A DNA stretch of 59,128 nt from a bacterium (GTDB lineage: Bacteria > Vulcanimicrobiota > Xenobia > Xenobiales > JADMJV01), in assembly GCA_030149525.1 (NCBI GenBank), contig JASBRJ010000238.1, positions 1-59,128 on the forward strand, read 5' to 3'. Below the pieces are notes generated by a model. It had not been told where the DNA came from and did no database searches. It saw nothing but the letters and a program-made list of their open reading frames with translations. Below are positions 1 to 59,128 of the stretch, piece after piece. The first letter of the stretch is position 1; the number at the start of each line of letters is the position of its first letter. The translations under genes were made by a program, and so were the position numbers.

Positions 1-2
1 GT

Positions 3-107
3 GAGAAGGTGAAGGAGTCCTGGGGAGTCGATGTTGCTTCTTCTTTATTCTTGGCAGAGGGAGTGAGACTTGCGGTAGGCTTTATTAAGTTAGAGGTTGC
101 TATTTGA
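3..107 (+). CDS. C-terminal fragment of a gene cut by the window start (putative)
   Basis: An open frame enters from the left edge and reads 34 residues before TGA at 105-107. It begins EKVKESWGVDVASSL and ends GFIKLEVAI. The composition is protein-like and it precedes an A/T-richer spacer (108-214), as expected for a gene end. The piece is too short to assign to a family. It could also be chance open sequence, so confidence is low. In the spacer up to 215 I see no clear promoter or terminator. Confidence 0.35.
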   Translation, partial: EKVKESWGVDVASSLFLAEGVRLAVGFIKLEVAI

Positions 108-214
108 ATAATTAGATGTTGTACATTTCTTTGAGAAGTGCTCGTAAGGTATCAACCTCAGCAATCTTCAACATTGAGGAAAGGTTAAGATTTGGTCAGG
201 CTGAAGCTTAAGTC

Positions 215-2233
215 GTGGCAGACCTTCAAGATCAAGACGGTGAAGAGTCAAGTTCCCCCGCCCTGAAACTGCTTCTCTCCAATCTGGAGTCGGAAGGCCA
301 GTCTTCCGGTCGTGGCAGTTTCGGTCTTGATCCGACCCGCGCTATTGAGTTGTTACGCGAGCAAGGTGCTCTGGGTAAGAACGCGCCTTTATTCCTGTTG
401 CGGGCTATCTATCTTCATACCGGTGGAGCCACCATTAAGTGGAAGAAAATTTTGTTCGGTTATAACCTCCAATGGGACGAGTCATTGGGGGCTGTGCCCA
501 ACGATACGAACCGTCTCTTGGCCGAAGGGGCCTTCAAGGCTTTTCGAATCAAGCTTCAATTCGAGCCCGGACATGTCCATATCCACAACGCCGATCATCT
601 CTCCGCCCCGTTCAGTGTCCGCTTCGATGAGACGTTCGGCCAGGCCCGCGAACGTCTGGTCCATTACCCTGTGGAAGGCCTGTTTCCCAAAAGAGCCATA
701 GCAGAACCGTTTCATGCGAAAACTTTCCCAGAGGGTCGTCTGGAGTACTTTCAGGGGGTAAGCCATGTCCCCGCTCTTGATTGGATTGTATGCGGCATCA
801 GTTTCAAAGAGCGGACCGCGCTCCCCCTGAAAGTTGTGATCTTCGACGATCAACTGGTTTGCGATCTCAGTCTCTCTACTCTTCCTGTCTCGGAACGAAA
901 GCGGCTTTGGGAGGAGCGCGCGCATCAGGAGTTTCAAGCCCTCCTGTCCGACACCATCCATGGCGTTGAGGAGATTCTTCTCGATTTGGAACCACTCTCC
1001 AGGAGTGTTCAGAGCTTCCTCGGCTATTTGCCCTATGTGGTCTCTTTGCAAGAGGAGAGCGCCTTGAGAGGGGAGGCGCTCAGGCGCGTCAAGTTCAAGG
1101 ACGTTTTCGGTCAACACTGGAGCCTGGCCACACTGCTTGAGATCCAAGCAAGGGATCAGAAGCTCCTGACGGTGCCGTCAGTACCCAACGATTGCCCGAA
1201 AAAGCCGGTGGGAGACCGACCGGTCCTTCTGTGGCGGGATCAGACCAAGGAATTCGGCACGCCCCTTTTCCGAGAGACCCAGAGTGGGGCGGGCTACCTT
1301 TACTCCCTACGACGAGGCGAAGTTCACCAGCAAAATCGAAGTCTCGGACGAGTTCTTGCCAATGTGGATTGGGAGTTCGGGGAGATCGGTCTGCGGCCCA
1401 TGCAAACGATGGAGACCCGTTGTGAAGTAGAACTGTTCGGAACTCGCCGCAGCAGTGAAACAGTGCACCTGGAGGAGCCGGCGCCCCGCGGTTTGAGAGT
1501 TTTTTGGCGAAGCAACGAGGAGGTGGCCAGCTGGACCGACGAGGAGGGATTTTTGAGAAGATTTCGCGAGAAGGTCGTTGCGTTGGTGGACCGGGCCTTC
1601 GAGGATCTGGATGTGAGCCCGGAATGGCTTCTTGGTTTGCTGGAGTGGGCCGACACTATAACCTCTTTCCAAGAATTCCCCAATCTCAGGAAAGCGCCGT
1701 TCTTTCGGCGAGTCGACGGTAGATGTTCCTGCTATGAGCAGCTTGCCGAATTGGGAGCCCCTGTCCCCGTTATCAATGATCTGTCCGCCAGCATTCCAAC
1801 GACCTTGCCTTTTGCCGTTGTGCTGTGGCATCACCCGTTGCTGGAAAGGTTGGAGCTTGCTACCAAAGAAGTGGGTAAGGCGGTGCGCCAGGCTCATTGG
1901 CAAGAGCAAGGGCGGCAGAAGTGGCTGGAGCGCTACCCTTGCGTCCCGTTGGAAGAATCGGACTACTTGAAAGATAGGAGTTTTCAGGAGCTGGACGGCC
2001 ACTATTTGGTACGGCTAGAAGATACTGAAACGCCCAGCCGACTCGTTATATGGCGAGAGGGGAGGCCTCTTTACGACCGACCGATTCCGCAGGTCGATTA
2101 TCCCAGGGGTTTCCTCTTGGTGTATTGTGACAACGAATTTCCCGGGGATGCCTATTGGGCCGGACCGGACTTGAACGCCTTGCAAGAGGTCCTACTTTGG
2201 ACAAAACATGTTCAGCAGACCGCTCTGAAATAA
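215..2233 (+). CDS. Large hypothetical protein, 672 aa
   Basis: A 672-residue protein from a GTG start at 215; the ribosome binding site is weak, so the start is uncertain. There is no signal peptide, no membrane segment and no motif I recognise. The N-terminal ~20 residues are acidic and Ser-rich. The rest is mixed alpha/beta with many Trp, Phe and Arg residues, suggesting a globular cytoplasmic protein. It contains the segments ALDWIVCGISFKERT and KEFGTPLFRETQSGAGYLY. It stands alone: its stop runs directly into a bidirectional terminator shared with the convergent thioredoxin gene. Codon use looks like its neighbours, so it is likely a real gene. I cannot propose a function. Confidence 0.8.
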   Translation: MADLQDQDGEESSSPALKLLLSNLESEGQSSGRGSFGLDPTRAIELLREQGALGKNAPLFLLRAIYLHTGGATIKWKKILFGYNLQWDESLGAVPNDTNRLLAEGAFKAFRIKLQFEPGHVHIHNADHLSAPFSVRFDETFGQARERLVHYPVEGLFPKRAIAEPFHAKTFPEGRLEYFQGVSHVPALDWIVCGISFKERTALPLKVVIFDDQLVCDLSLSTLPVSERKRLWEERAHQEFQALLSDTIHGVEEILLDLEPLSRSVQSFLGYLPYVVSLQEESALRGEALRRVKFKDVFGQHWSLATLLEIQARDQKLLTVPSVPNDCPKKPVGDRPVLLWRDQTKEFGTPLFRETQSGAGYLYSLRRGEVHQQNRSLGRVLANVDWEFGEIGLRPMQTMETRCEVELFGTRRSSETVHLEEPAPRGLRVFWRSNEEVASWTDEEGFLRRFREKVVALVDRAFEDLDVSPEWLLGLLEWADTITSFQEFPNLRKAPFFRRVDGRCSCYEQLAELGAPVPVINDLSASIPTTLPFAVVLWHHPLLERLELATKEVGKAVRQAHWQEQGRQKWLERYPCVPLEESDYLKDRSFQELDGHYLVRLEDTETPSRLVIWREGRPLYDRPIPQVDYPRGFLLVYCDNEFPGDAYWAGPDLNALQEVLLWTKHVQQTALK

Positions 2234-2265
2234 AAAAAGACCTCTACCTTGAGAGGTCTCTTTCT
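2232..2265. terminator. Bidirectional rho-independent terminator
   Basis: An 8-bp perfect stem (AGACCTCT at 2238-2245 with AGAGGTCT at 2252-2259) has a 6-nt loop. It is preceded by a run of seven A on the plus strand, which is a T-run for minus-strand transcripts, and followed by CTTTCT. It lies between the convergent ends of the 672-aa gene and the thioredoxin gene. The T-run is better for the minus-strand thioredoxin transcript. Confidence 0.8.
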
Positions 2266-2276
2266 CGCAGCACTCG

Positions 2277-2609
2277 CTACACGGCGGCCAACATCTTGTC
2301 GAGATGGCTCTTAATCTTGGCCGGTGGTGCCAGGCCCGGTTCCACAGCTACCGGTTCTCCTTTGTTGAAATAACAAAGGGTAGGTAAGCCACGAACGCCG
2401 AGTTTGGAAGCCCACTGCTTCTGTTCATCGGTATTCAACTTCACGAATTTCACTCGGCCTTCGTATTCCGCAGCCAGTTGCTCCAGGATCGGGAGCAATC
2501 TCTGACACGGGGGGCACCAAGTCGCGAAAAAGTCCACTAGAACCGGTTGGTCCGACTTGATGACCTCGTTATCGAAGTCTCCGTCAGTGATTTCATTCAG
2601 TTTTCCCAT
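2277..2609 (-). CDS. Thioredoxin-like protein with WCPPC active site
   Basis: A 110-residue thioredoxin fold protein that should reduce or exchange disulfides in the cytoplasm (no signal peptide). The redox motif is WCPPC (Cys32 and Cys35) after VLVDFFAT, and a cis-proline motif GLPTL lies near residue 73. Length and spacing match classical thioredoxins. WCPPC replaces the usual WCGPC, which in known thioredoxins changes redox potential. I chose ATG at 2609 because AGAGGAAA sits about 8 nt upstream; an upstream in-frame start at 2666 lacks this. The gene is monocistronic and ends in the shared terminator. The tricorn gene lies upstream on the same strand, about 90 nt away, and could be cotranscribed. 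Confidence 0.92.
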   Translation of the reverse strand: MGKLNEITDGDFDNEVIKSDQPVLVDFFATWCPPCQRLLPILEQLAAEYEGRVKFVKLNTDEQKQWASKLGVRGLPTLCYFNKGEPVAVEPGLAPPAKIKSHLDKMLAAV

Positions 2610-2702
2610 AGTAAATTTCCTCTCTTGCGCTGCCGCTAACCTGGGAAAGGTATTCCCACTCTCCACCCCGTTTATTCCTGTGATAGTAAACTCTATCGGT
2701 GG

Positions 2703-5700
2703 TCAGAAGTTCCCGCCCGGGGAGCTAGGGCGCACGGAGCGTGGCGTAATTGTTTCTTCGGTGATGATATCCGCCTTCTCGATCTGTTCCAGGGCAACCT
2801 CCACCGCTCTTTCCAGTTGCGGGTCCCGATTGGCCCGCCAGTCCTGAGGGGTGATTTCGATTTCTTCGTCCGGGTCTGTCCCATAGTTCTCAACGCCCCA
2901 GCCCACATCAGGGAACCAGAAGGCAAACTCCGGCTGAGTCGTCACGGTGCCGTCCACCAGGTTGTATCGCGGCCAGATACCTATGGTTCCCCCCCAGGTT
3001 CGCTTCCCAAGCAACGGCCCCAGTTTCATCAGCTTGAAGCAATGACTGAAAATATCTCCATCGGACCCGGCTTGTTCATTGGTGATGGCCACCAGTGGTC
3101 CGGCGGGAGACTCCTGGGGATAGGGGATGGGAGCGCCCCAACGCTGGACGTCGAACCCGAGTCGCGCTCGCGAGAGTTTCTCCAGGAGTAACCCGGAGAC
3201 GTTGCCCCCTCCGTTATAACGAACATCCACCACGAGAGCCCGCCGCTCCAACTCGGAAAAGAAATTTCGATGAAACTCGGCAAACCCGTCGGCTCCCATG
3301 TTGGGAATATGGACGTATCCCACAGCTCCGTTGGAAAGTTCGTGGACTTTCTGTTTGTTAGACTCCACCCACTCCCGATATCTCACCGGAGTTTCTCGTC
3401 TCAAGGCCAGGACCGTGACATCCTCCGGCTTGGGCTTGCCTTTTCCACGGTGAGACGCCCTTCGGAGAACCGTCAGATTGACCCGTTCGTCAGCCTGATT
3501 GACCAAAAACTTTTCGCAGGGCTCGTCCGGTGAAACGCGATGGCCGTTGACTGAGAGGATCACATCACCCGATTCGAGAGGGTGGTGAAGGATCCGCAAA
3601 GGCGACGTCTCCGTTTCGGATCGCGGGTCTCCCTTAGCGATCTCGAGGATTCGATACCCCTTATATCGTCCGTCCCATTTCAGAGTGGCGGCCAGTTTCC
3701 CCTGAGCGTAGTAAGGGCCGGTTTGGTAGTCACCCCCGTATTCGTAAGCGTGAGATGTTCCCAATTCGCCTTGAAACTCCCATAAAAGATCCGAGAATTC
3801 GCGACGAGTAGAAAGCCTTTCCAGCAGAGGAGAGTAGCGCTTCAGCACGGCCGGCCAATCGACCATGGCCATGTCGGGATCCCAAAAGTGATCTCGCATA
3901 AGACGCCACGCCTCGTTGAGCATCTGTTTCCATTCGAGCTTGGGAAGAATGGAGACTTTCACCCGCGCCAGATCGAGCCAGCCGGAGCCTCGACCGTTGC
4001 TTCGGGTGGTGCCGGCGCTGAGCTTGTCGGCCTTGATCACTCGAAGAGCTCGGTCGGCGCGATAGATGAGAGTGCCTCTATCCAAGGACAGACCAAAGCC
4101 GGAAATTCCGGAGAAGGCCGTCGTCTTTTCTTGAGTCTTGAAATCGTAAGCTTCTAACAGGGCTTCGGCCGTCCGAGTTTTGTTACTGGTCTTGCCTAGA
4201 ACCGAGCGGACGGGAGAACGGCCGATCAGCGCTTTCCCTTTGACGCCGAGAATGCCGAAATAACGTCCCTCTTCCACCGGAAAGACGCGAAGTCTGTCTT
4301 GGATGCCCTCAAGATCGATGCGAAGCTTTCGGTCTTTCTTCTGCTCTTTCTTGTCCTCTTTCGAGGTCTTCTTATCTTTCTTCTTGTCTTCTTCCGTCTC
4401 TATGTAAGGGGAAGGGAGTTCCGGCGGGTCCGCTCCGGGGGCGCGTGGACGGTCCAAAAACGGATCCGGCTGGTTATTCTGCAAAGTGATCAGATAGGGC
4501 CGAGCGGCGCGGGGGAAACTGTATTCGAAAAACAGATTGTCTTTGACCGGGTCGAAGTCACGGCAGCTCAAAAAGTAAAGGTAACGACCTTCCGGATCAA
4601 AGTCCGGTGCCCAGTCGTGAAATGGAGCCGTCGTTACCGGAACAACTTCTCTCTTGGCCCAATTCCATAGACAGATCTGACTGTCCTGACGGTTCTTGGA
4701 GAGGCCGAACGCCAGCCATTCATTGTCCGGAGAAAAGCAGGCCTCGCCTATGCGAGCGATCCTGTCTTCGGCAACGAGAATCGGTTGGGGAGCCGCCGGC
4801 TTTTTTTTCTTGGGGCTCTCCAACCATTTCATATAAGAGTCGCTCACTTCCATAGCGTAGAGCTGATGCCGGTGATTGGTAAACCAGAGTCTTTTGCCGT
4901 TGGGAGAGAGGCCCATATCAAGCACTCGACCGATGTCGATGCCGCTGGTAAGACTTTGGTAGGCTTCAAGTTCCGGACCGCCTTTGCGGGTGAAAAAGAA
5001 ACCGATCTCTTCCTCTCCGGAGGAGTCGTTGACATGATAAATGCCTTGGGGACCCCAACGAAGCAGGCGATGGCGAACCCCGTCTTCCACATTCAGCTCT
5101 TTCACCGCACCTTCCCAGTGAGGAAAGCAGAACGCTTTTCCCCTGGCCACCAGAGCGATTTGAGAACCGTCGGGGCTGAGATCGTAGGAATCGAGATAGC
5201 GAGACGCCGGAACAAATCTTCGAGCCAGGCGTTGGCGTTGGGTGCGCACTTCGATATCTAGCTTCACCGGTTTGTTGTTCTTTTTCAGATCATGGAGGTA
5301 GATGTCGCCGCCGCACTGGTAGACCAAACGTTTCCCATCGGAGTTGGGGTATCGGATGTAGAAATCTTCGTGAGCGGAGTGTCGGCGGAGATCCGACCCG
5401 TCGGGCTTCACGCTGAACAGGTTGCAGATCCCCTCGTGATCGGAGCCGAAATAGATACGGTTCTTGACCCAGAGGGGGCGGGTGAGGTTGCCGTCCACAT
5501 CCAGAATTCTCTTAAAGTTTCCGTTTTCGGCGACGTCGACCCAGATTTGGCCTGCTGTTCCACCTCGATAGCGTTTCCAGCGAGCCGGGTCCCAAGTGTG
5601 CCTTCCGATAACTCGGCCCTGTTTGGGTGCGTAGCTGATGTGAGCAGCGGGGCCGAGGCTCAGCGGTTGAGGCGGACCTCCCCTAAAGGGCACTTCGGCC

Positions 5701-6056
5701 AGCTGAAAGATTCGGCTGAACGGATTCCCGGCGCTTGTGATAAAGATGATATTCTCTCCATCACGGCTCCAGCCGACGCACCGGGTGTCCTCTCCCAGAT
5801 AAGTCAGCCGCTTTGGTTCCAAGGTCTCAAGGTCGGTGACGTAGACCTCTGGATGTCCCTCATCCAGACTGGTATAGGCTAGAAATTTCCCGTTGGGAGA
5901 AAGTTGTGGGTCGGAGGCCCGACCTGGATTCGAGGTAAGTCGGGTGGCGTTCTTGTCGTTGTCATCCAGGTTTTTAAGCCAGAGGTCGTCTTCGTAGACG
6001 AAGACAATTTTGTTTCCAGAGATAGTTGGTCGTTGGTAATACCCTGTAAATCCCAT
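2703..6056 (-). CDS. tri: Tricorn protease homologue
   Basis: A large (1117 aa) serine protease of peptidase family S41B, which in archaea trims proteasome products to short peptides. The N-terminal ~550 residues hold beta-propeller repeats (for example NGKFLAYTS and DLETLEPKRLTYLG). A Lys/Glu-rich linker (KKDKKTSKEDKKEQKK) follows, then a C1 helical region, a PDZ domain (SGDVILSVNGHRVS) and the C2 catalytic domain. The expected catalytic residues are visible: Ser-His in GTSHAYEYGG near residue 768, the nucleophile Ser in AGSDGD near 998, and an acidic partner in DPDEEIEIT near 1065. There is no signal peptide. The start is placed at MGFTGYYQRPT, which matches the usual N-terminus of bacterial tricorns; a TTG 21 nt upstream is possible. 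It stands alone. Tricorn is patchily distributed in bacteria. Confidence 0.93.
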   Translation of the reverse strand: MGFTGYYQRPTISGNKIVFVYEDDLWLKNLDDNDKNATRLTSNPGRASDPQLSPNGKFLAYTSLDEGHPEVYVTDLETLEPKRLTYLGEDTRCVGWSRDGENIIFITSAGNPFSRIFQLAEVPFRGGPPQPLSLGPAAHISYAPKQGRVIGRHTWDPARWKRYRGGTAGQIWVDVAENGNFKRILDVDGNLTRPLWVKNRIYFGSDHEGICNLFSVKPDGSDLRRHSAHEDFYIRYPNSDGKRLVYQCGGDIYLHDLKKNNKPVKLDIEVRTQRQRLARRFVPASRYLDSYDLSPDGSQIALVARGKAFCFPHWEGAVKELNVEDGVRHRLLRWGPQGIYHVNDSSGEEEIGFFFTRKGGPELEAYQSLTSGIDIGRVLDMGLSPNGKRLWFTNHRHQLYAMEVSDSYMKWLESPKKKKPAAPQPILVAEDRIARIGEACFSPDNEWLAFGLSKNRQDSQICLWNWAKREVVPVTTAPFHDWAPDFDPEGRYLYFLSCRDFDPVKDNLFFEYSFPRAARPYLITLQNNQPDPFLDRPRAPGADPPELPSPYIETEEDKKKDKKTSKEDKKEQKKDRKLRIDLEGIQDRLRVFPVEEGRYFGILGVKGKALIGRSPVRSVLGKTSNKTRTAEALLEAYDFKTQEKTTAFSGISGFGLSLDRGTLIYRADRALRVIKADKLSAGTTRSNGRGSGWLDLARVKVSILPKLEWKQMLNEAWRLMRDHFWDPDMAMVDWPAVLKRYSPLLERLSTRREFSDLLWEFQGELGTSHAYEYGGDYQTGPYYAQGKLAATLKWDGRYKGYRILEIAKGDPRSETETSPLRILHHPLESGDVILSVNGHRVSPDEPCEKFLVNQADERVNLTVLRRASHRGKGKPKPEDVTVLALRRETPVRYREWVESNKQKVHELSNGAVGYVHIPNMGADGFAEFHRNFFSELERRALVVDVRYNGGGNVSGLLLEKLSRARLGFDVQRWGAPIPYPQESPAGPLVAITNEQAGSDGDIFSHCFKLMKLGPLLGKRTWGGTIGIWPRYNLVDGTVTTQPEFAFWFPDVGWGVENYGTDPDEEIEITPQDWRANRDPQLERAVEVALEQIEKADIITEETITPRSVRPSSPGGNF

Positions 6057-6141
6057 TGAGAAGGCGATTCGTCGCAAACTCTCGATTCACTGCCTGAAAC
6101 GGCCTGGAGGTCGGTTTTTAAGTTCGAACGAATGACCTCTT

Positions 6142-6789
6142 ATGGAACGACCCTCTTTCGTAGATCTCGCCCTAACCTGTTTTCTTCTAGATATCGTCTT
6201 CACCGTGTCCCTGCTTTTTATCGGTGAGATGGCTTTTCTCTATCTCTTTTTGCTGGTGCCGGCTGTGGCCGCCCGGGGAATCTTGGGCCATCTGAAGTGG
6301 GCCAAAGGTCGGACCCGGGAGAAGAGCTACCTCGGCGGCCTGGCTATGCTCCTTTGCGCTTCAAGCCTTATCTTTCTGATTTCGGTGGTGGCGATAACGT
6401 CGGTAAAGCTCCCGGCACATGCCGGTCTTTGGCTGATATTAGCTTACATCTATTTTCAGATATGGGTGCTCAGATTCTATCTAGCAGGGATGGTCACCAT
6501 GGGAGTCGCGCCCATCTGTCTTCTCCTGGCACCCGGTCGATTCTCGAAGCTCAATGCGGCTCTGGCCGGTCTTACGAGTTGGTGCGGAGTGTACATGATT
6601 CAGCACTTCGGTGAGAGCTCGAAATCCGCAGACCTGGTGGCCATCGCCAACCGTTTCGTCAATTCCAGTCATGGTGAGCCCGATCCCGTCCTGACCCTGA
6701 TTCTGGTGCTGCTTTTCGCGGCCAGTTTCGGCTTTGCCGTCATGCACGGTGCTCTCCTCCAATGGGCTGTGGCTGCTAGGAAACAGTAA
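6142..6789 (+). CDS. Integral membrane protein, unknown function
   Basis: A 215-residue polytopic membrane protein with about five to six hydrophobic segments: around residues 7-25, 30-45, 65-85, 90-120, 125-150 and a last one near 180-212. The loops are short and basic. I recognise no transporter or enzyme signature. It lies divergent from the tricorn gene (85 nt apart) and 59 nt upstream of proS on the same strand, so it may share a transcript with proS. The start ATG at 6142 has no strong ribosome binding site. A small inner-membrane protein of unknown role is all that can be said. Confidence 0.75.
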   Translation: MERPSFVDLALTCFLLDIVFTVSLLFIGEMAFLYLFLLVPAVAARGILGHLKWAKGRTREKSYLGGLAMLLCASSLIFLISVVAITSVKLPAHAGLWLILAYIYFQIWVLRFYLAGMVTMGVAPICLLLAPGRFSKLNAALAGLTSWCGVYMIQHFGESSKSADLVAIANRFVNSSHGEPDPVLTLILVLLFAASFGFAVMHGALLQWAVAARKQ

Positions 6790-6848
6790 AATTCAATTTC
6801 CCGGCAGAGGGAAGGCAAAGACCTCGTGAATTCGAAAGGCCACCCCCT

Positions 6849-8384
6849 ATGGCCAAGAACATCACGACTCGAGAACAAGATTACAACCAGTGGTATTTAG
6901 ACGTTATCAAGGCTGCACAACTGGCAGACTACTCGCCGGTTCGGGGCTGTATGGTGATCCGTCCCACCGGCTACGCCCTGTGGGAAGCCATTCAGGGAGA
7001 TCTGGACGCCCGTTTTAAAGCCACGGGACACACCAACGCCTATTTTCCTCTGCTCATTCCTGTGAGCTTTCTGCAGAAAGAAGCCGATCATGTCGACGGC
7101 TTCGCTATGGAGTGCGCCGTGGTAACCCATTCCGGCTTGGAAGCGTCTGAGGACGGTCTCAAGGTCAAGGGCGAGCTTGCGGAACCGCTGGTTGTGCGGC
7201 CAACATCTGAGACCGTTATCGGTCATATGTACAGTCAGTGGATTCAGAGTTATCGAGATCTCCCGGTCCTTCTCAACCAGTGGGCGAATGTTATGCGCTG
7301 GGAGTTGAGGACGCGGCTTTTCCTGCGAACCGCGGAGTTTTTGTGGCAAGAGGGTCACACCGCTCACGAAACGGCAGAAGAGGCGCAAGAAGAGACCTTG
7401 AAAATGCTCGATGTCTATGCAGAGTGCGTGGAAGAATTTCTGGCTGTGCCGGTGATCAAGGGCCAGAAAACGGAGAGCGAAAAATTTCCTGGCGCCGACA
7501 CCACCTACTGTATTGAAGCTCTGATGCAGGACGGGAAAGCTCTTCAGGCCGGAACGTCTCACAATCTGGGTCAGAATTTTGCCAAGGCTTTCGATATCGG
7601 TTTTCTGGGACGTGACAACCAGAGGCATCTCTGTTGGACCACCAGTTGGGGAGTGAGCACCCGCCTGATCGGTGCTTTGATTATGACCCATTCCGACGAT
7701 GAAGGTCTGGTTCTTCCTCCCCGAATGGCACCGGTAGTGTGTGCCATTGTGCCCATCTATCGCAAAGAGGGTGAGAAGGAACAGGTGATGGAGGCGTGTC
7801 GCAACATGCTCGTGAGTCTGTGCGGAATCAAAGCTGTGGAACAGGCGGAAAGTCGACTGGGCAATCGGGACCAGCTTGCGGTCTTCTTTGGGGAAGGCCA
7901 TCGCCAACAAGTTATTCTGGATATGCGCGATACCAAGCCGGTGGAAAAGCATTTCTACTGGGAGCAGCGCGGCGTTCCGTTTCGACTGGAAGTTGGTCCT
8001 CGCGATGTGGCTAAGAACGCTTGTGTCTTGAAGAATAGACTGTCTCGCGACAAAGAGTTCTTGCAGCAAGACGAGTTGTCTGGAAGTTGGTTGGAGAACA
8101 AGATCGAGGCCATGCAGAGCGAACTTTTCCAGCGCGCCCAGACTCGTACCGAGGAAGGAACCTGCTTTGTCGATTCTTACGAAGAGCTCAAGAAGGCTCT
8201 GGCCGAGCGTTCTGGATTTGTTCGATGCTGGTTCAATCCCGACGTGGACAATGAACAAAAAATTAAGGAAGAGACGAAGGGTACGGTTCGCTGTATTCCG
8301 CTGGACCAGCCTGGTGGGGAAGGTACCTGTATCTACTCGGGAGAGCCCGCCAAGCAGCAGGTGATTTTTGCCATAGCCTACTGA
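6849..8384 (+). CDS. proS: Prolyl-tRNA synthetase, archaeal/eukaryotic-type (type 3)
   Basis: Charges tRNA-Pro with proline in the cytoplasm. At 511 aa and without the editing domain inserted in E. coli-type ProRS, this is the short form. Class II motifs are visible: motif 1 around RGCMVIRPTGYALWE, motif 2 in NVMRWELRTRLFLRTAEFLWQEGHTAH, and motif 3 in GVSTRLIGALIMTHSDD. An anticodon-binding domain follows. The C-terminal domain ends with the typical terminal Tyr (IFAIAY). In this last domain the usual four zinc-binding cysteines are mostly gone (RCIP and GTCIYSG remain), so zinc is probably not bound, as in some bacterial members. Its 3' end overlaps the convergent ModA-like gene by 7 nt. 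Confidence 0.96.
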   Translation: MAKNITTREQDYNQWYLDVIKAAQLADYSPVRGCMVIRPTGYALWEAIQGDLDARFKATGHTNAYFPLLIPVSFLQKEADHVDGFAMECAVVTHSGLEASEDGLKVKGELAEPLVVRPTSETVIGHMYSQWIQSYRDLPVLLNQWANVMRWELRTRLFLRTAEFLWQEGHTAHETAEEAQEETLKMLDVYAECVEEFLAVPVIKGQKTESEKFPGADTTYCIEALMQDGKALQAGTSHNLGQNFAKAFDIGFLGRDNQRHLCWTTSWGVSTRLIGALIMTHSDDEGLVLPPRMAPVVCAIVPIYRKEGEKEQVMEACRNMLVSLCGIKAVEQAESRLGNRDQLAVFFGEGHRQQVILDMRDTKPVEKHFYWEQRGVPFRLEVGPRDVAKNACVLKNRLSRDKEFLQQDELSGSWLENKIEAMQSELFQRAQTRTEEGTCFVDSYEELKKALAERSGFVRCWFNPDVDNEQKIKEETKGTVRCIPLDQPGGEGTCIYSGEPAKQQVIFAIAY

Positions 8385-9097
8385 TTTAAAGGCGCTATGA
8401 AACCCATACGGGTGAGGGCTTTTTCAGCCCGGGGAGAGGTGAGGAGTGCATAGATCCTCTCAGCCCCGGGCTTCTCTGTTTTCATGAGAACGGCTTGATA
8501 CAGAATGGGCGAGTGGCTCTCTGTTGGCAACTGTTTCAGGATTTTCACTCGGTCATCTTTTTGGGCATCACTCTGATAGATGATGCCGAGCTCCGAATGA
8601 GCTAGAGCCACCGAAGCCAAGACAGCGGTGGCGTCTTTGAGAAACTGCCTTTGACCCGGGACCGGCCGGCTCTTCAAGGCTTGCTGGGAATAGCGGCCCA
8701 GGGGAGCTGTTTGAGGATCGGCGAGAGCTAGTCTCGGTTCGTTCGAAGTCTTGGAGAAGTTCTTGGGCTGCACCAAGACCAAGCGATTCCCGGCGAAATT
8801 CTTGCGATCTTGAATAAGGTCGGGGTCGAGTTGCTCGCTCAGTTCCGCGTCGGCGAGAACCAGAATGTCGGCTTCAGCTCCCGCCTTCATCTGATTGATA
8901 AGAGTTAGGGACCCGCCCACCTGCAGCGTGTAATCGAGCTCCTCTTGAGCCAGGATCTCCTGCAAAAAATCCCCGAGACTGGCGGCGCAGAAGATAGTGG
9001 TCGTTCGGGATTGAGACTGGCGAGAGCAACCCGAGGAGAAAAGGATGATGAGCAAAACAAAAAAGAGCCCCTCCCATGAGAAGCTCCTTTTTGACAT
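8378..9097 (-). CDS. ModA-like substrate-binding lipoprotein
   Basis: A 239-residue periplasmic-type binding protein of the molybdate/tungstate family. The N-terminus has a hydrophobic signal ending in a lipobox (LFSSGCS), so it should be lipid-anchored outside the cytoplasmic membrane. Family segments are visible: TTIFCAASLGDFLQEI, the anion-site-like GGSLTLINQMKAGAEADILVLAD, and ELGIIYQSDA near the C-terminus. Canonical ModA partners (modB permease, modC ATPase) are absent from both sides, so it is an orphan here. It may work with a transporter elsewhere or act as a receptor. Its gene overlaps proS tail to tail by 7 nt and lies 18 nt downstream of the next minus-strand gene, so those two are likely cotranscribed. 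Confidence 0.85.
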   Translation of the reverse strand: MSKRSFSWEGLFFVLLIILFSSGCSRQSQSRTTTIFCAASLGDFLQEILAQEELDYTLQVGGSLTLINQMKAGAEADILVLADAELSEQLDPDLIQDRKNFAGNRLVLVQPKNFSKTSNEPRLALADPQTAPLGRYSQQALKSRPVPGQRQFLKDATAVLASVALAHSELGIIYQSDAQKDDRVKILKQLPTESHSPILYQAVLMKTEKPGAERIYALLTSPRAEKALTRMGFIAPLNQ

Positions 9098-9115
9098 ACG
9101 AACCTAGGCCTCAGA

Positions 9116-10783
9116 TCAAGAATCAGCTCTTGCCGACTCCGTTGCGATAGGCAATTCCGGGATGAGCTCCTCGGCCTGAGGGAGATCGGGCAAAAGGTTC
9201 GGGCCGTTGTCCACAGCGGACTCGTCCTCTGTTTGAGGAGGATCGGAAATCTCCGGCATGTCCGGGCCTGCTGTTTCCGGCTCGGGAAAGCTTTCCTCCG
9301 CCTCGGTTTTGGGGGGAGCGCTCACCGGTTCGTCGTCTTCAGGGATATCGATCTGAATCGCGTTCTGATTGCGAACCATAGATGAGCCGTCGTCGGAGGG
9401 TTCGAAAGCGGGCAGAACTCCAGGCGCGGGAGCCTCGAAGCTATCGGCCAGCATTCTTGCCGGACTGGACTCATCATCGGGTATGTCGTCTTCGAAGTCT
9501 TCGGCTTCCACTTCCTCCGCAGCCGCCTCTTGCTGGAGTGCTTCTTCTCTAGCCGCGTTTTCTGCCGCGGCCTGCTCCGGGACCATCTTTTTCACGATGA
9601 GCTCCTGGACTTTCACCGGAGTCAACTCCGCAAGGGGATCCAGGATCTCTCTCAGGTATGCGCGCTGACGCTCCATCAAAATCGAGCGCAGCGACTGTTC
9701 CAAATCGGAGAGGGAGTCGATGAAAGCAAAATTACCGTCGGGGTTGGTCTGCTTGAGATGGTGCCTCATGAGAGTGGAGGTGCGATCGGTTGAGACGACG
9801 ATGATGTCGTTGAGTTGGTAAGCGGTCACCTGGGCGCCCACAAGATAGCCGTCGTCTAGGGTCAACCGTCGATTGCTCAGGACGATGAGAAATCTCTGCT
9901 GACTGGTCTGTAGATAGACTCGGCTGGGGCCCGACTCGGAACGGCAGACAAATACCGAATTGGAGTCGAGGTCGAGCTTACTGAGGGTACCCAACAGCAA
10001 GAGCAGAAGCCACTGGTCGTTGTCTAGAAGATGTCGACAGAAGGGTGTACAAGAGATCACCTCATCGACGTTGTCGTTGGAGATCGCCGTGCCGCCGATG
10101 AAGAACTTCTGGGAAGCTTCTTCCAGTGAGGCGCGACTGGGCACTCTCAGGATCTGTTGACCGGTCTTCTGGTCGATAACCGCGTAGTCTTTGCGGATAA
10201 GTTCAAGATCTTCAAAATGTTGAAGAAGTTTGAAAAAGTCTTTGATGCCCGAGGCGTCAATCTCTCTCACTGGAATCGACTCTTGTCCGGCAAGCTGCTG
10301 AAGCAAAGAGCGGCTTTCCGCGTTCATCAACTCACGCGCCGCCTCCAGTTCTTTCTCGCTCACGTCGGTGGACGCGGCTTCGGCATCTTCAGGAATGATG
10401 CTATCCGCTCCGCCGTCTTTCCATTCTCCCAGTTGCACTGAGGTGCCGTCGAGACATCCCTTGACCTCTTGGAAGAAGGAGTCGAGGTCGGCCTCTTTGT
10501 TACTGGAGATTGCGGAAGCTTGCAGGTTCTGGTCTTCGCCTCTGTATCTTACGAAGCAGATGGTGCCAGGTTGAGTGAGGAAGATTTCGCCCATTTCCAC
10601 TTCGCCGTCGTCGTTGACGGGGTCGGGGAGCAGTTCGGCATCATCCAATCCCAGTCGTCTCGCATATTCGAGCCTTACTCCGGAAAGGAGGGAGTTGAAC
10701 CGGCCTTGGAGCTGACTTTGAAAACTCCGTGCGGCTTTAGCGTCAAGCTTTACGGGTGCGCTCTTATGGATGATTTTCAGCAT
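9116..10783 (-). CDS. Hypothetical protein with acidic disordered tail, 555 aa
   Basis: I do not recognise this protein. Residues ~1-90 start with LKIIHKSAPVKL and look alpha/beta. A helical linker rich in Glu/Ala follows. A central globular region of roughly residues 170-385 contains EIDASGIKDFFKLLQHFEDLELI and WLLLLLLGTLSKLDLD. The last ~150 residues are Glu/Asp/Pro/Ala-rich and probably disordered. There is no signal peptide or convincing membrane helix. The central part might be a sensory or adaptor module, but I cannot name it. Start ATG 10783 is preferred over an upstream in-frame start at 10807 as it opens directly on the structured part. It is divergent from the VWA gene across a 328-nt spacer and sits just upstream of the ModA-like gene. 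Confidence 0.75.
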   Translation of the reverse strand: MLKIIHKSAPVKLDAKAARSFQSQLQGRFNSLLSGVRLEYARRLGLDDAELLPDPVNDDGEVEMGEIFLTQPGTICFVRYRGEDQNLQASAISSNKEADLDSFFQEVKGCLDGTSVQLGEWKDGGADSIIPEDAEAASTDVSEKELEAARELMNAESRSLLQQLAGQESIPVREIDASGIKDFFKLLQHFEDLELIRKDYAVIDQKTGQQILRVPSRASLEEASQKFFIGGTAISNDNVDEVISCTPFCRHLLDNDQWLLLLLLGTLSKLDLDSNSVFVCRSESGPSRVYLQTSQQRFLIVLSNRRLTLDDGYLVGAQVTAYQLNDIIVVSTDRTSTLMRHHLKQTNPDGNFAFIDSLSDLEQSLRSILMERQRAYLREILDPLAELTPVKVQELIVKKMVPEQAAAENAAREEALQQEAAAEEVEAEDFEDDIPDDESSPARMLADSFEAPAPGVLPAFEPSDDGSSMVRNQNAIQIDIPEDDEPVSAPPKTEAEESFPEPETAGPDMPEISDPPQTEDESAVDNGPNLLPDLPQAEELIPELPIATESARADS

Positions 10784-11111
10784 GATGTGTCTCGCTCTGT
10801 TACTCACTTACAGTTTGGTCCGCTCGCTTTCTCGTCATTCTTAAGGACTTCCTTCCCTTCTGCGGTATCGGGCCCAGACCGGTCAGCCGAAGAACTCTCC
10901 TGAGAGGCGTCGAACAGTATGTTTGTTCAGGTGCTGAGGAAGAGTTCCCACCCCTTCCTTATAAAGGGGGTGGAGAATCGGGGGGTCGGTCCAAGAGCCG
11001 TGGACCCGATAAGCAGCGAAAGCTTAGTTAATATTTGCTACGAAGTCAGGGCTTTAGGGAGAGGGCTAGGGGGGGCAGATCTCGTATCTAAGCCCCTCAG
11101 AGGATTGAAGA
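10784..11111. other. Intergenic region between divergent genes
   Basis: A 328-nt spacer that must hold the promoters of the divergent 555-aa gene and the VWA-TPR gene. I see one inverted repeat (CCACCCC at about 10949-10955 with GGGGTGG near 10967-10973, 11-nt loop) without a T-run. No convincing consensus promoter is visible. Poly-G stretches occur near 10980 and 11070. No gene is supported here. Confidence 0.5.
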
Positions 11112-14100
11112 TTGAGCACGACGGGTACCGCCGTAGCAGAGGATACATCGCAAAAACGTTCAGGCGAAGAACGTGCCACTGCGTTGGGGCCGGGAATTAT
11201 CCGACTCCCAGGCGGTGCATATGTCTCTCCTCAGAGCGCGCAGATTTTGGCTCGCTGTCTGGGTCCCTTAGCCTTCCTCAAGACGTCGGCCAGCTTTTCC
11301 GTAAACGGCGAACTCGACGGAGACGAACCTCTCCTCTTCCTCTATCCGCTTCCGGCTGAAGCCTCTCTTGTCAGGGTTGCCATCGGGGGAGAGCAGCTTC
11401 TTCCCGGTTCCTTAGAAGTGAAGAGCCTTACCGATTTGCCAGAGAGTGCCGAGCGTCCGGAAGCGCCCGATGCTCTCTACGAGGAGTTCGGCGCCGAGAC
11501 GACTCCTGTTTTCTCACTCCAGCTAGAATCATGGAAAGAGCACCTCGCCGGCGGAGGGACTTTCGAAATCGAGCTGGAGTACGCCACCGGGCTGCCTACC
11601 ATCGACGGTCGGATCTGCCTGAGCTGCCCCACTCAAGTTTCACCTCACCTGGGAGCTGAGACCGTTCCTCAGATACAGGTTGGAGTTGTCATCGAAGACG
11701 GCAACGAACTCGTGGACGAGCCCAGTTCCAATTTCCCGCTGGAGTCGGAAACCGGCGCCGAGAGCGTAACCCTCACCGGTACGCTGGAAAACGTGACGGA
11801 AAACTTAGAAGTCACTTTTCGCCCGGGACGGACTCAAATGCCGGTGACCAGGCTTCGTCGGAGTGGCGAGCATTTTATCTTCTCCATCTTTCCGCCCACC
11901 TCTATTCCGGCAAGTCCCCAACGGCGCGACATCGTTTTCGCTATCGATGCTTCGGAGAACCTCGATCAGGACGCCTATAACATCGTTAAAGCCGATATTT
12001 GCCAAGCCTTGCGGACTCTAGACGAGAACGACCGATTTGCGCTGGTGACCTTTGGGCGTGATATCGACGGTTACGACGGGGGCGAGTTTTGCGATATCGA
12101 GAAGGTGGAGGAGGCTTGCGAGTGGCTTGAGAGCACCAGACCTCAGGGACGAGCCGACGTCCAGCCGCTGCTCCAGAGGATACAGTCGCTTCCCTCCCAG
12201 GAAGAGCGTCAGCTCTGCATATTCTTGCTGGCCGGTGGCCATGTGGGCAACGAGCCGGCTATCCTCAAGAGTCTCGATTTCGATCAGAGTGATCGACGTT
12301 ACTACACCATCGGCTTGGGGCCTACCGCGAAGCAGTCTTTCCTACGGCGATTGGCCCTACTCACCCGTGGGCGTTGCGAAGTCTCGGTGGACGGCGGTTG
12401 CTCGGATGCCTTGAGCCGCCTTCTGGGTCAGACGCGTGCTCTGCTGGCCGAGGTGACCTTCGAAGAACAAAGTGGTAGTGCCGACGTAGATAACGACAGC
12501 TTGGTGCCCTCCAAGATGACGTCGCTCACTCCTCAAGGCCCTGTCCACTGTTTGGGATGTGGAGCGCCGTCGGCCCTCCGATTCCGTTCCAAAGATGAGA
12601 CCGGGGTATTTTTTGCCGGGACGGTTAACGCCCAACCCACCGATAACCCTGCCTTAGCAGGGGTGTGGGCGGGCCTTCGAGTTCGAGAACTCCTCGATTC
12701 AGTAAAGTTGACGACGGGGGCGAAGCGTAAGTCCCTGAAAAGTGAGGCGTCGGGTCTTGCCGCAGATCACGGGATCTTAACCGAAGACACGGTTTTGGTT
12801 CTCCAGACCGGAGACGGCGTCGAGATTCAGTACAGCGCACAACCCGCGAAATGGCGGGCTGCAGAGCCGAAAGTGAAGAAAGGCAACGTGAGCAACAAAG
12901 ACAGCGCAACACCCTTTGATTGGCGAAAGGGTTTAGTCGCAAGAGAAGGCCTCTTTAAAGGGTCTAAGCCAGGAAGCAGTGGGGATTCAAGTGAATCCGG
13001 CGGCCGTTACGGGCTGCGTGCGAAGAAAGGGGCGAGCACCGAGACTACCGGTAAGCCGCGCCTGGACCGCGCCGTAGTAGGTTCTCTCTCGAGTGCCTCC
13101 GCAGACGACGAGGAGTTGGGAGCCGAAATAGAAGACGCGGTCTCCGAGGAACAGCTTCAGGAAACACCACCGGTCGAGGACGCAGGAGTTGAGGCTCCCC
13201 AGTCACAGCCAAGCTCGACTGTCAGCAACCCGGTGCCGGTACCCAGCTCACAACCGCCCGTGTTCCATCTTCACGCCGATCCTCTCGCCGAGGGTAAACT
13301 TCGCTTTGATAGCTATCGTCAACAGATGGGAAGTCTCGACACTGAGATAGCCCTGGCTGCACTACAGGGTCTCCCGGAAACAGTCTCCCCAAGGGGAGGC
13401 GAACTTCCGAGAATTTTGGCCCAGACAGTCGCTCATCTGGAAAAACGGGGATTCTTCTCTCATGCGGTTTCCGTTCTGGGACTGCTCCTGAGAGACAATC
13501 CTACACCCGAAGTCACGAAGAAAATGGAATCCCTGATCGCGGCTTGGGCCGATAGTCTGGGTGACGACCAGCTTCCGGAGGCGATTCAAGTTCTTCACCT
13601 GGGTCAGCGTGTGTGTCGCGGCTCCGAAGCCCTGGCCGGCCGATGTGAGGAGTTGTGGGATAAGTGGAAGGAAGTGTCCGACGCTCAAGGTGAGCTACCC
13701 GAGGTTGTCGCCAACGATCTGGAGGTCCCTGAGGAAGCCGGTCCGCTTCTTTCCGAGCATCAAAGAGAACTGGCTCGACTCAAGCAACAGCAAGCGAGCC
13801 TCGCTCAACAACTGGGAGACCTGCAAAAAGCGGTTCAAGAACAGCTGGGAGCTTTGCCTCAAATGCTGGAGAATTTGGCCGACAAAGTGGCCTCCCAAAC
13901 AGCCGAAGCTGTGGCTGCCAGCCAGCCCAAGGTTGTGGTTCAGCAACAGCCCGCCCCCTTGCCGGAGATACCCACACCCTCTGCTACCTCAGTCGCCGCT
14001 CAGCCGGAGCCTGCGCCGACTCCTGAAGCGGCCGCTGCCACAGAACCAGAGCTTGCTCCTTTGCCGGAGATCCCAACACCCGAGCCGGCTCCCTTGCCCG

Positions 14101-14666
14101 AAATCCCCACTCCTGAGCCGGTCGCCGAGGCCGTCGTCGACTCTGCCGTCGAGGAAGAAGAAGCGCCCGTCCAGGTGGAAGATGAAGCGCCAGAGGCCCT
14201 TGGAGTTGAGCCTGAAATCGCTGTGGAGCCGGAACCCGAGCCCGAACCCGAACCTGTGGTGGAGCCGGAGCCCATTGTCGAACCCGAGCCTGAACCCGAG
14301 CCCGAGCCCGAAGAAGAGCCTGGTATGGTGTTGACTCGAGAAGAGCTCACCGAGCTTTTGCTCCAGGATGCTCGAAGCGACTCTAGTCGCAAAGCGGTGG
14401 AGGCATCGCTTGCTGAGCCGAAAGAGCGAATCAACTTTTTCCGCGACCTGGTCAAGGCCGACAAAAAGGAGCCCTATCACTCACTTTCGCTGGCTCGGGC
14501 CTATCGAGAAGCGGACCAGACGAAAGTGGCGGTCGTCCACTATCAGAAATATCTTCGTTCCGAGAAGGACCCCCAGGCCTATCTCGAGTTGGCCGACGCA
14601 TACGACGAATTGGGCAAAGCCAACCTGAGCGCTTCAGCACGTAAGGCTGCCGAGGCCTACGGGTAA
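11112..14666 (+). CDS. Giant VIT/VWA-domain protein with coiled coil, PE repeats and C-terminal TPR
   Basis: An 1184-residue cytoplasmic protein (no signal peptide). In order: an N-terminal beta-rich region (~residues 30-260) resembling a VIT domain; a von Willebrand A domain (~273-445) with a MIDAS-like D279-A-S281-E-N283, where the third position is Asn and not the usual Ser; a Gly/Ser-rich linker; a helical region (~740-860); a Gln-rich coiled coil (~880-935); a long Pro-Glu repeat region (PLPEIPTPEP and EPEPEP units, ~940-1075); and a TPR-like end (PYHSLSLARAYREADQ). The start TTG at 11112 has AGAGGA 8 nt upstream. VIT-VWA proteins are usually interaction scaffolds. It is followed after 7 nt by a PilZ protein, so both are probably translated together. 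Substrate and partner are unknown. Confidence 0.88.
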   Translation: MSTTGTAVAEDTSQKRSGEERATALGPGIIRLPGGAYVSPQSAQILARCLGPLAFLKTSASFSVNGELDGDEPLLFLYPLPAEASLVRVAIGGEQLLPGSLEVKSLTDLPESAERPEAPDALYEEFGAETTPVFSLQLESWKEHLAGGGTFEIELEYATGLPTIDGRICLSCPTQVSPHLGAETVPQIQVGVVIEDGNELVDEPSSNFPLESETGAESVTLTGTLENVTENLEVTFRPGRTQMPVTRLRRSGEHFIFSIFPPTSIPASPQRRDIVFAIDASENLDQDAYNIVKADICQALRTLDENDRFALVTFGRDIDGYDGGEFCDIEKVEEACEWLESTRPQGRADVQPLLQRIQSLPSQEERQLCIFLLAGGHVGNEPAILKSLDFDQSDRRYYTIGLGPTAKQSFLRRLALLTRGRCEVSVDGGCSDALSRLLGQTRALLAEVTFEEQSGSADVDNDSLVPSKMTSLTPQGPVHCLGCGAPSALRFRSKDETGVFFAGTVNAQPTDNPALAGVWAGLRVRELLDSVKLTTGAKRKSLKSEASGLAADHGILTEDTVLVLQTGDGVEIQYSAQPAKWRAAEPKVKKGNVSNKDSATPFDWRKGLVAREGLFKGSKPGSSGDSSESGGRYGLRAKKGASTETTGKPRLDRAVVGSLSSASADDEELGAEIEDAVSEEQLQETPPVEDAGVEAPQSQPSSTVSNPVPVPSSQPPVFHLHADPLAEGKLRFDSYRQQMGSLDTEIALAALQGLPETVSPRGGELPRILAQTVAHLEKRGFFSHAVSVLGLLLRDNPTPEVTKKMESLIAAWADSLGDDQLPEAIQVLHLGQRVCRGSEALAGRCEELWDKWKEVSDAQGELPEVVANDLEVPEEAGPLLSEHQRELARLKQQQASLAQQLGDLQKAVQEQLGALPQMLENLADKVASQTAEAVAASQPKVVVQQQPAPLPEIPTPSATSVAAQPEPAPTPEAAAATEPELAPLPEIPTPEPAPLPEIPTPEPVAEAVVDSAVEEEEAPVQVEDEAPEALGVEPEIAVEPEPEPEPEPVVEPEPIVEPEPEPEPEPEEEPGMVLTREELTELLLQDARSDSSRKAVEASLAEPKERINFFRDLVKADKKEPYHSLSLARAYREADQTKVAVVHYQKYLRSEKDPQAYLELADAYDELGKANLSASARKAAEAYG

Positions 14667-14673
14667 GAACCTT

Positions 14674-15270
14674 ATGTTTGACTTCCTAAAGAGCGTGTTG
14701 GGGGTTCCAAGCCCGGTGGAAGTGATCGGTTACGAGGCGCCCGAAGTGATATTGCGCACCGAAAAACCGATGGAACTGGGTCTTGCCTACGTGAAGGCTG
14801 AAATTTCCGGTGTAAAAATTAAGGCGCAGGTTCAAGTGGTGGAATCAGGCTTGCAGGAGTGTCGAGCGCTCTGGATCAAGCCGGAAGAAGCCCTCCCACT
14901 GCTGATCGAAGTCTTCACCCCCAACGAACAGCGCGCTGCTCCCCGATACCGACGAAAATTGCGGGTCCGCTCTCCCAGACTTGAGGGTTATCAAGGCAAT
15001 ACCATCGATCTCTCCCGCACGGGAATGCGTGTTGAGGCTCATGGAAAGGTGGATTTGGGAACGGTCGTTCCGGTGGCATTCGAGCTTGATGATGCGGGTG
15101 AAACTGAAGTGAGCATTCAAGCTAAGGTTCGATGGGTGGCACCGTCGGAGAAAGACGGTACCGTTGCTATGGGTTTGGAGTTTGTGGACTTCGACGAGAA
15201 ACATCATACCGCGTTGTTTGACTCCTACATGAAATTTCTTGACCGAATCTCAGGTGAGGCCGAACTCTAA
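14674..15270 (+). CDS. PilZ domain protein (probable c-di-GMP receptor)
   Basis: A 198-residue protein with an N-terminal beta-rich module (~1-80, YcgR-N-like in layout) and a C-terminal PilZ domain (~85-190). The two c-di-GMP binding motifs are present: an Arg-rich RAAPRYRRKLRVR and DLSRTGMR, fitting the [D/N]xSxxG pattern. PilZ proteins bind cyclic di-GMP and pass the signal to partners such as motility or secretion machinery. The gene starts 7 nt after the VWA-TPR gene and has no strong ribosome binding site of its own, implying translational coupling and a shared task. It ends at a strong terminator. Direct measurement of ligand binding is lacking, so the receptor role is inferred from motifs. 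Confidence 0.9.
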   Translation: MFDFLKSVLGVPSPVEVIGYEAPEVILRTEKPMELGLAYVKAEISGVKIKAQVQVVESGLQECRALWIKPEEALPLLIEVFTPNEQRAAPRYRRKLRVRSPRLEGYQGNTIDLSRTGMRVEAHGKVDLGTVVPVAFELDDAGETEVSIQAKVRWVAPSEKDGTVAMGLEFVDFDEKHHTALFDSYMKFLDRISGEAEL

Positions 15271-15288
15271 AGGTTGGAAATAAAAAAA

Positions 15289-15318
15289 GCCCGGTTCCTG
15301 AGAACCGGGCTTTTTTTT
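15289..15318. terminator. Strong bidirectional rho-independent terminator
   Basis: A perfect 9-bp stem, GCCCGGTTC (15289-15297) with GAACCGGGC (15302-15310), has loop CTGA. It is followed by eight T on the plus strand and preceded by seven A, giving T-runs in both directions. It serves both the PilZ gene (plus) and mdh (minus). Confidence 0.95.
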
Positions 15319-15325
15319 GTTTCCG

Positions 15326-16309
15326 TTAGCCGCTGATAAGGTCTTCAACAGCTTCGCGCTCTTCGCGCAACTCCATCTCGGTGGCTTTCATCTTTTCACG
15401 ACTGTAATCGTTGATCGGAAGATCTTGGACGATGCTGTAGATACCGTTTTTGCAGGTGCAGGGAAAGCTGTAAACGACACCTTCCCCGATTCCATAGGAG
15501 CCGTCGGACGGAACGGCCATAGAGACCCAGTCCTTTTCACCGGTTCCGAAGACCCAGGTGTGCATGTGATCGATAGCGGCCGAGGCTGCTGAAGCGGCCG
15601 AGGAAGCGCCTCTGGCTTCGATAATCGCGGCGCCACGCTTTTGAACGGTGGGAATAAAGGTGTCGGTGTACCAACTTCGGTCGACTAAATCCAAGGCGGG
15701 CTTGCCGTCTACCGTACAGTGGTGAAGATCGGGGTATTGGGTGGAGCTGTGGTTGCCCCAGATGGTCATCTGTTTGATGGCCGTGGAGTGGGCGCCGGTT
15801 TTTTCAGCCAGTTGGGACATGGCGCGATTGTGATCCAATCGAGTCATGGCGGTAAACTGTTTGCGATCCAGTCGTTTGGCTTGACTTGCCGCGATGAGAG
15901 CGTTGGTGTTGGCGGGGTTGCCGACGACCAGAACTCTCACATCGGAGTTCGCCATTTTATCGATGGCCTGACCTTGCGGAGCGAAGATCTTACCGTTGGC
16001 CCCGATCAGATCTTTTCGTTCCATCCCCGGTCCTCGAGGGCGGGCACCCACCAGCATGGCGAAGTTGGTCTCGTCGAAGCCTTCCTCCAAATTGTCGGTG
16101 GCTACGATACCCTGCAAGAGAGGGAAGGCGCAGTCGTTGAGTTCCATGACCACACCTTTGAGGGCGTTCATGGCAGGTGGAATCTCAATCAGCTGGAGGA
16201 TGACCGGTTGGTCGGGCCCCAGCATGTCGCCGGCAGCCACACGGAACGCCATAGCGTATCCGATATTACCGGCTGCTCCAGTGATGGCAACTTTTAAAGG
16301 CTTCTTCAT
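15326..16309 (-). CDS. mdh: Malate dehydrogenase
   Basis: NAD-dependent oxidation of malate to oxaloacetate in the TCA cycle (327 aa, cytoplasmic). The nucleotide-binding loop GAAGNIGY lies at residues 10-17. Active-site features of the cytosolic-type MDH group are visible: substrate-binding arginines in [20 protein letters not shown] with Asp and Arg, and the catalytic His in [12 protein letters not shown]. Length is typical for this group, which is found in many bacteria and in eukaryotic cytosol. The gene follows a small zinc-ribbon gene by 9 nt, so the two form an operon that ends at the shared terminator. Confidence 0.96.
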
Positions 16310-16318
16310 TTCAAACTC

Positions 16319-16672
16319 CTAATCGTCGTATCGTCCAGCGAGGTTATAGAAGAACCTCATCAGGCCGTTCTTACTGCCGTGGGCTCGCTTCAGCAGAAGG
16401 TCTAATTCACCCGGGTCGAGCCAGACCCCGCCGCATTTGGGGCACTTGTCCACCTCGACGTTATCCACCTCGACGCGCTCCATGAGCACATTCTCGCAGC
16501 TCGCCCTCAGGCAATGACGCTCATTGTCCAGCCTCTGGGCGCGCTCTTTTTTGAGACGTTCGAGGTCGAGTTTTTCTTGCTCGGCAAAATAGGCGTCCTC
16601 GTCGGTAAAGGGAACTTTGCGAAACGCTCCTTGCGGTAAAGCGTCGTCGCCGGTAGTGTTTGACTCGCTCAA
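16319..16672 (-). CDS. Small zf-TFIIB-family zinc-ribbon protein
   Basis: A 117-residue protein with a charged helical N-terminal half ([18 protein letters not shown]) and a C-terminal zinc ribbon. The metal ligands are CLRASC and [14 protein letters not shown], the typical signature of the zf-TFIIB (transcription factor zinc-finger-like) family. The biochemical role of such proteins is not established. It is the first gene of a two-gene unit with mdh, 9 nt apart, and lies divergent from the transcarbamylase-like gene. Four cysteines suggest one structural zinc. The function is unknown. Confidence 0.85.
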
Positions 16673-16767
16673 GTTATGACTCCTTAGGCAGCAAATTGTC
16701 GGGGCCGACCTTCCGTGATCGACGGACCTGTTCCTCCCTCACTGGACAAAGCTGAGAAGGGATGTCC

Positions 16768-17778
16768 ATGGTTTCCAACGCACCTCAAATTATGACTTTT
16801 CGGAACCGCCATTTCCTCAAACTTCTGGACTTCGCCCCTGCCGAGATCGAGTGCCTTCTAGACACCGCTCTAACTCTGAAACGACTCCGTGCCGCAAGGC
16901 ATGAACAGGAGACGCTCACGGGTAGAAAAGTTGGCTTGCTGTTCCATCAATCTCGACCCGAGGTTCGCTGGACGAGTGAGCTTGCTTTGGCCGCCCAGGG
17001 AGCCTCTTTGCACTATTACGGCCCGGGGGAGAGCGCTCTCCAGGGAGACGATTCCCAGACTTGCAGCGGCAAGTTGCTGGGGAGGCTGTTCGACGGGATA
17101 GCGGTCTTCGGACTGGCCCAGGAGAAGCTCGAGGAGTTGGCTCGGCACGCGGGATGTGCTGTTTGCAACCTGGGGAATTCCACCTTTCAGCCTGTGGGGG
17201 TCCTGGCCGACCTGTTGACCGTAAAAGAGGTCTCATCACGGCCTTTCCACGAGCTGTCGTTCACCTTCCTCGGAGACGGGCGCTCTCCCATAGCGCAAAG
17301 CCTGATGGTGGCCGTCTCCAAGCTGGGCATCGACTTCCGTTTTTGTGGCCCGAAGGATATGCAGCCTGAGGAAACGCTCGTCGAGACGTGTAACGCCCTC
17401 TCTTCTGAAACGGGGGGGCAACTCCGACTCTTCACCGATCCCAAGGAAGCGGTGCAAGGCGCGGATTTCATCTCCTCTCATAGTTGGTATAGCGAGGATA
17501 AAAAGAGTTGGGAGAAGCGGGTCAAAAAGCTCTTTCCCTATCGGGTTACCCAAGATCTGTTGGCAGAAAGTGGTAACGCACGTTGCTTTCTTCTCCATCG
17601 GCTGCCTGCTGTTTTGGACGAAGACTCGGAATACGGGGCACGTTGCCGAAAGATGTTTGAAGTGGACGGCTTGGAGGTGAGTCGAGACCTCTTCGATTCT
17701 ATTTCTAACCTCAGTTTCGATCAGGCCGAGAATCAGCTTCACTGCTGTAAAGCGGTCATGGTAAGCCTGCTCGCCTGA
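16768..17778 (+). CDS. Ornithine-transcarbamylase-like protein with degraded active site
   Basis: A 336-residue protein that aligns over its full length with ornithine carbamoyltransferases: FADLLT-like VLADLLTV, TFLGDGRSPIAQSLMVAVSKLG, GADFISSHSW and a C-terminal FDQAENQLHCCKAVM. However, all three functional signatures are altered. The carbamoyl-phosphate loop STRTR reads RPEVR (in HQSRPEVRWTSE, residues ~60-71), the HPCQ motif reads QPVG, and the HCLP motif reads HRLP. Catalysis of the normal reaction is therefore unlikely; it may be a pseudoenzyme or use another substrate. ATG at 16768 is preferred over ATG 16762 because GAGAAGG sits 7 nt before it. It is followed after 6 nt by an HD-domain gene, so the two are one operon. 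Confidence 0.88.
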   Translation: MVSNAPQIMTFRNRHFLKLLDFAPAEIECLLDTALTLKRLRAARHEQETLTGRKVGLLFHQSRPEVRWTSELALAAQGASLHYYGPGESALQGDDSQTCSGKLLGRLFDGIAVFGLAQEKLEELARHAGCAVCNLGNSTFQPVGVLADLLTVKEVSSRPFHELSFTFLGDGRSPIAQSLMVAVSKLGIDFRFCGPKDMQPEETLVETCNALSSETGGQLRLFTDPKEAVQGADFISSHSWYSEDKKSWEKRVKKLFPYRVTQDLLAESGNARCFLLHRLPAVLDEDSEYGARCRKMFEVDGLEVSRDLFDSISNLSFDQAENQLHCCKAVMVSLLA

Positions 17779-17784
17779 ATTGCC

Positions 17785-18324
17785 GTGGCTTTTTCTGCAG
17801 AGCAACTAGCGATGGTGGAACGGTTTCTCCAACTCAAGCGAGTGTGCCGCCGCGGTTGGACCCGCCATCCTATCCCTGAATCAGACCTTGAGTCGGTGGC
17901 CGATCACAGCTTCACCATGGCGCTTTTGGCCTGGTTATTCTGTCCGCCGGAGCTCGACCGTTTGAGGGTTCTTGAAATGGCTCTCGTCCATGATCTCCCT
18001 GAGATCATAACAGGTGATCTGACCCCCTCTGAAGTCAGCGATCAGCGGGAGAAGAATCGTTTGGAACTGTTAGCTATCCAGGAGCTTGGGGGCGACCTGG
18101 ACAGAGGAGCTTGCTTACAGGAACTGGTAGAGGAGTATCAGCAACAAAAGACCGCAGAATCGCGCTGGGTGAAGAGCCTCGACAAGCTGGAGATGGCGCT
18201 TCAAAGTCGGGTGTATGAGGCACGTCACGGCTGCAACCTGAAGGAATTCCGTGATTCTGCCGAGCCCCATCTGGAGAAGATCGGGCTGGACTGGGTTAAT
18301 CGTGAAAGAATCGATCCCGCTTGA
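17785..18324 (+). CDS. HD-domain phosphohydrolase, YfbR/HDDC2-like 5'-deoxynucleotidase
   Basis: A 179-residue metal-dependent hydrolase. The HD ligands are visible: His41 in VADHSFTMALLAW, His69-Asp70 in LVHDLPEIITGDLTP, and a distal Asp in SLDKLEMALQ near residue 131. This pattern and length match the YfbR/HDDC2 group, whose studied members dephosphorylate deoxynucleoside 5'-monophosphates. The start is GTG at 17785, 6 nt after the transcarbamylase-like stop. The 3' end overlaps the convergent next gene by 29 nt. The substrate here is inferred from family membership. Confidence 0.87.
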   Translation: MAFSAEQLAMVERFLQLKRVCRRGWTRHPIPESDLESVADHSFTMALLAWLFCPPELDRLRVLEMALVHDLPEIITGDLTPSEVSDQREKNRLELLAIQELGGDLDRGACLQELVEEYQQQKTAESRWVKSLDKLEMALQSRVYEARHGCNLKEFRDSAEPHLEKIGLDWVNRERIDPA

Positions 18325-18688
18325 GATCTTCGACCTGGAAGTCTAGAAGTTGCTTCGGGGTCAGATTCAGAGCTGTGACAATCGGCTGTAACCGCTTCCA
18401 GAAGTGGGGAGCGAGCCCCGGGTCTTCCAGAGTGGAAAATTCGCCGGCCAGGTGTAAAGACAATTCGGCTTGGGGACAAGCTAATACGACGGTGCCCGGT
18501 TCGCTGGGTCGTTCAAGAGAAAAACTTGCGTGGAGTGGAAGACAATAGATGCGACCCTGGCTAAGATTAAATCCGCAGCACCGAGCCCATCCCGTCTTCA
18601 CCCCCGAGGCGGAGTCCAGGGTGAGTAGAACCTGTGGAAACAGCGGGCCTTTCCGTATTCGGTGGAAAAGCTCGGTGTTCTCCGGCAT
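18296..18688 (-). CDS. Hypothetical protein, 130 aa, possibly FMN-binding split-barrel-like
   Basis: A 130-residue soluble protein beginning MPENTELFHRIRKGPLF. A beta-rich stretch (GRIYCLPLHASFSLE, TVVLACPQAELSLHLAGE) is followed by helices (FWKRLQPIVTAL). The pattern is faintly like pyridoxamine-phosphate-oxidase-type split barrels, but no flavin-binding residues can be pinned down, so this is only a suggestion. It overlaps the convergent HD gene by 29 nt and lies 51 nt from the divergent membrane-protein gene. The start is uncertain: a GTG 18 nt upstream is possible and neither has a clear ribosome binding site. Confidence 0.65.
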   Translation of the reverse strand: MPENTELFHRIRKGPLFPQVLLTLDSASGVKTGWARCCGFNLSQGRIYCLPLHASFSLERPSEPGTVVLACPQAELSLHLAGEFSTLEDPGLAPHFWKRLQPIVTALNLTPKQLLDFQVEDLKRDRFFHD

Positions 18689-18739
18689 GGTTAATAAAGC
18701 AGACACCTGGGAGAAATTCGGTTTAAGGAGATTGATCCC

Positions 18740-19228
18740 TTGAACAAAAGAGAGACATCCAAGCCGAAAACAACCTCCTGGATGTTGGTCGTTGCCATGC
18801 TGGTGGGATTTCCGTTTTTAGGAGCGCTGGCGATGAGGCTCTGGCTCGGCGTTCCCACGGAGTACCACGAGAACGACCAAATATTTTCTCGTCTAGAGGT
18901 TCCGGCAACGCGGTTGTCCGAGGCGGAATCTTTGCAGTTCGGGAAGATGTTCTTCTGTCGCCTTCGGGTCGAGCAGGAAAGCCTGGACGAATTTCTTGCC
19001 TCCATTGACTCTTTCGAGCAGTCCGAGGGCAAACCTGAGACGCCTATCTCTTTCGATTTGGAGAGAGCCTGGTGGGACGTGGAGCGCGGCGCCGAGGGGC
19101 GATATTGGAAGCGCGACACGGTCGTTTTGTGGAGCCCCCAAAAAGACTCTCGTCTGTTCTACGGTGTGGTGAGTGGTCAGGCTCCAGGAGAAGGTGATGA
19201 GGTCGAGGCTACAAAGTCTCTCGAATGA
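18740..19228 (+). CDS. Single-pass membrane protein, unknown function
   Basis: A 162-residue protein with a basic N-terminus (NKRETSKPKTTS), one transmembrane helix (~residues 14-34, WMLVVAMLVGFPFLGALAMRL) and an extracytoplasmic domain of ~125 residues. The domain has several Glu and Trp residues (DLERAWWDVERGAEGRYWKRD). I recognise no family. The TTG start at 18740 is supported by AAGGAG 9 nt upstream. Its stop overlaps the start of the F420-type oxidoreductase by 4 nt (ATGA), so the two genes are translationally coupled. Confidence 0.75.
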   Translation: MNKRETSKPKTTSWMLVVAMLVGFPFLGALAMRLWLGVPTEYHENDQIFSRLEVPATRLSEAESLQFGKMFFCRLRVEQESLDEFLASIDSFEQSEGKPETPISFDLERAWWDVERGAEGRYWKRDTVVLWSPQKDSRLFYGVVSGQAPGEGDEVEATKSLE

Positions 19229-20229
19229 CACGATTTGCCTATTTTTGTGGCCACGAACAGTGGCAACCTGAACAACTTCTCAAACACGGTAGACTGGCCA
19301 AAGAGGCCGGCTTTGACATGCTGGTGGCCTCCGAGCACTTCCATCCCTGGGTGGACGATGCTTCTGCCTCCGGCTACTGCTGGTCAACACTCGGAGGTCT
19401 GACCCAGTCGGCTCCCGGTCTTCACCTTTCCACCGGAGTGACGACTCCACTCTGGCGTTATCATCCCGCTCTCGTCGCCCAGGCGGCGGCCACCGTCGAC
19501 AGGATGAGCGGCGGCCTCTTCAATCTCGGTGTAGGAACCGGTGAGAACATCAATGAGGGCCCGCTCGGTTATCACTTCCCTAAGTACAAAGAACGCTCTG
19601 AGCGGATGTCCGAAGCGCTCGATATTATGAGACGGCTCCTGGACGGTGAAAAGCTCACCTACGAAGGCAAGTATTACCAAACAGACCGGGCGAAACTCTA
19701 TTCTCCGCCTACCGGTCCGGTGCCGATCTGGATGGCTGCCGGGGGTCCCAAGTCTGCCACTATGGCCGGCCAAAAGGCTCAAGGTGTGATTGTTTCGGTC
19801 AAAGACCCGAAGGATACTTTCGAGAAAGTGATCGAGCCCGCCCGTAAGGCTGCCGCCGAACTGGACCGACCCAAACCGATGGTGATGGCCAGTCGGTGGA
19901 CAATTCTGGCCAACGACGATGAGGAAGCCTGGAAGGCGCTCTACTCTTGGCGTGGCCTACGGGCACCCGGTCGCCTTGAGGCGGTAGACCCCCAAACTCT
20001 GAGGGAACGGGCCGACGAGCTTCCCAGGGAAGAGATCCTGGGTCGATATTCTCAGTGCAAGTCCGCCGCCGACATCATCGAAGTCTATCGTCCTCTCGTG
20101 GAGACCATCGAAGCCGACGTGGTCACTCTGCAAATGGCTTCTACCGACCAGGAAGGCTTGATCAAGCTTCTGGGTGAGGAAGTTCTACCTGAACTCCGCA
20201 AAATGGCGGAGAAAGTCAAAGGGAGTTAA
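19225..20229 (+). CDS. LLM-class flavin/F420-dependent oxidoreductase, FGD-like
   Basis: A 334-residue TIM-barrel oxidoreductase of the luciferase-like superfamily, closest in motif layout to F420-dependent glucose-6-phosphate dehydrogenase-like proteins. SEHFHPW (residues 36-42) corresponds to the DHF-PW segment holding the catalytic His and Trp, and GVGTGENINE places Glu107 where FGD has its catalytic Glu. AAGGPKSATMAGQKAQG contributes to cofactor phosphate binding. It probably transfers hydride to coenzyme F420, acting on a sugar phosphate or related alcohol; FMN use cannot be excluded. It overlaps the upstream membrane-protein gene by 4 nt. No F420 biosynthesis genes are in the window. 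Confidence 0.88.
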   Translation: MTRFAYFCGHEQWQPEQLLKHGRLAKEAGFDMLVASEHFHPWVDDASASGYCWSTLGGLTQSAPGLHLSTGVTTPLWRYHPALVAQAAATVDRMSGGLFNLGVGTGENINEGPLGYHFPKYKERSERMSEALDIMRRLLDGEKLTYEGKYYQTDRAKLYSPPTGPVPIWMAAGGPKSATMAGQKAQGVIVSVKDPKDTFEKVIEPARKAAAELDRPKPMVMASRWTILANDDEEAWKALYSWRGLRAPGRLEAVDPQTLRERADELPREEILGRYSQCKSAADIIEVYRPLVETIEADVVTLQMASTDQEGLIKLLGEEVLPELRKMAEKVKGS

Positions 20230-20243
20230 AAAGCGCGGGTCGG

Positions 20244-21425
20244 CTAGTGAGCTTTGACACTGCCGGCCCAGCGACTTTTGCCCCGACTTCCCTTGCGAGG
20301 CTCGGGAATGAAACTAGAATCGGCCGCCGTGGCGAACGATTTTTCCAACTGTTCCGGGGTGGCGGCTCCGTTGTCTAGGAGCAGTTGCAATTCGCTCGCC
20401 AGAGTGGTCTTCTGAAGAGCTGGCGCATCGGTGCTAAAGGTGTAACGCACATTGAACTCGTCGAACAGCTTTAGAAGCCTGCCGTAGGTGGCGATATCAG
20501 GAACGGCACTGGTGAGAAGGTTGGAAACTACGCATAGTTCGGCCACGATATTGTGTTCGCAAAGGAACTCCAGACCGGATGGATCGCCGTCTTCCCAGTA
20601 GGAGCGAGCCACCACCAGCGGATGACCGACTCGGTCGGCTTTCAGAGCCGTCAGAGTTTTTTTGAACGTTTCTAAACTGATAGAGCGCGTCTCTCCACAA
20701 TGAACTGTCCGACCCACTTTGGGCCCGGCCATAGCGAAAGCTTCCGCCATCTCTTCGAGGTTTTTCGGATCTTCCAGGGTGTTCGCCGACTCGGCTCCGG
20801 CAAGGTCGAGGCCTATAACAGGCAACCCTTGTTTCGACCAGAGCGCCGTTTTTTCAGCCAGGACTCGGTTTTGGTCCATGGGTAGATCCCGACCTAAGCA
20901 GACAATGAGTCCGGCTTTCATGCGCCCTTTATAGGCCGTCTTCACTTCGCTTACCGCAGAGCAAGCAGCCAGCATGACCCGATCGAGATCCCAGATTCCA
21001 CCAGAGTTGCGTTTCATAGGATTAAGCCTCAGTTCGAGGGCTTTGATCGGGAGTTGTGCGCGAGTGGGAACCAGCGCCTCGCCCTCCAAGCTAACCATCG
21101 TGGAACCTTGCGTTCGAGCCGCCCCGTTGAGAGCGATCAGTACGCTTTCACGGAGTGCTCTCGGTCCGGATTGGATCCGCTCGGCGACCTCGTATATTTC
21201 TAGATACTTTTCCAGACTGCCGGAGTTATCGCGCCGACGATGCAGAAGATGGGAGAACTCCTCATAGCTTGTTACCGGAAGCCGGATTCCCCGGTCCACG
21301 GCGGCTTCGAACAGCCGGTGGATCGGCACGGCCCCTCCCAAATGCACATGTTGCTCCACCACTCCTTCTTCGGGAAAAGTGAGGGCTGAGGCGTCGAGCT
21401 GCTCGGGGGGGTCTTTCTTGGTCAT
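20244..21425 (-). CDS. Adenosine deaminase-family protein
   Basis: A 393-residue metal-dependent amidohydrolase. The zinc-binding HxH is in VEQHVHLGGAVP, the proton-shuttle Glu is in VHCGETRS, a conserved His is in DRVGHPLVV, and the metal Asp is in TFSTDAPAL. True adenosine deaminases have two adjacent Asp here (TDDP), and the second contacts the purine. Here it is Ala, so the substrate may differ from adenosine. The start is taken at ATG 21425; an upstream TTG (21464) is possible. The gene is convergent with the LLM oxidoreductase (14 nt apart) and divergent from the small zinc-ribbon gene. Purine salvage or a related deamination is the likely role. Confidence 0.87.
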   Translation of the reverse strand: MTKKDPPEQLDASALTFPEEGVVEQHVHLGGAVPIHRLFEAAVDRGIRLPVTSYEEFSHLLHRRRDNSGSLEKYLEIYEVAERIQSGPRALRESVLIALNGAARTQGSTMVSLEGEALVPTRAQLPIKALELRLNPMKRNSGGIWDLDRVMLAACSAVSEVKTAYKGRMKAGLIVCLGRDLPMDQNRVLAEKTALWSKQGLPVIGLDLAGAESANTLEDPKNLEEMAEAFAMAGPKVGRTVHCGETRSISLETFKKTLTALKADRVGHPLVVARSYWEDGDPSGLEFLCEHNIVAELCVVSNLLTSAVPDIATYGRLLKLFDEFNVRYTFSTDAPALQKTTLASELQLLLDNGAATPEQLEKSFATAADSSFIPEPRKGSRGKSRWAGSVKAH

Positions 21426-21523
21426 GGCCGCTTGTTCGCATAGCTTCTTCAGGCCCCTCCCCAAAAAAATGGGGATAGGCCCCGGAAAAAGGTACCATCG
21501 GCCCTGGTGCCAAAATTACGAAT

Positions 21524-21772
21524 ATGAGCGAAAAGATGTATCGGATCAGGCATTTCGAACGAGACCCGGTGAACGGTCTCGGTCAGATGGTGACCCGCCA
21601 ATACAATCTAGCAGGGAATCCCTTTCCCGTTTTTTGCACCAACAAGGAATGTGAGCACTATTTCGACCGCCCCACAGCCTTGCCCCATTGGTCGGAGGAT
21701 TGCCAGGAACATCTTGGCGTGCTTCGCTGCCCCGCCTGCGAACGTCCAGTCATTCGCCCACCCAAAGACTGA
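21524..21772 (+). CDS. Small cysteine-rich protein, probable zinc ribbon
   Basis: An 82-residue protein with Cys/His clusters: FCTNKECEHYF in the middle, DCQEH, and CPACERPV near the C-terminus. These could bind one zinc ion. The N-terminal half is basic and polar. It belongs to no family I can name. It starts at ATG 21524 and ends 36 nt before the LOG-family gene on the same strand, so it is likely the first gene of the LOG-kinase-flavin reductase run. Confidence 0.7.
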   Translation: MSEKMYRIRHFERDPVNGLGQMVTRQYNLAGNPFPVFCTNKECEHYFDRPTALPHWSEDCQEHLGVLRCPACERPVIRPPKD

Positions 21773-21808
21773 AATCTCATCAACCCAACACTTTAGAAGG
21801 AAATCTAT

Positions 21809-22921
21809 TTGTCTTACCGTTACAGTACCGGGAATAGTCAACTTGACAATTCCATACAAGATATTTTGCACCGAGCCGGGGCTTCGTCCAATCCCGAACT
21901 GCTACACCAGATGATGGTCACTGTGGTCAAGTTGGCCCAGGACGGTGCCGATACCGGCGATCTTAAGATTATCAACACCACGCTCAAGGAAATGCGATAC
22001 GCTTTCAAAGTCATGCGACCGTATCGACGCGTCCGTAAATGCGCCGTGTTCGGTTCGGCCCGTTGTAAGCCCGATACCTCCGACTATCAACAAGCCCAAG
22101 TGTTCTCCAAGCGCATCGCCGACGCCGGGTTCATGGTGATCACCGGGGCCGGTCACGGAATTATGGAAGCGGGCAATCGTGGAGCCGGTCGCGAGTGCAG
22201 TTTCGGTCTCAATATCAGGCTGCCGTTCGAGCAAGTGGCCAACCCCTACATTGCCGGCGACGAAAAGTTGGTGAACTTCAAGTATTTCTTCACCCGCAAG
22301 CTCGCCTTTATGAAGGATACGCACGCCGTGGTGTGCTGTCCCGGCGGGTTTGGAACCCACGACGAAGGGTTAGAGGTTCTGACTCTCATCCAAACCGGGA
22401 AATCCCACATGGTGCCCATCGTCTTTCTGCATCCCGAGGGCTCCGAGTTTTGGACCGACTGGCACAAGTACAATACTGATCGTCTCCTCAAGCGGGGCAT
22501 GATCAGTCCCGAAGATCTCTCTCTTTACAAGGTTACCTCGTCGGTGGATGAGGCCTGTCAAGAGATCGGGGCTTTCTACCGTCGCTACCATAGTATGCGC
22601 TACGTGAAAGATGAATTGATCGTCAGGTTGGAGAGTCCCCTCTCCGACGAGGAAGTGGAGATCCTCAATGAGGAATTCGCTGATCTGGTGAAATCAGGTT
22701 CCATAGAACCAACGCTAGCGCTTCCCCAGGAGGCTGACAAAACGATTTCCCATCTGCCCCGCCTAAAATTTCATTTTGCCCGTCGGGCTTATGGTCGACT
22801 TCGCCAGTTCGTGGACAGGCTGAACTCTTTCGATCTGCCTGCTCACAGTTCCATTGAGGTCCCCGAGGCCGGTGCGGGCGGTCTGCTGCCCAGTGAAATG
22901 GATGAGGGAGAGTCGGATTGA
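21809..22921 (+). CDS. LOG-family protein (lysine decarboxylase-like Rossmann fold)
   Basis: A 370-residue protein. Residues ~75-260 form the LOG domain with its two signatures, GAGHGIMEAGNRGAG and PGGFGTHDEGLEVLT. LOG proteins cleave nucleoside 5'-monophosphates of the cytokinin type into base plus ribose 5-phosphate; some are general nucleotide hydrolases. The N-terminal ~75 residues and the C-terminal ~100 residues extend beyond the small LOG proteins (~190 aa), as in long bacterial TIGR00730-type members. The TTG start at 21809 has AGAAGGAAA upstream. Its stop overlaps the start of the next gene in TTGA, so translation is coupled to the short histidine kinase. Confidence 0.9.
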   Translation: MSYRYSTGNSQLDNSIQDILHRAGASSNPELLHQMMVTVVKLAQDGADTGDLKIINTTLKEMRYAFKVMRPYRRVRKCAVFGSARCKPDTSDYQQAQVFSKRIADAGFMVITGAGHGIMEAGNRGAGRECSFGLNIRLPFEQVANPYIAGDEKLVNFKYFFTRKLAFMKDTHAVVCCPGGFGTHDEGLEVLTLIQTGKSHMVPIVFLHPEGSEFWTDWHKYNTDRLLKRGMISPEDLSLYKVTSSVDEACQEIGAFYRRYHSMRYVKDELIVRLESPLSDEEVEILNEEFADLVKSGSIEPTLALPQEADKTISHLPRLKFHFARRAYGRLRQFVDRLNSFDLPAHSSIEVPEAGAGGLLPSEMDEGESD

Positions 22922-23559
22922 GTCAACCCTCCTTTCGGCAATATCTCTCCCAAATTGCCTCTCGATTGAGACATGACCTCAAAGGTGGTCTCATCACCTT
23001 GAAGATGGGGTTGGAGAGCTTAAACGATGAAGAGGCGCTCAAGCCTCTCCTAATGGAGAAGGCTCAAGAGATGGTAGAGCTTTCCGACAAGCTCATCTTG
23101 ATATTGCGAATGGGAGAGCTCAAGCCGCAATCGGTCGGTCCCGAGAGTCTCTTCCAACATTCCGCCCGCCAGATGAGCGATCTTTTCCCAGAACTTCAGA
23201 CACATGTGGAACTGGATGGAACCCTGGGGCGATGGAGTGTGGACCCCGACGCGGTGAATTATGCTCTCCTGGAGTTGGCTCAGAACGCCACACTGGCGGG
23301 CGCCGACTCGGTCAAAATCGTGGTCGGTGAGACGGAGAAAAAGGGTGTCGTCCACTTCATCGATAACGGGCGGGGCTTCCCCGACGACCGATCCGTCGAA
23401 GAGTTAATGACGCTTGGTCAGAGCGGATGGAATCGCTCGGGATTGGGGCTCTCCGTGGTGGAGAGTTGCCTCAGTCAACACGGTGGACAGCTGGCCGTAG
23501 GTACGGATCCCTCGGGGCATACCTCCATCGAGATGATCTTCTGTCTGGAGAATTCATAG
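22918..23559 (+). CDS. Short soluble histidine kinase-like ATPase
   Basis: A 213-residue protein with a minimal kinase core and no sensor or membrane segment. A dimerisation/His-box-like RHDLKGGLITLKMGLESL lies near residues 18-35. The N-box ELAQNA (~122), the G1 box DNGRGF (~150) and the G2 box SGLGLSVVESCLSQHGG (~180) follow. It should bind ATP and may autophosphorylate His19 or act as a phosphotransferase or anti-sigma-like ATPase. No response regulator is adjacent. Start TTG 22918 overlaps the LOG stop by 4 nt, and the stop abuts the next ATG with no gap. The partner is unknown; LOG might supply the regulatory link. Confidence 0.85.
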   Translation: MSQPSFRQYLSQIASRLRHDLKGGLITLKMGLESLNDEEALKPLLMEKAQEMVELSDKLILILRMGELKPQSVGPESLFQHSARQMSDLFPELQTHVELDGTLGRWSVDPDAVNYALLELAQNATLAGADSVKIVVGETEKKGVVHFIDNGRGFPDDRSVEELMTLGQSGWNRSGLGLSVVESCLSQHGGQLAVGTDPSGHTSIEMIFCLENS

Positions 23560-24048
23560 ATGGATAAACAAGAATTACGCCATATTTTTGGCAAGTTTGC
23601 CACCGGTGTGACGGTGGTGACTTTCAACCGGGGCGGGCAAACCCTGGGGATGACGGTCAATTCCTTTACCTCGGTTTCTTTGGAACCTCCCATGGTCTTA
23701 TTCTGCCCGGCTCTCACCTGTCGTTTCGCCCAGGGAGCCGAGTTGGGAAGCAGTTTTACCATCTCCATTCTCTCTTCTGAGCAGAAGGACGTCTGTCTCC
23801 ATTTTGCCGGGCGTCCCAATCTAGAAACGACTCCTTGGCCCGAAGATGCCGAGGAGAGTCCTGCGGTGGAAGGCAGCAACGCCTACATCAAATGTGTCCT
23901 GGAAGCCCTCCACGAGCATGGCGATCACTATGTGGCAGTAGGAAGAGTTATTTCGGCTCAAATCACTTCCGACAAGGAGCCACTCATGTTCTACGCCGGC
24001 ACCTATCCTCAGCTCCAGAAACAAACCGATGAGTCCGTGGTTTCATAG
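23560..24048 (+). CDS. Flavin reductase-like FMN-binding protein
   Basis: A 162-residue protein of the flavin reductase domain family (HpaC/Fre2-like split barrel). The N-terminus MDKQELRHIFGKFATGVTVVT, the segment GMTVNSFTSVSLEPP and FTISILSSEQ match the family pattern that binds FMN. Such proteins reduce FMN with NAD(P)H, often for a separate monooxygenase. The C-terminus (DKEPLMFYAGTYPQL) is typical. It starts directly after the histidine kinase stop with zero spacing, so it is in the LOG-kinase operon. It could supply reduced flavin to a luciferase-like oxidoreductase, but that link is inference. Confidence 0.9.
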   Translation: MDKQELRHIFGKFATGVTVVTFNRGGQTLGMTVNSFTSVSLEPPMVLFCPALTCRFAQGAELGSSFTISILSSEQKDVCLHFAGRPNLETTPWPEDAEESPAVEGSNAYIKCVLEALHEHGDHYVAVGRVISAQITSDKEPLMFYAGTYPQLQKQTDESVVS

Positions 24049-24149
24049 CTAAGACGGGTTGTAAATTCTCACCGTCTGTCTTGCGGGGTTGTCGACAACA
24101 TCGTAAGATAAGCGTTGTGATAGGGTTTGCTAGGAAAAGAGGGGAAATT

Positions 24150-24470
24150 TTGAGACGTATTCTGATGCTTTTGGTGCTCATGGCCACGGTGGCCGTCGCA
24201 CAACCTGGGCAAACCGTAGTAGGCGATTGGGTTCAAGAGTCCCAGAACGCTAGATGGAGCTTCCGAAGCGACGGGACCGGTTTTATGGAACGGGGACAAC
24301 CCAAACTCACGGCTCGTTTCAATTGGCAACTCCGTGGTCAGGTGCTCCAGGTGTCGACGGCAGCGACCTCAGTCGATTACGAGGTTGTGCAAAGTAGCGC
24401 CGAGGTCTTGGTCATCCGGAATACTCGGGGCGGTCAGGTCTACGAGTTGCGTCGCCAGTCTCGTTCCTAA
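24150..24470 (+). CDS. Small secreted lipocalin-like protein
   Basis: A 106-residue protein. Residues 1-18 form a signal peptide (LRRILMLLVLMATVAVA followed by Q). The mature part is beta-rich: GDWVQESQNARWSFRSDGTG, then WQLRGQVLQVST and VLVIRNTRGGQVYELRR. This resembles a small calycin/lipocalin-like or DUF5640-type module, but the match is by pattern only. I chose TTG 24150 because AGAGGGG precedes it by about 7 nt and it places the signal peptide at the N-terminus; the frame is open upstream to 24081. It overlaps the convergent 297-aa gene by 4 nt. Confidence 0.7.
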   Translation: MRRILMLLVLMATVAVAQPGQTVVGDWVQESQNARWSFRSDGTGFMERGQPKLTARFNWQLRGQVLQVSTAATSVDYEVVQSSAEVLVIRNTRGGQVYELRRQSRS

Positions 24471-25360
24471 CCCGGTCTCAGTTCGAAGTGAAGGCGGGCT
24501 TTATCGGCCTGCAAGTCACCACTCACCACGCCGTTTGCAAAGTCCAGTTCGTAGGTTCGTCGGCTGCCGACAGCACCTTTGCCGGGCTCCACTTCGTAGT
24601 CTCTGACCTCGGTTCGTTTTTCACTCGACTCCTGGTAGGTTTCGCTGTCGCTGGCTCTTTCATGTTGCATCATGGTCACGCGGCTTCCGCCCGCTCTAAG
24701 ATTTGTAGAAACCGTCCATGTGGTGGTGGTCCAGTTTTGTGTGGTAGCGACCTCTAGATCGCCAAATCTCGCCTGAACCGTTGTTCTATCTGTGGTTTCC
24801 AAAGGCGTACTCGGGGTGGGGACATCTCCCGGGAGGCCGTTGACTTTCGCTGGTTGTCCGCCAAACGTCGGGGTCACCGAAAGAGCAAAAGGGAGAACAT
24901 AAATCGCCTTAGCGTCTTTGGCCAGCTCTTTTTCGTAAGGGATATCGACCTCTTGGCGATGGGTGGTGACCCAGGCTTGCAAAGGATAGTCGCCCACTCG
25001 TCCCTCCATGAGGGCTCTATTGTTGTCCGTAGTGGGACCAGCCTGGCCCCAAATGAGATTGCTCTTCTCTCGAAACTTATCGGCCGTGTTCTGGGAGATG
25101 TCCACCTCCACATTCTGGCCGGCGTAGGTCCCGCGCACCGCTACGGTTCCATCTTTGCCGCGTTGGAGCGACAGACTGACGGCATCCGGTGTCTCAGGAT
25201 TCCCGTCGTCCAGGTCGCCGACCAACTTCAGAGATTCTGCCTGACCCTCGTTCTTTTGATACTGAAAGTAGGCTCCCACAGCTCGACCAACCGTGGGGTC
25301 GAGGAGAGGAAAGAGGCGTTTGGCCGGAGTGCTGAGCGTAGGTCGGGTGACGGATAACAT
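24467..25360 (-). CDS. Hypothetical protein, 297 aa
   Basis: I do not recognise this protein. It begins MLSVTRPTLSTPAKRLFPLLDP without a signal peptide. It is rich in Thr, Asp and Gly with regular beta-strand patterns (AVRGTYAGQNVEVDISQNTA, WTTTTWTVSTNLRAGGSRVTMM, HFELRPG at the end). Several Gly-Asp turns suggest a beta-sandwich or barrel. It is divergent from htpG (105 nt between) and convergent with the small secreted protein, with a 4-nt overlap. The function is unknown. Confidence 0.75.
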   Translation of the reverse strand: MLSVTRPTLSTPAKRLFPLLDPTVGRAVGAYFQYQKNEGQAESLKLVGDLDDGNPETPDAVSLSLQRGKDGTVAVRGTYAGQNVEVDISQNTADKFREKSNLIWGQAGPTTDNNRALMEGRVGDYPLQAWVTTHRQEVDIPYEKELAKDAKAIYVLPFALSVTPTFGGQPAKVNGLPGDVPTPSTPLETTDRTTVQARFGDLEVATTQNWTTTTWTVSTNLRAGGSRVTMMQHERASDSETYQESSEKRTEVRDYEVEPGKGAVGSRRTYELDFANGVVSGDLQADKARLHFELRPG

Positions 25361-25465
25361 AATTCTAACGTAATGCTAATCTTCAACAGGAGTGTTACCA
25401 GGGTTTGAACGGGTACACTTATCTTCGAGAAATGCCCTTATTGGGCGCGCTAAGGAGAAATTACC

Positions 25466-27394
25466 ATGAGTCAAACCGAAACCATGGAGTTCCAGGCCGA
25501 AGCCAAGCAGCTTCTGGAACTGATGATCCATTCGGTCTACAGCGAGAAGGATGTCTTCTTGAGAGAGCTTATCTCCAACGCTTCCGATGCACTTGATAAA
25601 CTGCGTCTGGAAGCTCTGCTCGATAAAGAGGCGAAAGTCGACACCAGCGACCTTCACATCTTCCTTGAGACCGACAAAGAGAAAAGAACTTTAACCATTC
25701 ACGACAACGGCGTGGGAATGAACCGTGACGAGGTCGTCCGACTGATCGGGACGATCGCGAAGTCGGGAACCAAAGAGTTCCTGAAAAATTTGGAGCAGAG
25801 TAAAGACAAGAAAGACTCCGAGCAGCTGATCGGTCAATTCGGCGTGGGGTTCTACTCCGCTTTCATGGTGGCCGACAAGGTCGAGCTTTTAACCCGTCGA
25901 TTGGGTGAGGAGAAGGCCGTTCAGTGGAGTTCTGCCGGTGACGGCACCTACACGATTACCGACGCAGAGAAAGATTCGGTGGGCACAACTATCACTCTCC
26001 ACCTTAAAGAGGTGGACGAGGAGGATGGTCTTCACGACTACACTGATTCTTTTCAAGTCAAGCAACTTATAAAACGTTACTCAGATTTTATCTCTTATCC
26101 CATCAAGATGGAGATGGAAGTCACCAAGTACGTTGAGGATAAGCCGGTCAAAGAGAAAGAGATTCAAACTCTCAACTCTCAAAAAGCTCTCTGGGTTCGC
26201 CCTCAAGAAGAGGTTGATCAGGAGGAGTACAACGGCTTCTATCGCCACATCGCCCACGACTGGAACGCTCCCTGGAAGACGGTCGCTTTCAAAGCCGAGG
26301 GTACCTTCGAGTATTACAGCCTTCTCTTTCTACCGGAAAGAGCTCCCATGGATCTCTTCCACCCCGAGGGACATCACGGTCTTCAACTCTATGTGAAGCG
26401 TGTCTTCATCATGGACGACTGCAAGGAGCTGATCCCCTCCTACCTGCGGTTCGTCCGTGGGGTAGTGGATGCAAGCGACTTGTCGCTCAACGTATCGCGT
26501 GAAATTCTCCAGAAAGATCGTCAGATCAAACAGATCTCCAAGCGCCTCGTCCGCAAGGTTCTGGATACCTTGAAAGACACGTTGACCGAAAGCCGCGAGG
26601 ACTACAAAAAATTCTGGCTGGAATTTGGACGTGTGGTCAAAGAGGGCATCTATCATGACATGAAGATGAGGGACAAGATACTCGGACTCTCCCTCTTTAA
26701 AACCACTCAAACCGGCAAAGACGAGCTTGTCACCCTGGATGAATACATCGAGCGCATGCAAGAGGGTCAAGACAAGATTTACTACCTTACCGGAGATGCC
26801 AGAGAGTCTCTGGTGGATTCCCCTCACCTGGAAGCTTTCAAGAAAGAGGGCATTGAAGTTCTGCTTCTCACCGACTCGGTAGACGAGGTCTGGATTTCGG
26901 CGGTGGGCGAATACTCCGAGAAGAGTTTCGTCAGTGCTGCTGAGTCCGGTCTTGAAATCGGTTCCGAAGAGTCGCGTAAGGCGGCCGAGGAAGAGAAGAA
27001 AAAGACCGAAAAAGAGATGGCAACCTTCATCTCCTGGCTTCAGTCCAAGTTGGACGACAAGATTAAGGAAGTGAAAGTGTCGACCCGTCTGGTCGACTCT
27101 CCCGCCTGCCTTGTGTCACCTCCCGGTGAGATGACGGCTAATATGGAGCGCCTCATGAGAGCCATGGGTCAAGAGGTTCCGGTTTCCAAGAAGATTCTTG
27201 AGATCAATACCCAGCACCCTCTGGTGGCTCATCTGGCCAAGCGCTATGAAGCCGACAAAGACTCAGAAGAACTGGGGAAGACCGCCGCTATGCTCTATCA
27301 ACTTTCGGTTCTTGCCGAGGGGAGCGAGTTGGATGACCCGGCAGGATTTGCCCGCAACGTGGCCTCCGTTCTGGGGGACAGCCTGGCGAAATAA
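25466..27394 (+). CDS. htpG: Chaperone HtpG (Hsp90)
   Basis: A 642-residue ATP-dependent chaperone, cytoplasmic, which remodels late-stage folding clients. The N-terminal GHKL ATPase domain shows LRELISNASDALDKLR, DNGVGMNRDEV and GQFGVGFYSAFMVADKV. The middle domain shows RVFIMDDCKELIPSYLRFVRGVVDASDLSLNVSRE in its usual order, which includes the catalytic-loop Arg. The C-terminal dimerisation domain ends with normal length, and there is no MEEVD tail, as in all bacterial members. Start ATG 25466 has AAGGAG 7 nt upstream. It is monocistronic between its spacer and a terminator; no heat-shock operator was found upstream. Confidence 0.97.
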   Translation: MSQTETMEFQAEAKQLLELMIHSVYSEKDVFLRELISNASDALDKLRLEALLDKEAKVDTSDLHIFLETDKEKRTLTIHDNGVGMNRDEVVRLIGTIAKSGTKEFLKNLEQSKDKKDSEQLIGQFGVGFYSAFMVADKVELLTRRLGEEKAVQWSSAGDGTYTITDAEKDSVGTTITLHLKEVDEEDGLHDYTDSFQVKQLIKRYSDFISYPIKMEMEVTKYVEDKPVKEKEIQTLNSQKALWVRPQEEVDQEEYNGFYRHIAHDWNAPWKTVAFKAEGTFEYYSLLFLPERAPMDLFHPEGHHGLQLYVKRVFIMDDCKELIPSYLRFVRGVVDASDLSLNVSREILQKDRQIKQISKRLVRKVLDTLKDTLTESREDYKKFWLEFGRVVKEGIYHDMKMRDKILGLSLFKTTQTGKDELVTLDEYIERMQEGQDKIYYLTGDARESLVDSPHLEAFKKEGIEVLLLTDSVDEVWISAVGEYSEKSFVSAAESGLEIGSEESRKAAEEEKKKTEKEMATFISWLQSKLDDKIKEVKVSTRLVDSPACLVSPPGEMTANMERLMRAMGQEVPVSKKILEINTQHPLVAHLAKRYEADKDSEELGKTAAMLYQLSVLAEGSELDDPAGFARNVASVLGDSLAK

Positions 27395-27416
27395 GTCTCA
27401 TCGCAGATGGGCTAAC

Positions 27417-27445
27417 GAGCTCCGGACACTGTCCGGGGCTCTTTT
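27417..27445 (+). terminator. Rho-independent terminator after htpG
   Basis: A stem built on CCGGACA (27422-27428) and TGTCCGG, extended by GAGC/GCTC at the base with one imperfect position, is followed by CTTTTC. It lies between htpG and the DUF2256 gene, so the small gene is likely transcribed separately or by read-through. Confidence 0.7.
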
Positions 27446-27459
27446 CGTATTCGATCCTC

Positions 27460-27636
27460 ATGAAAAAGAAACGCTTCAACAAGAAAGACGGCCTACCCGA
27501 GAAAATCTGCCTGGTCTGTGGGCGACCTTTCTCCTACCGTCGCAAATGGAAAGACGATTGGGATGAGGTCAAGTATTGCTCCCAGAGGTGCCGAAATCGT
27601 CGAAATCAAGGAAGAATCGAGTCAGAATCGAGCTAA
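27460..27636 (+). CDS. DUF2256 zinc-finger small protein, 58 aa
   Basis: A 58-codon gene starting at ATG 27460 and ending TAA at 27634-27636. The product opens MKKKRFNKKDGLPEKI and has the four-Cys pattern CLVCGRPFSYRRKW ... KYCSQRCRNRR, which is the signature of the DUF2256 family. Such proteins are very basic and widespread, with no established function. The four cysteines (CxxC and CxxxC) suggest one zinc ion, and the basic surface suggests nucleic acid binding. It lies 65 nt after htpG, past a terminator-like hairpin, and 48 nt before the sensor kinase gene. Confidence 0.88.
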   Translation: MKKKRFNKKDGLPEKICLVCGRPFSYRRKWKDDWDEVKYCSQRCRNRRNQGRIESESS

Positions 27637-27684
27637 CCTCCGGAACTTCTAGGATACGGGACCTTCTTTTCGAAGTTATACTCT

Positions 27685-30147
27685 GTGAAGTGGGCAATTT
27701 CCGTGGGCTGTCTCGCAGGAGCGGTCCTGATGTCTCCGATTCCGACAGACCATGTCGTCGGGGTGATTTTGCTTTGCGCCGCTTTGCTTCTGAGCTCACG
27801 GTCGGTGGCAACTCCAGGGGGATTTGTCTTTTCCTCGTTCCCTGTGCCCATTTTAGTGGCCGCTTCCGTGCCTACGGTGGCCGCCTGGTGGGCCATGGCC
27901 GCCGTTGTGCTGGACACCCTGCTTTCTCTAGGCCGCAGCAGCGAGTTGAGATGCGAATACTTCTTCCGGATTTCTCTTGCCATCCTGGGCGCGTCCGGTA
28001 CGCTTTTTCTGGTCAAAGATCATATCAACGCCGGTGGCTTCAGCCTAGGAGCCCTTCTGGCCTACGGGATCGGCGCGACTCTTTTTGGAGTCACTCGTCA
28101 GGACAAATCTCCCAACCTTGCCACTGAAGATTCCGAGGATCGGCTCCTCCGGATTCGCTCCGAGCGCGCTCTGAAGCCTTTGAGGGTCGGACAGTTGATG
28201 GCCGGATTCTTTCCTTTTTACTTCTCTCTGGCCTCTGACCGCTGGGTTTTACTCCTGATTTTCCTCCCCATGTTGAGCCTCTTTGAATTGGCTGCCGAGA
28301 ATATCGTTTTTCGGGTTAAGGCCGAACAGGCCGAGCGGGCTCTTCAGGAGGTGGCCGAGACTCGTGCTGAGCGAATCGAGACTCGACGGGCCCTTGATCA
28401 GAGCGACCAGGAACGTCGTCTTTTGGAGCAGTTGGCTCGCGCCCTGAGAGACATCAAAAGTGAGAAAGAGGGTGTCGCTCGTCTTATCAGTTTCGTCAAC
28501 GACCTGTTGCCGGAGGCAGCGGTAGCTTTCTTTCCCCTGGTGGTGCAGAATAACCGTCCTGTGCTGGATCGACCCATCGGCGGCAAGGGATTACAAGCCT
28601 CGGCCATCGCAAGTTTGGCTTCTCTGGCCCGGACCGCCAATCGGGATGGAAAGCTGCTTCATCGGAGCCGGCCCAACGAGGGGCTCTTTGTACTGGCCGC
28701 CCCGGTTCTTGGCTATGGAGTGTTCTGTGCTCTCAGAGAGGAAGACCCGTACACTGAGACCGAGGCCCACATCTTTGAGCAGATCTGTAAACGCGGACGA
28801 GATCTCCTGAGCGCGGCCAAACAGCGTGAGATAGAACATGGCCAACAGCTCAAGCTCATGTCCCAAGTGGAACTTTTGGATCTTTTGAGCCGCACCGGCC
28901 GAGAGCTTTTCGATGCTCGAAATCGCCAGGAAATTCTGCAGAAATTCATCATCGGTCTAGGCCGCCTTGTTCCCCACAGTTTTGGTCTTCTCAGATGTCG
29001 GGAGTGGATCGTGCACTGGGGCGCGGAGATGGTGCCGAGACACGCGCGACCAGATTCCTACGAGGGTCGGCTGGCTCTCAACTTGAGACTGCCCTCCGAT
29101 AGCGATATGTCGGCTCGCTATCTTTCCAACAAGTTCTTTCAAGATCACCATATATACAACTTTCACTCCGGTTTGCTGCTGGCTATCCCGTTCGAAGATC
29201 AGCGCGCCGGAGAGTTTGTTCTTCTGGCTTCGGAAAGCCCAAAGGGCTACGGACAGGAGCACCGAGACCTAATTTCCACTCTGGTGGGACAGATGGTGTC
29301 TGCTCTGCTCAAGTCTGAGCGCCTGGAAGCCCTCCAGTCGGCTCTTAAAGAATTGGCAGAGAAACAAAGCCAGTTGATACAGTCCTCCAAAATGACCGCT
29401 CTAGGTACCATGGTGGCTGGTGTCGCCCACGAGATCAACACACCTCTCGGTGCTATCTCTCTGTCTGTGGAAGCTGCCCAGATGCAGGTCAACAAAAAGC
29501 CCAAGGAAGCTTCCAAGAAACTCGACGTGGCTATCGAGGCCGCGGACAAAATTCGAAAACTGGTGGATCGCTTGCTTCTGTTCAGCCGCAAGAGCAGTAA
29601 GGATGCGAGCATGGCCACCGACGAACACATGGAGACGGTGGATCTGGCCACAGTGGTGGCTGAGGCCGAAGCGCTGACCATCGCACAGCTCCGTCAAAAG
29701 GGCGTGAGTCTCAAAGTGGAGGCCAACTCGCTGCTGGTCCGTGGAACCACTTCAGAACTGACCCAGGTGGTCATGAACATGGTTCTCAACGCTGCTCACG
29801 CCACTGTCGACCGCCATCCCGAGCAGGGCAAGAGGCCGCCGGTGCTTCTCACCTCAGGGCGTCGAGCCGAACGAAGCGGCCGAGAGTGGGTTTATATTAT
29901 GATTTCCGATTCCGGTACCGGTATGTCTGAGGAGACGGTTCAACGAATTTTCGAGCCTTTCTTCACCACCAAACCGGTAGGGGTGGGAACAGGTTTAGGG
30001 CTTTCCATTGCTCACGAAATCATGGCTGCCCACGGTGGTCAGATCAAAGTGGAATCCGTTCTGGGTGAGGGGACCTCTTTTTACCTGTGCCTCCCCGAAC
30101 TGGTCGTGGAGTCTAAAGGGGACACAAAGAAAAAGCTGGTTTCCTGA
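27685..30147 (+). CDS. Membrane sensor histidine kinase with GAF-like domains
   Basis: An 820-residue kinase. The N-terminal ~215 residues form about six transmembrane segments (start GTG 27685; the first hydrophobic run is ISVGCLAGAVLMS). A coiled coil follows (~220-255, ALQEVAETRAERIETRRALDQ), then two regulatory GAF-like regions (~256-380 and ~390-545), a second coiled coil and the kinase core. The phospho-acceptor is His582 in VAGVAHEINTPLG. The N-box is NMVLNAAHAT, G1 is DSGTGMSEE, the F-box is FEPFFTTKP, and G2 is GTGLGLSIAHEIMAAHGG. It is convergent with a response regulator-SARP gene across a shared hairpin, so the two may be a cognate pair. The signal sensed is unknown; the GAF-like assignment is by layout only. 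Confidence 0.9.
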   Translation: MKWAISVGCLAGAVLMSPIPTDHVVGVILLCAALLLSSRSVATPGGFVFSSFPVPILVAASVPTVAAWWAMAAVVLDTLLSLGRSSELRCEYFFRISLAILGASGTLFLVKDHINAGGFSLGALLAYGIGATLFGVTRQDKSPNLATEDSEDRLLRIRSERALKPLRVGQLMAGFFPFYFSLASDRWVLLLIFLPMLSLFELAAENIVFRVKAEQAERALQEVAETRAERIETRRALDQSDQERRLLEQLARALRDIKSEKEGVARLISFVNDLLPEAAVAFFPLVVQNNRPVLDRPIGGKGLQASAIASLASLARTANRDGKLLHRSRPNEGLFVLAAPVLGYGVFCALREEDPYTETEAHIFEQICKRGRDLLSAAKQREIEHGQQLKLMSQVELLDLLSRTGRELFDARNRQEILQKFIIGLGRLVPHSFGLLRCREWIVHWGAEMVPRHARPDSYEGRLALNLRLPSDSDMSARYLSNKFFQDHHIYNFHSGLLLAIPFEDQRAGEFVLLASESPKGYGQEHRDLISTLVGQMVSALLKSERLEALQSALKELAEKQSQLIQSSKMTALGTMVAGVAHEINTPLGAISLSVEAAQMQVNKKPKEASKKLDVAIEAADKIRKLVDRLLLFSRKSSKDASMATDEHMETVDLATVVAEAEALTIAQLRQKGVSLKVEANSLLVRGTTSELTQVVMNMVLNAAHATVDRHPEQGKRPPVLLTSGRRAERSGREWVYIMISDSGTGMSEETVQRIFEPFFTTKPVGVGTGLGLSIAHEIMAAHGGQIKVESVLGEGTSFYLCLPELVVESKGDTKKKLVS

Positions 30148-30158
30148 GAAACCAGCTT
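30133..30158. terminator. Bidirectional hairpin terminator
   Basis: A perfect 11-bp stem, AAGCTGGTTTC (30133-30143) with GAAACCAGCTT (30148-30158), has loop CTGA. The kinase stop codon lies within it. On the minus strand the stem is followed by a T-rich run (TTTTTCTTT), making it the terminator of the response regulator gene. On the plus strand only CCTCTT follows, so it is weaker. Confidence 0.85.
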
Positions 30159-30183
30159 CCTCTTGGCTCCCTTCGCCCGGGGA

Positions 30184-32649
30184 TTACCCGATTAGGCCGC
30201 TTGAGCTTCCCGGGGCACCGAGTCGAGCTCGGTAAAGGAGTTCGATAAGTTCCGTATTGGGCTCAAGTGCGAAGTCGACACGCAAGCTCTTCTCTACCCG
30301 TTGGAACATCTCCACCGCTTTTTCCGGTTGGGAGGACTCGGTCAGAGCTTTCATGCCGATGGCAGCAGCATCTTGACGGCACGGGTCCAGGCTCAAGGCT
30401 TGTTCAACCGCCTCATTGGACTCTTTATATTCCTTCGCTTCGAAGGCCAGCACGGCCAACCGCACCAGGGCGTCGACCACCTGTCGCTCTAAGCTTTCGC
30501 GGTATCGAACCGCCCAGTCCATATAGCAGCCTTCCAGATAGGGACCGCGGTAGAGACGGGTCAATCGACGGTAGAGGGGACGAGCTTGGGCCGCTTTACC
30601 CTCTTTTTCGAGCTTCTGAGCTTTGGCCAGAAGTCGCACGAATTCTTCCAGGTCATGCCAACGAGGAGCCTCAGGATGAAGCCTCAAGGTCTCACCCTGT
30701 CTTTCCAGGACCTCGAGATCGCTGTTGTTATCGCCTTCTCCTCGCAAGCAACGGCGCACGATGGAGGTGGCCCAGTAAACATTCTTCCGACCTTTTTCGG
30801 CGTTCTTCGGCCAAAAAAGATCTCGAACAGTCTCCTCGGGTACGGCGCGTCCCCAACGTGCGGCCAAGAAAGCGAAGAAAAACTTGGCTTTCTGGGTCTT
30901 CCACATGTTGCCGGAGACCTCTTCGTCACCCACCGAAACTTCCAGCACTCCGAAGGAGCGAACCCGGATCACCGAGCCCTGATCCTGGGCATCTTCGAGT
31001 CGGTCTTTCAAGGAACCGGCTTTTTCCGAGACTGCATTCCGATCATCAACGATGAGCGCTTTTACCAGGTCTTCAGGAACCTGACGGCAACCGACCCGAA
31101 TGGCTTCGGCCAGGTGAACGGCCGACTGTTCGTCGAATTTGCCGTCTTGAAAACCGCTCGTGAGGGACGCCCCGAAGCGGTCGACCAACTGGCCCAGGAG
31201 AGCGTACAGTTCTTCGGACACAGTTTGAGGTAAGGATTTGAACAGGATAGGCAACAACCAGGGAGCGTTTTGCCTCATCTCTTCCTGTTCCTCAGGGCTT
31301 GACAGCGCCCTTACCAAGCGCGGAAAGCGACTGTCGGGGATCTTGACTCCCAGCGATACCAGAGGGATAGCCGCTCGGGCCAGGGCCCCTTCGAGTCCCA
31401 GTTTCTCGAGACTGCGAGCTGCTCCCACCAGAAATTCTTTGGCGTCCGGGTCTTTGCTTCTAAAGAGGAGATGACCCGCTTCAAGAGCTGTCAGAGCGGC
31501 TGTCACCGGACCTAGCTTGGAAGCTTCCCGACAGGCTTCCCGAAGGCTTTGGCTGTGCTTGCCGTCGGGGTCGGAACGGGCGATGGCAAGACGCGACTCC
31601 AGCGACTCCCGGGTGCCAGGATGCCGTTCGATGATGGTCTGATAAGCTTTGGTGGCTTCTTTTTTGTCTCCAGCGCGCTCCAGGGTTCGAGCCAAAACAA
31701 ATAAGGTCTTCTCCCTTTGGTCCCTTTCTCGGGGGCTGAGACTGGGAGTTGTTGACGGCTTGTCGCCTTTTAGACTCTTCAGATAGACTGCGATCAACTC
31801 AGGGTCCACATGGGGCGTCTCGGTGGAGAGCTCTTCCACGGTGGCTTCGTGTTTGGCCAGATTGGGCAAAGACCAGAGTGAAGCGGCGTCGCTCTCACAC
31901 CTCACAGCCGTGAGAATGAGGGCTGCTAGTCGAGCCTCCAGGGGCGGCTGGGGATCGGACTCGTAAGATTCCTCGTAGAAAGCCAGGACGGATCGAAAAG
32001 CGGCCAATTGCTCCGGGGGACCGAACCATCGTTCCAGATCGCTCTCTGCTCCCACGCAGAGAATAAAACCGCAGGCGGCGGCGATCTCCCGGCGGACCTC
32101 GGCCACTATCCCCACCTCTTTGCCGAGAGTGTCGGAGAGCTCCAGGACTCGCTTGAAACTTCCGGCCGGAACTTTCCGTTTGGGCTCGTCCAGGGCTTCC
32201 AAACACTCCACAATGAGGTAAACAGCGTCGGTTCCCGGGTCTTGCTCCTCGGAGCTTGACGGCTGCTCTTCTAAAGCCCGAGCCCGCTCGCTCAATTGGG
32301 TGCGCACATAGAGCAAGAAATCTTGCATCTTGAAAGGCTTCTTCAGGTAGCCGCCGATTTGTAAGGCTTTGGCTCGCTCGGTTTCATCCGGGTCGGCGTA
32401 GCCCGATACAATCAAGGTCCCGATAGACGGTTGCACCGCCTTGGTCTGGGCGATAGCTTCAAGACCGCCCACGCCTTCCATCCTGATATCGGCGATGATC
32501 AGGTCGAAGGAATGATCGCGAGCTGCTTCGATGGCTTTTTCGCCACGGTCAACTGCGACCACTTCGTAATCTTGTTCCTCCAGCACTTGTTGGAGGATGG
32601 AGCGCATTTGGGGGTCGTCTTCTAGGACAAGAATTTTGAACCGGTTCAT
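30184..32649 (-). CDS. Response regulator fused to SARP-type DNA-binding/BTAD domain
   Basis: An 821-residue protein. Residues 1-120 form a receiver domain (acidic pair in VLEDDPQM, phospho-acceptor Asp54 in DLIIADIRM, Lys in YLKKPFKM). A long helical, TPR-like middle (~180-560) has no clear catalytic motif. The C-terminal ~240 residues start FGVLEVSVGDEEV and hold a SARP/OmpR-type winged helix (KTQKAKFFFAFLAARWGRAVPEETVRDLFWP) followed by a bacterial transcriptional activator domain (YRGPYLEGCYMDWAVRYRESLE). It is therefore a phosphorylation-controlled transcription activator. Receiver domains fused to SARP/BTAD are uncommon. ATG 32649 begins directly with the receiver; an in-frame extension to 32766 adds unrelated residues. 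It faces the sensor kinase across a shared terminator. Confidence 0.9.
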   Translation of the reverse strand: MNRFKILVLEDDPQMRSILQQVLEEQDYEVVAVDRGEKAIEAARDHSFDLIIADIRMEGVGGLEAIAQTKAVQPSIGTLIVSGYADPDETERAKALQIGGYLKKPFKMQDFLLYVRTQLSERARALEEQPSSSEEQDPGTDAVYLIVECLEALDEPKRKVPAGSFKRVLELSDTLGKEVGIVAEVRREIAAACGFILCVGAESDLERWFGPPEQLAAFRSVLAFYEESYESDPQPPLEARLAALILTAVRCESDAASLWSLPNLAKHEATVEELSTETPHVDPELIAVYLKSLKGDKPSTTPSLSPRERDQREKTLFVLARTLERAGDKKEATKAYQTIIERHPGTRESLESRLAIARSDPDGKHSQSLREACREASKLGPVTAALTALEAGHLLFRSKDPDAKEFLVGAARSLEKLGLEGALARAAIPLVSLGVKIPDSRFPRLVRALSSPEEQEEMRQNAPWLLPILFKSLPQTVSEELYALLGQLVDRFGASLTSGFQDGKFDEQSAVHLAEAIRVGCRQVPEDLVKALIVDDRNAVSEKAGSLKDRLEDAQDQGSVIRVRSFGVLEVSVGDEEVSGNMWKTQKAKFFFAFLAARWGRAVPEETVRDLFWPKNAEKGRKNVYWATSIVRRCLRGEGDNNSDLEVLERQGETLRLHPEAPRWHDLEEFVRLLAKAQKLEKEGKAAQARPLYRRLTRLYRGPYLEGCYMDWAVRYRESLERQVVDALVRLAVLAFEAKEYKESNEAVEQALSLDPCRQDAAAIGMKALTESSQPEKAVEMFQRVEKSLRVDFALEPNTELIELLYRARLGAPGSSSGLIG

Positions 32650-32768
32650 TGTGCGGACCCTTCTTAACCTTCCACCCAGGTTCCTACGCCTGATAAAAAG
32701 TGGAAGGTCGAACGAGTTTTCTTCAGAACCCGTGCCCAGGAAATACCTAAGATTCAAGAGGTTCATTT

Positions 32769-33965
32769 ATGAAATTCGACTCCAAACTTTTTCGGCTCAG
32801 CTGTTGTGCCGCTTTTCTGGCGGTCTCAACCATGGCATGTTCGGCACCCGGCGGTACTACGGGCGCCTCGGCCAGCCCCAATGCTCAGACTGTGACCACT
32901 AATGATAGCCCCGTTATTAAAGCCACACCGGTGGCTATGAATGTGGTCGACAAAACGGTCGGCGAGGGAGAGGCTCTGGAGGGCTCCGGTGCTTATCTCG
33001 GTGAGATCGAAATTTGGAAAGACAAGTTTGACGGAACTCCCCTGGGACGGGGAGGCAAGATAGAAATTCTCGTGGTGCCTGAAACTCAGCAGATGCCCGG
33101 ACTGTTGAAGGCCGTGAAAGACATGAAAGTCGGTGGTGTGAAAGACATCACTATCAGCGCCGGTGAACTGTTCGGGGATATCCCCCCCCAGGCGCGCTTA
33201 AATCCTGAGGATACTCTTTACATGCGCTTTGCGGCCAAGGAAGCGTTTCCCAAAGAAGAGCTGAAAATCGAGACTGTGAAAGAGGGTTCCGGCGACAAGG
33301 CTGCCGCTGATGGCGACATCCTCAAAGTTCACTACGTGGGCCGCCTCGATAACCACAAAGACGGTAAGGTTTTCGACTCATCTCGTGAGCGCAAAGAGCC
33401 TTTCGTTCTTGCCCTGGGTCAAGGACAGGTTATTCCCGGTTGGGATGAGGGTCTGAAAGGGATGAAGGTTGGCGAAGTCAGAAAGCTCACCATCCCGCAC
33501 TACATGGCCTACGGTGTCAATGAAAGAGAGAAGATTCCAGCGAAGTCCACACTCTACTTTGAGGTCGAGTTAGTCGGTTTTATCAGCGAAGGTGAACTGA
33601 AGTCGGAAACCACCAAACAGGGTGAGGGGAAGGCTATTGAGGCCGGGACTCCCGGTCAGTTCCACTACACCGGATGGACCGACGGATTCAACGGCAAGCA
33701 GAAGTTCGATTCTTCTCGCGACCGAAATCAGCCGTTCACCGTGGCTCTCGGTCAAGGTCGTGTGATCAAAGGGTGGGATGAAGGTCTTCTGGGAATGAAG
33801 CCCGGCGAAGTGCGCCGTCTGACGATTCCTTGGAACCTGGCTTACGGTGCAAAGGGTAGCCCCCCGACCATCCCTCCTTACGCCACGCTTTACTTCGAGG
33901 TGGAATACCTTGGTCCTAAAGTGGAGGCTTCCAGCACGCCTGCTCCCACTCCTGACAAACAATAG
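32769..33965 (+). CDS. FKBP-type peptidyl-prolyl isomerase lipoprotein with three FKBP-like domains
   Basis: A 398-residue lipoprotein with signal peptide and lipobox STMACS (Cys24), so it folds proteins outside the cytoplasmic membrane. After a Ser/Thr/Gly linker there are three FKBP-like units. The first (~58-155) is degenerate: it keeps the outline but lacks the aromatic active-site residues. The second (~165-273) and third (~275-383) carry the FKBP core: [46 protein letters not shown]; and [47 protein letters not shown]. The C-terminal tail is Pro/Thr-rich. It is divergent from the response regulator gene, 119 nt apart. Confidence 0.94.
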
Positions 33966-33968
33966 GCT

Positions 33969-34880
33969 TTAAGGGAGGTCCAGGATCTTCTCGCAGGCGC
34001 GAGAGAGCCTGGGGTTGCCGAGAGCGTTCTTGAGACCCCGGCTCGCCGTTTGGCGGGCCGTTTCTTTTTCTCCACAGATATAATGGATCGCGCTTCGGGT
34101 TCCCGCATCGAGATAAGTCGTGAGTTTGAGAATTTCGTCCGGTTGGCGACAAGCCTCGAAGTAGCGACGGCCGTGTCCACTGAGAGCCTCGAGAACGGTG
34201 GCCACGATGGAGTGGTCGAGGAGAAACGGCTCCCTCTCGGCCAGGCTCGACAGTCTCCTCGCTCCGATCTCCTGAGGCTGCTGGCCGGGCTTGGCCCGCC
34301 AATCCTCGGCTTCCAGCAGTGTCAGAACCCTGGGAACGGAGAAAGCGAAAGAGAGATCCAAAGTGGTAGGGACAAATCTGGTGTTTGTTTCCAGCCTGAT
34401 CAGATGTTCCATGGGCGGAGCTTCCCGCCACCAGACTTCCCGTTCATGGTAGTATTGGAAGTCGTGCAACTCTTGGGACAGAGCGGCCTTAAGGTCACGA
34501 ACGAGGCTAGTCTGAGTTTGGCGCCATTGTTCAGCTATGTCTCCAGGGCCTCCGGAGATAGGTTGGGCAGTGAAATTAAGGCGCGGCACGGCCTTTTTTG
34601 TGGCCCACTTCCCAGCCGTGCGAAAGCTCGTTGCTTGAGAATCCACAGGATGAGAGAGGCCGTCGACGAGAACGACTCTGGCGCAGGTGTCGGGGGACAG
34701 AAGGTCCTCTATGCCTTGCTTGACGGCGGGAAAAAACTCTGGCGGAAAATTCTCCTTTTGCGTTCCGTTTTCAATGAGGAGAGACGGAGCGGGGTGCCAA
34801 GCCAGAACGACCACGGCGAAGAGACAGCAGCCACCCGTTTGCTTGACAAGCCGGGCGTGGGTGAGAAAAGGCTCACTCAT
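33969..34880 (-). CDS. Hypothetical protein, 303 aa, possible membrane-anchored
   Basis: The N-terminus has a short hydrophobic segment (GGCCLFAVVVLAWHP, ~16-30), which could be a signal anchor. The rest is soluble with helical regions and conserved-looking segments VVLVDGLSHPVDSQA, RDLKAALSQELHDFQYYHEREVWWRE and a C-terminal helical part (RSAIHYICGEKETARQTASRGLKNAL) that could be a single repeat unit. I recognise no family. The ATG at 34880 directly follows the stop of the patatin-like gene (34881) with zero spacing, so the two are cotranscribed and translation is probably coupled. Confidence 0.7.
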   Translation of the reverse strand: MSEPFLTHARLVKQTGGCCLFAVVVLAWHPAPSLLIENGTQKENFPPEFFPAVKQGIEDLLSPDTCARVVLVDGLSHPVDSQATSFRTAGKWATKKAVPRLNFTAQPISGGPGDIAEQWRQTQTSLVRDLKAALSQELHDFQYYHEREVWWREAPPMEHLIRLETNTRFVPTTLDLSFAFSVPRVLTLLEAEDWRAKPGQQPQEIGARRLSSLAEREPFLLDHSIVATVLEALSGHGRRYFEACRQPDEILKLTTYLDAGTRSAIHYICGEKETARQTASRGLKNALGNPRLSRACEKILDLP

Positions 34881-35960
34881 CTAGAGGCTATCGGCGATGT
34901 TGGCCAGATCGCCGCTCTCCAGGCACACACTCAGTTCTTTCTCCAGTTTGTTAGTGAGCCTTGCTGTCTGTTTCCACAATTTGATGCGTTGATCGTTTGA
35001 GAACCGTCGGAAGTCGTGTCGACAAGGGAAATCCCCGGTGGGAAATTCCGCCAGCAGTTCTTCACTCGGCATGACGATGCAGAGTTGCTCACGCCCCCGC
35101 GCACTAACGCGTCGTTTGGGGGGAAACCGGTCCATCCATCCGGGAATGGGATCGGCAGCGAAGTGAGGATAAAGAATAGGAGCTTGCGGTGACTCCAGTT
35201 CGAAATGGTAATCCACCAGACCACCATCCAGGTGATGACCTCTAGGACTGCCATCAATGGAAGACTCTCCCTCGAGAACGAGGGGGATGGAGCCGCTGGC
35301 CATCAGACCTCGCTGGAAATTATTTTGAGTGAGGGCTATCTGGGTTGTCGGCAAGTCGTCCCAGCCGCCGTCAAGAGGTGAGTTTTCGGGATGTGGCAAG
35401 ACAGAAAAAAGCCCTCGTGTGTAGCATTTGGCCAGGTGCTTTCGGGCGATGGCGTTCAGCGAGAAGGCCAGTCCCACGGAAAGAGCCGTCCTTTTTCTGG
35501 AAGGTTTTTCTCTCCTCATGACGGCGGTCGTAAAATTTAATTGGAGGCCTTTATTGTTGAGGGCGAAGTCCGCGCGCTCCGGGGTAAAGACACGGTCGAT
35601 GTAGGAACGACAAACTTGGCTGATTTCACGGGCGGTGGGGGAGCCTTCATAGCGTTGGCCGATATATTCTTCCAACAAGTGTTCGTAGGTCTCACCGTTG
35701 TCATCACAAGAGATGGCCGCCATTCGCCAGGCGCCGCTGGAGGCACCAAGCAAGGGAAAGGGTTGGGGAGTGGTTCTTTTTTTGAGAAACCCGCGGAGCG
35801 CTCGATCAATTCCCACGAGTCCGACCCAGCGTGGTCCGCCTGAAGCGGCCAGCATCAAAGAGAAGGTGTCGGGAGAGGACTTGGTTTTCAGGAGTTGCCG
35901 TCTGGCTTTTGTTCCCATAAGGCATCTGAACCAGCGGGGTGATGTGACAGGACCGGCCAT
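34881..35960 (-). CDS. Patatin-like phospholipase
   Basis: A 359-residue acyl hydrolase. The nucleophile elbow is GASSGA (GxSxG, ~80-85) and the catalytic Asp is in LDGGLVDYH (~260), forming the Ser-Asp dyad of patatins. SGGPRWVGLVG is in the position of the oxyanion-hole Gly-rich motif (usual DGGGxRG), but less canonical. Family members release fatty acids from phospholipids. There is no signal peptide; the protein is basic in its last 100 residues. Start ATG 35960 is supported by GGAGGA about 11 nt upstream; an in-frame extension to 36014 lacks this. It is first in a two-gene unit with the 303-aa unknown. Confidence 0.87.
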   Translation of the reverse strand: MAGPVTSPRWFRCLMGTKARRQLLKTKSSPDTFSLMLAASGGPRWVGLVGIDRALRGFLKKRTTPQPFPLLGASSGAWRMAAISCDDNGETYEHLLEEYIGQRYEGSPTAREISQVCRSYIDRVFTPERADFALNNKGLQLNFTTAVMRREKPSRKRTALSVGLAFSLNAIARKHLAKCYTRGLFSVLPHPENSPLDGGWDDLPTTQIALTQNNFQRGLMASGSIPLVLEGESSIDGSPRGHHLDGGLVDYHFELESPQAPILYPHFAADPIPGWMDRFPPKRRVSARGREQLCIVMPSEELLAEFPTGDFPCRHDFRRFSNDQRIKLWKQTARLTNKLEKELSVCLESGDLANIADSL

Positions 35961-36301
35961 AGAAGTGTAAATCCTCCTTCTACGACCGGTTCCCTGCCGG
36001 CAGACGTGTGACACGTACAGCTTCAGCTTCTTGGTAAACCCTATGCTCGGCTGCTTTCGCAGCTGGCAGAGCTTTCATCGCTTTCCAACCTGTAACCCCT
36101 TGGAGTGACCCTCTCCAGAACAGTTGAAGGACGAAATCTGCCGCATCAGGTGGCTGAGATGAGCTTGTCGCTTCTTCTCTAGAATAGGGGAGGTTATTCA
36201 AGAAGATGTTACATCAGTGTAAACTGGCGATCTTCCTCAGAATTTGACGAAATCTATCGAGGACCTAAGGTTCTTATACGGAATTAGTCATGGAGGAAAC
36301 A

Positions 36302-37549
36302 ATGTATACCGGCCTATCCCTGATGAATGAAAAAGAACTAGCGGAGATCACTCGTATGATTGGAGTGCAAGTTCCCCCTAGTTCGAAAGAAGTACTACGA
36401 GACATCGTCTCCGGGTGGATCGCCCGAGCGGTTAAGAAAGAAGGGCGTGCTCAAGAAGAGGTGGAGCGGACCGTCCTTGAGTTCACTGCCAAAATGTGGC
36501 GTATTATTGTGCCGGAAGGAACAGACACCAACGATTTAGAGCGTTCCCTGCGTCTCAAGATGGCCCATGATGCCTCAGAGTTCTTGTCCCCCGGGTGGGC
36601 CTTGTGCTGCGCTCTCATAGCGGTTGGAAAACAGACCAATATTCCTAAGAAGCTCGATCTTATGGAGGAGGCAGCCAGTACCGCCGTACCTTCTCAAAAA
36701 GCTCGCAAGGCCAAGCGGGAGGAGTGGAATCAACTCTGTCAGCGTTGGTCTACAAACGACCCGACTCCCGAACTTGACAGCTATATCAACGACCTGGCCG
36801 CTCGTCCCGAGCTTCACACCGAGTGCTTGACGCTCGGGTTGGGCCTGAGTCTGCTGGACGGAAGTATCGGATTTCCCACAGAACGTCTGTATCGAGAGAT
36901 TTGTGACCGGCTCGACATCGGTCGAGGAGAGTCGGATGAGATCAAGGCGAAAGTCAACGATCTCTACTGGAAACATCACAATGCCGCTATGCCTACCCAG
37001 ACCAAGGATGGTGAGCCGGAAGACCCGGTCCGTTCCGCTACGGAGCGAACGGTCTACGATGCGGGGGCTCTGGAAGCGCTCGTGTTGGAGGCCAGGCAAC
37101 AGCTTTTTGCTTCGGTTGTCCCGGACGAACCGAAGAAGAGCGGTTGGTCTAAGCTCATGGGCGGCCTCTCCGGAATGAGTCCGTTCTTTAGCAATAAGAT
37201 GAAAGATGAAAACCTGGCCAACCTGGCCCGAGTTGTTTATCACACAATTCTCAAGCAGCACGACGCGGTTCTTGCAGCAGCCCGTATGGCTCATTCCAGA
37301 TTGGAGGGGTTGGTCAACGACAGTTCGCCGCCTCCCAAGCCGACGCCCAGATCCGTGCCGAAGCAAAAGGTCGCACCAGCGCCCAAACAACCCGAGCAGC
37401 CAGCGGCGCCGACCGCCACAGCTTCTCAAGAGGCTTCTGTGGAGCCTGTTCCACCCTCCGGCGAGAACCAGATCAAGCCGGCGCCGCTCACTGAGCAGAT
37501 GGTGGATGTGGCTCAGCAGCCGAAGCGGATCATCAAATTAGATCTTTAG
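36302..37549 (+). CDS. Hypothetical protein, 415 aa, Pro/Ala-rich C-terminus
   Basis: I do not recognise this family. It is helical with motifs EKELAEITRMIGVQVPPSSKE, RLKMAHDASEFLSPGWALCCALIAVG and GWSKLMGGLSGMSPFFSN; the last ~90 residues are Pro/Ala/Lys-rich and disordered. There is no signal peptide and one short hydrophobic stretch (WALCCALIAVG). ATG 36302 is preferred: the GGAGGAAACAATG context places a ribosome binding site 4-5 nt before it, whereas ATG 36290 contains that site inside the codons. It is monocistronic with a long spacer on both sides. The upstream spacer contains TTACA-TCAG-TGTAA (36209-36222), a possible operator. Confidence 0.78.
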   Translation: MYTGLSLMNEKELAEITRMIGVQVPPSSKEVLRDIVSGWIARAVKKEGRAQEEVERTVLEFTAKMWRIIVPEGTDTNDLERSLRLKMAHDASEFLSPGWALCCALIAVGKQTNIPKKLDLMEEAASTAVPSQKARKAKREEWNQLCQRWSTNDPTPELDSYINDLAARPELHTECLTLGLGLSLLDGSIGFPTERLYREICDRLDIGRGESDEIKAKVNDLYWKHHNAAMPTQTKDGEPEDPVRSATERTVYDAGALEALVLEARQQLFASVVPDEPKKSGWSKLMGGLSGMSPFFSNKMKDENLANLARVVYHTILKQHDAVLAAARMAHSRLEGLVNDSSPPPKPTPRSVPKQKVAPAPKQPEQPAAPTATASQEASVEPVPPSGENQIKPAPLTEQMVDVAQQPKRIIKLDL

Positions 37550-37903
37550 AAGAGTTGGTCTATCCGGTATTTGTTTACTGGGAGAATGAGCAGAGCTTCA
37601 TTCCCGTGCTAGAAACGAGCTGAAAGTGGAGAGACCAGTCCTATCATAATTTGGAGTTTATCCTGTCCGTGGCAGGGAGAGTCAGGGGCATCTGACACTT
37701 AACACAGCTTTCCGTGTCATAAATGAAGGCTCGGCAGGCGTTTTGTAAGGCTCTTTCGGAGAATAGTCCAAAGCTCTCAGAAAAATTTCACGAAATGAGA
37801 GATTCATCACATTTTTTTCGCCGAAGATATTGTTAAATGATACTGGGTGAATCTGGGAGGGCCTAAATGTGGGCCGTCGTTTTACCATGTGGAAAGGTAG
37901 AAC
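37550..37903. other. Intergenic spacer, no gene seen
   Basis: A 354-nt A/T-rich spacer between two plus-strand genes. A T-run at 37812-37818 and a GATACT (37839-37844) about 60 nt before the Gfo/Idh gene could be part of its promoter, but the -35 match is poor. A minus-strand frame here shows no protein-like signature. I see no tRNA or repeat. Confidence 0.4.
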
Positions 37904-38983
37904 ATGAACCCCAACGTCAAAAAGCCCCTCAAGGTAGGACTCGTAGGATTCGGAAAGTCCGCTCAACTCCTTCACGCTCCCCTTATTGAACACAACCGCT
38001 CCCTGGAACTCAGCTACATCGTGCAGCGCCACAGCGACCGTGCGAGGCGATACTATCCTAAGGCTCAGATCGTGAGATCTTTTGAGGAATTGTTGGAAAC
38101 AGATGTTGATGTCGTCGTTCTTCTCACTCCCAGTCCCACCTGTGCCGAATCGGCTCGCCGGGCACTACAGGCCGGCAAGCATGTGGTGTTGGAACCGCCA
38201 TTTTCTTTGTCGGAGTTGGACGCCGAGAATCTGGTGCTCGCGGGCACTCGACTGGAGAGAGTGGTCAGTGTTTTCCAGCACCGGCGTTGGGATGGAGACT
38301 TTCAGACAGTGAAAAAGCTTCTGCACAGCGGGCGACTGGGAGAGGTAAGGGAGTTCGAGAGTCGACTGGATGTCCATCGTTGCTTACCCAAGACAACCTG
38401 GATTGAGGAGAATCTTCCAGGAACCAGTGCGCTTAATGAGCTAGGCACGCATCTTGTCGATCAAGCTCTGGTTCTTTTTGGGCGACCCAAGCGGGTTTGG
38501 GCCGACATGCGTTCTCAGAGAGGTGCTCGAGGAGACGATTTCTTTGAAATTATTGCCGACTACGGCGACACAAGATGTGTTCTCAAGGGAAGTTTCCTGG
38601 TGGCTGAACCCACGGTCAGGTTTCTTCTGCGAGGCTCCCAGGGGGCGTTCTTCAAGTACGGCCAGGACCCCCAGGAGGCTGCCCTGAAGAAAGGCGACAC
38701 TCCCGGTGATGTTGAGTGGGGGAGAGACCAGGAGCACCTTTGGGGGCAATTCTTCGGCAACGACAATTCCAGCGAAAGAATAGAGACGGTTCGGGGGAAC
38801 TACACCGAGTTTTATGACGATCTGGTTCGCGCCGTGGCGACCCGTCGACTTCCCGCCGTCACCGCTCTCCAGGCTCGAGACATCATTAAATTTTTAGAGC
38901 TAGCTCGGGCAAGTCAAGCGGGCGGGCGTTGGATCGAATGGGAAAAGTTGGCTGCTGTTGAGGCCGAGCGCATGAGTGCTTAA
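37904..38983 (+). CDS. Gfo/Idh/MocA-family oxidoreductase lacking the catalytic lysine
   Basis: A 359-residue protein of the sugar/inositol dehydrogenase family. The N-terminal Rossmann domain has GLVGFGKSAQLLHAP (GxGxx[AS]-like, ~12-26) and a segment with LLTPSPTC, and the C-terminal domain has ELGTHLVDQALVLFG, the typical His-Asp-containing substrate helix. In this family the conserved EKP motif carries the lysine that polarises the substrate; here it is EPP (residues 97-99), so Lys is replaced by Pro. The protein may therefore have lost dehydrogenase activity or use another route. ATG 37904 has AAAGGT a few nt upstream, a weak ribosome binding site. It stands alone. Confidence 0.88.
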   Translation: MNPNVKKPLKVGLVGFGKSAQLLHAPLIEHNRSLELSYIVQRHSDRARRYYPKAQIVRSFEELLETDVDVVVLLTPSPTCAESARRALQAGKHVVLEPPFSLSELDAENLVLAGTRLERVVSVFQHRRWDGDFQTVKKLLHSGRLGEVREFESRLDVHRCLPKTTWIEENLPGTSALNELGTHLVDQALVLFGRPKRVWADMRSQRGARGDDFFEIIADYGDTRCVLKGSFLVAEPTVRFLLRGSQGAFFKYGQDPQEAALKKGDTPGDVEWGRDQEHLWGQFFGNDNSSERIETVRGNYTEFYDDLVRAVATRRLPAVTALQARDIIKFLELARASQAGGRWIEWEKLAAVEAERMSA

Positions 38984-39121
38984 TTGGCCAAAGCCGCACA
39001 AATCCCACAGGGGATGTCTTGTCTGACTCTTGTCGTTGTCTCAGATCGCGATAGGGGAATGGAGAGTCTCAACGCTAAACTGAGGGCCTATGCAGCCTCT
39101 TTCCAGAACGTTTCTTCAGCC

Positions 39122-39721
39122 TCAACGACTCCACGTGGAGTCGTTGCTTTGGAGTTCCGCGGGCCAGTCTTCGGCAAGAGGGCCAAGGAGCGACGAGACA
39201 ACGGCTTCGCTCTCCTCGGGGGAGAGTCGATAGGCCTCAATCAGGCCGTGATAGATGTAGGTTGGCAGATAACCTTGATTAAACAGCGCCTTAGCTGCAT
39301 CGTAGAGGGGAGTACCATTGGTTCTTAACTCCGCGGCTCTCGTCATCGCTTCGGAGGCCGAGTGTTCTGAAGCCACGTCTCGAACCTCTCCGGCTCCGCG
39401 AACGGGTGTGAAAACACGAGAGGGCAAGTCGAATGCGTTGGTGTCGGGAACCAGTTCTTTCAGTCTTTCCAGCAGTGCCTCTTCGTTGGGGACGGTCTCG
39501 CGATGTATGATGCGGTAGTTTTCACACTCCAGGTAGCTGAACGGGTCTAACTCCTCGGGGTTCTTCGTGATTTCAATCGCAAACTGGTCCTCGTCGTCTC
39601 CGTCATAAAATCGATGTTTCGGGTCCCGAATTGGCCGTTCCACACTCACCCAGCGCCGGTAGCCGGCAACAGGCTCAAGCTCCACAGCCACCGTAAGTCC
39701 CCGTCGGATTCGATTTAACAC
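39122..39721 (-). CDS. Hypothetical protein, 199 aa
   Basis: Unknown protein beginning MLNRIRRGLTVAVELEP. It has mixed alpha/beta character with many Glu and Arg residues (EELDPFSYLECENYRIIHRE, GEVRDVASEHSASEAMTRAAEL, LSPEESEAVVSSLLG). There is no signal peptide. The start is placed at GTG 39721 because AGGAG lies 7 nt upstream, whereas TTG 39727 would sit only 1-2 nt after it. The 3' end of the coding sequence includes the 24-nt palindrome at 39123-39146 and a 16-nt block (39204-39219) also found in the downstream repeat-rich region. The gene might be intact but recently shaped by repeats. Confidence 0.65.
   Translation of the reverse strand: MLNRIRRGLTVAVELEPVAGYRRWVSVERPIRDPKHRFYDGDDEDQFAIEITKNPEELDPFSYLECENYRIIHRETVPNEEALLERLKELVPDTNAFDLPSRVFTPVRGAGEVRDVASEHSASEAMTRAAELRTNGTPLYDAAKALFNQGYLPTYIYHGLIEAYRLSPEESEAVVSSLLGPLAEDWPAELQSNDSTWSR
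39127..39142. repeat. 16-bp palindrome, copy 1
   Basis: GACTCCACGTGGAGTC is a perfect palindrome and here is extended to 24 nt (39123-39146). It lies in the last codons of the 199-aa gene. The same 16 bp recur at 39956-39971. The centre CACGTG is itself palindromic. It could be a binding site or a mobile repeat. Confidence 0.8.
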
Positions 39722-39820
39722 GCTCAATCTCCTGACTATTTAAACTTTGCCAGAAAGTGGTTGCTTAGGCAATTCCGGCTCGTTCCTGAGCCTCGACTTC
39801 GCGACGAGTTGGGGAGGGGG

Positions 39821-39859
39821 GCTCGAAATACTCAGGGTGCCGTTTCCCCCAGGGGAAAT
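39821..39859. repeat. Palindromic C/G-rich unit, copy 1
   Basis: GCTCGAAATAC (39821-39831) followed by a short spacer and TTTCCCCCAGGGGAAA (39843-39858), a 7-bp inverted repeat with 2-nt centre. A longer copy occurs at 40057-40115. Confidence 0.75.
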
Positions 39860-39955
39860 CGGGTCCAGCTCAAGTCCGGGGTACCAAGAATGGGGCAGGC
39901 TGCAAACGGAAATCCAAAGCCGAATCCCGCCGCTGCTCTCAGAATCAGTGCTAGG

Positions 39956-39971
39956 GACTCCACGTGGAGTC
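39956..39971. repeat. 16-bp palindrome, copy 2
   Basis: GACTCCACGTGGAGTC, identical to 39127-39142, about 830 bp away. Here it lies in non-coding DNA and is flanked by GG and CTCC. Confidence 0.8.
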
Positions 39972-40056
39972 TCCGCCCTTACTGGAAAGCTACCTTACGG
40001 AGTCCGGAGCTTAGCTACTCGAAGATTCAAGACCTTGCGGTTTTCTGGAGGAGCAT

Positions 40057-40115
40057 GCTCGAAATACATGAGGGCCAGTTTCCCCCAGTTTCCCCCAGGG
40101 GCCCCCAGGGGAAAT
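40057..40115. repeat. Palindromic C/G-rich unit, copy 2 (expanded)
   Basis: GCTCGAAATAC (40057-40067), then TTTCCCCCAG twice (40079-40098), then GGG and CCCCCAGGGGAAA (to 40114). It resembles copy 1 at 39821 with an internal duplication, which suggests slippage or unequal recombination within the palindrome. Confidence 0.75.
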
Positions 40116-40130
40116 GACTTGCTGTTGTTG

Positions 40131-40251
40131 GGGCGAGCTTCTTGGTGCCGAAAGACGGATGGCCTCGGCGAGCTTCGCTCTCCTCGGAGCACTACGGCTT
40201 CGCCTTCGTTTGCGCACCAGCAATCCAAAGGAACGTCGGCGGTTCGAATCC
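40131..40251. repeat. Displaced tRNA-Phe 3' fragment, partly inverted
   Basis: Positions 40131-40160 are identical to 40304-40333, covering the terminator arm, encoded CCA and 3' end of tRNA-Phe. Positions 40235-40251 are the exact reverse complement of 40330-40346 (T-arm of tRNA-Phe). If the segment 40157-40251 (ends GGAT and ATCC) is flipped, the two pieces join to a continuous 43-nt copy of 40304-40346. So this looks like a duplicated tRNA 3' half that later suffered inversion. It is non-functional as a tRNA. Confidence 0.8.
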
Positions 40252-40285
40252 TTGTTTGGGCGGTTGGGAAAGAGTGTTTGTGAAA

Positions 40286-40313
40286 TAAAAAAAGCTCGCT
40301 GTTGGGCGAGCTT
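40286..40313 (-). terminator. Rho-independent terminator of the tRNA transcript
   Basis: On the minus strand an 8-bp stem AAGCTCGC/GCGAGCTT (plus 40292-40299 and 40306-40313) is followed by a seven-T run. It begins directly after the encoded CCA of tRNA-Phe. Confidence 0.92.
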
Positions 40314-40315
40314 CT

Positions 40316-40391
40316 TGGTGCCGAAAGACGGATTCGAACCGCCGACTCAGCGATTTTCAGTCGCTTGCTCTACCAACTGAGCTATTTCGGC
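40316..40391 (-). tRNA. tRNA-Phe(GAA)
   Basis: A complete cloverleaf with an encoded CCA end (76 nt). The acceptor GCCGAAA pairs with TTTCGGC; the D-loop contains AGTTGGTAGA; the anticodon loop CTGAAAA has anticodon GAA; the T-loop is TTCGAAT. It is the second gene of a tRNA-Asp/tRNA-Phe transcript. A displaced copy of its 3' half lies ~170 nt downstream. Confidence 0.96.
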
Positions 40392-40405
40392 ATCCCCTAA
40401 AAGGG

Positions 40406-40427
40406 AAACCCGGGTTTCCCCGGGTTT
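40406..40427 (-). other. Hairpin between tRNA-Asp and tRNA-Phe
   Basis: A perfect 9-bp inverted repeat (AAACCCGGG/CCCGGGTTT) with a GAAA tetraloop on the minus strand, starting just after the tRNA-Asp CCA and followed by CCCTTTT. It could be a processing signal or an attenuating terminator that lowers tRNA-Phe relative to tRNA-Asp. Confidence 0.7.
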
Positions 40428-40428
40428 T

Positions 40429-40505
40429 TGGCGGGAGCGACGGGATTTGAACCCGCGATCTCCTGCGTGACAGGCAGGCGCCCTGAACCGCTAGGCCACG
40501 CCCCC
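40429..40505 (-). tRNA. tRNA-Asp(GTC)
   Basis: 77 nt including encoded CCA. The acceptor GGGGGCG pairs with CGCTCCC (one G-U), discriminator G. The anticodon loop CTGTCAC carries GTC; the T-loop is TTCAAAT. It is the first gene of the tRNA transcript, about 40 nt after the predicted start site of a consensus promoter. Confidence 0.95.
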
Positions 40506-40550
40506 GCGTGTGTTTGCTCTCGACTTTTGTCGGAGCGGTTCAATGGCGTA

Positions 40551-40578
40551 ATTATAGCAAGATCTAGTCTGGTGTCAA
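40551..40578 (-). promoter_or_regulatory. Consensus sigma70-type promoter for the tRNA genes
   Basis: On the minus strand TTGACA (plus 40573-40578) and TATAAT (plus 40551-40556) are separated by 16 nt. Both hexamers are exact consensus, a strength typical of stable RNA promoters. Transcription should start about 40 nt before tRNA-Asp. No G/C-rich stringent discriminator stands out. Confidence 0.9.
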
Positions 40579-40683
40579 GGGTTATTTTTAGTGAATTTAC
40601 ATCGGTTTTTTTCACGACAGCGGCAAGCCCATAGCCATCACGATTCGAGCGTTTGCTCATAATATTGAACAATCCGCCGGGTT

Positions 40684-41265
40684 CTAGGCCTGGTCGATAA
40701 AATTCCGCAGTAATTTCACACCCTCTCGGGTCTCCAGCGACTCAGGATGGAATTGTACGCCGTAAAGTGGTCGCTCTTTATGGCGTAAACCCATAATTTC
40801 CCCGTGAGAGGTCCAGGCGGTGATGACCAGGTCGTCGTTCAACGTTTCTTCCTCCACCACGAGACTGTGGTATCTGGTAGCGACCAAAGGGTTGGTAATG
40901 CCTTGGAAGACGCCTTTGCCGTCGTGATAGACGGAGGAGGTCTTTCCGTGCAGCAACCGAGGCGCACGACTCACGGTGGCACCGAAGGCGCAGGCTAAGG
41001 CTTGGTGACCGAGGCAGACACCCAGGCGAGGAGCCTTCAGCTCCGTACTACCCATCACATCGACCGAGATGCCGGCATCTTCCGGGCGCCCGGGTCCTGG
41101 TGAGACCACCACCAGTGACGGCTCTCGAGCCACAATACCGGCCAGATCGATTTTGTCGTTTCGAACCACTTCTAAGTCATAATCATCGGCACACAAGGCA
41201 CCTATAATCTGCACCAGGTTGTAGGTGAAGGAATCATAATTGTCCAGTACGAGAATGCTCGCCAT
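40684..41265 (-). CDS. trpG: Anthranilate synthase component II (glutamine amidotransferase)
   Basis: A 193-residue class I glutamine amidotransferase that releases ammonia from glutamine for TrpE. The triad is visible: Cys in GVCLGHQA, and His-Glu in VQFHPESLET. The oxyanion region is SPGPGRPEDAG. Its start overlaps the trpE stop by 1 nt (TAATG), so translation is coupled and the subunits are made together. It may also serve PabB in folate synthesis, as in many bacteria; no separate pabA is in the window. Confidence 0.95.
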   Translation of the reverse strand: MASILVLDNYDSFTYNLVQIIGALCADDYDLEVVRNDKIDLAGIVAREPSLVVVSPGPGRPEDAGISVDVMGSTELKAPRLGVCLGHQALACAFGATVSRAPRLLHGKTSSVYHDGKGVFQGITNPLVATRYHSLVVEEETLNDDLVITAWTSHGEIMGLRHKERPLYGVQFHPESLETREGVKLLRNFIDQA

Positions 41266-42758
41266 TAGAGACTGTCTCCTAAATTCTCTTCGGCCATGTC
41301 CACGGCCTGACGTAAGGCTGCCAGTTTATTGAGAGTCTCTTCCCACTCCGAGGCGGGGTCGGAGTCGGCTACAATGCCCGCCCCTGCCTGAAAGGTCACC
41401 CAACCGTCCTTGAGCATGAGCGTTCGGATGGCAATACAGGTGTCGAGACTTCCCCAGCTTCCGAAATAGCCCACCGCGCCGGCATAGAAATCTCTGGGAA
41501 CGTCTTCCAATTCGTCAATAAGCTGGATGGCACGAATCTTCGGTGCACCGGAAACCGTACCGGCAGGGAAGGCCGCTTTCACAAGGTCGTAAGCGTCTTT
41601 GTCGTGATTGAGACGCCCTTCCACGCGACTGACCATATGCATCACATGAGAGTAATACTCCACTTCTGCATAGCGAGGAACATGCACGGTTCCATACTCG
41701 CACACCTGACCCAGATCATTTCGACCTAGATCCACGAGCATCAGATGCTCCGCTTTCTCTTTCTCGTCGGAGAGCATGTCCTGTTCGGCCAGGCGGTCGA
41801 CATCCAGCTCGCCGGTCCGTTTTCGAGTCCCGGCGATGGGGCACGTGACCGCTCGGCGACCGCTTAGTTGAACCAGCATCTCGGGAGAGGAACCCACCAA
41901 TTGATAATCGCCAAAGTCGAGCAGAAAAGTGTAAGGCGAGGGGTTGAGCATACGCAGCGAGCGATAGATGGCCACCGAATCCACCCAGGTGCGTCGCTTC
42001 ACACGCTGAGAGAGAACCAATTGAAAGATGTCCCCCGCGCGGATGTATTCCTTGGTCTTGTCCACCTGGGCCATGAAGGTTTCACGCTCAGTCATGAATT
42101 GCTCTTCGGAATCGAATCCGGCCGGCTTGGCTGGACGGTTCAGATTGATGGAACCTTGAGCGCGCTCCCGCAGTTCGCTGAGACGCTCGACTCCTTCCTC
42201 ATAAAGGCGTCTGATCTCATCCTCGGAGGCGTTTTCCGGAAGTTTCACCACAGAAACACCTGTGATCATCTGAGCAACATGATCAAAGATCAGACAACGA
42301 TTGCAGTGGAGGAAGGCGTGCTGGGGTCCGTCGTAATCTCCGAACTTTTGAGGGCGAGGGCCCACCGCCGGCTCGAGTGTCCGGACAGCTTCCCAACCGA
42401 TATGACCCACCGCACCACCCCAGAAGGAAGGGACATTGGAAGGGAGTTCCAGAGTGTCGAACGGGAGAGCCTCCTTGAGCCATTCCAGAGGATTCGCCTC
42501 GACCGGCGGGCGGAGGATCTCGTCGGACTTAGAAATGCCTAGAAACGAATAGCGTCCGGTGGACTCTCCGCGCTCCACACTCTCCAGCAAGAAGCCCACT
42601 TCGTCCGGCTTTTTCACTTTCAGAAAAAGGGAGAGGGGAGTGTCTAGGTCGGCCGTCAGTTGGACGGTGAGAGGAACCAGGTTGGAACCTCCGGTTCGGG
42701 AGGCTTCGAACTCATCGAAGGTGGTGATTCTGCCTAAGGCGGCGGTGGTTGTAGCCAT
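41265..42758 (-). CDS. trpE: Anthranilate synthase component I
   Basis: A 497-residue chorismate-using enzyme that with TrpG makes anthranilate, the first step of tryptophan synthesis. The N-terminal part has LTVQLTADLDTPLSLFLK and ESVERGESTGRYSFLG, the regions that carry the tryptophan feedback site in the family. The C-terminal chorismate domain has SSPEMLVQ, CPIAGTRKRTG, LVDLGRNDLG, FPAGTVSGAPKIRAIQLIDELE and FQAGAGIVADSDP. Start ATG 42758 gives the normal length; an in-frame extension to 42872 overlaps rsmE and adds unrelated residues. It lies 35 nt after rsmE in the same direction. No trp leader or operator is visible. Confidence 0.96.
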   Translation of the reverse strand: MATTTAALGRITTFDEFEASRTGGSNLVPLTVQLTADLDTPLSLFLKVKKPDEVGFLLESVERGESTGRYSFLGISKSDEILRPPVEANPLEWLKEALPFDTLELPSNVPSFWGGAVGHIGWEAVRTLEPAVGPRPQKFGDYDGPQHAFLHCNRCLIFDHVAQMITGVSVVKLPENASEDEIRRLYEEGVERLSELRERAQGSINLNRPAKPAGFDSEEQFMTERETFMAQVDKTKEYIRAGDIFQLVLSQRVKRRTWVDSVAIYRSLRMLNPSPYTFLLDFGDYQLVGSSPEMLVQLSGRRAVTCPIAGTRKRTGELDVDRLAEQDMLSDEKEKAEHLMLVDLGRNDLGQVCEYGTVHVPRYAEVEYYSHVMHMVSRVEGRLNHDKDAYDLVKAAFPAGTVSGAPKIRAIQLIDELEDVPRDFYAGAVGYFGSWGSLDTCIAIRTLMLKDGWVTFQAGAGIVADSDPASEWEETLNKLAALRQAVDMAEENLGDSL

Positions 42759-42793
42759 ATGATTTATGGTCGCTACAGGACCTTGACTTTCCT

Positions 42794-43489
42794 CTACTTG
42801 GACCAGTTCAAGGCCAGTGCTGCTGCCGTGGTGGCAGCAGTTGCAACCCGTAAGTTGAGAGGTCCGAGGCAAAGAGCTTCTCCTCTGCTTAGCAGGTAGC
42901 TGATTTCAGAATCGCTGAATCCCCCCTCGGGGCCGATCAAGATCGTTTGCTCGGTTGCCCCCTCGGCAAAGAGTGAACCGGCTTCCTTGCCCCCCGGATG
43001 GGCGAACAGGATGTTGCAACTGCCCTCCACGAAGTCGCCGAGGCTGGTGCTGTCTCTCACTTCAAGAGGAACAGAGCGAAAACTCAAAGCGCTCGCCGAC
43101 TGGGCGATTTCGTGGAGACGTCGGAGTTTGTTGGGCGAGGGGGAGGCGTTGTCGACGCGTTCGGTCACAATTGGGGTGACACTCGCCACCCCCAACTCAG
43201 CCAACTTCTCCACTGCGTCTTCAAAACGGTTCGGTTTACACAAGGCAATTCCGAAGTGAAGTTGCCGGGGGAGAGGTGCGACGGCTGGATAATCCCCCAC
43301 TCGTGGAGAAACACCCTTCTCAGTGAGCCGGCATAACCAGGCTCGTCCCAGCCCGTCCATGGCGCAAAACTCTGCTCCCGAGGATTTCCGCAGAACTCTA
43401 GAAAGATAGTGCCGCTCGGGCTTGCCCAGAGCGACTCCGTTCTCAGAGAAGCAGGCAGGTGAGAGATACAGCCGGGGAGTGCGCTTCAT
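42794..43489 (-). CDS. rsmE: 16S rRNA m3U1498 methyltransferase
   Basis: A 231-residue SPOUT-family RNA methyltransferase that methylates U1498 of 16S rRNA using S-adenosylmethionine. The N-terminal PUA-like part (RLYLSPACFSENG, RHYLSRVLR) precedes the knot domain with TILIGPEGGFSDSEI and LGPLNLRVATAATTAAALA. The usual LR(T)ETA reads LRVATA here, a mild divergence in the cofactor loop. The ATG at 43489 overlaps the prmA stop by 4 nt (ATGA), so it is coupled. The gene order dnaJ-prmA-rsmE is common in bacteria. Confidence 0.94.
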   Translation of the reverse strand: MKRTPRLYLSPACFSENGVALGKPERHYLSRVLRKSSGAEFCAMDGLGRAWLCRLTEKGVSPRVGDYPAVAPLPRQLHFGIALCKPNRFEDAVEKLAELGVASVTPIVTERVDNASPSPNKLRRLHEIAQSASALSFRSVPLEVRDSTSLGDFVEGSCNILFAHPGGKEAGSLFAEGATEQTILIGPEGGFSDSEISYLLSRGEALCLGPLNLRVATAATTAAALALNWSK

Positions 43490-44358
43490 CGGTCGAACCG
43501 AAAGTAGAAAGCCACCCAATCATTTTCCTGCAGTCTCTTCAACATTGTGGCACCTTGCTCGGTGTAGGCGTCTACAACTTTCTGGGCTCGCTTGTCCACA
43601 ATCCCCCCGAGAACCAGATGCCTCTTGCACGCCGAAGCCAGCGGAATGCTCAACTGGGCAAGAATATCGGCCGTTAAATTGGCCACCACAAACTCATATT
43701 CACCCTCTGGAGTGTTTTGTTCCAACACCTTGAAGACGTCGTCACTGTATCCGTTTTCACGCAGATTGACTTGGGCAACACTCACCGCGATAGGATCGCG
43801 GTCGGAACATACCACATGAGGGCATCCCAGATGGAGCGCACCGATTCCCAAGATTCCAGAGCCAGTTCCGTAGTCCAGCAGTGCTTCCCGGCCCCAGCCG
43901 TCTTCCTCTGCCATCGTTTCCATAAGTTGAAGGCAAAGACGGGTGCTTTCGTGATATCCGGTGCCGAAGGCAGAACCGGGATCGAGTTTAATGACCTCGC
44001 GCCCTTGGGCCATGTCGGCGGGAGGTTCTTCCCAACTCGGCGCAATAACAAAGCGAGAACCTACTGGGAAAGGATGGTAAAATTCTTTCCAATTTTCAGC
44101 CCAGTCTTCGTCTCGGATCTCGCCGGCTTCGGTGACTTCGGAGCCCACCTCTTGTAGAGCCTCCTTCAGAGAGAGGAGCTTGTCTTGGTGACCCGGGCCT
44201 TCAAGAGGAAAATAGAGACGCCATTTGACCTGGGGCATCTCCTGGTGAACTTCCCACCCTTCGTGCCCTCGGCTGAGGAGAAGTTGCTCAACCCAGGGAG
44301 CGTCGTCCTCGGAATGGGTCAAATCCAGTATACGCCAGGGGTAACTTGTGGTTGCCAT
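43486..44358 (-). CDS. prmA: Ribosomal protein L11 methyltransferase
   Basis: A 290-residue protein that trimethylates L11 with S-adenosylmethionine. The N-terminal substrate-binding part is followed by the PrmA signature FVIAPSWEEPP, LDPGSAFGTGYHESTRLCL, the AdoMet motif LLDYGTGSGILGIGAL and FVVANLTADIL (the NLT motif replaces the usual NI/NPPY-type motif). Length is normal. Start ATG 44358 lies 4 nt after the dnaJ stop; an in-frame extension to 44433 would overlap dnaJ. Coupled to rsmE by ATGA. Confidence 0.95.
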   Translation of the reverse strand: MATTSYPWRILDLTHSEDDAPWVEQLLLSRGHEGWEVHQEMPQVKWRLYFPLEGPGHQDKLLSLKEALQEVGSEVTEAGEIRDEDWAENWKEFYHPFPVGSRFVIAPSWEEPPADMAQGREVIKLDPGSAFGTGYHESTRLCLQLMETMAEEDGWGREALLDYGTGSGILGIGALHLGCPHVVCSDRDPIAVSVAQVNLRENGYSDDVFKVLEQNTPEGEYEFVVANLTADILAQLSIPLASACKRHLVLGGIVDKRAQKVVDAYTEQGATMLKRLQENDWVAFYFRFDR

Positions 44359-44362
44359 GATC

Positions 44363-45487
44363 TTAGCCGAAAATCGCGTCTTTGATCTTGGTGAAGAGAC
44401 TGGGCTCGGCGTCCTGGGGGCCTGCCTCGGCAAACTCTTTGAGCAGCTTCTTCTGTTTGCTGTTGAGTTTCGTTGGTACCATAACTTCTACCACCACGTG
44501 CAGATCGCCGCGGCTGGAACGACCCAGGCGGGGCATCCCTTTGCCTTTGACGCGAAAGATGGTCCCGTTCTGTGTACCGGCCGGGATGTTCAGGGTCTCT
44601 TCATCGCCGTTGATAAGGGTGACGGCGACTTTTTCGCCAAGCGCCGCGTCGGTGAAGCGGATCTTGAGCTTGTGCAGCAAGTCGTCTCCTCGACGATCAA
44701 ACTCTTTGTGTTCTTCCACGTCGATTTCAAGGTAGAGGTCCCCGGGAGGTCCACCCATACGTCCGGGAGCTCCTTCGCCCTCGATTCGAATCATGCGTCC
44801 GGTATCGATACCCGGTGGGATCTTCACCTCCAAGGTCCGAGCTTTAGCTACTGCTCCACGACCCTGACAGTTGTCACAGGGGTCGGTCAGAACGCGACCC
44901 TCCCCACGACAAGCGGCACAAGGTGCCGACTGGGTGATTCTTCCGAACGGAGTCGAGATGGCCTGATGAATTTGTCCCGTTCCGTGGCATTCACGACAGT
45001 TTCGATAGCCGTCGGACGATTTGGCTCTTCGCCCGTCGCATTCGGGACAGGTGACGTCGGTGGTTAACTCAATCTCTTTTTGACATCCGTCGAACGCCTC
45101 TAGAAGAGTGATTCGCACTCCCATGCGCAGATCGGCACCTCGACCAGGCCCGCGACTCCGTTGACGACCGCCTCCCATACCACCAAAGATGGCGTCGAAA
45201 ATGTCGCCGAAACCGCCGCCAAATCCGCCACCGAAGCCCGCGCCTCCGCCAGGATGACCCTGGTTCACACCGGGCGCAACACCGAAACGATCGTAATGGG
45301 CTCTCTTCTCGTCGTCGCTCAAAACGGAGTAGGCTTCGTTGATCTCTCCGAACTTCTGTTCGGCTTCCGCTTTGTCTTCGGCAACGTCCGGATGGTACTT
45401 GCGGGCCATCCTCTTGTAGGCTGTTTTGATCTGTTTCTTGTCGGCGTCTTTGGAAACACCGAGGATCTCGTAGTAATCGCGACTCAT
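44363..45487 (-). CDS. dnaJ: Chaperone DnaJ (Hsp40)
   Basis: A 374-residue co-chaperone that stimulates DnaK ATPase and presents clients. The J domain (1-70) has the HPD motif in KYHPDVAED. A Gly/Phe-rich linker (GGGAGFGGGFGGGFGDIFD) follows. The zinc-binding domain has four CxxCxGxG-type repeats (CPECDGRR, CRECHGTG, CAACRGEG, CDNCQGRG). The C-terminal substrate domain is complete. It is 86 nt downstream of dnaK in one operon. Confidence 0.97.
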   Translation of the reverse strand: MSRDYYEILGVSKDADKKQIKTAYKRMARKYHPDVAEDKAEAEQKFGEINEAYSVLSDDEKRAHYDRFGVAPGVNQGHPGGGAGFGGGFGGGFGDIFDAIFGGMGGGRQRSRGPGRGADLRMGVRITLLEAFDGCQKEIELTTDVTCPECDGRRAKSSDGYRNCRECHGTGQIHQAISTPFGRITQSAPCAACRGEGRVLTDPCDNCQGRGAVAKARTLEVKIPPGIDTGRMIRIEGEGAPGRMGGPPGDLYLEIDVEEHKEFDRRGDDLLHKLKIRFTDAALGEKVAVTLINGDEETLNIPAGTQNGTIFRVKGKGMPRLGRSSRGDLHVVVEVMVPTKLNSKQKKLLKEFAEAGPQDAEPSLFTKIKDAIFG

Positions 45488-45573
45488 GATATACGTCGAT
45501 CTATACCAGAGGGTCGGGGTCGGGTCTATTTTAAAAGTGTTAGAATGTGCCGAGAATCTCTGGCGAGCTCATT

Positions 45574-47517
45574 CTATTCGTCTTTATTGAACCAATCGAA
45601 GAGGTCTTCGTCTTCGGGTTCGGGAGCCTGAGACGCGGGACTATCTCCATCGCCGGCAGCGTCGCCACCTGCGCCGGCGCCGGCACCCTCGCCACCGCCA
45701 ACGCCTCCACCTGAAGAGGCTGCTCTGGCGGCTTCCACGTCTACGCCGGCAGACTTGGCTGCTTGCTCGGCGCGCGAGCCACCGGTGGAGAGGTAGGCCT
45801 CTGTAGAGATAGCGTACATGGCGTCCTTAAGGGCCTTCGTACATTCTTTAATACGTTCGTTTTCGTAAGTTTGAAGTGCCATACGGAGGCGGTCGATACA
45901 GTCTCGCATTTTGCGCTGCTGGTCGAAGGTCATCTGATTAGACAGTTCACGCATGGTTCGCTCGGCCGTGTCTAGTTCGACGTTGGCACGATTTCGGATG
46001 GTGGCCTCGGCGCGACGTCGGGCGTCCTCTTCAGCATAGATGGCCGCCTCTTTCACCATGGTGTTGATCTCATCTTGGGTGAGGTTGGTGGGCGATTGGA
46101 TAGAAATCTTTTGTTTGTTGTTGGTTGCCAGGTCTTTAGCCGACACGTTCACGATACCGTTGGCGTCGATGTCAAAGGTCACCTCGATCTGAGGCACTCC
46201 GCGAGGCGCGGGAGGGATATTTCGAAGCTCGAAACGGCCCAGGGATTTGTTGTGGGAGGCGATGTCTCGCTCACCTTGCAGGACATGGACCTCGACCACG
46301 GTCTGCCCGTCGGTAGCAGTTGTGAAAACACGGGTTTTCTCTACCGGGATTTGAGTATTACGCTCAATTAGCTTGGTGAAAACACCGCCCATGGTCTCGA
46401 TGCCGAGTGACAGCGACGTGACGTCGAGAAGAACCATGTCCTTCACTTCGCCGGCCATCACCGCCCCTTGAACCGCAGCCCCCATGGCCACAACCTTATC
46501 AGGGTCGATGTCTTTAGAGGGCTCTTTCCCGAAGAGGGCTCTCACTTTGTCCTGAACGGCAGGCATCCGAGTGGAGCCTCCAACCAGGAGAACTTTATCG
46601 ATGTCGTTCTTTCCGAGTCCGGCATCTTCCAACGCTTGCAGGGCTGGTTCAGCGGTTTTTTCAATCAGGTCGGAGGTCAACTCCTGGAAGCGGGCTCGAG
46701 TGAGTTCCAGGTCCAGGTGCTTCGGCCCGGAAGCGTCAGCGGCGATAAAGGGAAGCTTAATCTGGGTAGCTGTTTCTGAGGACAGTTTGATCTTGGCGTT
46801 TTCAGCAGCTTCTTTGAGCCTCTGCATGGCCACACGGTCGGTTCGGAGATCGATCTGCGAGGCCTTTCGAAACTCATCCACCAGCCAGTCCATGATCCTT
46901 TGGTCCCAGTCGTCACCGCCCAACCGAGCGTTACCGGCCGTTGCCTTAACCTGGAAAACACCGCCACCGATCTCAAGGATGGAAACATCGAATGTTCCGC
47001 CGCCGAGGTCCCAGATCAGAACCGTTTCAGATTTGTCGATCTTGTCCAGGCCGTACGCCATACAGGAGGCGGTGGGCTCGTTGATGATCCGGAGAACTTC
47101 AAGGCCTGCAATGGAGCCGGCGTCTTTGGTGGCCTGGCGCTCGGAGTCGTTAAAGTAGGCCGGAACCGTGATGACGGCCTGCTCCACAGGGAAGCCCAGG
47201 TAAGCCTCTGCGTCGGCTTTCACCTTTTGCAGGATCATGGCCGAGATCTCTTGAGGCGTGTAAGAGCGGTCATCGACATTGATGCGAACATCTGTTCCCA
47301 TGGAGCGTTTGACCGAAATAAAGGTTCGTTCCGGATTGGAGATAGCTTGTCTTTTTGCTACCGACCCGACCAGTCGGTCTCCATTACGTGAGAAACCAAC
47401 GACTGAGGGAAATAGGAAATCACCTTCGGCACTCGGGATGACGGTCGGAACGCCCCCCTCAACCACAGAGATGAGACTGTTCGTAGTCCCAAGATCGATT
47501 CCCACGATTTTGCTCAC
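45574..47517 (-). CDS. dnaK: Chaperone DnaK (Hsp70)
   Basis: A 647-residue Hsp70. The ATPase domain shows [10 protein letters not shown], the phosphate motif [14 protein letters not shown], and [13 protein letters not shown]. The linker to the substrate domain contains VLLDVT. The substrate domain has SLGIETMGG and the helical lid is present. The C-terminal ~45 residues are Gly/Ala-rich ([16 protein letters not shown]) and end [12 protein letters not shown], unlike the usual EEVD-like/VDAEFEEV end; this may change partner binding. It lies between grpE (212 nt upstream) and dnaJ. Confidence 0.97.
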
Positions 47518-47729
47518 GCGCTAGTTGCTCCTTGTATACTCAGTGACGGGATCAGAGGTCCCCAGAATCCAGATGGGGCAAGGTTCGGGTTCCCCCGTTG
47601 TCATTCCTCGTCGTGTCTGGGACCACTTTCTCAGTGGAGAAAACAGCACCCAATCCCTTTGTCCGAGAGGGGTTAGACCTTTACCTCCAGTGTCCCTGGT
47701 TCTAGTTTTTTTCACTTCTCAGAAGCTTG

Positions 47730-49826
47730 CTAATCCGCTTTCTCCGGCTCAGGCGGTGCGGTGGAAAATGGGCCGGTGTCGGTGCTGGGTGGGACAGCCG
47801 GTTCCTCTGCGGCAGGGGCTTCGGTGGGCGCTTCGGGCAGGGCGGCAGCTTCGGCTCCCTCCGATTGGTCCCCCGTTGTCTCGGCGTTGTTCGCTGGGAC
47901 TGTTTCCGTGGCGGGCGTTTCTGAACTCGTTGTGGCAGCCGGGGCGGAGGACTCGGAGAAATCGGTCGTTGGCGTTTCCGGGGATTCGGGCTCACTGGCA
48001 GTCGATGGCGTGGAGACCGGCTGCCCTGCCTCGGGAGCGGGTGTTTCTGCGACCGGGGCCGGGGCGCTCGATTCCACGGCGGGAGCGGCTTCAGGTGCCG
48101 CCGCCGCGGGGGTCTCGGGTCTTGGTGGGGTGGCCTCCGGGGCGGTAGGCGTAGGGGACACCGATGCAGCAGGGGCGGCAGATGAGGAGTCTACCGGCTC
48201 GGAGGACGAGTCTACGGCAGGGGTCTCCACGGGAGCCGCCTCGGCCGCGGGCGCCGTGGAAGCGGCAGGCGTTGCACTTGCCGGTTCTGCAGGTGAGGTC
48301 GCCGACGGCGTTTCCACGGGTGCTGCTTCGGCTGCAGGGGCTGCCTGTTCCGGCGCAGGGGGAGCTGAAGATTGAGCTGCCATGTCGGCTCCGGTCGGCG
48401 CTGCAGGTTCTGAAGTTTGTGGTGGCTCAGGGGCGGCGTTCGTCTCGGAAGCCGCCGCAACGGCCGGAGCCGCCGGCTGCGATGTGGAGGGAGCAAGTTC
48501 GGTGGTGGCAACTGTCGCCTCCGCCGGAGAGGCGACGGCCGGAGCCGCCGAAGGGGCAGATGCAGGTTCCGAGGTGGGCGCCGGAGTTGGCGTGTCCGCA
48601 ACGGAAGCCTCAGCAGATGCTGCGGCCGGAACAGGCCCCGCAGGAGTTGTTGTCGGGGCAACAGGCGGCGCCGAGGCTGCTGGTGTTGCGGCGGCGGGTG
48701 AGGCCGTCACAGGTGCTTCAGAGGCCGGGGCTGCAGTCGGCGGCGAGGCCGGGGTAGGCGCAGCAGCAGGCTCTGTCGCCGGGGCTGAGGGCACGGGAGC
48801 CTGCGCCGAAGTGGAAGAGGTGCTCGCCTCTGGAGTGCTCGAGTCTGAAGCTGGCGCGGGCGGCGCGGCCGCAGGTGCAGCAGGTGAATTGTTCCTCGCA
48901 ATCCGGACGATAGCCGCGCGAACCATTCGTTCCCCGAACATGTATCCAGGCTGGAGTTCGTCGTAGATGTGATCGTCTTCCATCTCGGTGGTCTCGACTT
49001 CACCGATGGCCTCGTGGACGCGGGGGTCGAAAGGCTGTCCCACAACACTCATTTTGGTGAGACCAGCCTGTTTCAGGGCCTGTTGCAGCTGGTCGTGGAT
49101 CATCTCGATCCCGGTTACAATGGAGGCCGTGTCGGTGGAAGTTTTTAAGGAGGGCATGGCCGAGTGAAACGCATCGAGAGCAGGGAGCAGAGACTGGGTA
49201 AACTTCTCCACAGCCTTAAAAACTTTGACGTCGATATCCGTTTTGGCTCGATTGCGCATGTTCTGCATGTCCTGCAGAAGCCGCTCACGCTGTATTTCGG
49301 CTTGTTCGAGCTTGCGGAGGAGTTCGTCCACTTGAGCGTTGCGCTCTGCCTGGGCTGCTCCATCGGTAGCTTCTGCGGCAGGCTGGGCCTGGGCCTGGGG
49401 GGACGGCTTCGGCGGCGCCCCGCCCACTCGTGTGACCACATCGCTTGCCGCCGCAAGGGCCTCTTCCATCTGGTTTTGAGAAGACACCTGGCGAGCTTTC
49501 ACAAGTTCGTCTTCCAGCTTGGTCAATCGCTCTTTTTGATTCACCAGTTCTTCCGAGAGAGACTGAGAAACAAGACGATAGAAGCTGAGGAACGTCATGG
49601 AGTCTTGAGTGCCGTCTTCCATGCATTTGACGACTCTGGGCTCCAGGAACCTGAGGTTGGTATTACCTTTAATAATCGCCGTGAGTCGGGCAAGTTCTTG
49701 CTGGGCGCGTTCCGGAGATAGTTGTGGTACCTCGGGCGGTCCGTCCGTCATGGGAGATGCCGCAGCAGGACGACCAAGTAATTCCCCTCCTGCACCCGAC
49801 GTTGCCGGTCCCTCAAAACTTGCCAT
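47730..49826 (-). CDS. grpE: GrpE nucleotide exchange factor with very long Ala/Pro-rich tail
   Basis: A 698-residue GrpE; ordinary GrpE has ~190. An N-terminal extension of ~170 residues includes a helical part (LSPERAQQELARLTAIIKG, LVNQKERLTKLEDELVKAR). The GrpE core (~175-313) has the long coiled coil LLRKLEQAEIQRERLLQ, RNRAKTDIDVKVFKAVEKF, and the beta domain VVGQPFDPRVHEAIGEVET with YMFGERMVRAAIVRIARNN. The remaining ~385 residues are Ala, Pro, Ser, Thr and Glu in long repeats (PAAEAAPVETP-like), probably disordered. ATG 49826 has GAGGAG about 11 nt upstream. Upstream there is no hrcA, and I find no CIRCE element. First gene of the chaperone operon. Confidence 0.93.
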   Translation of the reverse strand: MASFEGPATSGAGGELLGRPAAASPMTDGPPEVPQLSPERAQQELARLTAIIKGNTNLRFLEPRVVKCMEDGTQDSMTFLSFYRLVSQSLSEELVNQKERLTKLEDELVKARQVSSQNQMEEALAAASDVVTRVGGAPPKPSPQAQAQPAAEATDGAAQAERNAQVDELLRKLEQAEIQRERLLQDMQNMRNRAKTDIDVKVFKAVEKFTQSLLPALDAFHSAMPSLKTSTDTASIVTGIEMIHDQLQQALKQAGLTKMSVVGQPFDPRVHEAIGEVETTEMEDDHIYDELQPGYMFGERMVRAAIVRIARNNSPAAPAAAPPAPASDSSTPEASTSSTSAQAPVPSAPATEPAAAPTPASPPTAAPASEAPVTASPAAATPAASAPPVAPTTTPAGPVPAAASAEASVADTPTPAPTSEPASAPSAAPAVASPAEATVATTELAPSTSQPAAPAVAAASETNAAPEPPQTSEPAAPTGADMAAQSSAPPAPEQAAPAAEAAPVETPSATSPAEPASATPAASTAPAAEAAPVETPAVDSSSEPVDSSSAAPAASVSPTPTAPEATPPRPETPAAAAPEAAPAVESSAPAPVAETPAPEAGQPVSTPSTASEPESPETPTTDFSESSAPAATTSSETPATETVPANNAETTGDQSEGAEAAALPEAPTEAPAAEEPAVPPSTDTGPFSTAPPEPEKAD

Positions 49827-50033
49827 AATAGAAATTACTCCTCTGTTGTTGACGCCAGGCTCCTCTGGACACCCCTGGCCGTTGTGGGGCTTTCGCTTTA
49901 TGAGGGCGCTATCCTGGTAACCCGTTCTCAAGTGCTCGATTCCCCGAGTTACGCTGGTCCGCCCGCTTTCCTCACGGCCCGACTCGTCTTAACCTTGGAG
50001 GAAAGAACGATTTTCAACATAAGAATCCGGACT

Positions 50034-51215
50034 ATGAAAAACAAGTCGCTCAAGATCCTACTGGCCGGCTACTTCGGCTTCGACAACGCTGGAGACGAGG
50101 CGATTTTCGAGTCGGTGGTAGAGAATTTTCGCCGACTTCATCCTCAGGCGGAATTGAGCGCCCTGGTCCAAAACGCCGATACGGCCGATCGTCTGGGAGT
50201 CAATCCCATTGCTCGCTCTCATTTGCCGTCGATTTGGAAGGCGATGGCCGGCCACGATCTCTTTGTACAGGGTGGGGGAGGACTGTTTCAGGACACCACC
50301 GGGCCCAAGTCTGTGATTTACTATGGTGGGCTCCTTCTCATTGCCAAAATGACCGGCTGCCCCAGCGTTTTCTTTTGCCAAGGCTATGGCCCGATTCGCT
50401 CTCCGCTCTTGAAGACCATAACAAAGCAGGCTCTCAAGCTTGCCAGTCTTATCACTGTGCGAGACGAAGAGTCCCAGGCTGAAATTCAGGCTCTCGGCTT
50501 GCCCCGGGATAAAATTCACCTGGCCGCCGACCCGGCTCTGCTTCTGAGCCCCCTTGAGACGTCGGCCATGAAGGGCCTGTTGCAAGAGGAGAACCTCATC
50601 CAAGAACTCGGTCGCTCGGAGCTTCCCAACGGTCAACTCTCTAAGGCCGGACCTCTGGTGGTTGTGACAGTTCGCCCCTGGCCCGACTTCTCGCTGGAAG
50701 AATTGGGTCGAGCCCTAAAAGAGTTTCGGGAAAAGCGTTCGGCCCGTTACCTTATCCTCCCGTTTCAACCGGAGCGAGACCTGGAGCCGTCTCGACAGTT
50801 AGTAGAGATGTTGGAGGGTGAAGCTAAACTGGTGGAGCGTTCCCTAAAACCCAGGGAGTTGACCGGGATTCTGGCTTGCTCCGATATGGTGATAGGGATG
50901 CGTTTACACTCTCTCATCCTTGCCACCGTGGGAAATCCACCTCTCTACGGTTTATCTTATGACCCTAAGGTGGAAAGATTTTGTCGGCGTGCAGGTGCTC
51001 TCTCCTGCCGTATTGAAGAAATTTCATCAGATCGACTTTTGCGCGAATGGGACCACGTTCTGGAAGGGCGTAAGAACCAGCGAGATAGCCAACAAAAGGC
51101 CGTCGAGGTGATGCGAAAAGAGGTCGAGGCGGCCTTCAAGGCGAGTCTGGCTGTTGGACAGGGCGAGGCACGGCAAGCCGTCGAGAAACATTTTCAAACA
51201 AGTCCCCCGAGTTAG
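50034..51215 (+). CDS. csaB: Polysaccharide pyruvyl transferase, CsaB-like
   Basis: A 393-residue transferase that in characterised organisms adds pyruvate ketal to a secondary cell-wall polysaccharide, needed to anchor SLH-domain surface proteins. Family segments visible are ILLAGYFGFDNAGDEAI at the N-terminus, VQGGGGLFQDTTGPKSVIYYGG, FFCQGYGPI, ITVRDEESQ and GMRLHSLIL. Start ATG 50034 matches the family N-terminus. A strong GGAGGA lies ~30 nt upstream (49997-50002), so initiation at a rare ATT codon (50010) or elsewhere cannot be excluded. It is divergent from grpE and heads the csaB-ftsE-ftsX-envC run. Confidence 0.93.
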   Translation: MKNKSLKILLAGYFGFDNAGDEAIFESVVENFRRLHPQAELSALVQNADTADRLGVNPIARSHLPSIWKAMAGHDLFVQGGGGLFQDTTGPKSVIYYGGLLLIAKMTGCPSVFFCQGYGPIRSPLLKTITKQALKLASLITVRDEESQAEIQALGLPRDKIHLAADPALLLSPLETSAMKGLLQEENLIQELGRSELPNGQLSKAGPLVVVTVRPWPDFSLEELGRALKEFREKRSARYLILPFQPERDLEPSRQLVEMLEGEAKLVERSLKPRELTGILACSDMVIGMRLHSLILATVGNPPLYGLSYDPKVERFCRRAGALSCRIEEISSDRLLREWDHVLEGRKNQRDSQQKAVEVMRKEVEAAFKASLAVGQGEARQAVEKHFQTSPPS

Positions 51216-51248
51216 AGAGTCTCGGCGGGCAGAAACGAGGAGCCCGCG

Positions 51249-52049
51249 GTGTTCGGACTTTTTAACCGACCGGAGCTAGAACTTGATACCTCCGGCAACG
51301 TACCGATGGTTGATATCTGTGAATTGGACCTGGTCTACGAGAACGGCCACCAGGCGCTTCATCAGGTCAACCTTCAGATCCAGAAAGGCGAGTTCGTCTT
51401 CCTAGTAGGAACCACCGGCTCCGGAAAGAGTAGCCTGCTGAAACTCCTGTATCGAGAACTCCGGCCCTCCAGCGGAAATGTTCTGGTAGGAGGTCTCGAC
51501 CTGGGTGACCTGGCCCGAAACGAAGTCCCCTACTTGCGCCGTAGTGTGGGAGTTATCTTTCAGGACTTCCGGCTTCTGGGTAACAAGACGGCGGCGGAGA
51601 ACGTGGCCTATGCTCTAGAGATCACCGGTACAGCCAAGCGAAAGATTCCCAGTCGAGTGGCTCAGGTTCTTGAATTGGTCGGTCTCTCCGACAAAGCCAA
51701 ACGCCTTCCCTCTCAACTCTCCGGCGGTGAGCAGCAGCGTGTGGCCATCGCCCGCTCTCTGGTGAACCAGCCGAGCCTTCTTTTAGCCGACGAGCCCACC
51801 GGTAACCTCGACCCCGACAGTACGTGGGACATCATGCAGATTCTCTCAAGAGTTCAGAACGCCGGAACCACCGTTGTGGTGGCCACTCACAATCAGCAAG
51901 TCGTCGACCTGATGAGAAAACGGGTGCTGGTCATGAAGCGTGGGCATCTGGTTCATGATCTGGCAAGAGGGGCCTACCGACTGGATGGCCGAGGTTCCGG
52001 GTTGCATGTAGACCAACCCTCCACTCCTTTCTCGGCGGTGGAACTATGA
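51249..52049 (+). CDS. ftsE: Cell division ATP-binding protein FtsE
   Basis: A 266-residue ABC ATPase that with FtsX controls septal peptidoglycan hydrolases. Walker A is [10 protein letters not shown] (~53-62), signature LSGGEQQ, Walker [13 protein letters not shown], and H-loop ATHNQ. The GTG start has GAGGAG 6 nt upstream. There is an ~19-residue N-terminal extension before the usual FtsE start ([14 protein letters not shown]) and a C-terminal extension of ~35 residues. Its stop overlaps ftsX by 4 nt (ATGA). Confidence 0.95.
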
Positions 52050-52915
52050 TGGGTTACTCCGGATATTTTTTTAGAGAAGTTCTCACCAATATTCGCCGCT
52101 CGCCTCTGATGAGCGTGGCCAGCGTCACCACCGTCCTCGTTCTCACTCTCATCCTTGGCTATTTCACCGCTCTGATGATGAATCTTGAAGCCCTCGCTCA
52201 CTCTCTTCTTCGGGAGGTCCAAGTTGTTGCATATCTAGATGATGATGCCAATCGTGTCTCGGTAGCTCAGCAACTCGACCGCATTCCCGGCGTCGAAGAA
52301 GCCCACTTTGTCTCCAAAGAGACGGCTTTGAAAAAGCTGGTGGAGCGGATGCAGGGGAGAATCAAGGTGGATGATCTGACTCGCAATCCTCTCCCGGACT
52401 CTTACGAGGTCGCTGTGGACAGTGCCGACTCGCTGGAGCTCGTAGCCAAGAGGGCGCAGAGGATCGCCGGTGTCTCCTATGTCAAATACGGCGAGGAGAT
52501 CGCTCAGCGCATGCTTCGGTTCAATTCCCTGGTCCGAACGGTCGGGGTCGTGATTCTCGGGCTCCTTTTTCTCTCTACGGTTCTCATCGTGAGTAACACC
52601 ATCCGGCTCACCGTTTTTGCTCGCCGCAAGGAGATCGAAATTATGCAGATGGTGGGAGCGGCCGAGTGGTTTATTCGTTGGCCTTTCATCATGGAGGGAG
52701 TGCTCCAGGGTCTGGTCGGCTCTGTGGTGGCGGCAACTCTGGTGGGAGGTTCCTACTCCTTGGTAGTGCCCAAACTCATGCAAACCATTACCTTTCTCCC
52801 TATCGTGCAGGCTGAAGATCTGCTGCCCATGCTCATTCCGGCTCTCATTTTCAACGGTGCTTTCGTGGGTGGACTCGGCAGTTTGCTCTCTGTCAACAAG
52901 TTTCTGAAAGTCTAA
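52046..52915 (+). CDS. ftsX: Cell division protein FtsX
   Basis: A 289-residue membrane protein with four transmembrane segments (~20-42, ~165-190, ~218-240, ~262-285) and a large extracytoplasmic loop (~45-160) between the first two, which binds the hydrolase activator. The FtsX/MacB fold segment TIRLTVFARRKEIEIMQMVGAAEWFIRWPF is conserved. Coupled by ATGA to ftsE, and its stop overlaps the start of the M23 gene by 1 nt (TAATG), tying all three at the translation level. Confidence 0.95.
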   Translation: MMGYSGYFFREVLTNIRRSPLMSVASVTTVLVLTLILGYFTALMMNLEALAHSLLREVQVVAYLDDDANRVSVAQQLDRIPGVEEAHFVSKETALKKLVERMQGRIKVDDLTRNPLPDSYEVAVDSADSLELVAKRAQRIAGVSYVKYGEEIAQRMLRFNSLVRTVGVVILGLLFLSTVLIVSNTIRLTVFARRKEIEIMQMVGAAEWFIRWPFIMEGVLQGLVGSVVAATLVGGSYSLVVPKLMQTITFLPIVQAEDLLPMLIPALIFNGAFVGGLGSLLSVNKFLKV

Positions 52916-54060
52916 TGAATACGTTTCTTCATCGACATAAAGCAGTTCTCTCGACTCTTCTGCTCCTGCTGCTGGCTGTTCCGACTCTTTCCCAAGACTC
53001 GGCCTCCTTGCGCTCTCAGATACGTAAGAACCGGAAGTCGATCGCCGCGGTCAAGGAGAAGCTCAAGGAGGCCAATCGTCGAGAAGACGAGATCGCTAAG
53101 AAGCTCAGAGTGACCAAGCGTCGTAAGGATGAGGCCGAGGTCTCTCTGGCCAAGACGGAATCTCAACTCGACGAGGCCCAGGAAAAGCTTCGCAAATTGA
53201 AGATGCGGATCCGCCAGACGTCCATCAGGCTGTTGAGAGCTCAGCGAGCACTGGAGAGCAGACTGAGAGAAATTTACGTGGAGGGAGAGGTTTCCTATCT
53301 CGCCGTTCTTCTGCAATCCGACGATTTCACCGACTTCCTCAACCAGGCCGATTACATCAAGTTGATAGTGAAGTCGGACTCCCAGTTGATCAACTCGGTA
53401 AATAAGAACAAAAGCGACCTGGATGTCCAGAGAAAGTCGGCCAGAGAAACGGTCATTGAGTTAACGAAGCTCACCACCCAGAAGAGGGAGACGGTCGATC
53501 GTCTCGCTCGCTTGAAGGCCGCCCAAGAGGATCTCTTTCATCGACTTAAGGTTCATCAGAAGAAGCTGAGCAATCGCATCGACGCGCTGGAAGAGATTTC
53601 GGCTAAGAAAGAAGCCCAGCTTAGAGCCTACATTCAACGGTCTTCCGTCCCCGGCTACGTGCCCATTCCGCGCTCTGCCGGAAAGTATATTTATCCCGTC
53701 AACGGTCCCATCACGTCCTACTACGGCTATCGAGTTCACCCGATCCGAGGCACCACAAGGCTTCATACCGGACTCGACTTCGGAGTGGGATATGGAGTTC
53801 CCATTCTCGCTGCCGATAACGGCGTGGTGATCCATTCCGGCTGGTACGGTGGATACGGTAACACCGTCATCGTAGATCACGGTGGCGGCTATACGACCCT
53901 GTATGCCCACGCTTCCAGTCTTCATGTTCGTTCGGGAGAGACCGTACGCCAGGGGCAAATGGTCTCCAAAGTGGGATCCACCGGGATGTCGACCGGTCCT
54001 CACCTTCACTTTGAGGTGCGCTATCACGGCAATCCGATCAATCCCTTGAGTTGTCTGTAG
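52915..54060 (+). CDS. EnvC-like M23-family peptidoglycan endopeptidase or hydrolase activator
   Basis: A 381-residue secreted protein. Signal peptide (~1-26, LSTLLLLLLAVPTLS). A long coiled coil (~30-245) with heptads rich in Lys, Glu and Arg, as in EnvC and PcsB/CwlO-type FtsX partners, is followed by a LytM/M23 domain. The metal ligands are all present: His284 and Asp288 in HTGLDFG, His332 in LYAHA, and His363/His365 in PHLHFE. So unlike E. coli EnvC, which lost the metal site, this could be an active endopeptidase. It probably binds the FtsX loop through the coiled coil. Confidence 0.93.
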   Translation: MNTFLHRHKAVLSTLLLLLLAVPTLSQDSASLRSQIRKNRKSIAAVKEKLKEANRREDEIAKKLRVTKRRKDEAEVSLAKTESQLDEAQEKLRKLKMRIRQTSIRLLRAQRALESRLREIYVEGEVSYLAVLLQSDDFTDFLNQADYIKLIVKSDSQLINSVNKNKSDLDVQRKSARETVIELTKLTTQKRETVDRLARLKAAQEDLFHRLKVHQKKLSNRIDALEEISAKKEAQLRAYIQRSSVPGYVPIPRSAGKYIYPVNGPITSYYGYRVHPIRGTTRLHTGLDFGVGYGVPILAADNGVVIHSGWYGGYGNTVIVDHGGGYTTLYAHASSLHVRSGETVRQGQMVSKVGSTGMSTGPHLHFEVRYHGNPINPLSCL

Positions 54061-54394
54061 AGGCTTTTTGCTCCAGCAAGAGTTTAAGGCAATTGGAGGC
54101 ACCATACTTCTTTGCTGCCTCAATAAGAATTTGAGAGCGCCCGGGGCCGATGTTGGCTAGGGAGTTCCAGTGAGCTCCGTTTGCCAGGAATAACCGGAGC
54201 AGATCGTCTCGATCTTCCGCCACGACGGTGAAAAGGGCGACCGGCTCTTCCGCCCAAGCGTTGTGGTTCAGCAGGAACTCCACGACTTCCCGGGAGTTCT
54301 TCTCTGCTCTGACCGACCAGTAGAGGGGGCCGTCGCTGTTGTAGTCGATTTCCTTGAGGTGGGCCGGTCGTTCACTGAGAATAAGCTGGAGCAT
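54038..54394 (-). CDS. Ankyrin-repeat protein (downstream half of an interrupted frame)
   Basis: A 118-residue protein of about three ankyrin-type helical units (LKEIDYNSDGPLYWSVRA, SREVVEFLLNHNAWAEEPVALFT, DDLLRLFLANGAHW, SNCLKLLLEQKA). Ankyrin repeats bind other proteins. The same frame is open upstream of ATG 54394 for another 35 codons to a TAG at 54500-54502, and the codons just before the ATG read LYACAHACKRGDLE, which is the start of another ankyrin unit. ATG 54394 has GAGGAG 8 nt upstream, so independent expression is possible. Overlaps the end of the M23 gene by 23 nt on the other strand. Confidence 0.72.
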   Translation of the reverse strand: MLQLILSERPAHLKEIDYNSDGPLYWSVRAEKNSREVVEFLLNHNAWAEEPVALFTVVAEDRDDLLRLFLANGAHWNSLANIGPGRSQILIEAAKKYGASNCLKLLLEQKASTDNSRD

Positions 54395-54499
54395 CTCTAG
54401 ATCTCCTCGTTTACAAGCGTGGGCACAGGCGTACAGACCCGAAGAACTTGAGGTTCGTGAGCCGCTGTGGTCGGCTGACTGATCCGGGGATAGGATTCT

Positions 54500-54859
54500 C
54501 TAGTAACGAAGGAACTCGTGTTCCTGCAGTAACCTCAAGGCTTCGTTTCGTGTTTCAGGTTGGGACACGGCCACCGCCAAACGTTCCCGCAGAATTTGAC
54601 GGTTGTAAGAAAGCGAGGAGCCCAAAAGCAATATCAGGAGTACGATCCCCCCGATAACATAGCGTTTAGGCCTTGGGTTTCTGCCCAGCATCCCTCCCAA
54701 GCAGAAAAAGACTCCGCACAATAAGACCCAGAGGACGACCGGGTTGACTCGAAAGTTGTCGTCGAGAAATGTGTTCTGCTGGGATGCCAAGAGCGGCAAG
54801 AGCAGAATTGGGGCGAGGATTTGCAACCTTCGACCTGTTGTGGCAAGTTTTGGGCTCAT
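54500..54859 (-). CDS. Small membrane protein (upstream half of an interrupted frame)
   Basis: A 119-residue protein with an N-terminal hydrophobic segment (LQILAPILLLPLLA) and two more (VVLWVLLCGVFFCLGGML and YVIGGIVLLILLLGSSL), followed by a soluble end with an ankyrin-like tail (EALRLLQEHEFLRY). It stops at TAG 54500-54502. The downstream ankyrin gene is in the same frame with no other stop between. So this may be one protein, membrane anchor plus ankyrin domain, split by a nonsense mutation. Confidence 0.65.
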   Translation of the reverse strand: MSPKLATTGRRLQILAPILLLPLLASQQNTFLDDNFRVNPVVLWVLLCGVFFCLGGMLGRNPRPKRYVIGGIVLLILLLGSSLSYNRQILRERLAVAVSQPETRNEALRLLQEHEFLRY

Positions 54860-55004
54860 ATCTCACCTATACATCAGGAAGTAAAATTCTCCCTACTGAA
54901 TCGCTTCTTGGAACGGGACGAAACCCCACCGGCGGCGAACAGTTAGAGAGGGGAAAAAGTATTCGCACTCCACCACAGTGCAAACCCGTTAGGAGTATGC
55001 TTTA

Positions 55005-56573
55005 GTGACCATTATCCGCCGATTCGTTCTGGTGGCAAGTTTAGTAACCAGTCTCGCACTCACCAGCGTTGCCGATGTCGGAACAGACGCCAAAGACTCT
55101 TTCAAAGTCGTTCAAAACATGTTCGAACTCGTGAGAAGCGAGTATATCGAGGAAAAGCCTCCGTCGGACATCGTGAAGGGAGCCTTCGAGGCTCTGAGTA
55201 AGGGGATGAAGGAAAAGGGCTATACCTACCAACTGCCTGCGGTGCCGGACGGTATGAGTATGTCGGAGGCGGAAAAGTTTCTCAGTCAGAATTTCCTCAA
55301 AGTGGCTGAGTCCAATCCCCAAGTGTTAAAGGATAACTGGTTAGCGCATCGCGTCATCCAGGGGATGGTAGAGGGTCTAGGAGACCGCTATACCGTCTTC
55401 ATGGAGCCCGATGACTATCGTCGTCTCCGAGAATCTATGAACGGCGGTAACTTCGGTGGGGTCGGGATCTATATCGAGCTGAATCGAGAGAACGGTGGTC
55501 GCCTCACAGTGGCCAAACCTATTCCCGACACTCCCGCCTCCGATGCGGGACTCCAAACCGGCGACGTGATCCTTGCCATCAACGACGAATCCACTGTGGG
55601 TTTCACCATCGACGACGCCCAGGAACGGCTGCGCGGTCCGCTGGGTAGCCCCGTGAAACTAAAAATTCGCCGACTCAATCAGGCTCGCCCTTTCGATGTG
55701 ACGCTCAAGCGTGACAAGATCAAAGTGAGTTCGGTCATGAGCCGCCTGCGAACTGCGGAAGGGCATAAGCTCGGCTACATTCGGCTTCAGATGTTCGGCG
55801 AGCGTACCGATCAAGAGTTGGAAGAGGCCATGAGAAAACTCGACCACCAGGGAGCAGAGGGTTACATCCTCGATCTTCGCAACAACGGTGGCGGATATAT
55901 TATCTCAGCGGTCGACGTGGTCTCCAAGTTCTTACCCACCGGTTCGGTCGTGACCTCGGTAGAAGAGCGGGGAGCGGGCAACAAAATTTATCGCACACGC
56001 CCCAGTCTTCGTAAAGCCAAGCCGCTGGTCTTACTAGTGAATCAAAACTCAGCCTCGGCCTCGGAAATCACAGCTGCGGCACTCTCTGATTATGAGAGAG
56101 CCCAACTTATCGGCGTAAAGACCTTCGGCAAGGGCTCGGTACAAAAGATCTTCAGCCTTCCCGATGGTTCCGGAGTGAAGATCACCACCGCCCACTACCA
56201 CACTCCCAAAGGAAAAGATATCAACGAAGTAGGCATCGAGCCCAACCAGGAAGTTGAGTTCGAAGGTCGTTCCTACGCCAGTAAAACCGACACCCAGTTT
56301 CTCAGCGCGGCGAAGCAGTTGCTTCAAGAGATAAGGTCGGAAGAAGCCAGAACGGCCGCTTCTTCCAGTCTCCCCTCGGCTCGCACCGGAGTTGAGCAGT
56401 GGCGCTACCTTCTTTCGCTGGGTCGGGGGACTCCTAAGATCATCGACCGCAACTACATCCTGGGCAACCCCGACGGCAAGCTACTAGAAGATCTGAAAGT
56501 GGTTTTTCCCGACTCGACCTCCCCTGAGGTTATCCGGTTCGACCTGGGGCCTGCCCTGGGGATCTCTTCCTAA
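55005..56573 (+). CDS. S41 C-terminal processing peptidase (CtpA-type), copy 1
   Basis: A 522-residue secreted serine protease. Signal peptide (~1-23, FVLVASLVTSLALTSVAD). A PDZ domain (~150-235: GGVGIYIELNRENGG, DAGLQTGDVILAINDES) recognises substrate C-termini. The S41 catalytic part has ILDLRNNGGGYI, the nucleophile Ser in NSASASEITAAAL, and the general-base Lys in KTFGKGSVQ. It may mature or degrade envelope proteins. The start GTG at 55005 has AGGAG ~9 nt upstream. It is 15 nt upstream of a second S41 gene and about 950 nt after the M23 gene; in many bacteria CtpA follows FtsEX-EnvC. Confidence 0.93.
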   Translation: MTIIRRFVLVASLVTSLALTSVADVGTDAKDSFKVVQNMFELVRSEYIEEKPPSDIVKGAFEALSKGMKEKGYTYQLPAVPDGMSMSEAEKFLSQNFLKVAESNPQVLKDNWLAHRVIQGMVEGLGDRYTVFMEPDDYRRLRESMNGGNFGGVGIYIELNRENGGRLTVAKPIPDTPASDAGLQTGDVILAINDESTVGFTIDDAQERLRGPLGSPVKLKIRRLNQARPFDVTLKRDKIKVSSVMSRLRTAEGHKLGYIRLQMFGERTDQELEEAMRKLDHQGAEGYILDLRNNGGGYIISAVDVVSKFLPTGSVVTSVEERGAGNKIYRTRPSLRKAKPLVLLVNQNSASASEITAAALSDYERAQLIGVKTFGKGSVQKIFSLPDGSGVKITTAHYHTPKGKDINEVGIEPNQEVEFEGRSYASKTDTQFLSAAKQLLQEIRSEEARTAASSSLPSARTGVEQWRYLLSLGRGTPKIIDRNYILGNPDGKLLEDLKVVFPDSTSPEVIRFDLGPALGISS

Positions 56574-56588
56574 CGATCCGCTTTCCCC

Positions 56589-57902
56589 ATGCAGCCTGAA
56601 CGACGAGTGCAGAAACTCTTTGCCCTCGTCGTTATTTCTTTCTGTTTCCTTTATTTGGGAGTTCAGGCTCTCGATTCCACTCCGTCTGTCTCTAACAACG
56701 CTCCTAAGACGGAGATCACCGAATGCCATTTTCTGTTGAAATACAGCCATGTGGATCAGCCAAAAAGCGAGCAACTGATCTGGGCAGCCTTGGAATCACT
56801 GGAAACCTATCTTCCCCCGGAATTACTGGATAAAGAGACTCAAGTGGCTCTCTTCAAGAACGCCGATGAAGACGAGGCGCTCGCCAATCTCGAGGGTTTG
56901 GTGCAGTCCCTTCAAGAGGCTCATCAGGCGGAGCTAGGACCTCATGGAGCCGTCTACCTGGCCTTGGAGGGGATGGTGGCCTCCCTCGACGACCCCTACA
57001 CCAAGGCTATGGACCCCAAAACCTATCAGAAATTTCAAGAAGGGCTCCATAGTCGACCTTTCGGGGGAGTTGGCTTACAGCTCGGGAGAGAGGAGCGGGA
57101 GATTCTTGTCTTCGCGGTTCTCCCCGAGACACCGGCTGCTCAAGCCGGGGTGCGGCCTGGAGATACTCTGCTGGCGGTCGAGGAGAAGGCGGTGGAAGCA
57201 CTCGCGGTGGAGGAGGTCGAAGCCCTTCTCAGGGGAGAGGTGGGAAGCGATGTTTTCTGTCGTTTCAGGCGCGGTGACAAAGAGTACACGCGAACCCTTC
57301 AACGGGTCCAACTCCACACCCGATCGGTGAGGGGGCGTCTGGTGACTACCGAGCACGGTTTCCGCGTCGGATGGCTCTCTATCGATACCTTTCAAGACAG
57401 TACGGCTCGGGAGTTGGAAGAGGAGATCGACAAACTCTTGCCCTCTGCGCCTACGGGCCTCATTCTCGATCTTCGCGATAATGTTGGAGGTTATGTTAAG
57501 ACGGCTCTTGAGATTTGCAGTCTGTTCCTGGACTCGGGGAAAACTGTGGTGCGCATCGAGTCGCCCGATGGAAAAGAAGAGCGACAAACTTTGAGCGCGA
57601 GACAAATAGGTTTGCCGCTGGTTTTACTGGTCAATAAACGAACGGCGAGTTCGGCCGAAATCGTGACAGCCTGTCTGCAGGATTACGGGCGTGCCAAAGT
57701 GGCGGGGGAGAAGACCTTTGGAAAGGGTAGTGTCCAGAGTCTGCACGAGTTTGAGACGGGGGGAGGTCTCAAGTTCACGACCGCTCGTTACACTACGCCC
57801 AAGCATCGACTCTTGGACGGTCATGGTTTGTTACCCGACCGAATCTTGAAAGAAGAAGATATTCTTATCTACTGTTACGAGCAATGGACAGCAAAGAGAT
57901 AG
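56589..57902 (+). CDS. S41 C-terminal processing peptidase, copy 2
   Basis: A 437-residue paralogue of the preceding protease. An N-terminal signal anchor (~8-26, LFALVVISFCFLYLGVQAL) precedes a region unlike copy 1, then PDZ (FGGVGLQLGREER, AGVRPGDTLLAVEEKA) and catalytic S41 motifs LILDLRDNVGGYV, Ser in KRTASSAEIVTACL and Lys in EKTFGKGSVQ. It starts 15 nt after copy 1 and overlaps uvrC by 19 nt, so all three are cotranscribed. Two adjacent S41 genes suggest division of substrates. Confidence 0.93.
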   Translation: MQPERRVQKLFALVVISFCFLYLGVQALDSTPSVSNNAPKTEITECHFLLKYSHVDQPKSEQLIWAALESLETYLPPELLDKETQVALFKNADEDEALANLEGLVQSLQEAHQAELGPHGAVYLALEGMVASLDDPYTKAMDPKTYQKFQEGLHSRPFGGVGLQLGREEREILVFAVLPETPAAQAGVRPGDTLLAVEEKAVEALAVEEVEALLRGEVGSDVFCRFRRGDKEYTRTLQRVQLHTRSVRGRLVTTEHGFRVGWLSIDTFQDSTARELEEEIDKLLPSAPTGLILDLRDNVGGYVKTALEICSLFLDSGKTVVRIESPDGKEERQTLSARQIGLPLVLLVNKRTASSAEIVTACLQDYGRAKVAGEKTFGKGSVQSLHEFETGGGLKFTTARYTTPKHRLLDGHGLLPDRILKEEDILIYCYEQWTAKR

Positions 57903-59128
57903 AACTCCTGGGCTACGGCTTCGCTCCCAAGAAGGAGCCGCCTGAACTGCTTCAGGAAAAGTTGCGAAAGCTTCCCGATTCACCCGGCGTGTATCTTCAC
58001 AAGGATAAGGCGGGCCGGGTTCTCTATGTGGGGAAAGCGAGTAGCCTTAAGAGCAGAGTACGGTCGTATTTTCAGGCTTCGGCCTCCCACTCTCCACGCA
58101 TTCAGTGGATGGTTTCACGAGTCCATGATGTGGAGTTTTTTCTGGTCGATTCCACCCTGGAAGCGCTCATTCTCGAGTGTAACTTGATCAAGAAATATCG
58201 CCCCTATTTCAACGTCAAGTATCGCGATGATAAGCGCTACCCGCTTCTTGAGATCACAACCTCTGAGCAGTTCCCAAAGATTCGGGTGGTTCGGCAGGCG
58301 CGCAATCGAAAGAACCGTTACTTCGGACCGTTCCCCGACGCCGGAGCTATGCGCCGAACCCTCAAAGTGATTCAAAAAGTTTTTCAGATCAGAACCTGTA
58401 AGATCGACATGTCGAAAGTTGCCGATCGTCCCTGTCTTGATTATCACATCGAACTTTGCACAGCGCCCTGTACCCGCTATGTGGGCCAACAGGATTATGG
58501 GGAGCAGGTGGAGGCCGCGGTCGATTTCCTGGAGGGGCGTTCGGAGAAGCTCATCGCAAGACTCGAAGCGGATATGGAGCACTACGCTAAGAATTTAGAC
58601 TTCGAGAGATGTGCTCGCATCAGAGATACTCTCGACGACGTTCAGCGGATTGTGGAGAAACAGAGAGTCGTTCTCCAGGAGCGAGGGGTCGATGAAGACT
58701 ATATCGGAGTGGCCTCAAGACGCGATACAGTCTCAGTTCATGTGCTGTGTGTGAGAGAGAGTAAGCTGCTCTCTCAAAAGAGTTTTTTTCTGGACTCTCA
58801 TGGTGATGCCGACGCTCAGGAGCAGATATCGGCTTTCCTCAAGGAACACTACGGTAACCCCGTGGCCCTGCCCCGGCGAGTTCTCGTTTCGGTGGAACCG
58901 GAAGACAAAGATGTTTTGGAGGATTGGCTCAGCGACAAGGCCGGTCGCAAGGTTGAGATACGTTGCCCCCAACGAGGGGAAAAGCGCCGACTCTTGGAGC
59001 TGTGTCTCAAGAATGCCAAACAGACTCTGGAGATGGAAACGGTGATGCCGAGTCGATATGAAAATCGGCGACAAGGTCTGGCCGAGATTCAGGATGCCCT
59101 TGAGCTTGCTGAACCACCCTGGCGTATC
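57884..59128 (+). CDS. uvrC: Excinuclease ABC subunit C, 3' end beyond window
   Basis: The first 415 residues of UvrC, cut by the window end, which makes both incisions during nucleotide excision repair. The N-terminal GIY-YIG nuclease has SPGVYLHKDKAGRVLYVGKASSLKSRVR, the segment ILECNLIKKYRPYFNVKYRDDK, and YFGPFPDAGAM. A Cys-containing region (RPCLDYHIELCTAPC) and a UVR domain (NLDFERCARIRDTLDDVQRI) for UvrB contact follow. The C-terminal RNase H-like and HhH domains lie outside. ATG 57884 overlaps the S41 stop by 19 nt. Confidence 0.95.
   Translation, partial: MDSKEIELLGYGFAPKKEPPELLQEKLRKLPDSPGVYLHKDKAGRVLYVGKASSLKSRVRSYFQASASHSPRIQWMVSRVHDVEFFLVDSTLEALILECNLIKKYRPYFNVKYRDDKRYPLLEITTSEQFPKIRVVRQARNRKNRYFGPFPDAGAMRRTLKVIQKVFQIRTCKIDMSKVADRPCLDYHIELCTAPCTRYVGQQDYGEQVEAAVDFLEGRSEKLIARLEADMEHYAKNLDFERCARIRDTLDDVQRIVEKQRVVLQERGVDEDYIGVASRRDTVSVHVLCVRESKLLSQKSFFLDSHGDADAQEQISAFLKEHYGNPVALPRRVLVSVEPEDKDVLEDWLSDKAGRKVEIRCPQRGEKRRLLELCLKNAKQTLEMETVMPSRYENRRQGLAEIQDALELAEPPWRI

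Follow-up and report, generated by a model that had tools for sequence, protein, structure and literature searches.

A fragment of a tRNA gene lying beside the intact gene is the kind of trace that an integrative element may leave at its attachment site, and the tRNA-Phe locus considered here raises the question of whether its interrupted and partly inverted 3' copy is such a relic, the product of a recombinase, or a scar of some other origin. The window, the whole stretch of 59,128 nt that was analysed, is the entire contig C76 of a draft genome (8.27 Mb in 398 contigs, 97.3% complete, 4.5% contamination). The neighboring genes on it code for a Gfo/Idh/MocA oxidoreductase, TrpG-type and TrpE-type proteins, an RNA methyltransferase, PrmA and DnaJ, along with several products lacking a Pfam assignment. 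The feature is real and a preliminary description of it, as a duplicated and internally inverted tRNA-Phe 3' half left by integration, is correct in outline; the evidence does not establish its reading in terms of a recombinase and an att site.

A partial copy of tRNA-Phe and its terminator

ARAGORN places the intact parent gene, tRNA-Phe(GAA), at 40316-40391 on the minus strand, with a tRNA-Asp at 40429-40505 on the same strand. Reading of the sequence reveals an intrinsic terminator of tRNA-Phe (40287-40315, minus strand) with the stem GCTCGC..GCGAGC and a T run. A direct copy lies on the minus strand at 40131-40160, with 173 bp between the copies; it matches 40304-40333 at 30 of 30 positions, as previously described, and comprises the last 18 nt of the tRNA, CCA among them, and 12 nt of downstream sequence. 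The similarity continues with small gaps beyond those 12 nt and through the terminator, a decayed version of which overlaps the 30-nt copy (40117-40142, minus strand); this alignment beats all 2000 shuffles (score 14, the best shuffle reaching 11; p<=0.0005), indicating that the terminators of parent and copy are homologous. A further piece, from the T-arm, lies inverted at 40235-40251 on the plus strand as the exact reverse complement of 40330-40346 (17/17), again as first reported, and can be extended to 40261, that is from 17 to 27 nt, at 89% identity. In the sense of the tRNA (minus strand) the order is thus tRNA-Phe, terminator, reversed T-arm piece, spacer, reversed insert, ATCCGTCTTTCGGCACCA and decayed terminator.

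We rejected a chance origin of these pieces, which had been named among the conditions that would overturn the original reading: the 17-mer GTCGGCGGTTCGAATCC matches the 8.27-Mb genome exactly at just two places, tRNA-Phe and the inverted piece. The duplication of the tRNA 3' half is upheld, and the locus combines an intact tRNA gene with a downstream, same-strand 3' fragment that reaches the tRNA 3' end. Searches of viral and plasmid collections recovered no match. A palindromic repeat, CCCCAGGGG, occurs in the window at 39842-39855 and 40078-40115 and is dispersed elsewhere in the genome too; as the identical sequence is so dispersed, the TTTCCCCCAGGGG repeats at 39842 and 40078 were rejected as integrase arm sites.

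The putatively inverted segment and its hairpin insert

Flipping the 95-bp segment 40157-40251 restores, as had been claimed, a copy of 43 contiguous identical nucleotides, 31 from tRNA-Phe including CCA and 12 from the terminator region. The GGAT and ATCC ends previously assigned to this segment are both present, but they form part of longer ends, namely 14-bp imperfect inverted repeats (GCCGAAAGACGGAT / GCCCAAACAAGGAT) that match at 11 of 14 positions, the left one (GCCGAAAGACGGAT) spanning 40147-40160 and overlapping the segment end and the right one (ATCCTTGTTTGGGC) spanning 40248-40261; the perfect inverted match at the junction measures only 4 bp. The candidate possibility that the Phe unit is a structured RNA was rejected: as it stands the unit is not unusually foldable (fold z -0.69, against -2.43 when flipped), and based on these predicted folds a functional RNA is therefore unlikely.

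The segment carries a hairpin-rich insert of about 52 nt (40161-40212, plus strand), GGCCTCGGCGAGCTTCGCTCTCCTCGGAGCACTACGGCTTCGCCTTCGTTTG, of the form GGCCTCG..CTCCTCGGAGCAC..TTCGTTTG, which is akin to inserts in the 3'-half copies of tRNA-Thr, tRNA-Met and other tRNAs. With their flanks these read GGT|GGCCTCGTCGCAAGCTCCTCGGAGCACCTTCGGCTTG|CGAGTCC in the first Thr copy, GGT|GTCCTCAGCGCTTCGCGCTTCCGGAGCACTTCGTTTG|CAAATCC in the second Met copy on contig C10 and AGT|GGCCTCGGAACGGGC.. on contig C220, while the Glu insert has a similar tail, GTCCTCACTTCG..CCTTG|CGAATCC. The Phe insert aligns with these relatives in one orientation (p 0.0005 for Thr, 0.001 for Met, 0.003 for C220 and 0.0085 for Glu), with no significant alignment to any of the four in the other. 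Some pairs without Phe do not reach significance by themselves (p 0.17 for C220 and Thr, 0.70 for Glu and Thr), and the placement of the C220 and Glu sequences in the family is therefore tentative. At the readable junctions the insert follows directly after T54 of the T-loop, in the tRNA direction, whereas the Phe insert runs against its adjacent 3' fragment, unlike its relatives at the other loci. Because the orientation of the insert was not used to arrive at the inversion and yet conflicts with the adjacent 3' fragment, it lends independent support to the inversion of 40157-40251 suggested by the sequence of this one assembly.

Within this genome, decayed copies of tRNA 3' halves are the only places in which related inserts were found (two of Thr, Met at two loci and probably Glu). 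Pattern searches found none elsewhere in the genome, BLAST yielded a single weak match, in contig C268, and a sequence model recovered no other strong matches among the 150 of 3796 candidates that were scored; as this model was trained on the family's own members, the absence of other strong matches is its only informative outcome. Across 148 other genomes of the phylum the insert pattern has two matches, both in distant genera. REP-type and other small palindromic repeats (REPs are described in PMC3733652) likewise are short GC-rich hairpins recurring within one genome; however, they form many dispersed intergenic copies, whereas the present inserts are very few and confined to tRNA 3'-half copies, and a genome-wide REP family was rejected on account of that confinement. 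The changes that distinguish the Met hairpins AGCGCTTCGCGCT and GCCGCTTCGCGGC are paired, and could reflect template switching or selection on structure.

Tail copies and islands at other tRNA genes

Downstream copies of the 3' end accompany five of the 42 intact tRNAs of the genome (Phe, Thr-TGT, Ala-TGC, Glu-CTC and Pro-TGG, the last by its terminator only), a count that leaves out two further survey rows, a second Thr match and a Gly match overlapping its own gene; copies of the 5' end were found near none of the 42. Decayed 3' units also occur beyond the 3' fragments displaced from two tRNA-Met genes (from C10:41261 and C220:2255 onward). The Thr and Met C10 units are tandem, with a common spacer and terminator: at the Thr locus (L089, C93:4556-4930) two tandem decayed tRNA-Thr(TGT) 3'-half copies share these elements, the first bearing the T-loop hairpin insert. 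The Ala copies carry a different hairpin chain of about 100 nt, and downstream of tRNA-Glu(CTC) (L073, C371) a long, almost perfect foldback (fold z -8.7) divides the 3' copy. An opposite-strand 3' half of tRNA-Arg(ACG), with an integrase gene beside it, directly follows tRNA-Pro(TGG) and a second copy of the Pro terminator (L126, C182:6244-6802). Repeats that follow a tRNA gene and each carry its 3' end are also known from E. coli, where the 178-bp repeats of tyrT are associated with RtT RNA. In contrast to these, the Phe copy has decayed and contains both a hairpin insert and a micro-inversion, and the Rfam RtT covariance model (RF00391) gave no listed match at E<=1 at the Phe, Thr, Met, Glu or Ala loci, where no known RNA family was detected either.

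In the comparison with related genomes that the preliminary description had proposed, the tRNA-Phe loci of other genera lack such a copy, with the exception of tandem 3'-half repeats in genome G026 of the same phylum. There, the tRNA-Phe 3' half and a spacer are repeated in tandem as perfect 141-bp units (L025), which display no att-like pattern. In another genome of the phylum (G023, L040), a tRNA-Arg 3' end and the sequence downstream of it recur as an exact copy of 55 nt.

Three islands of the same genome served as controls. One extends over 18.2 kb from a tRNA-Met (C10:22923) to its displaced fragment (C10:41153), with an integrase at C10:39574; AACAGCCACC repeats lie near both ends of this island (L121, C10:22923-41204). 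The other two appear to join a tRNA-Met on C273 to a fragment at C220:2156 (integrase at C220:1498) and a tRNA-Trp at C56:20003 (integrase at C56:19323) to C374:3739, these cross-contig pairings (L130, L124, L131, L129) being suggested by identical 3' ends and common short direct repeats. The exact repeats of the islands reach 45-49 nt back from the CCA end and stop 0-6 nt after it (6, 0 and 1), their downstream similarity has p values of 0.0045 for Met C10 (including the six shared nucleotides), 0.20 and 0.12, and only one of the three terminator pairs shows significant similarity. In the Phe copy, identity runs for 12 exact nt past CCA into a homologous terminator instead of ending within a few nucleotides of the tRNA.

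Origin and significance of the arrangement

In light of these observations, we consider it somewhat probable that the locus arose by duplication of the tRNA 3' half and its terminator, that the copy has since decayed and bears a palindromic repeat associated with tRNA copies and a micro-inversion, and that it is now an inert scar. The 3' half would have been duplicated with its terminator, most likely locally and possibly via an old integration; the homology is plain, the mechanism conjectural. The decaying copy, whose insert is demonstrably related to the others, would then have gained the palindromic insert, and the segment of about 95 bp with T-arm and insert may finally have inverted between the imperfect 14-bp inverted repeats. 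We infer both this order of events and the route, replication template switching or recombination between short repeats, neither of which needs an invertase. Template switching is documented in the making and mending of hairpins (PMC8794818), and the likeness to such mutations (PMC8604942, PMC8794818) lies in an inversion between imperfect inverted repeats together with hairpin-keeping paired changes; however, the spacers documented to invert in this way in yeast measure only 2-5 bp (PMC8604942), far shorter than the Phe segment. This account draws on the restored 43-nt copy and the 17-mer exclusive to tRNA-Phe, the terminator homology, the inverted repeats at the segment ends, a contig devoid of integrase, the single orientation in which the insert aligns with its relatives, opposite to that of the adjacent 3' fragment, and the tandem arrangement and shared terminators of the Thr and Met C10 units, together with the tandem tRNA-Phe repeats of G026. 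Against it, after the flip the insert lies upstream of the whole T-arm rather than within the T-loop, its position in the Thr and Met copies, which calls for extra events, and the restriction of copies to 3' ends (five against none of 42 tRNAs) is predicted by site-specific integration and not by plain duplication.

Because of that 3' bias we retain, as a less likely reading, that the 3' fragment is the tRNA end once displaced by an integrative element, since deleted, whose leftovers then gained the insert and inversion. Published islands of the Islander type show the same bias, 3760 having a 3' fragment against 159 with a 5' fragment (PMC4383910), the genome holds two tRNA-Met islands and one tRNA-Trp island with integrases and displaced 3' fragments, and decayed units sit just past the attR fragments of two of them. 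The Phe locus resembles such islands in its intact tRNA gene followed by its own 3' fragment in the same orientation, yet differs in its interrupted and part-inverted copy, its terminator and the proximity of its copies, whose intervening interval (<200 bp) has no integrase gene. The Phage_integrase domain (PF00589) has no match on C76 as against 16 on other contigs. The att duplication first suggested thus fits the 3'-end-only copies but not these features, and since the Phe copy departs from the island pattern we rank local duplication above it. It is quite improbable that no inversion took place and that the inverted sequence arose separately, as a partial copy of the tRNA-Phe T-arm and acceptor (27 nt, 89%) adjoining the direct one: the match past the 17-mer, with 7 identities in 10 positions (chance 0.0035), favors this, but the pieces meet exactly, with GGAT/ATCC in common, a single event accounts for both fragments and the insert orientation, and the inverted-repeat ends are equally expected had they mediated an inversion. 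A live switch driven by a site-specific recombinase is hardly credible: a short segment between inverted ends adjoining a tRNA would suit it, but the 4 perfect bp at the junction, the lack of a tyrosine recombinase on C76 and of an obvious controlled gene oppose it. The recombinase earlier invoked for the inversion finds no evidence, a micro-inversion by template switching or short repeats being sufficient, and the arrangement is probably fixed and inert.

We also entertain, as a rather unlikely proposal, that a previously undescribed palindromic repeat enters the T-loop of tRNA 3'-half copies right after T54, always in one orientation, and leaves functional tRNA genes untouched, with the Phe locus being such a copy that was later inverted. 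The locus itself is mostly an ordinary scar, from which it follows that a tRNA 3'-end copy beside a tRNA gene is not necessarily an att site; the reach of identity past CCA, terminator homology and the presence of an integrase jointly help to tell a duplication from an island scar. The restriction of hairpin inserts to the T-loops of decayed tRNA tails is an unexplained and possibly new regularity, and whether it reflects a palindromic element preferring the T-loop or spread by recombination between decaying tRNA copies is a testable question.
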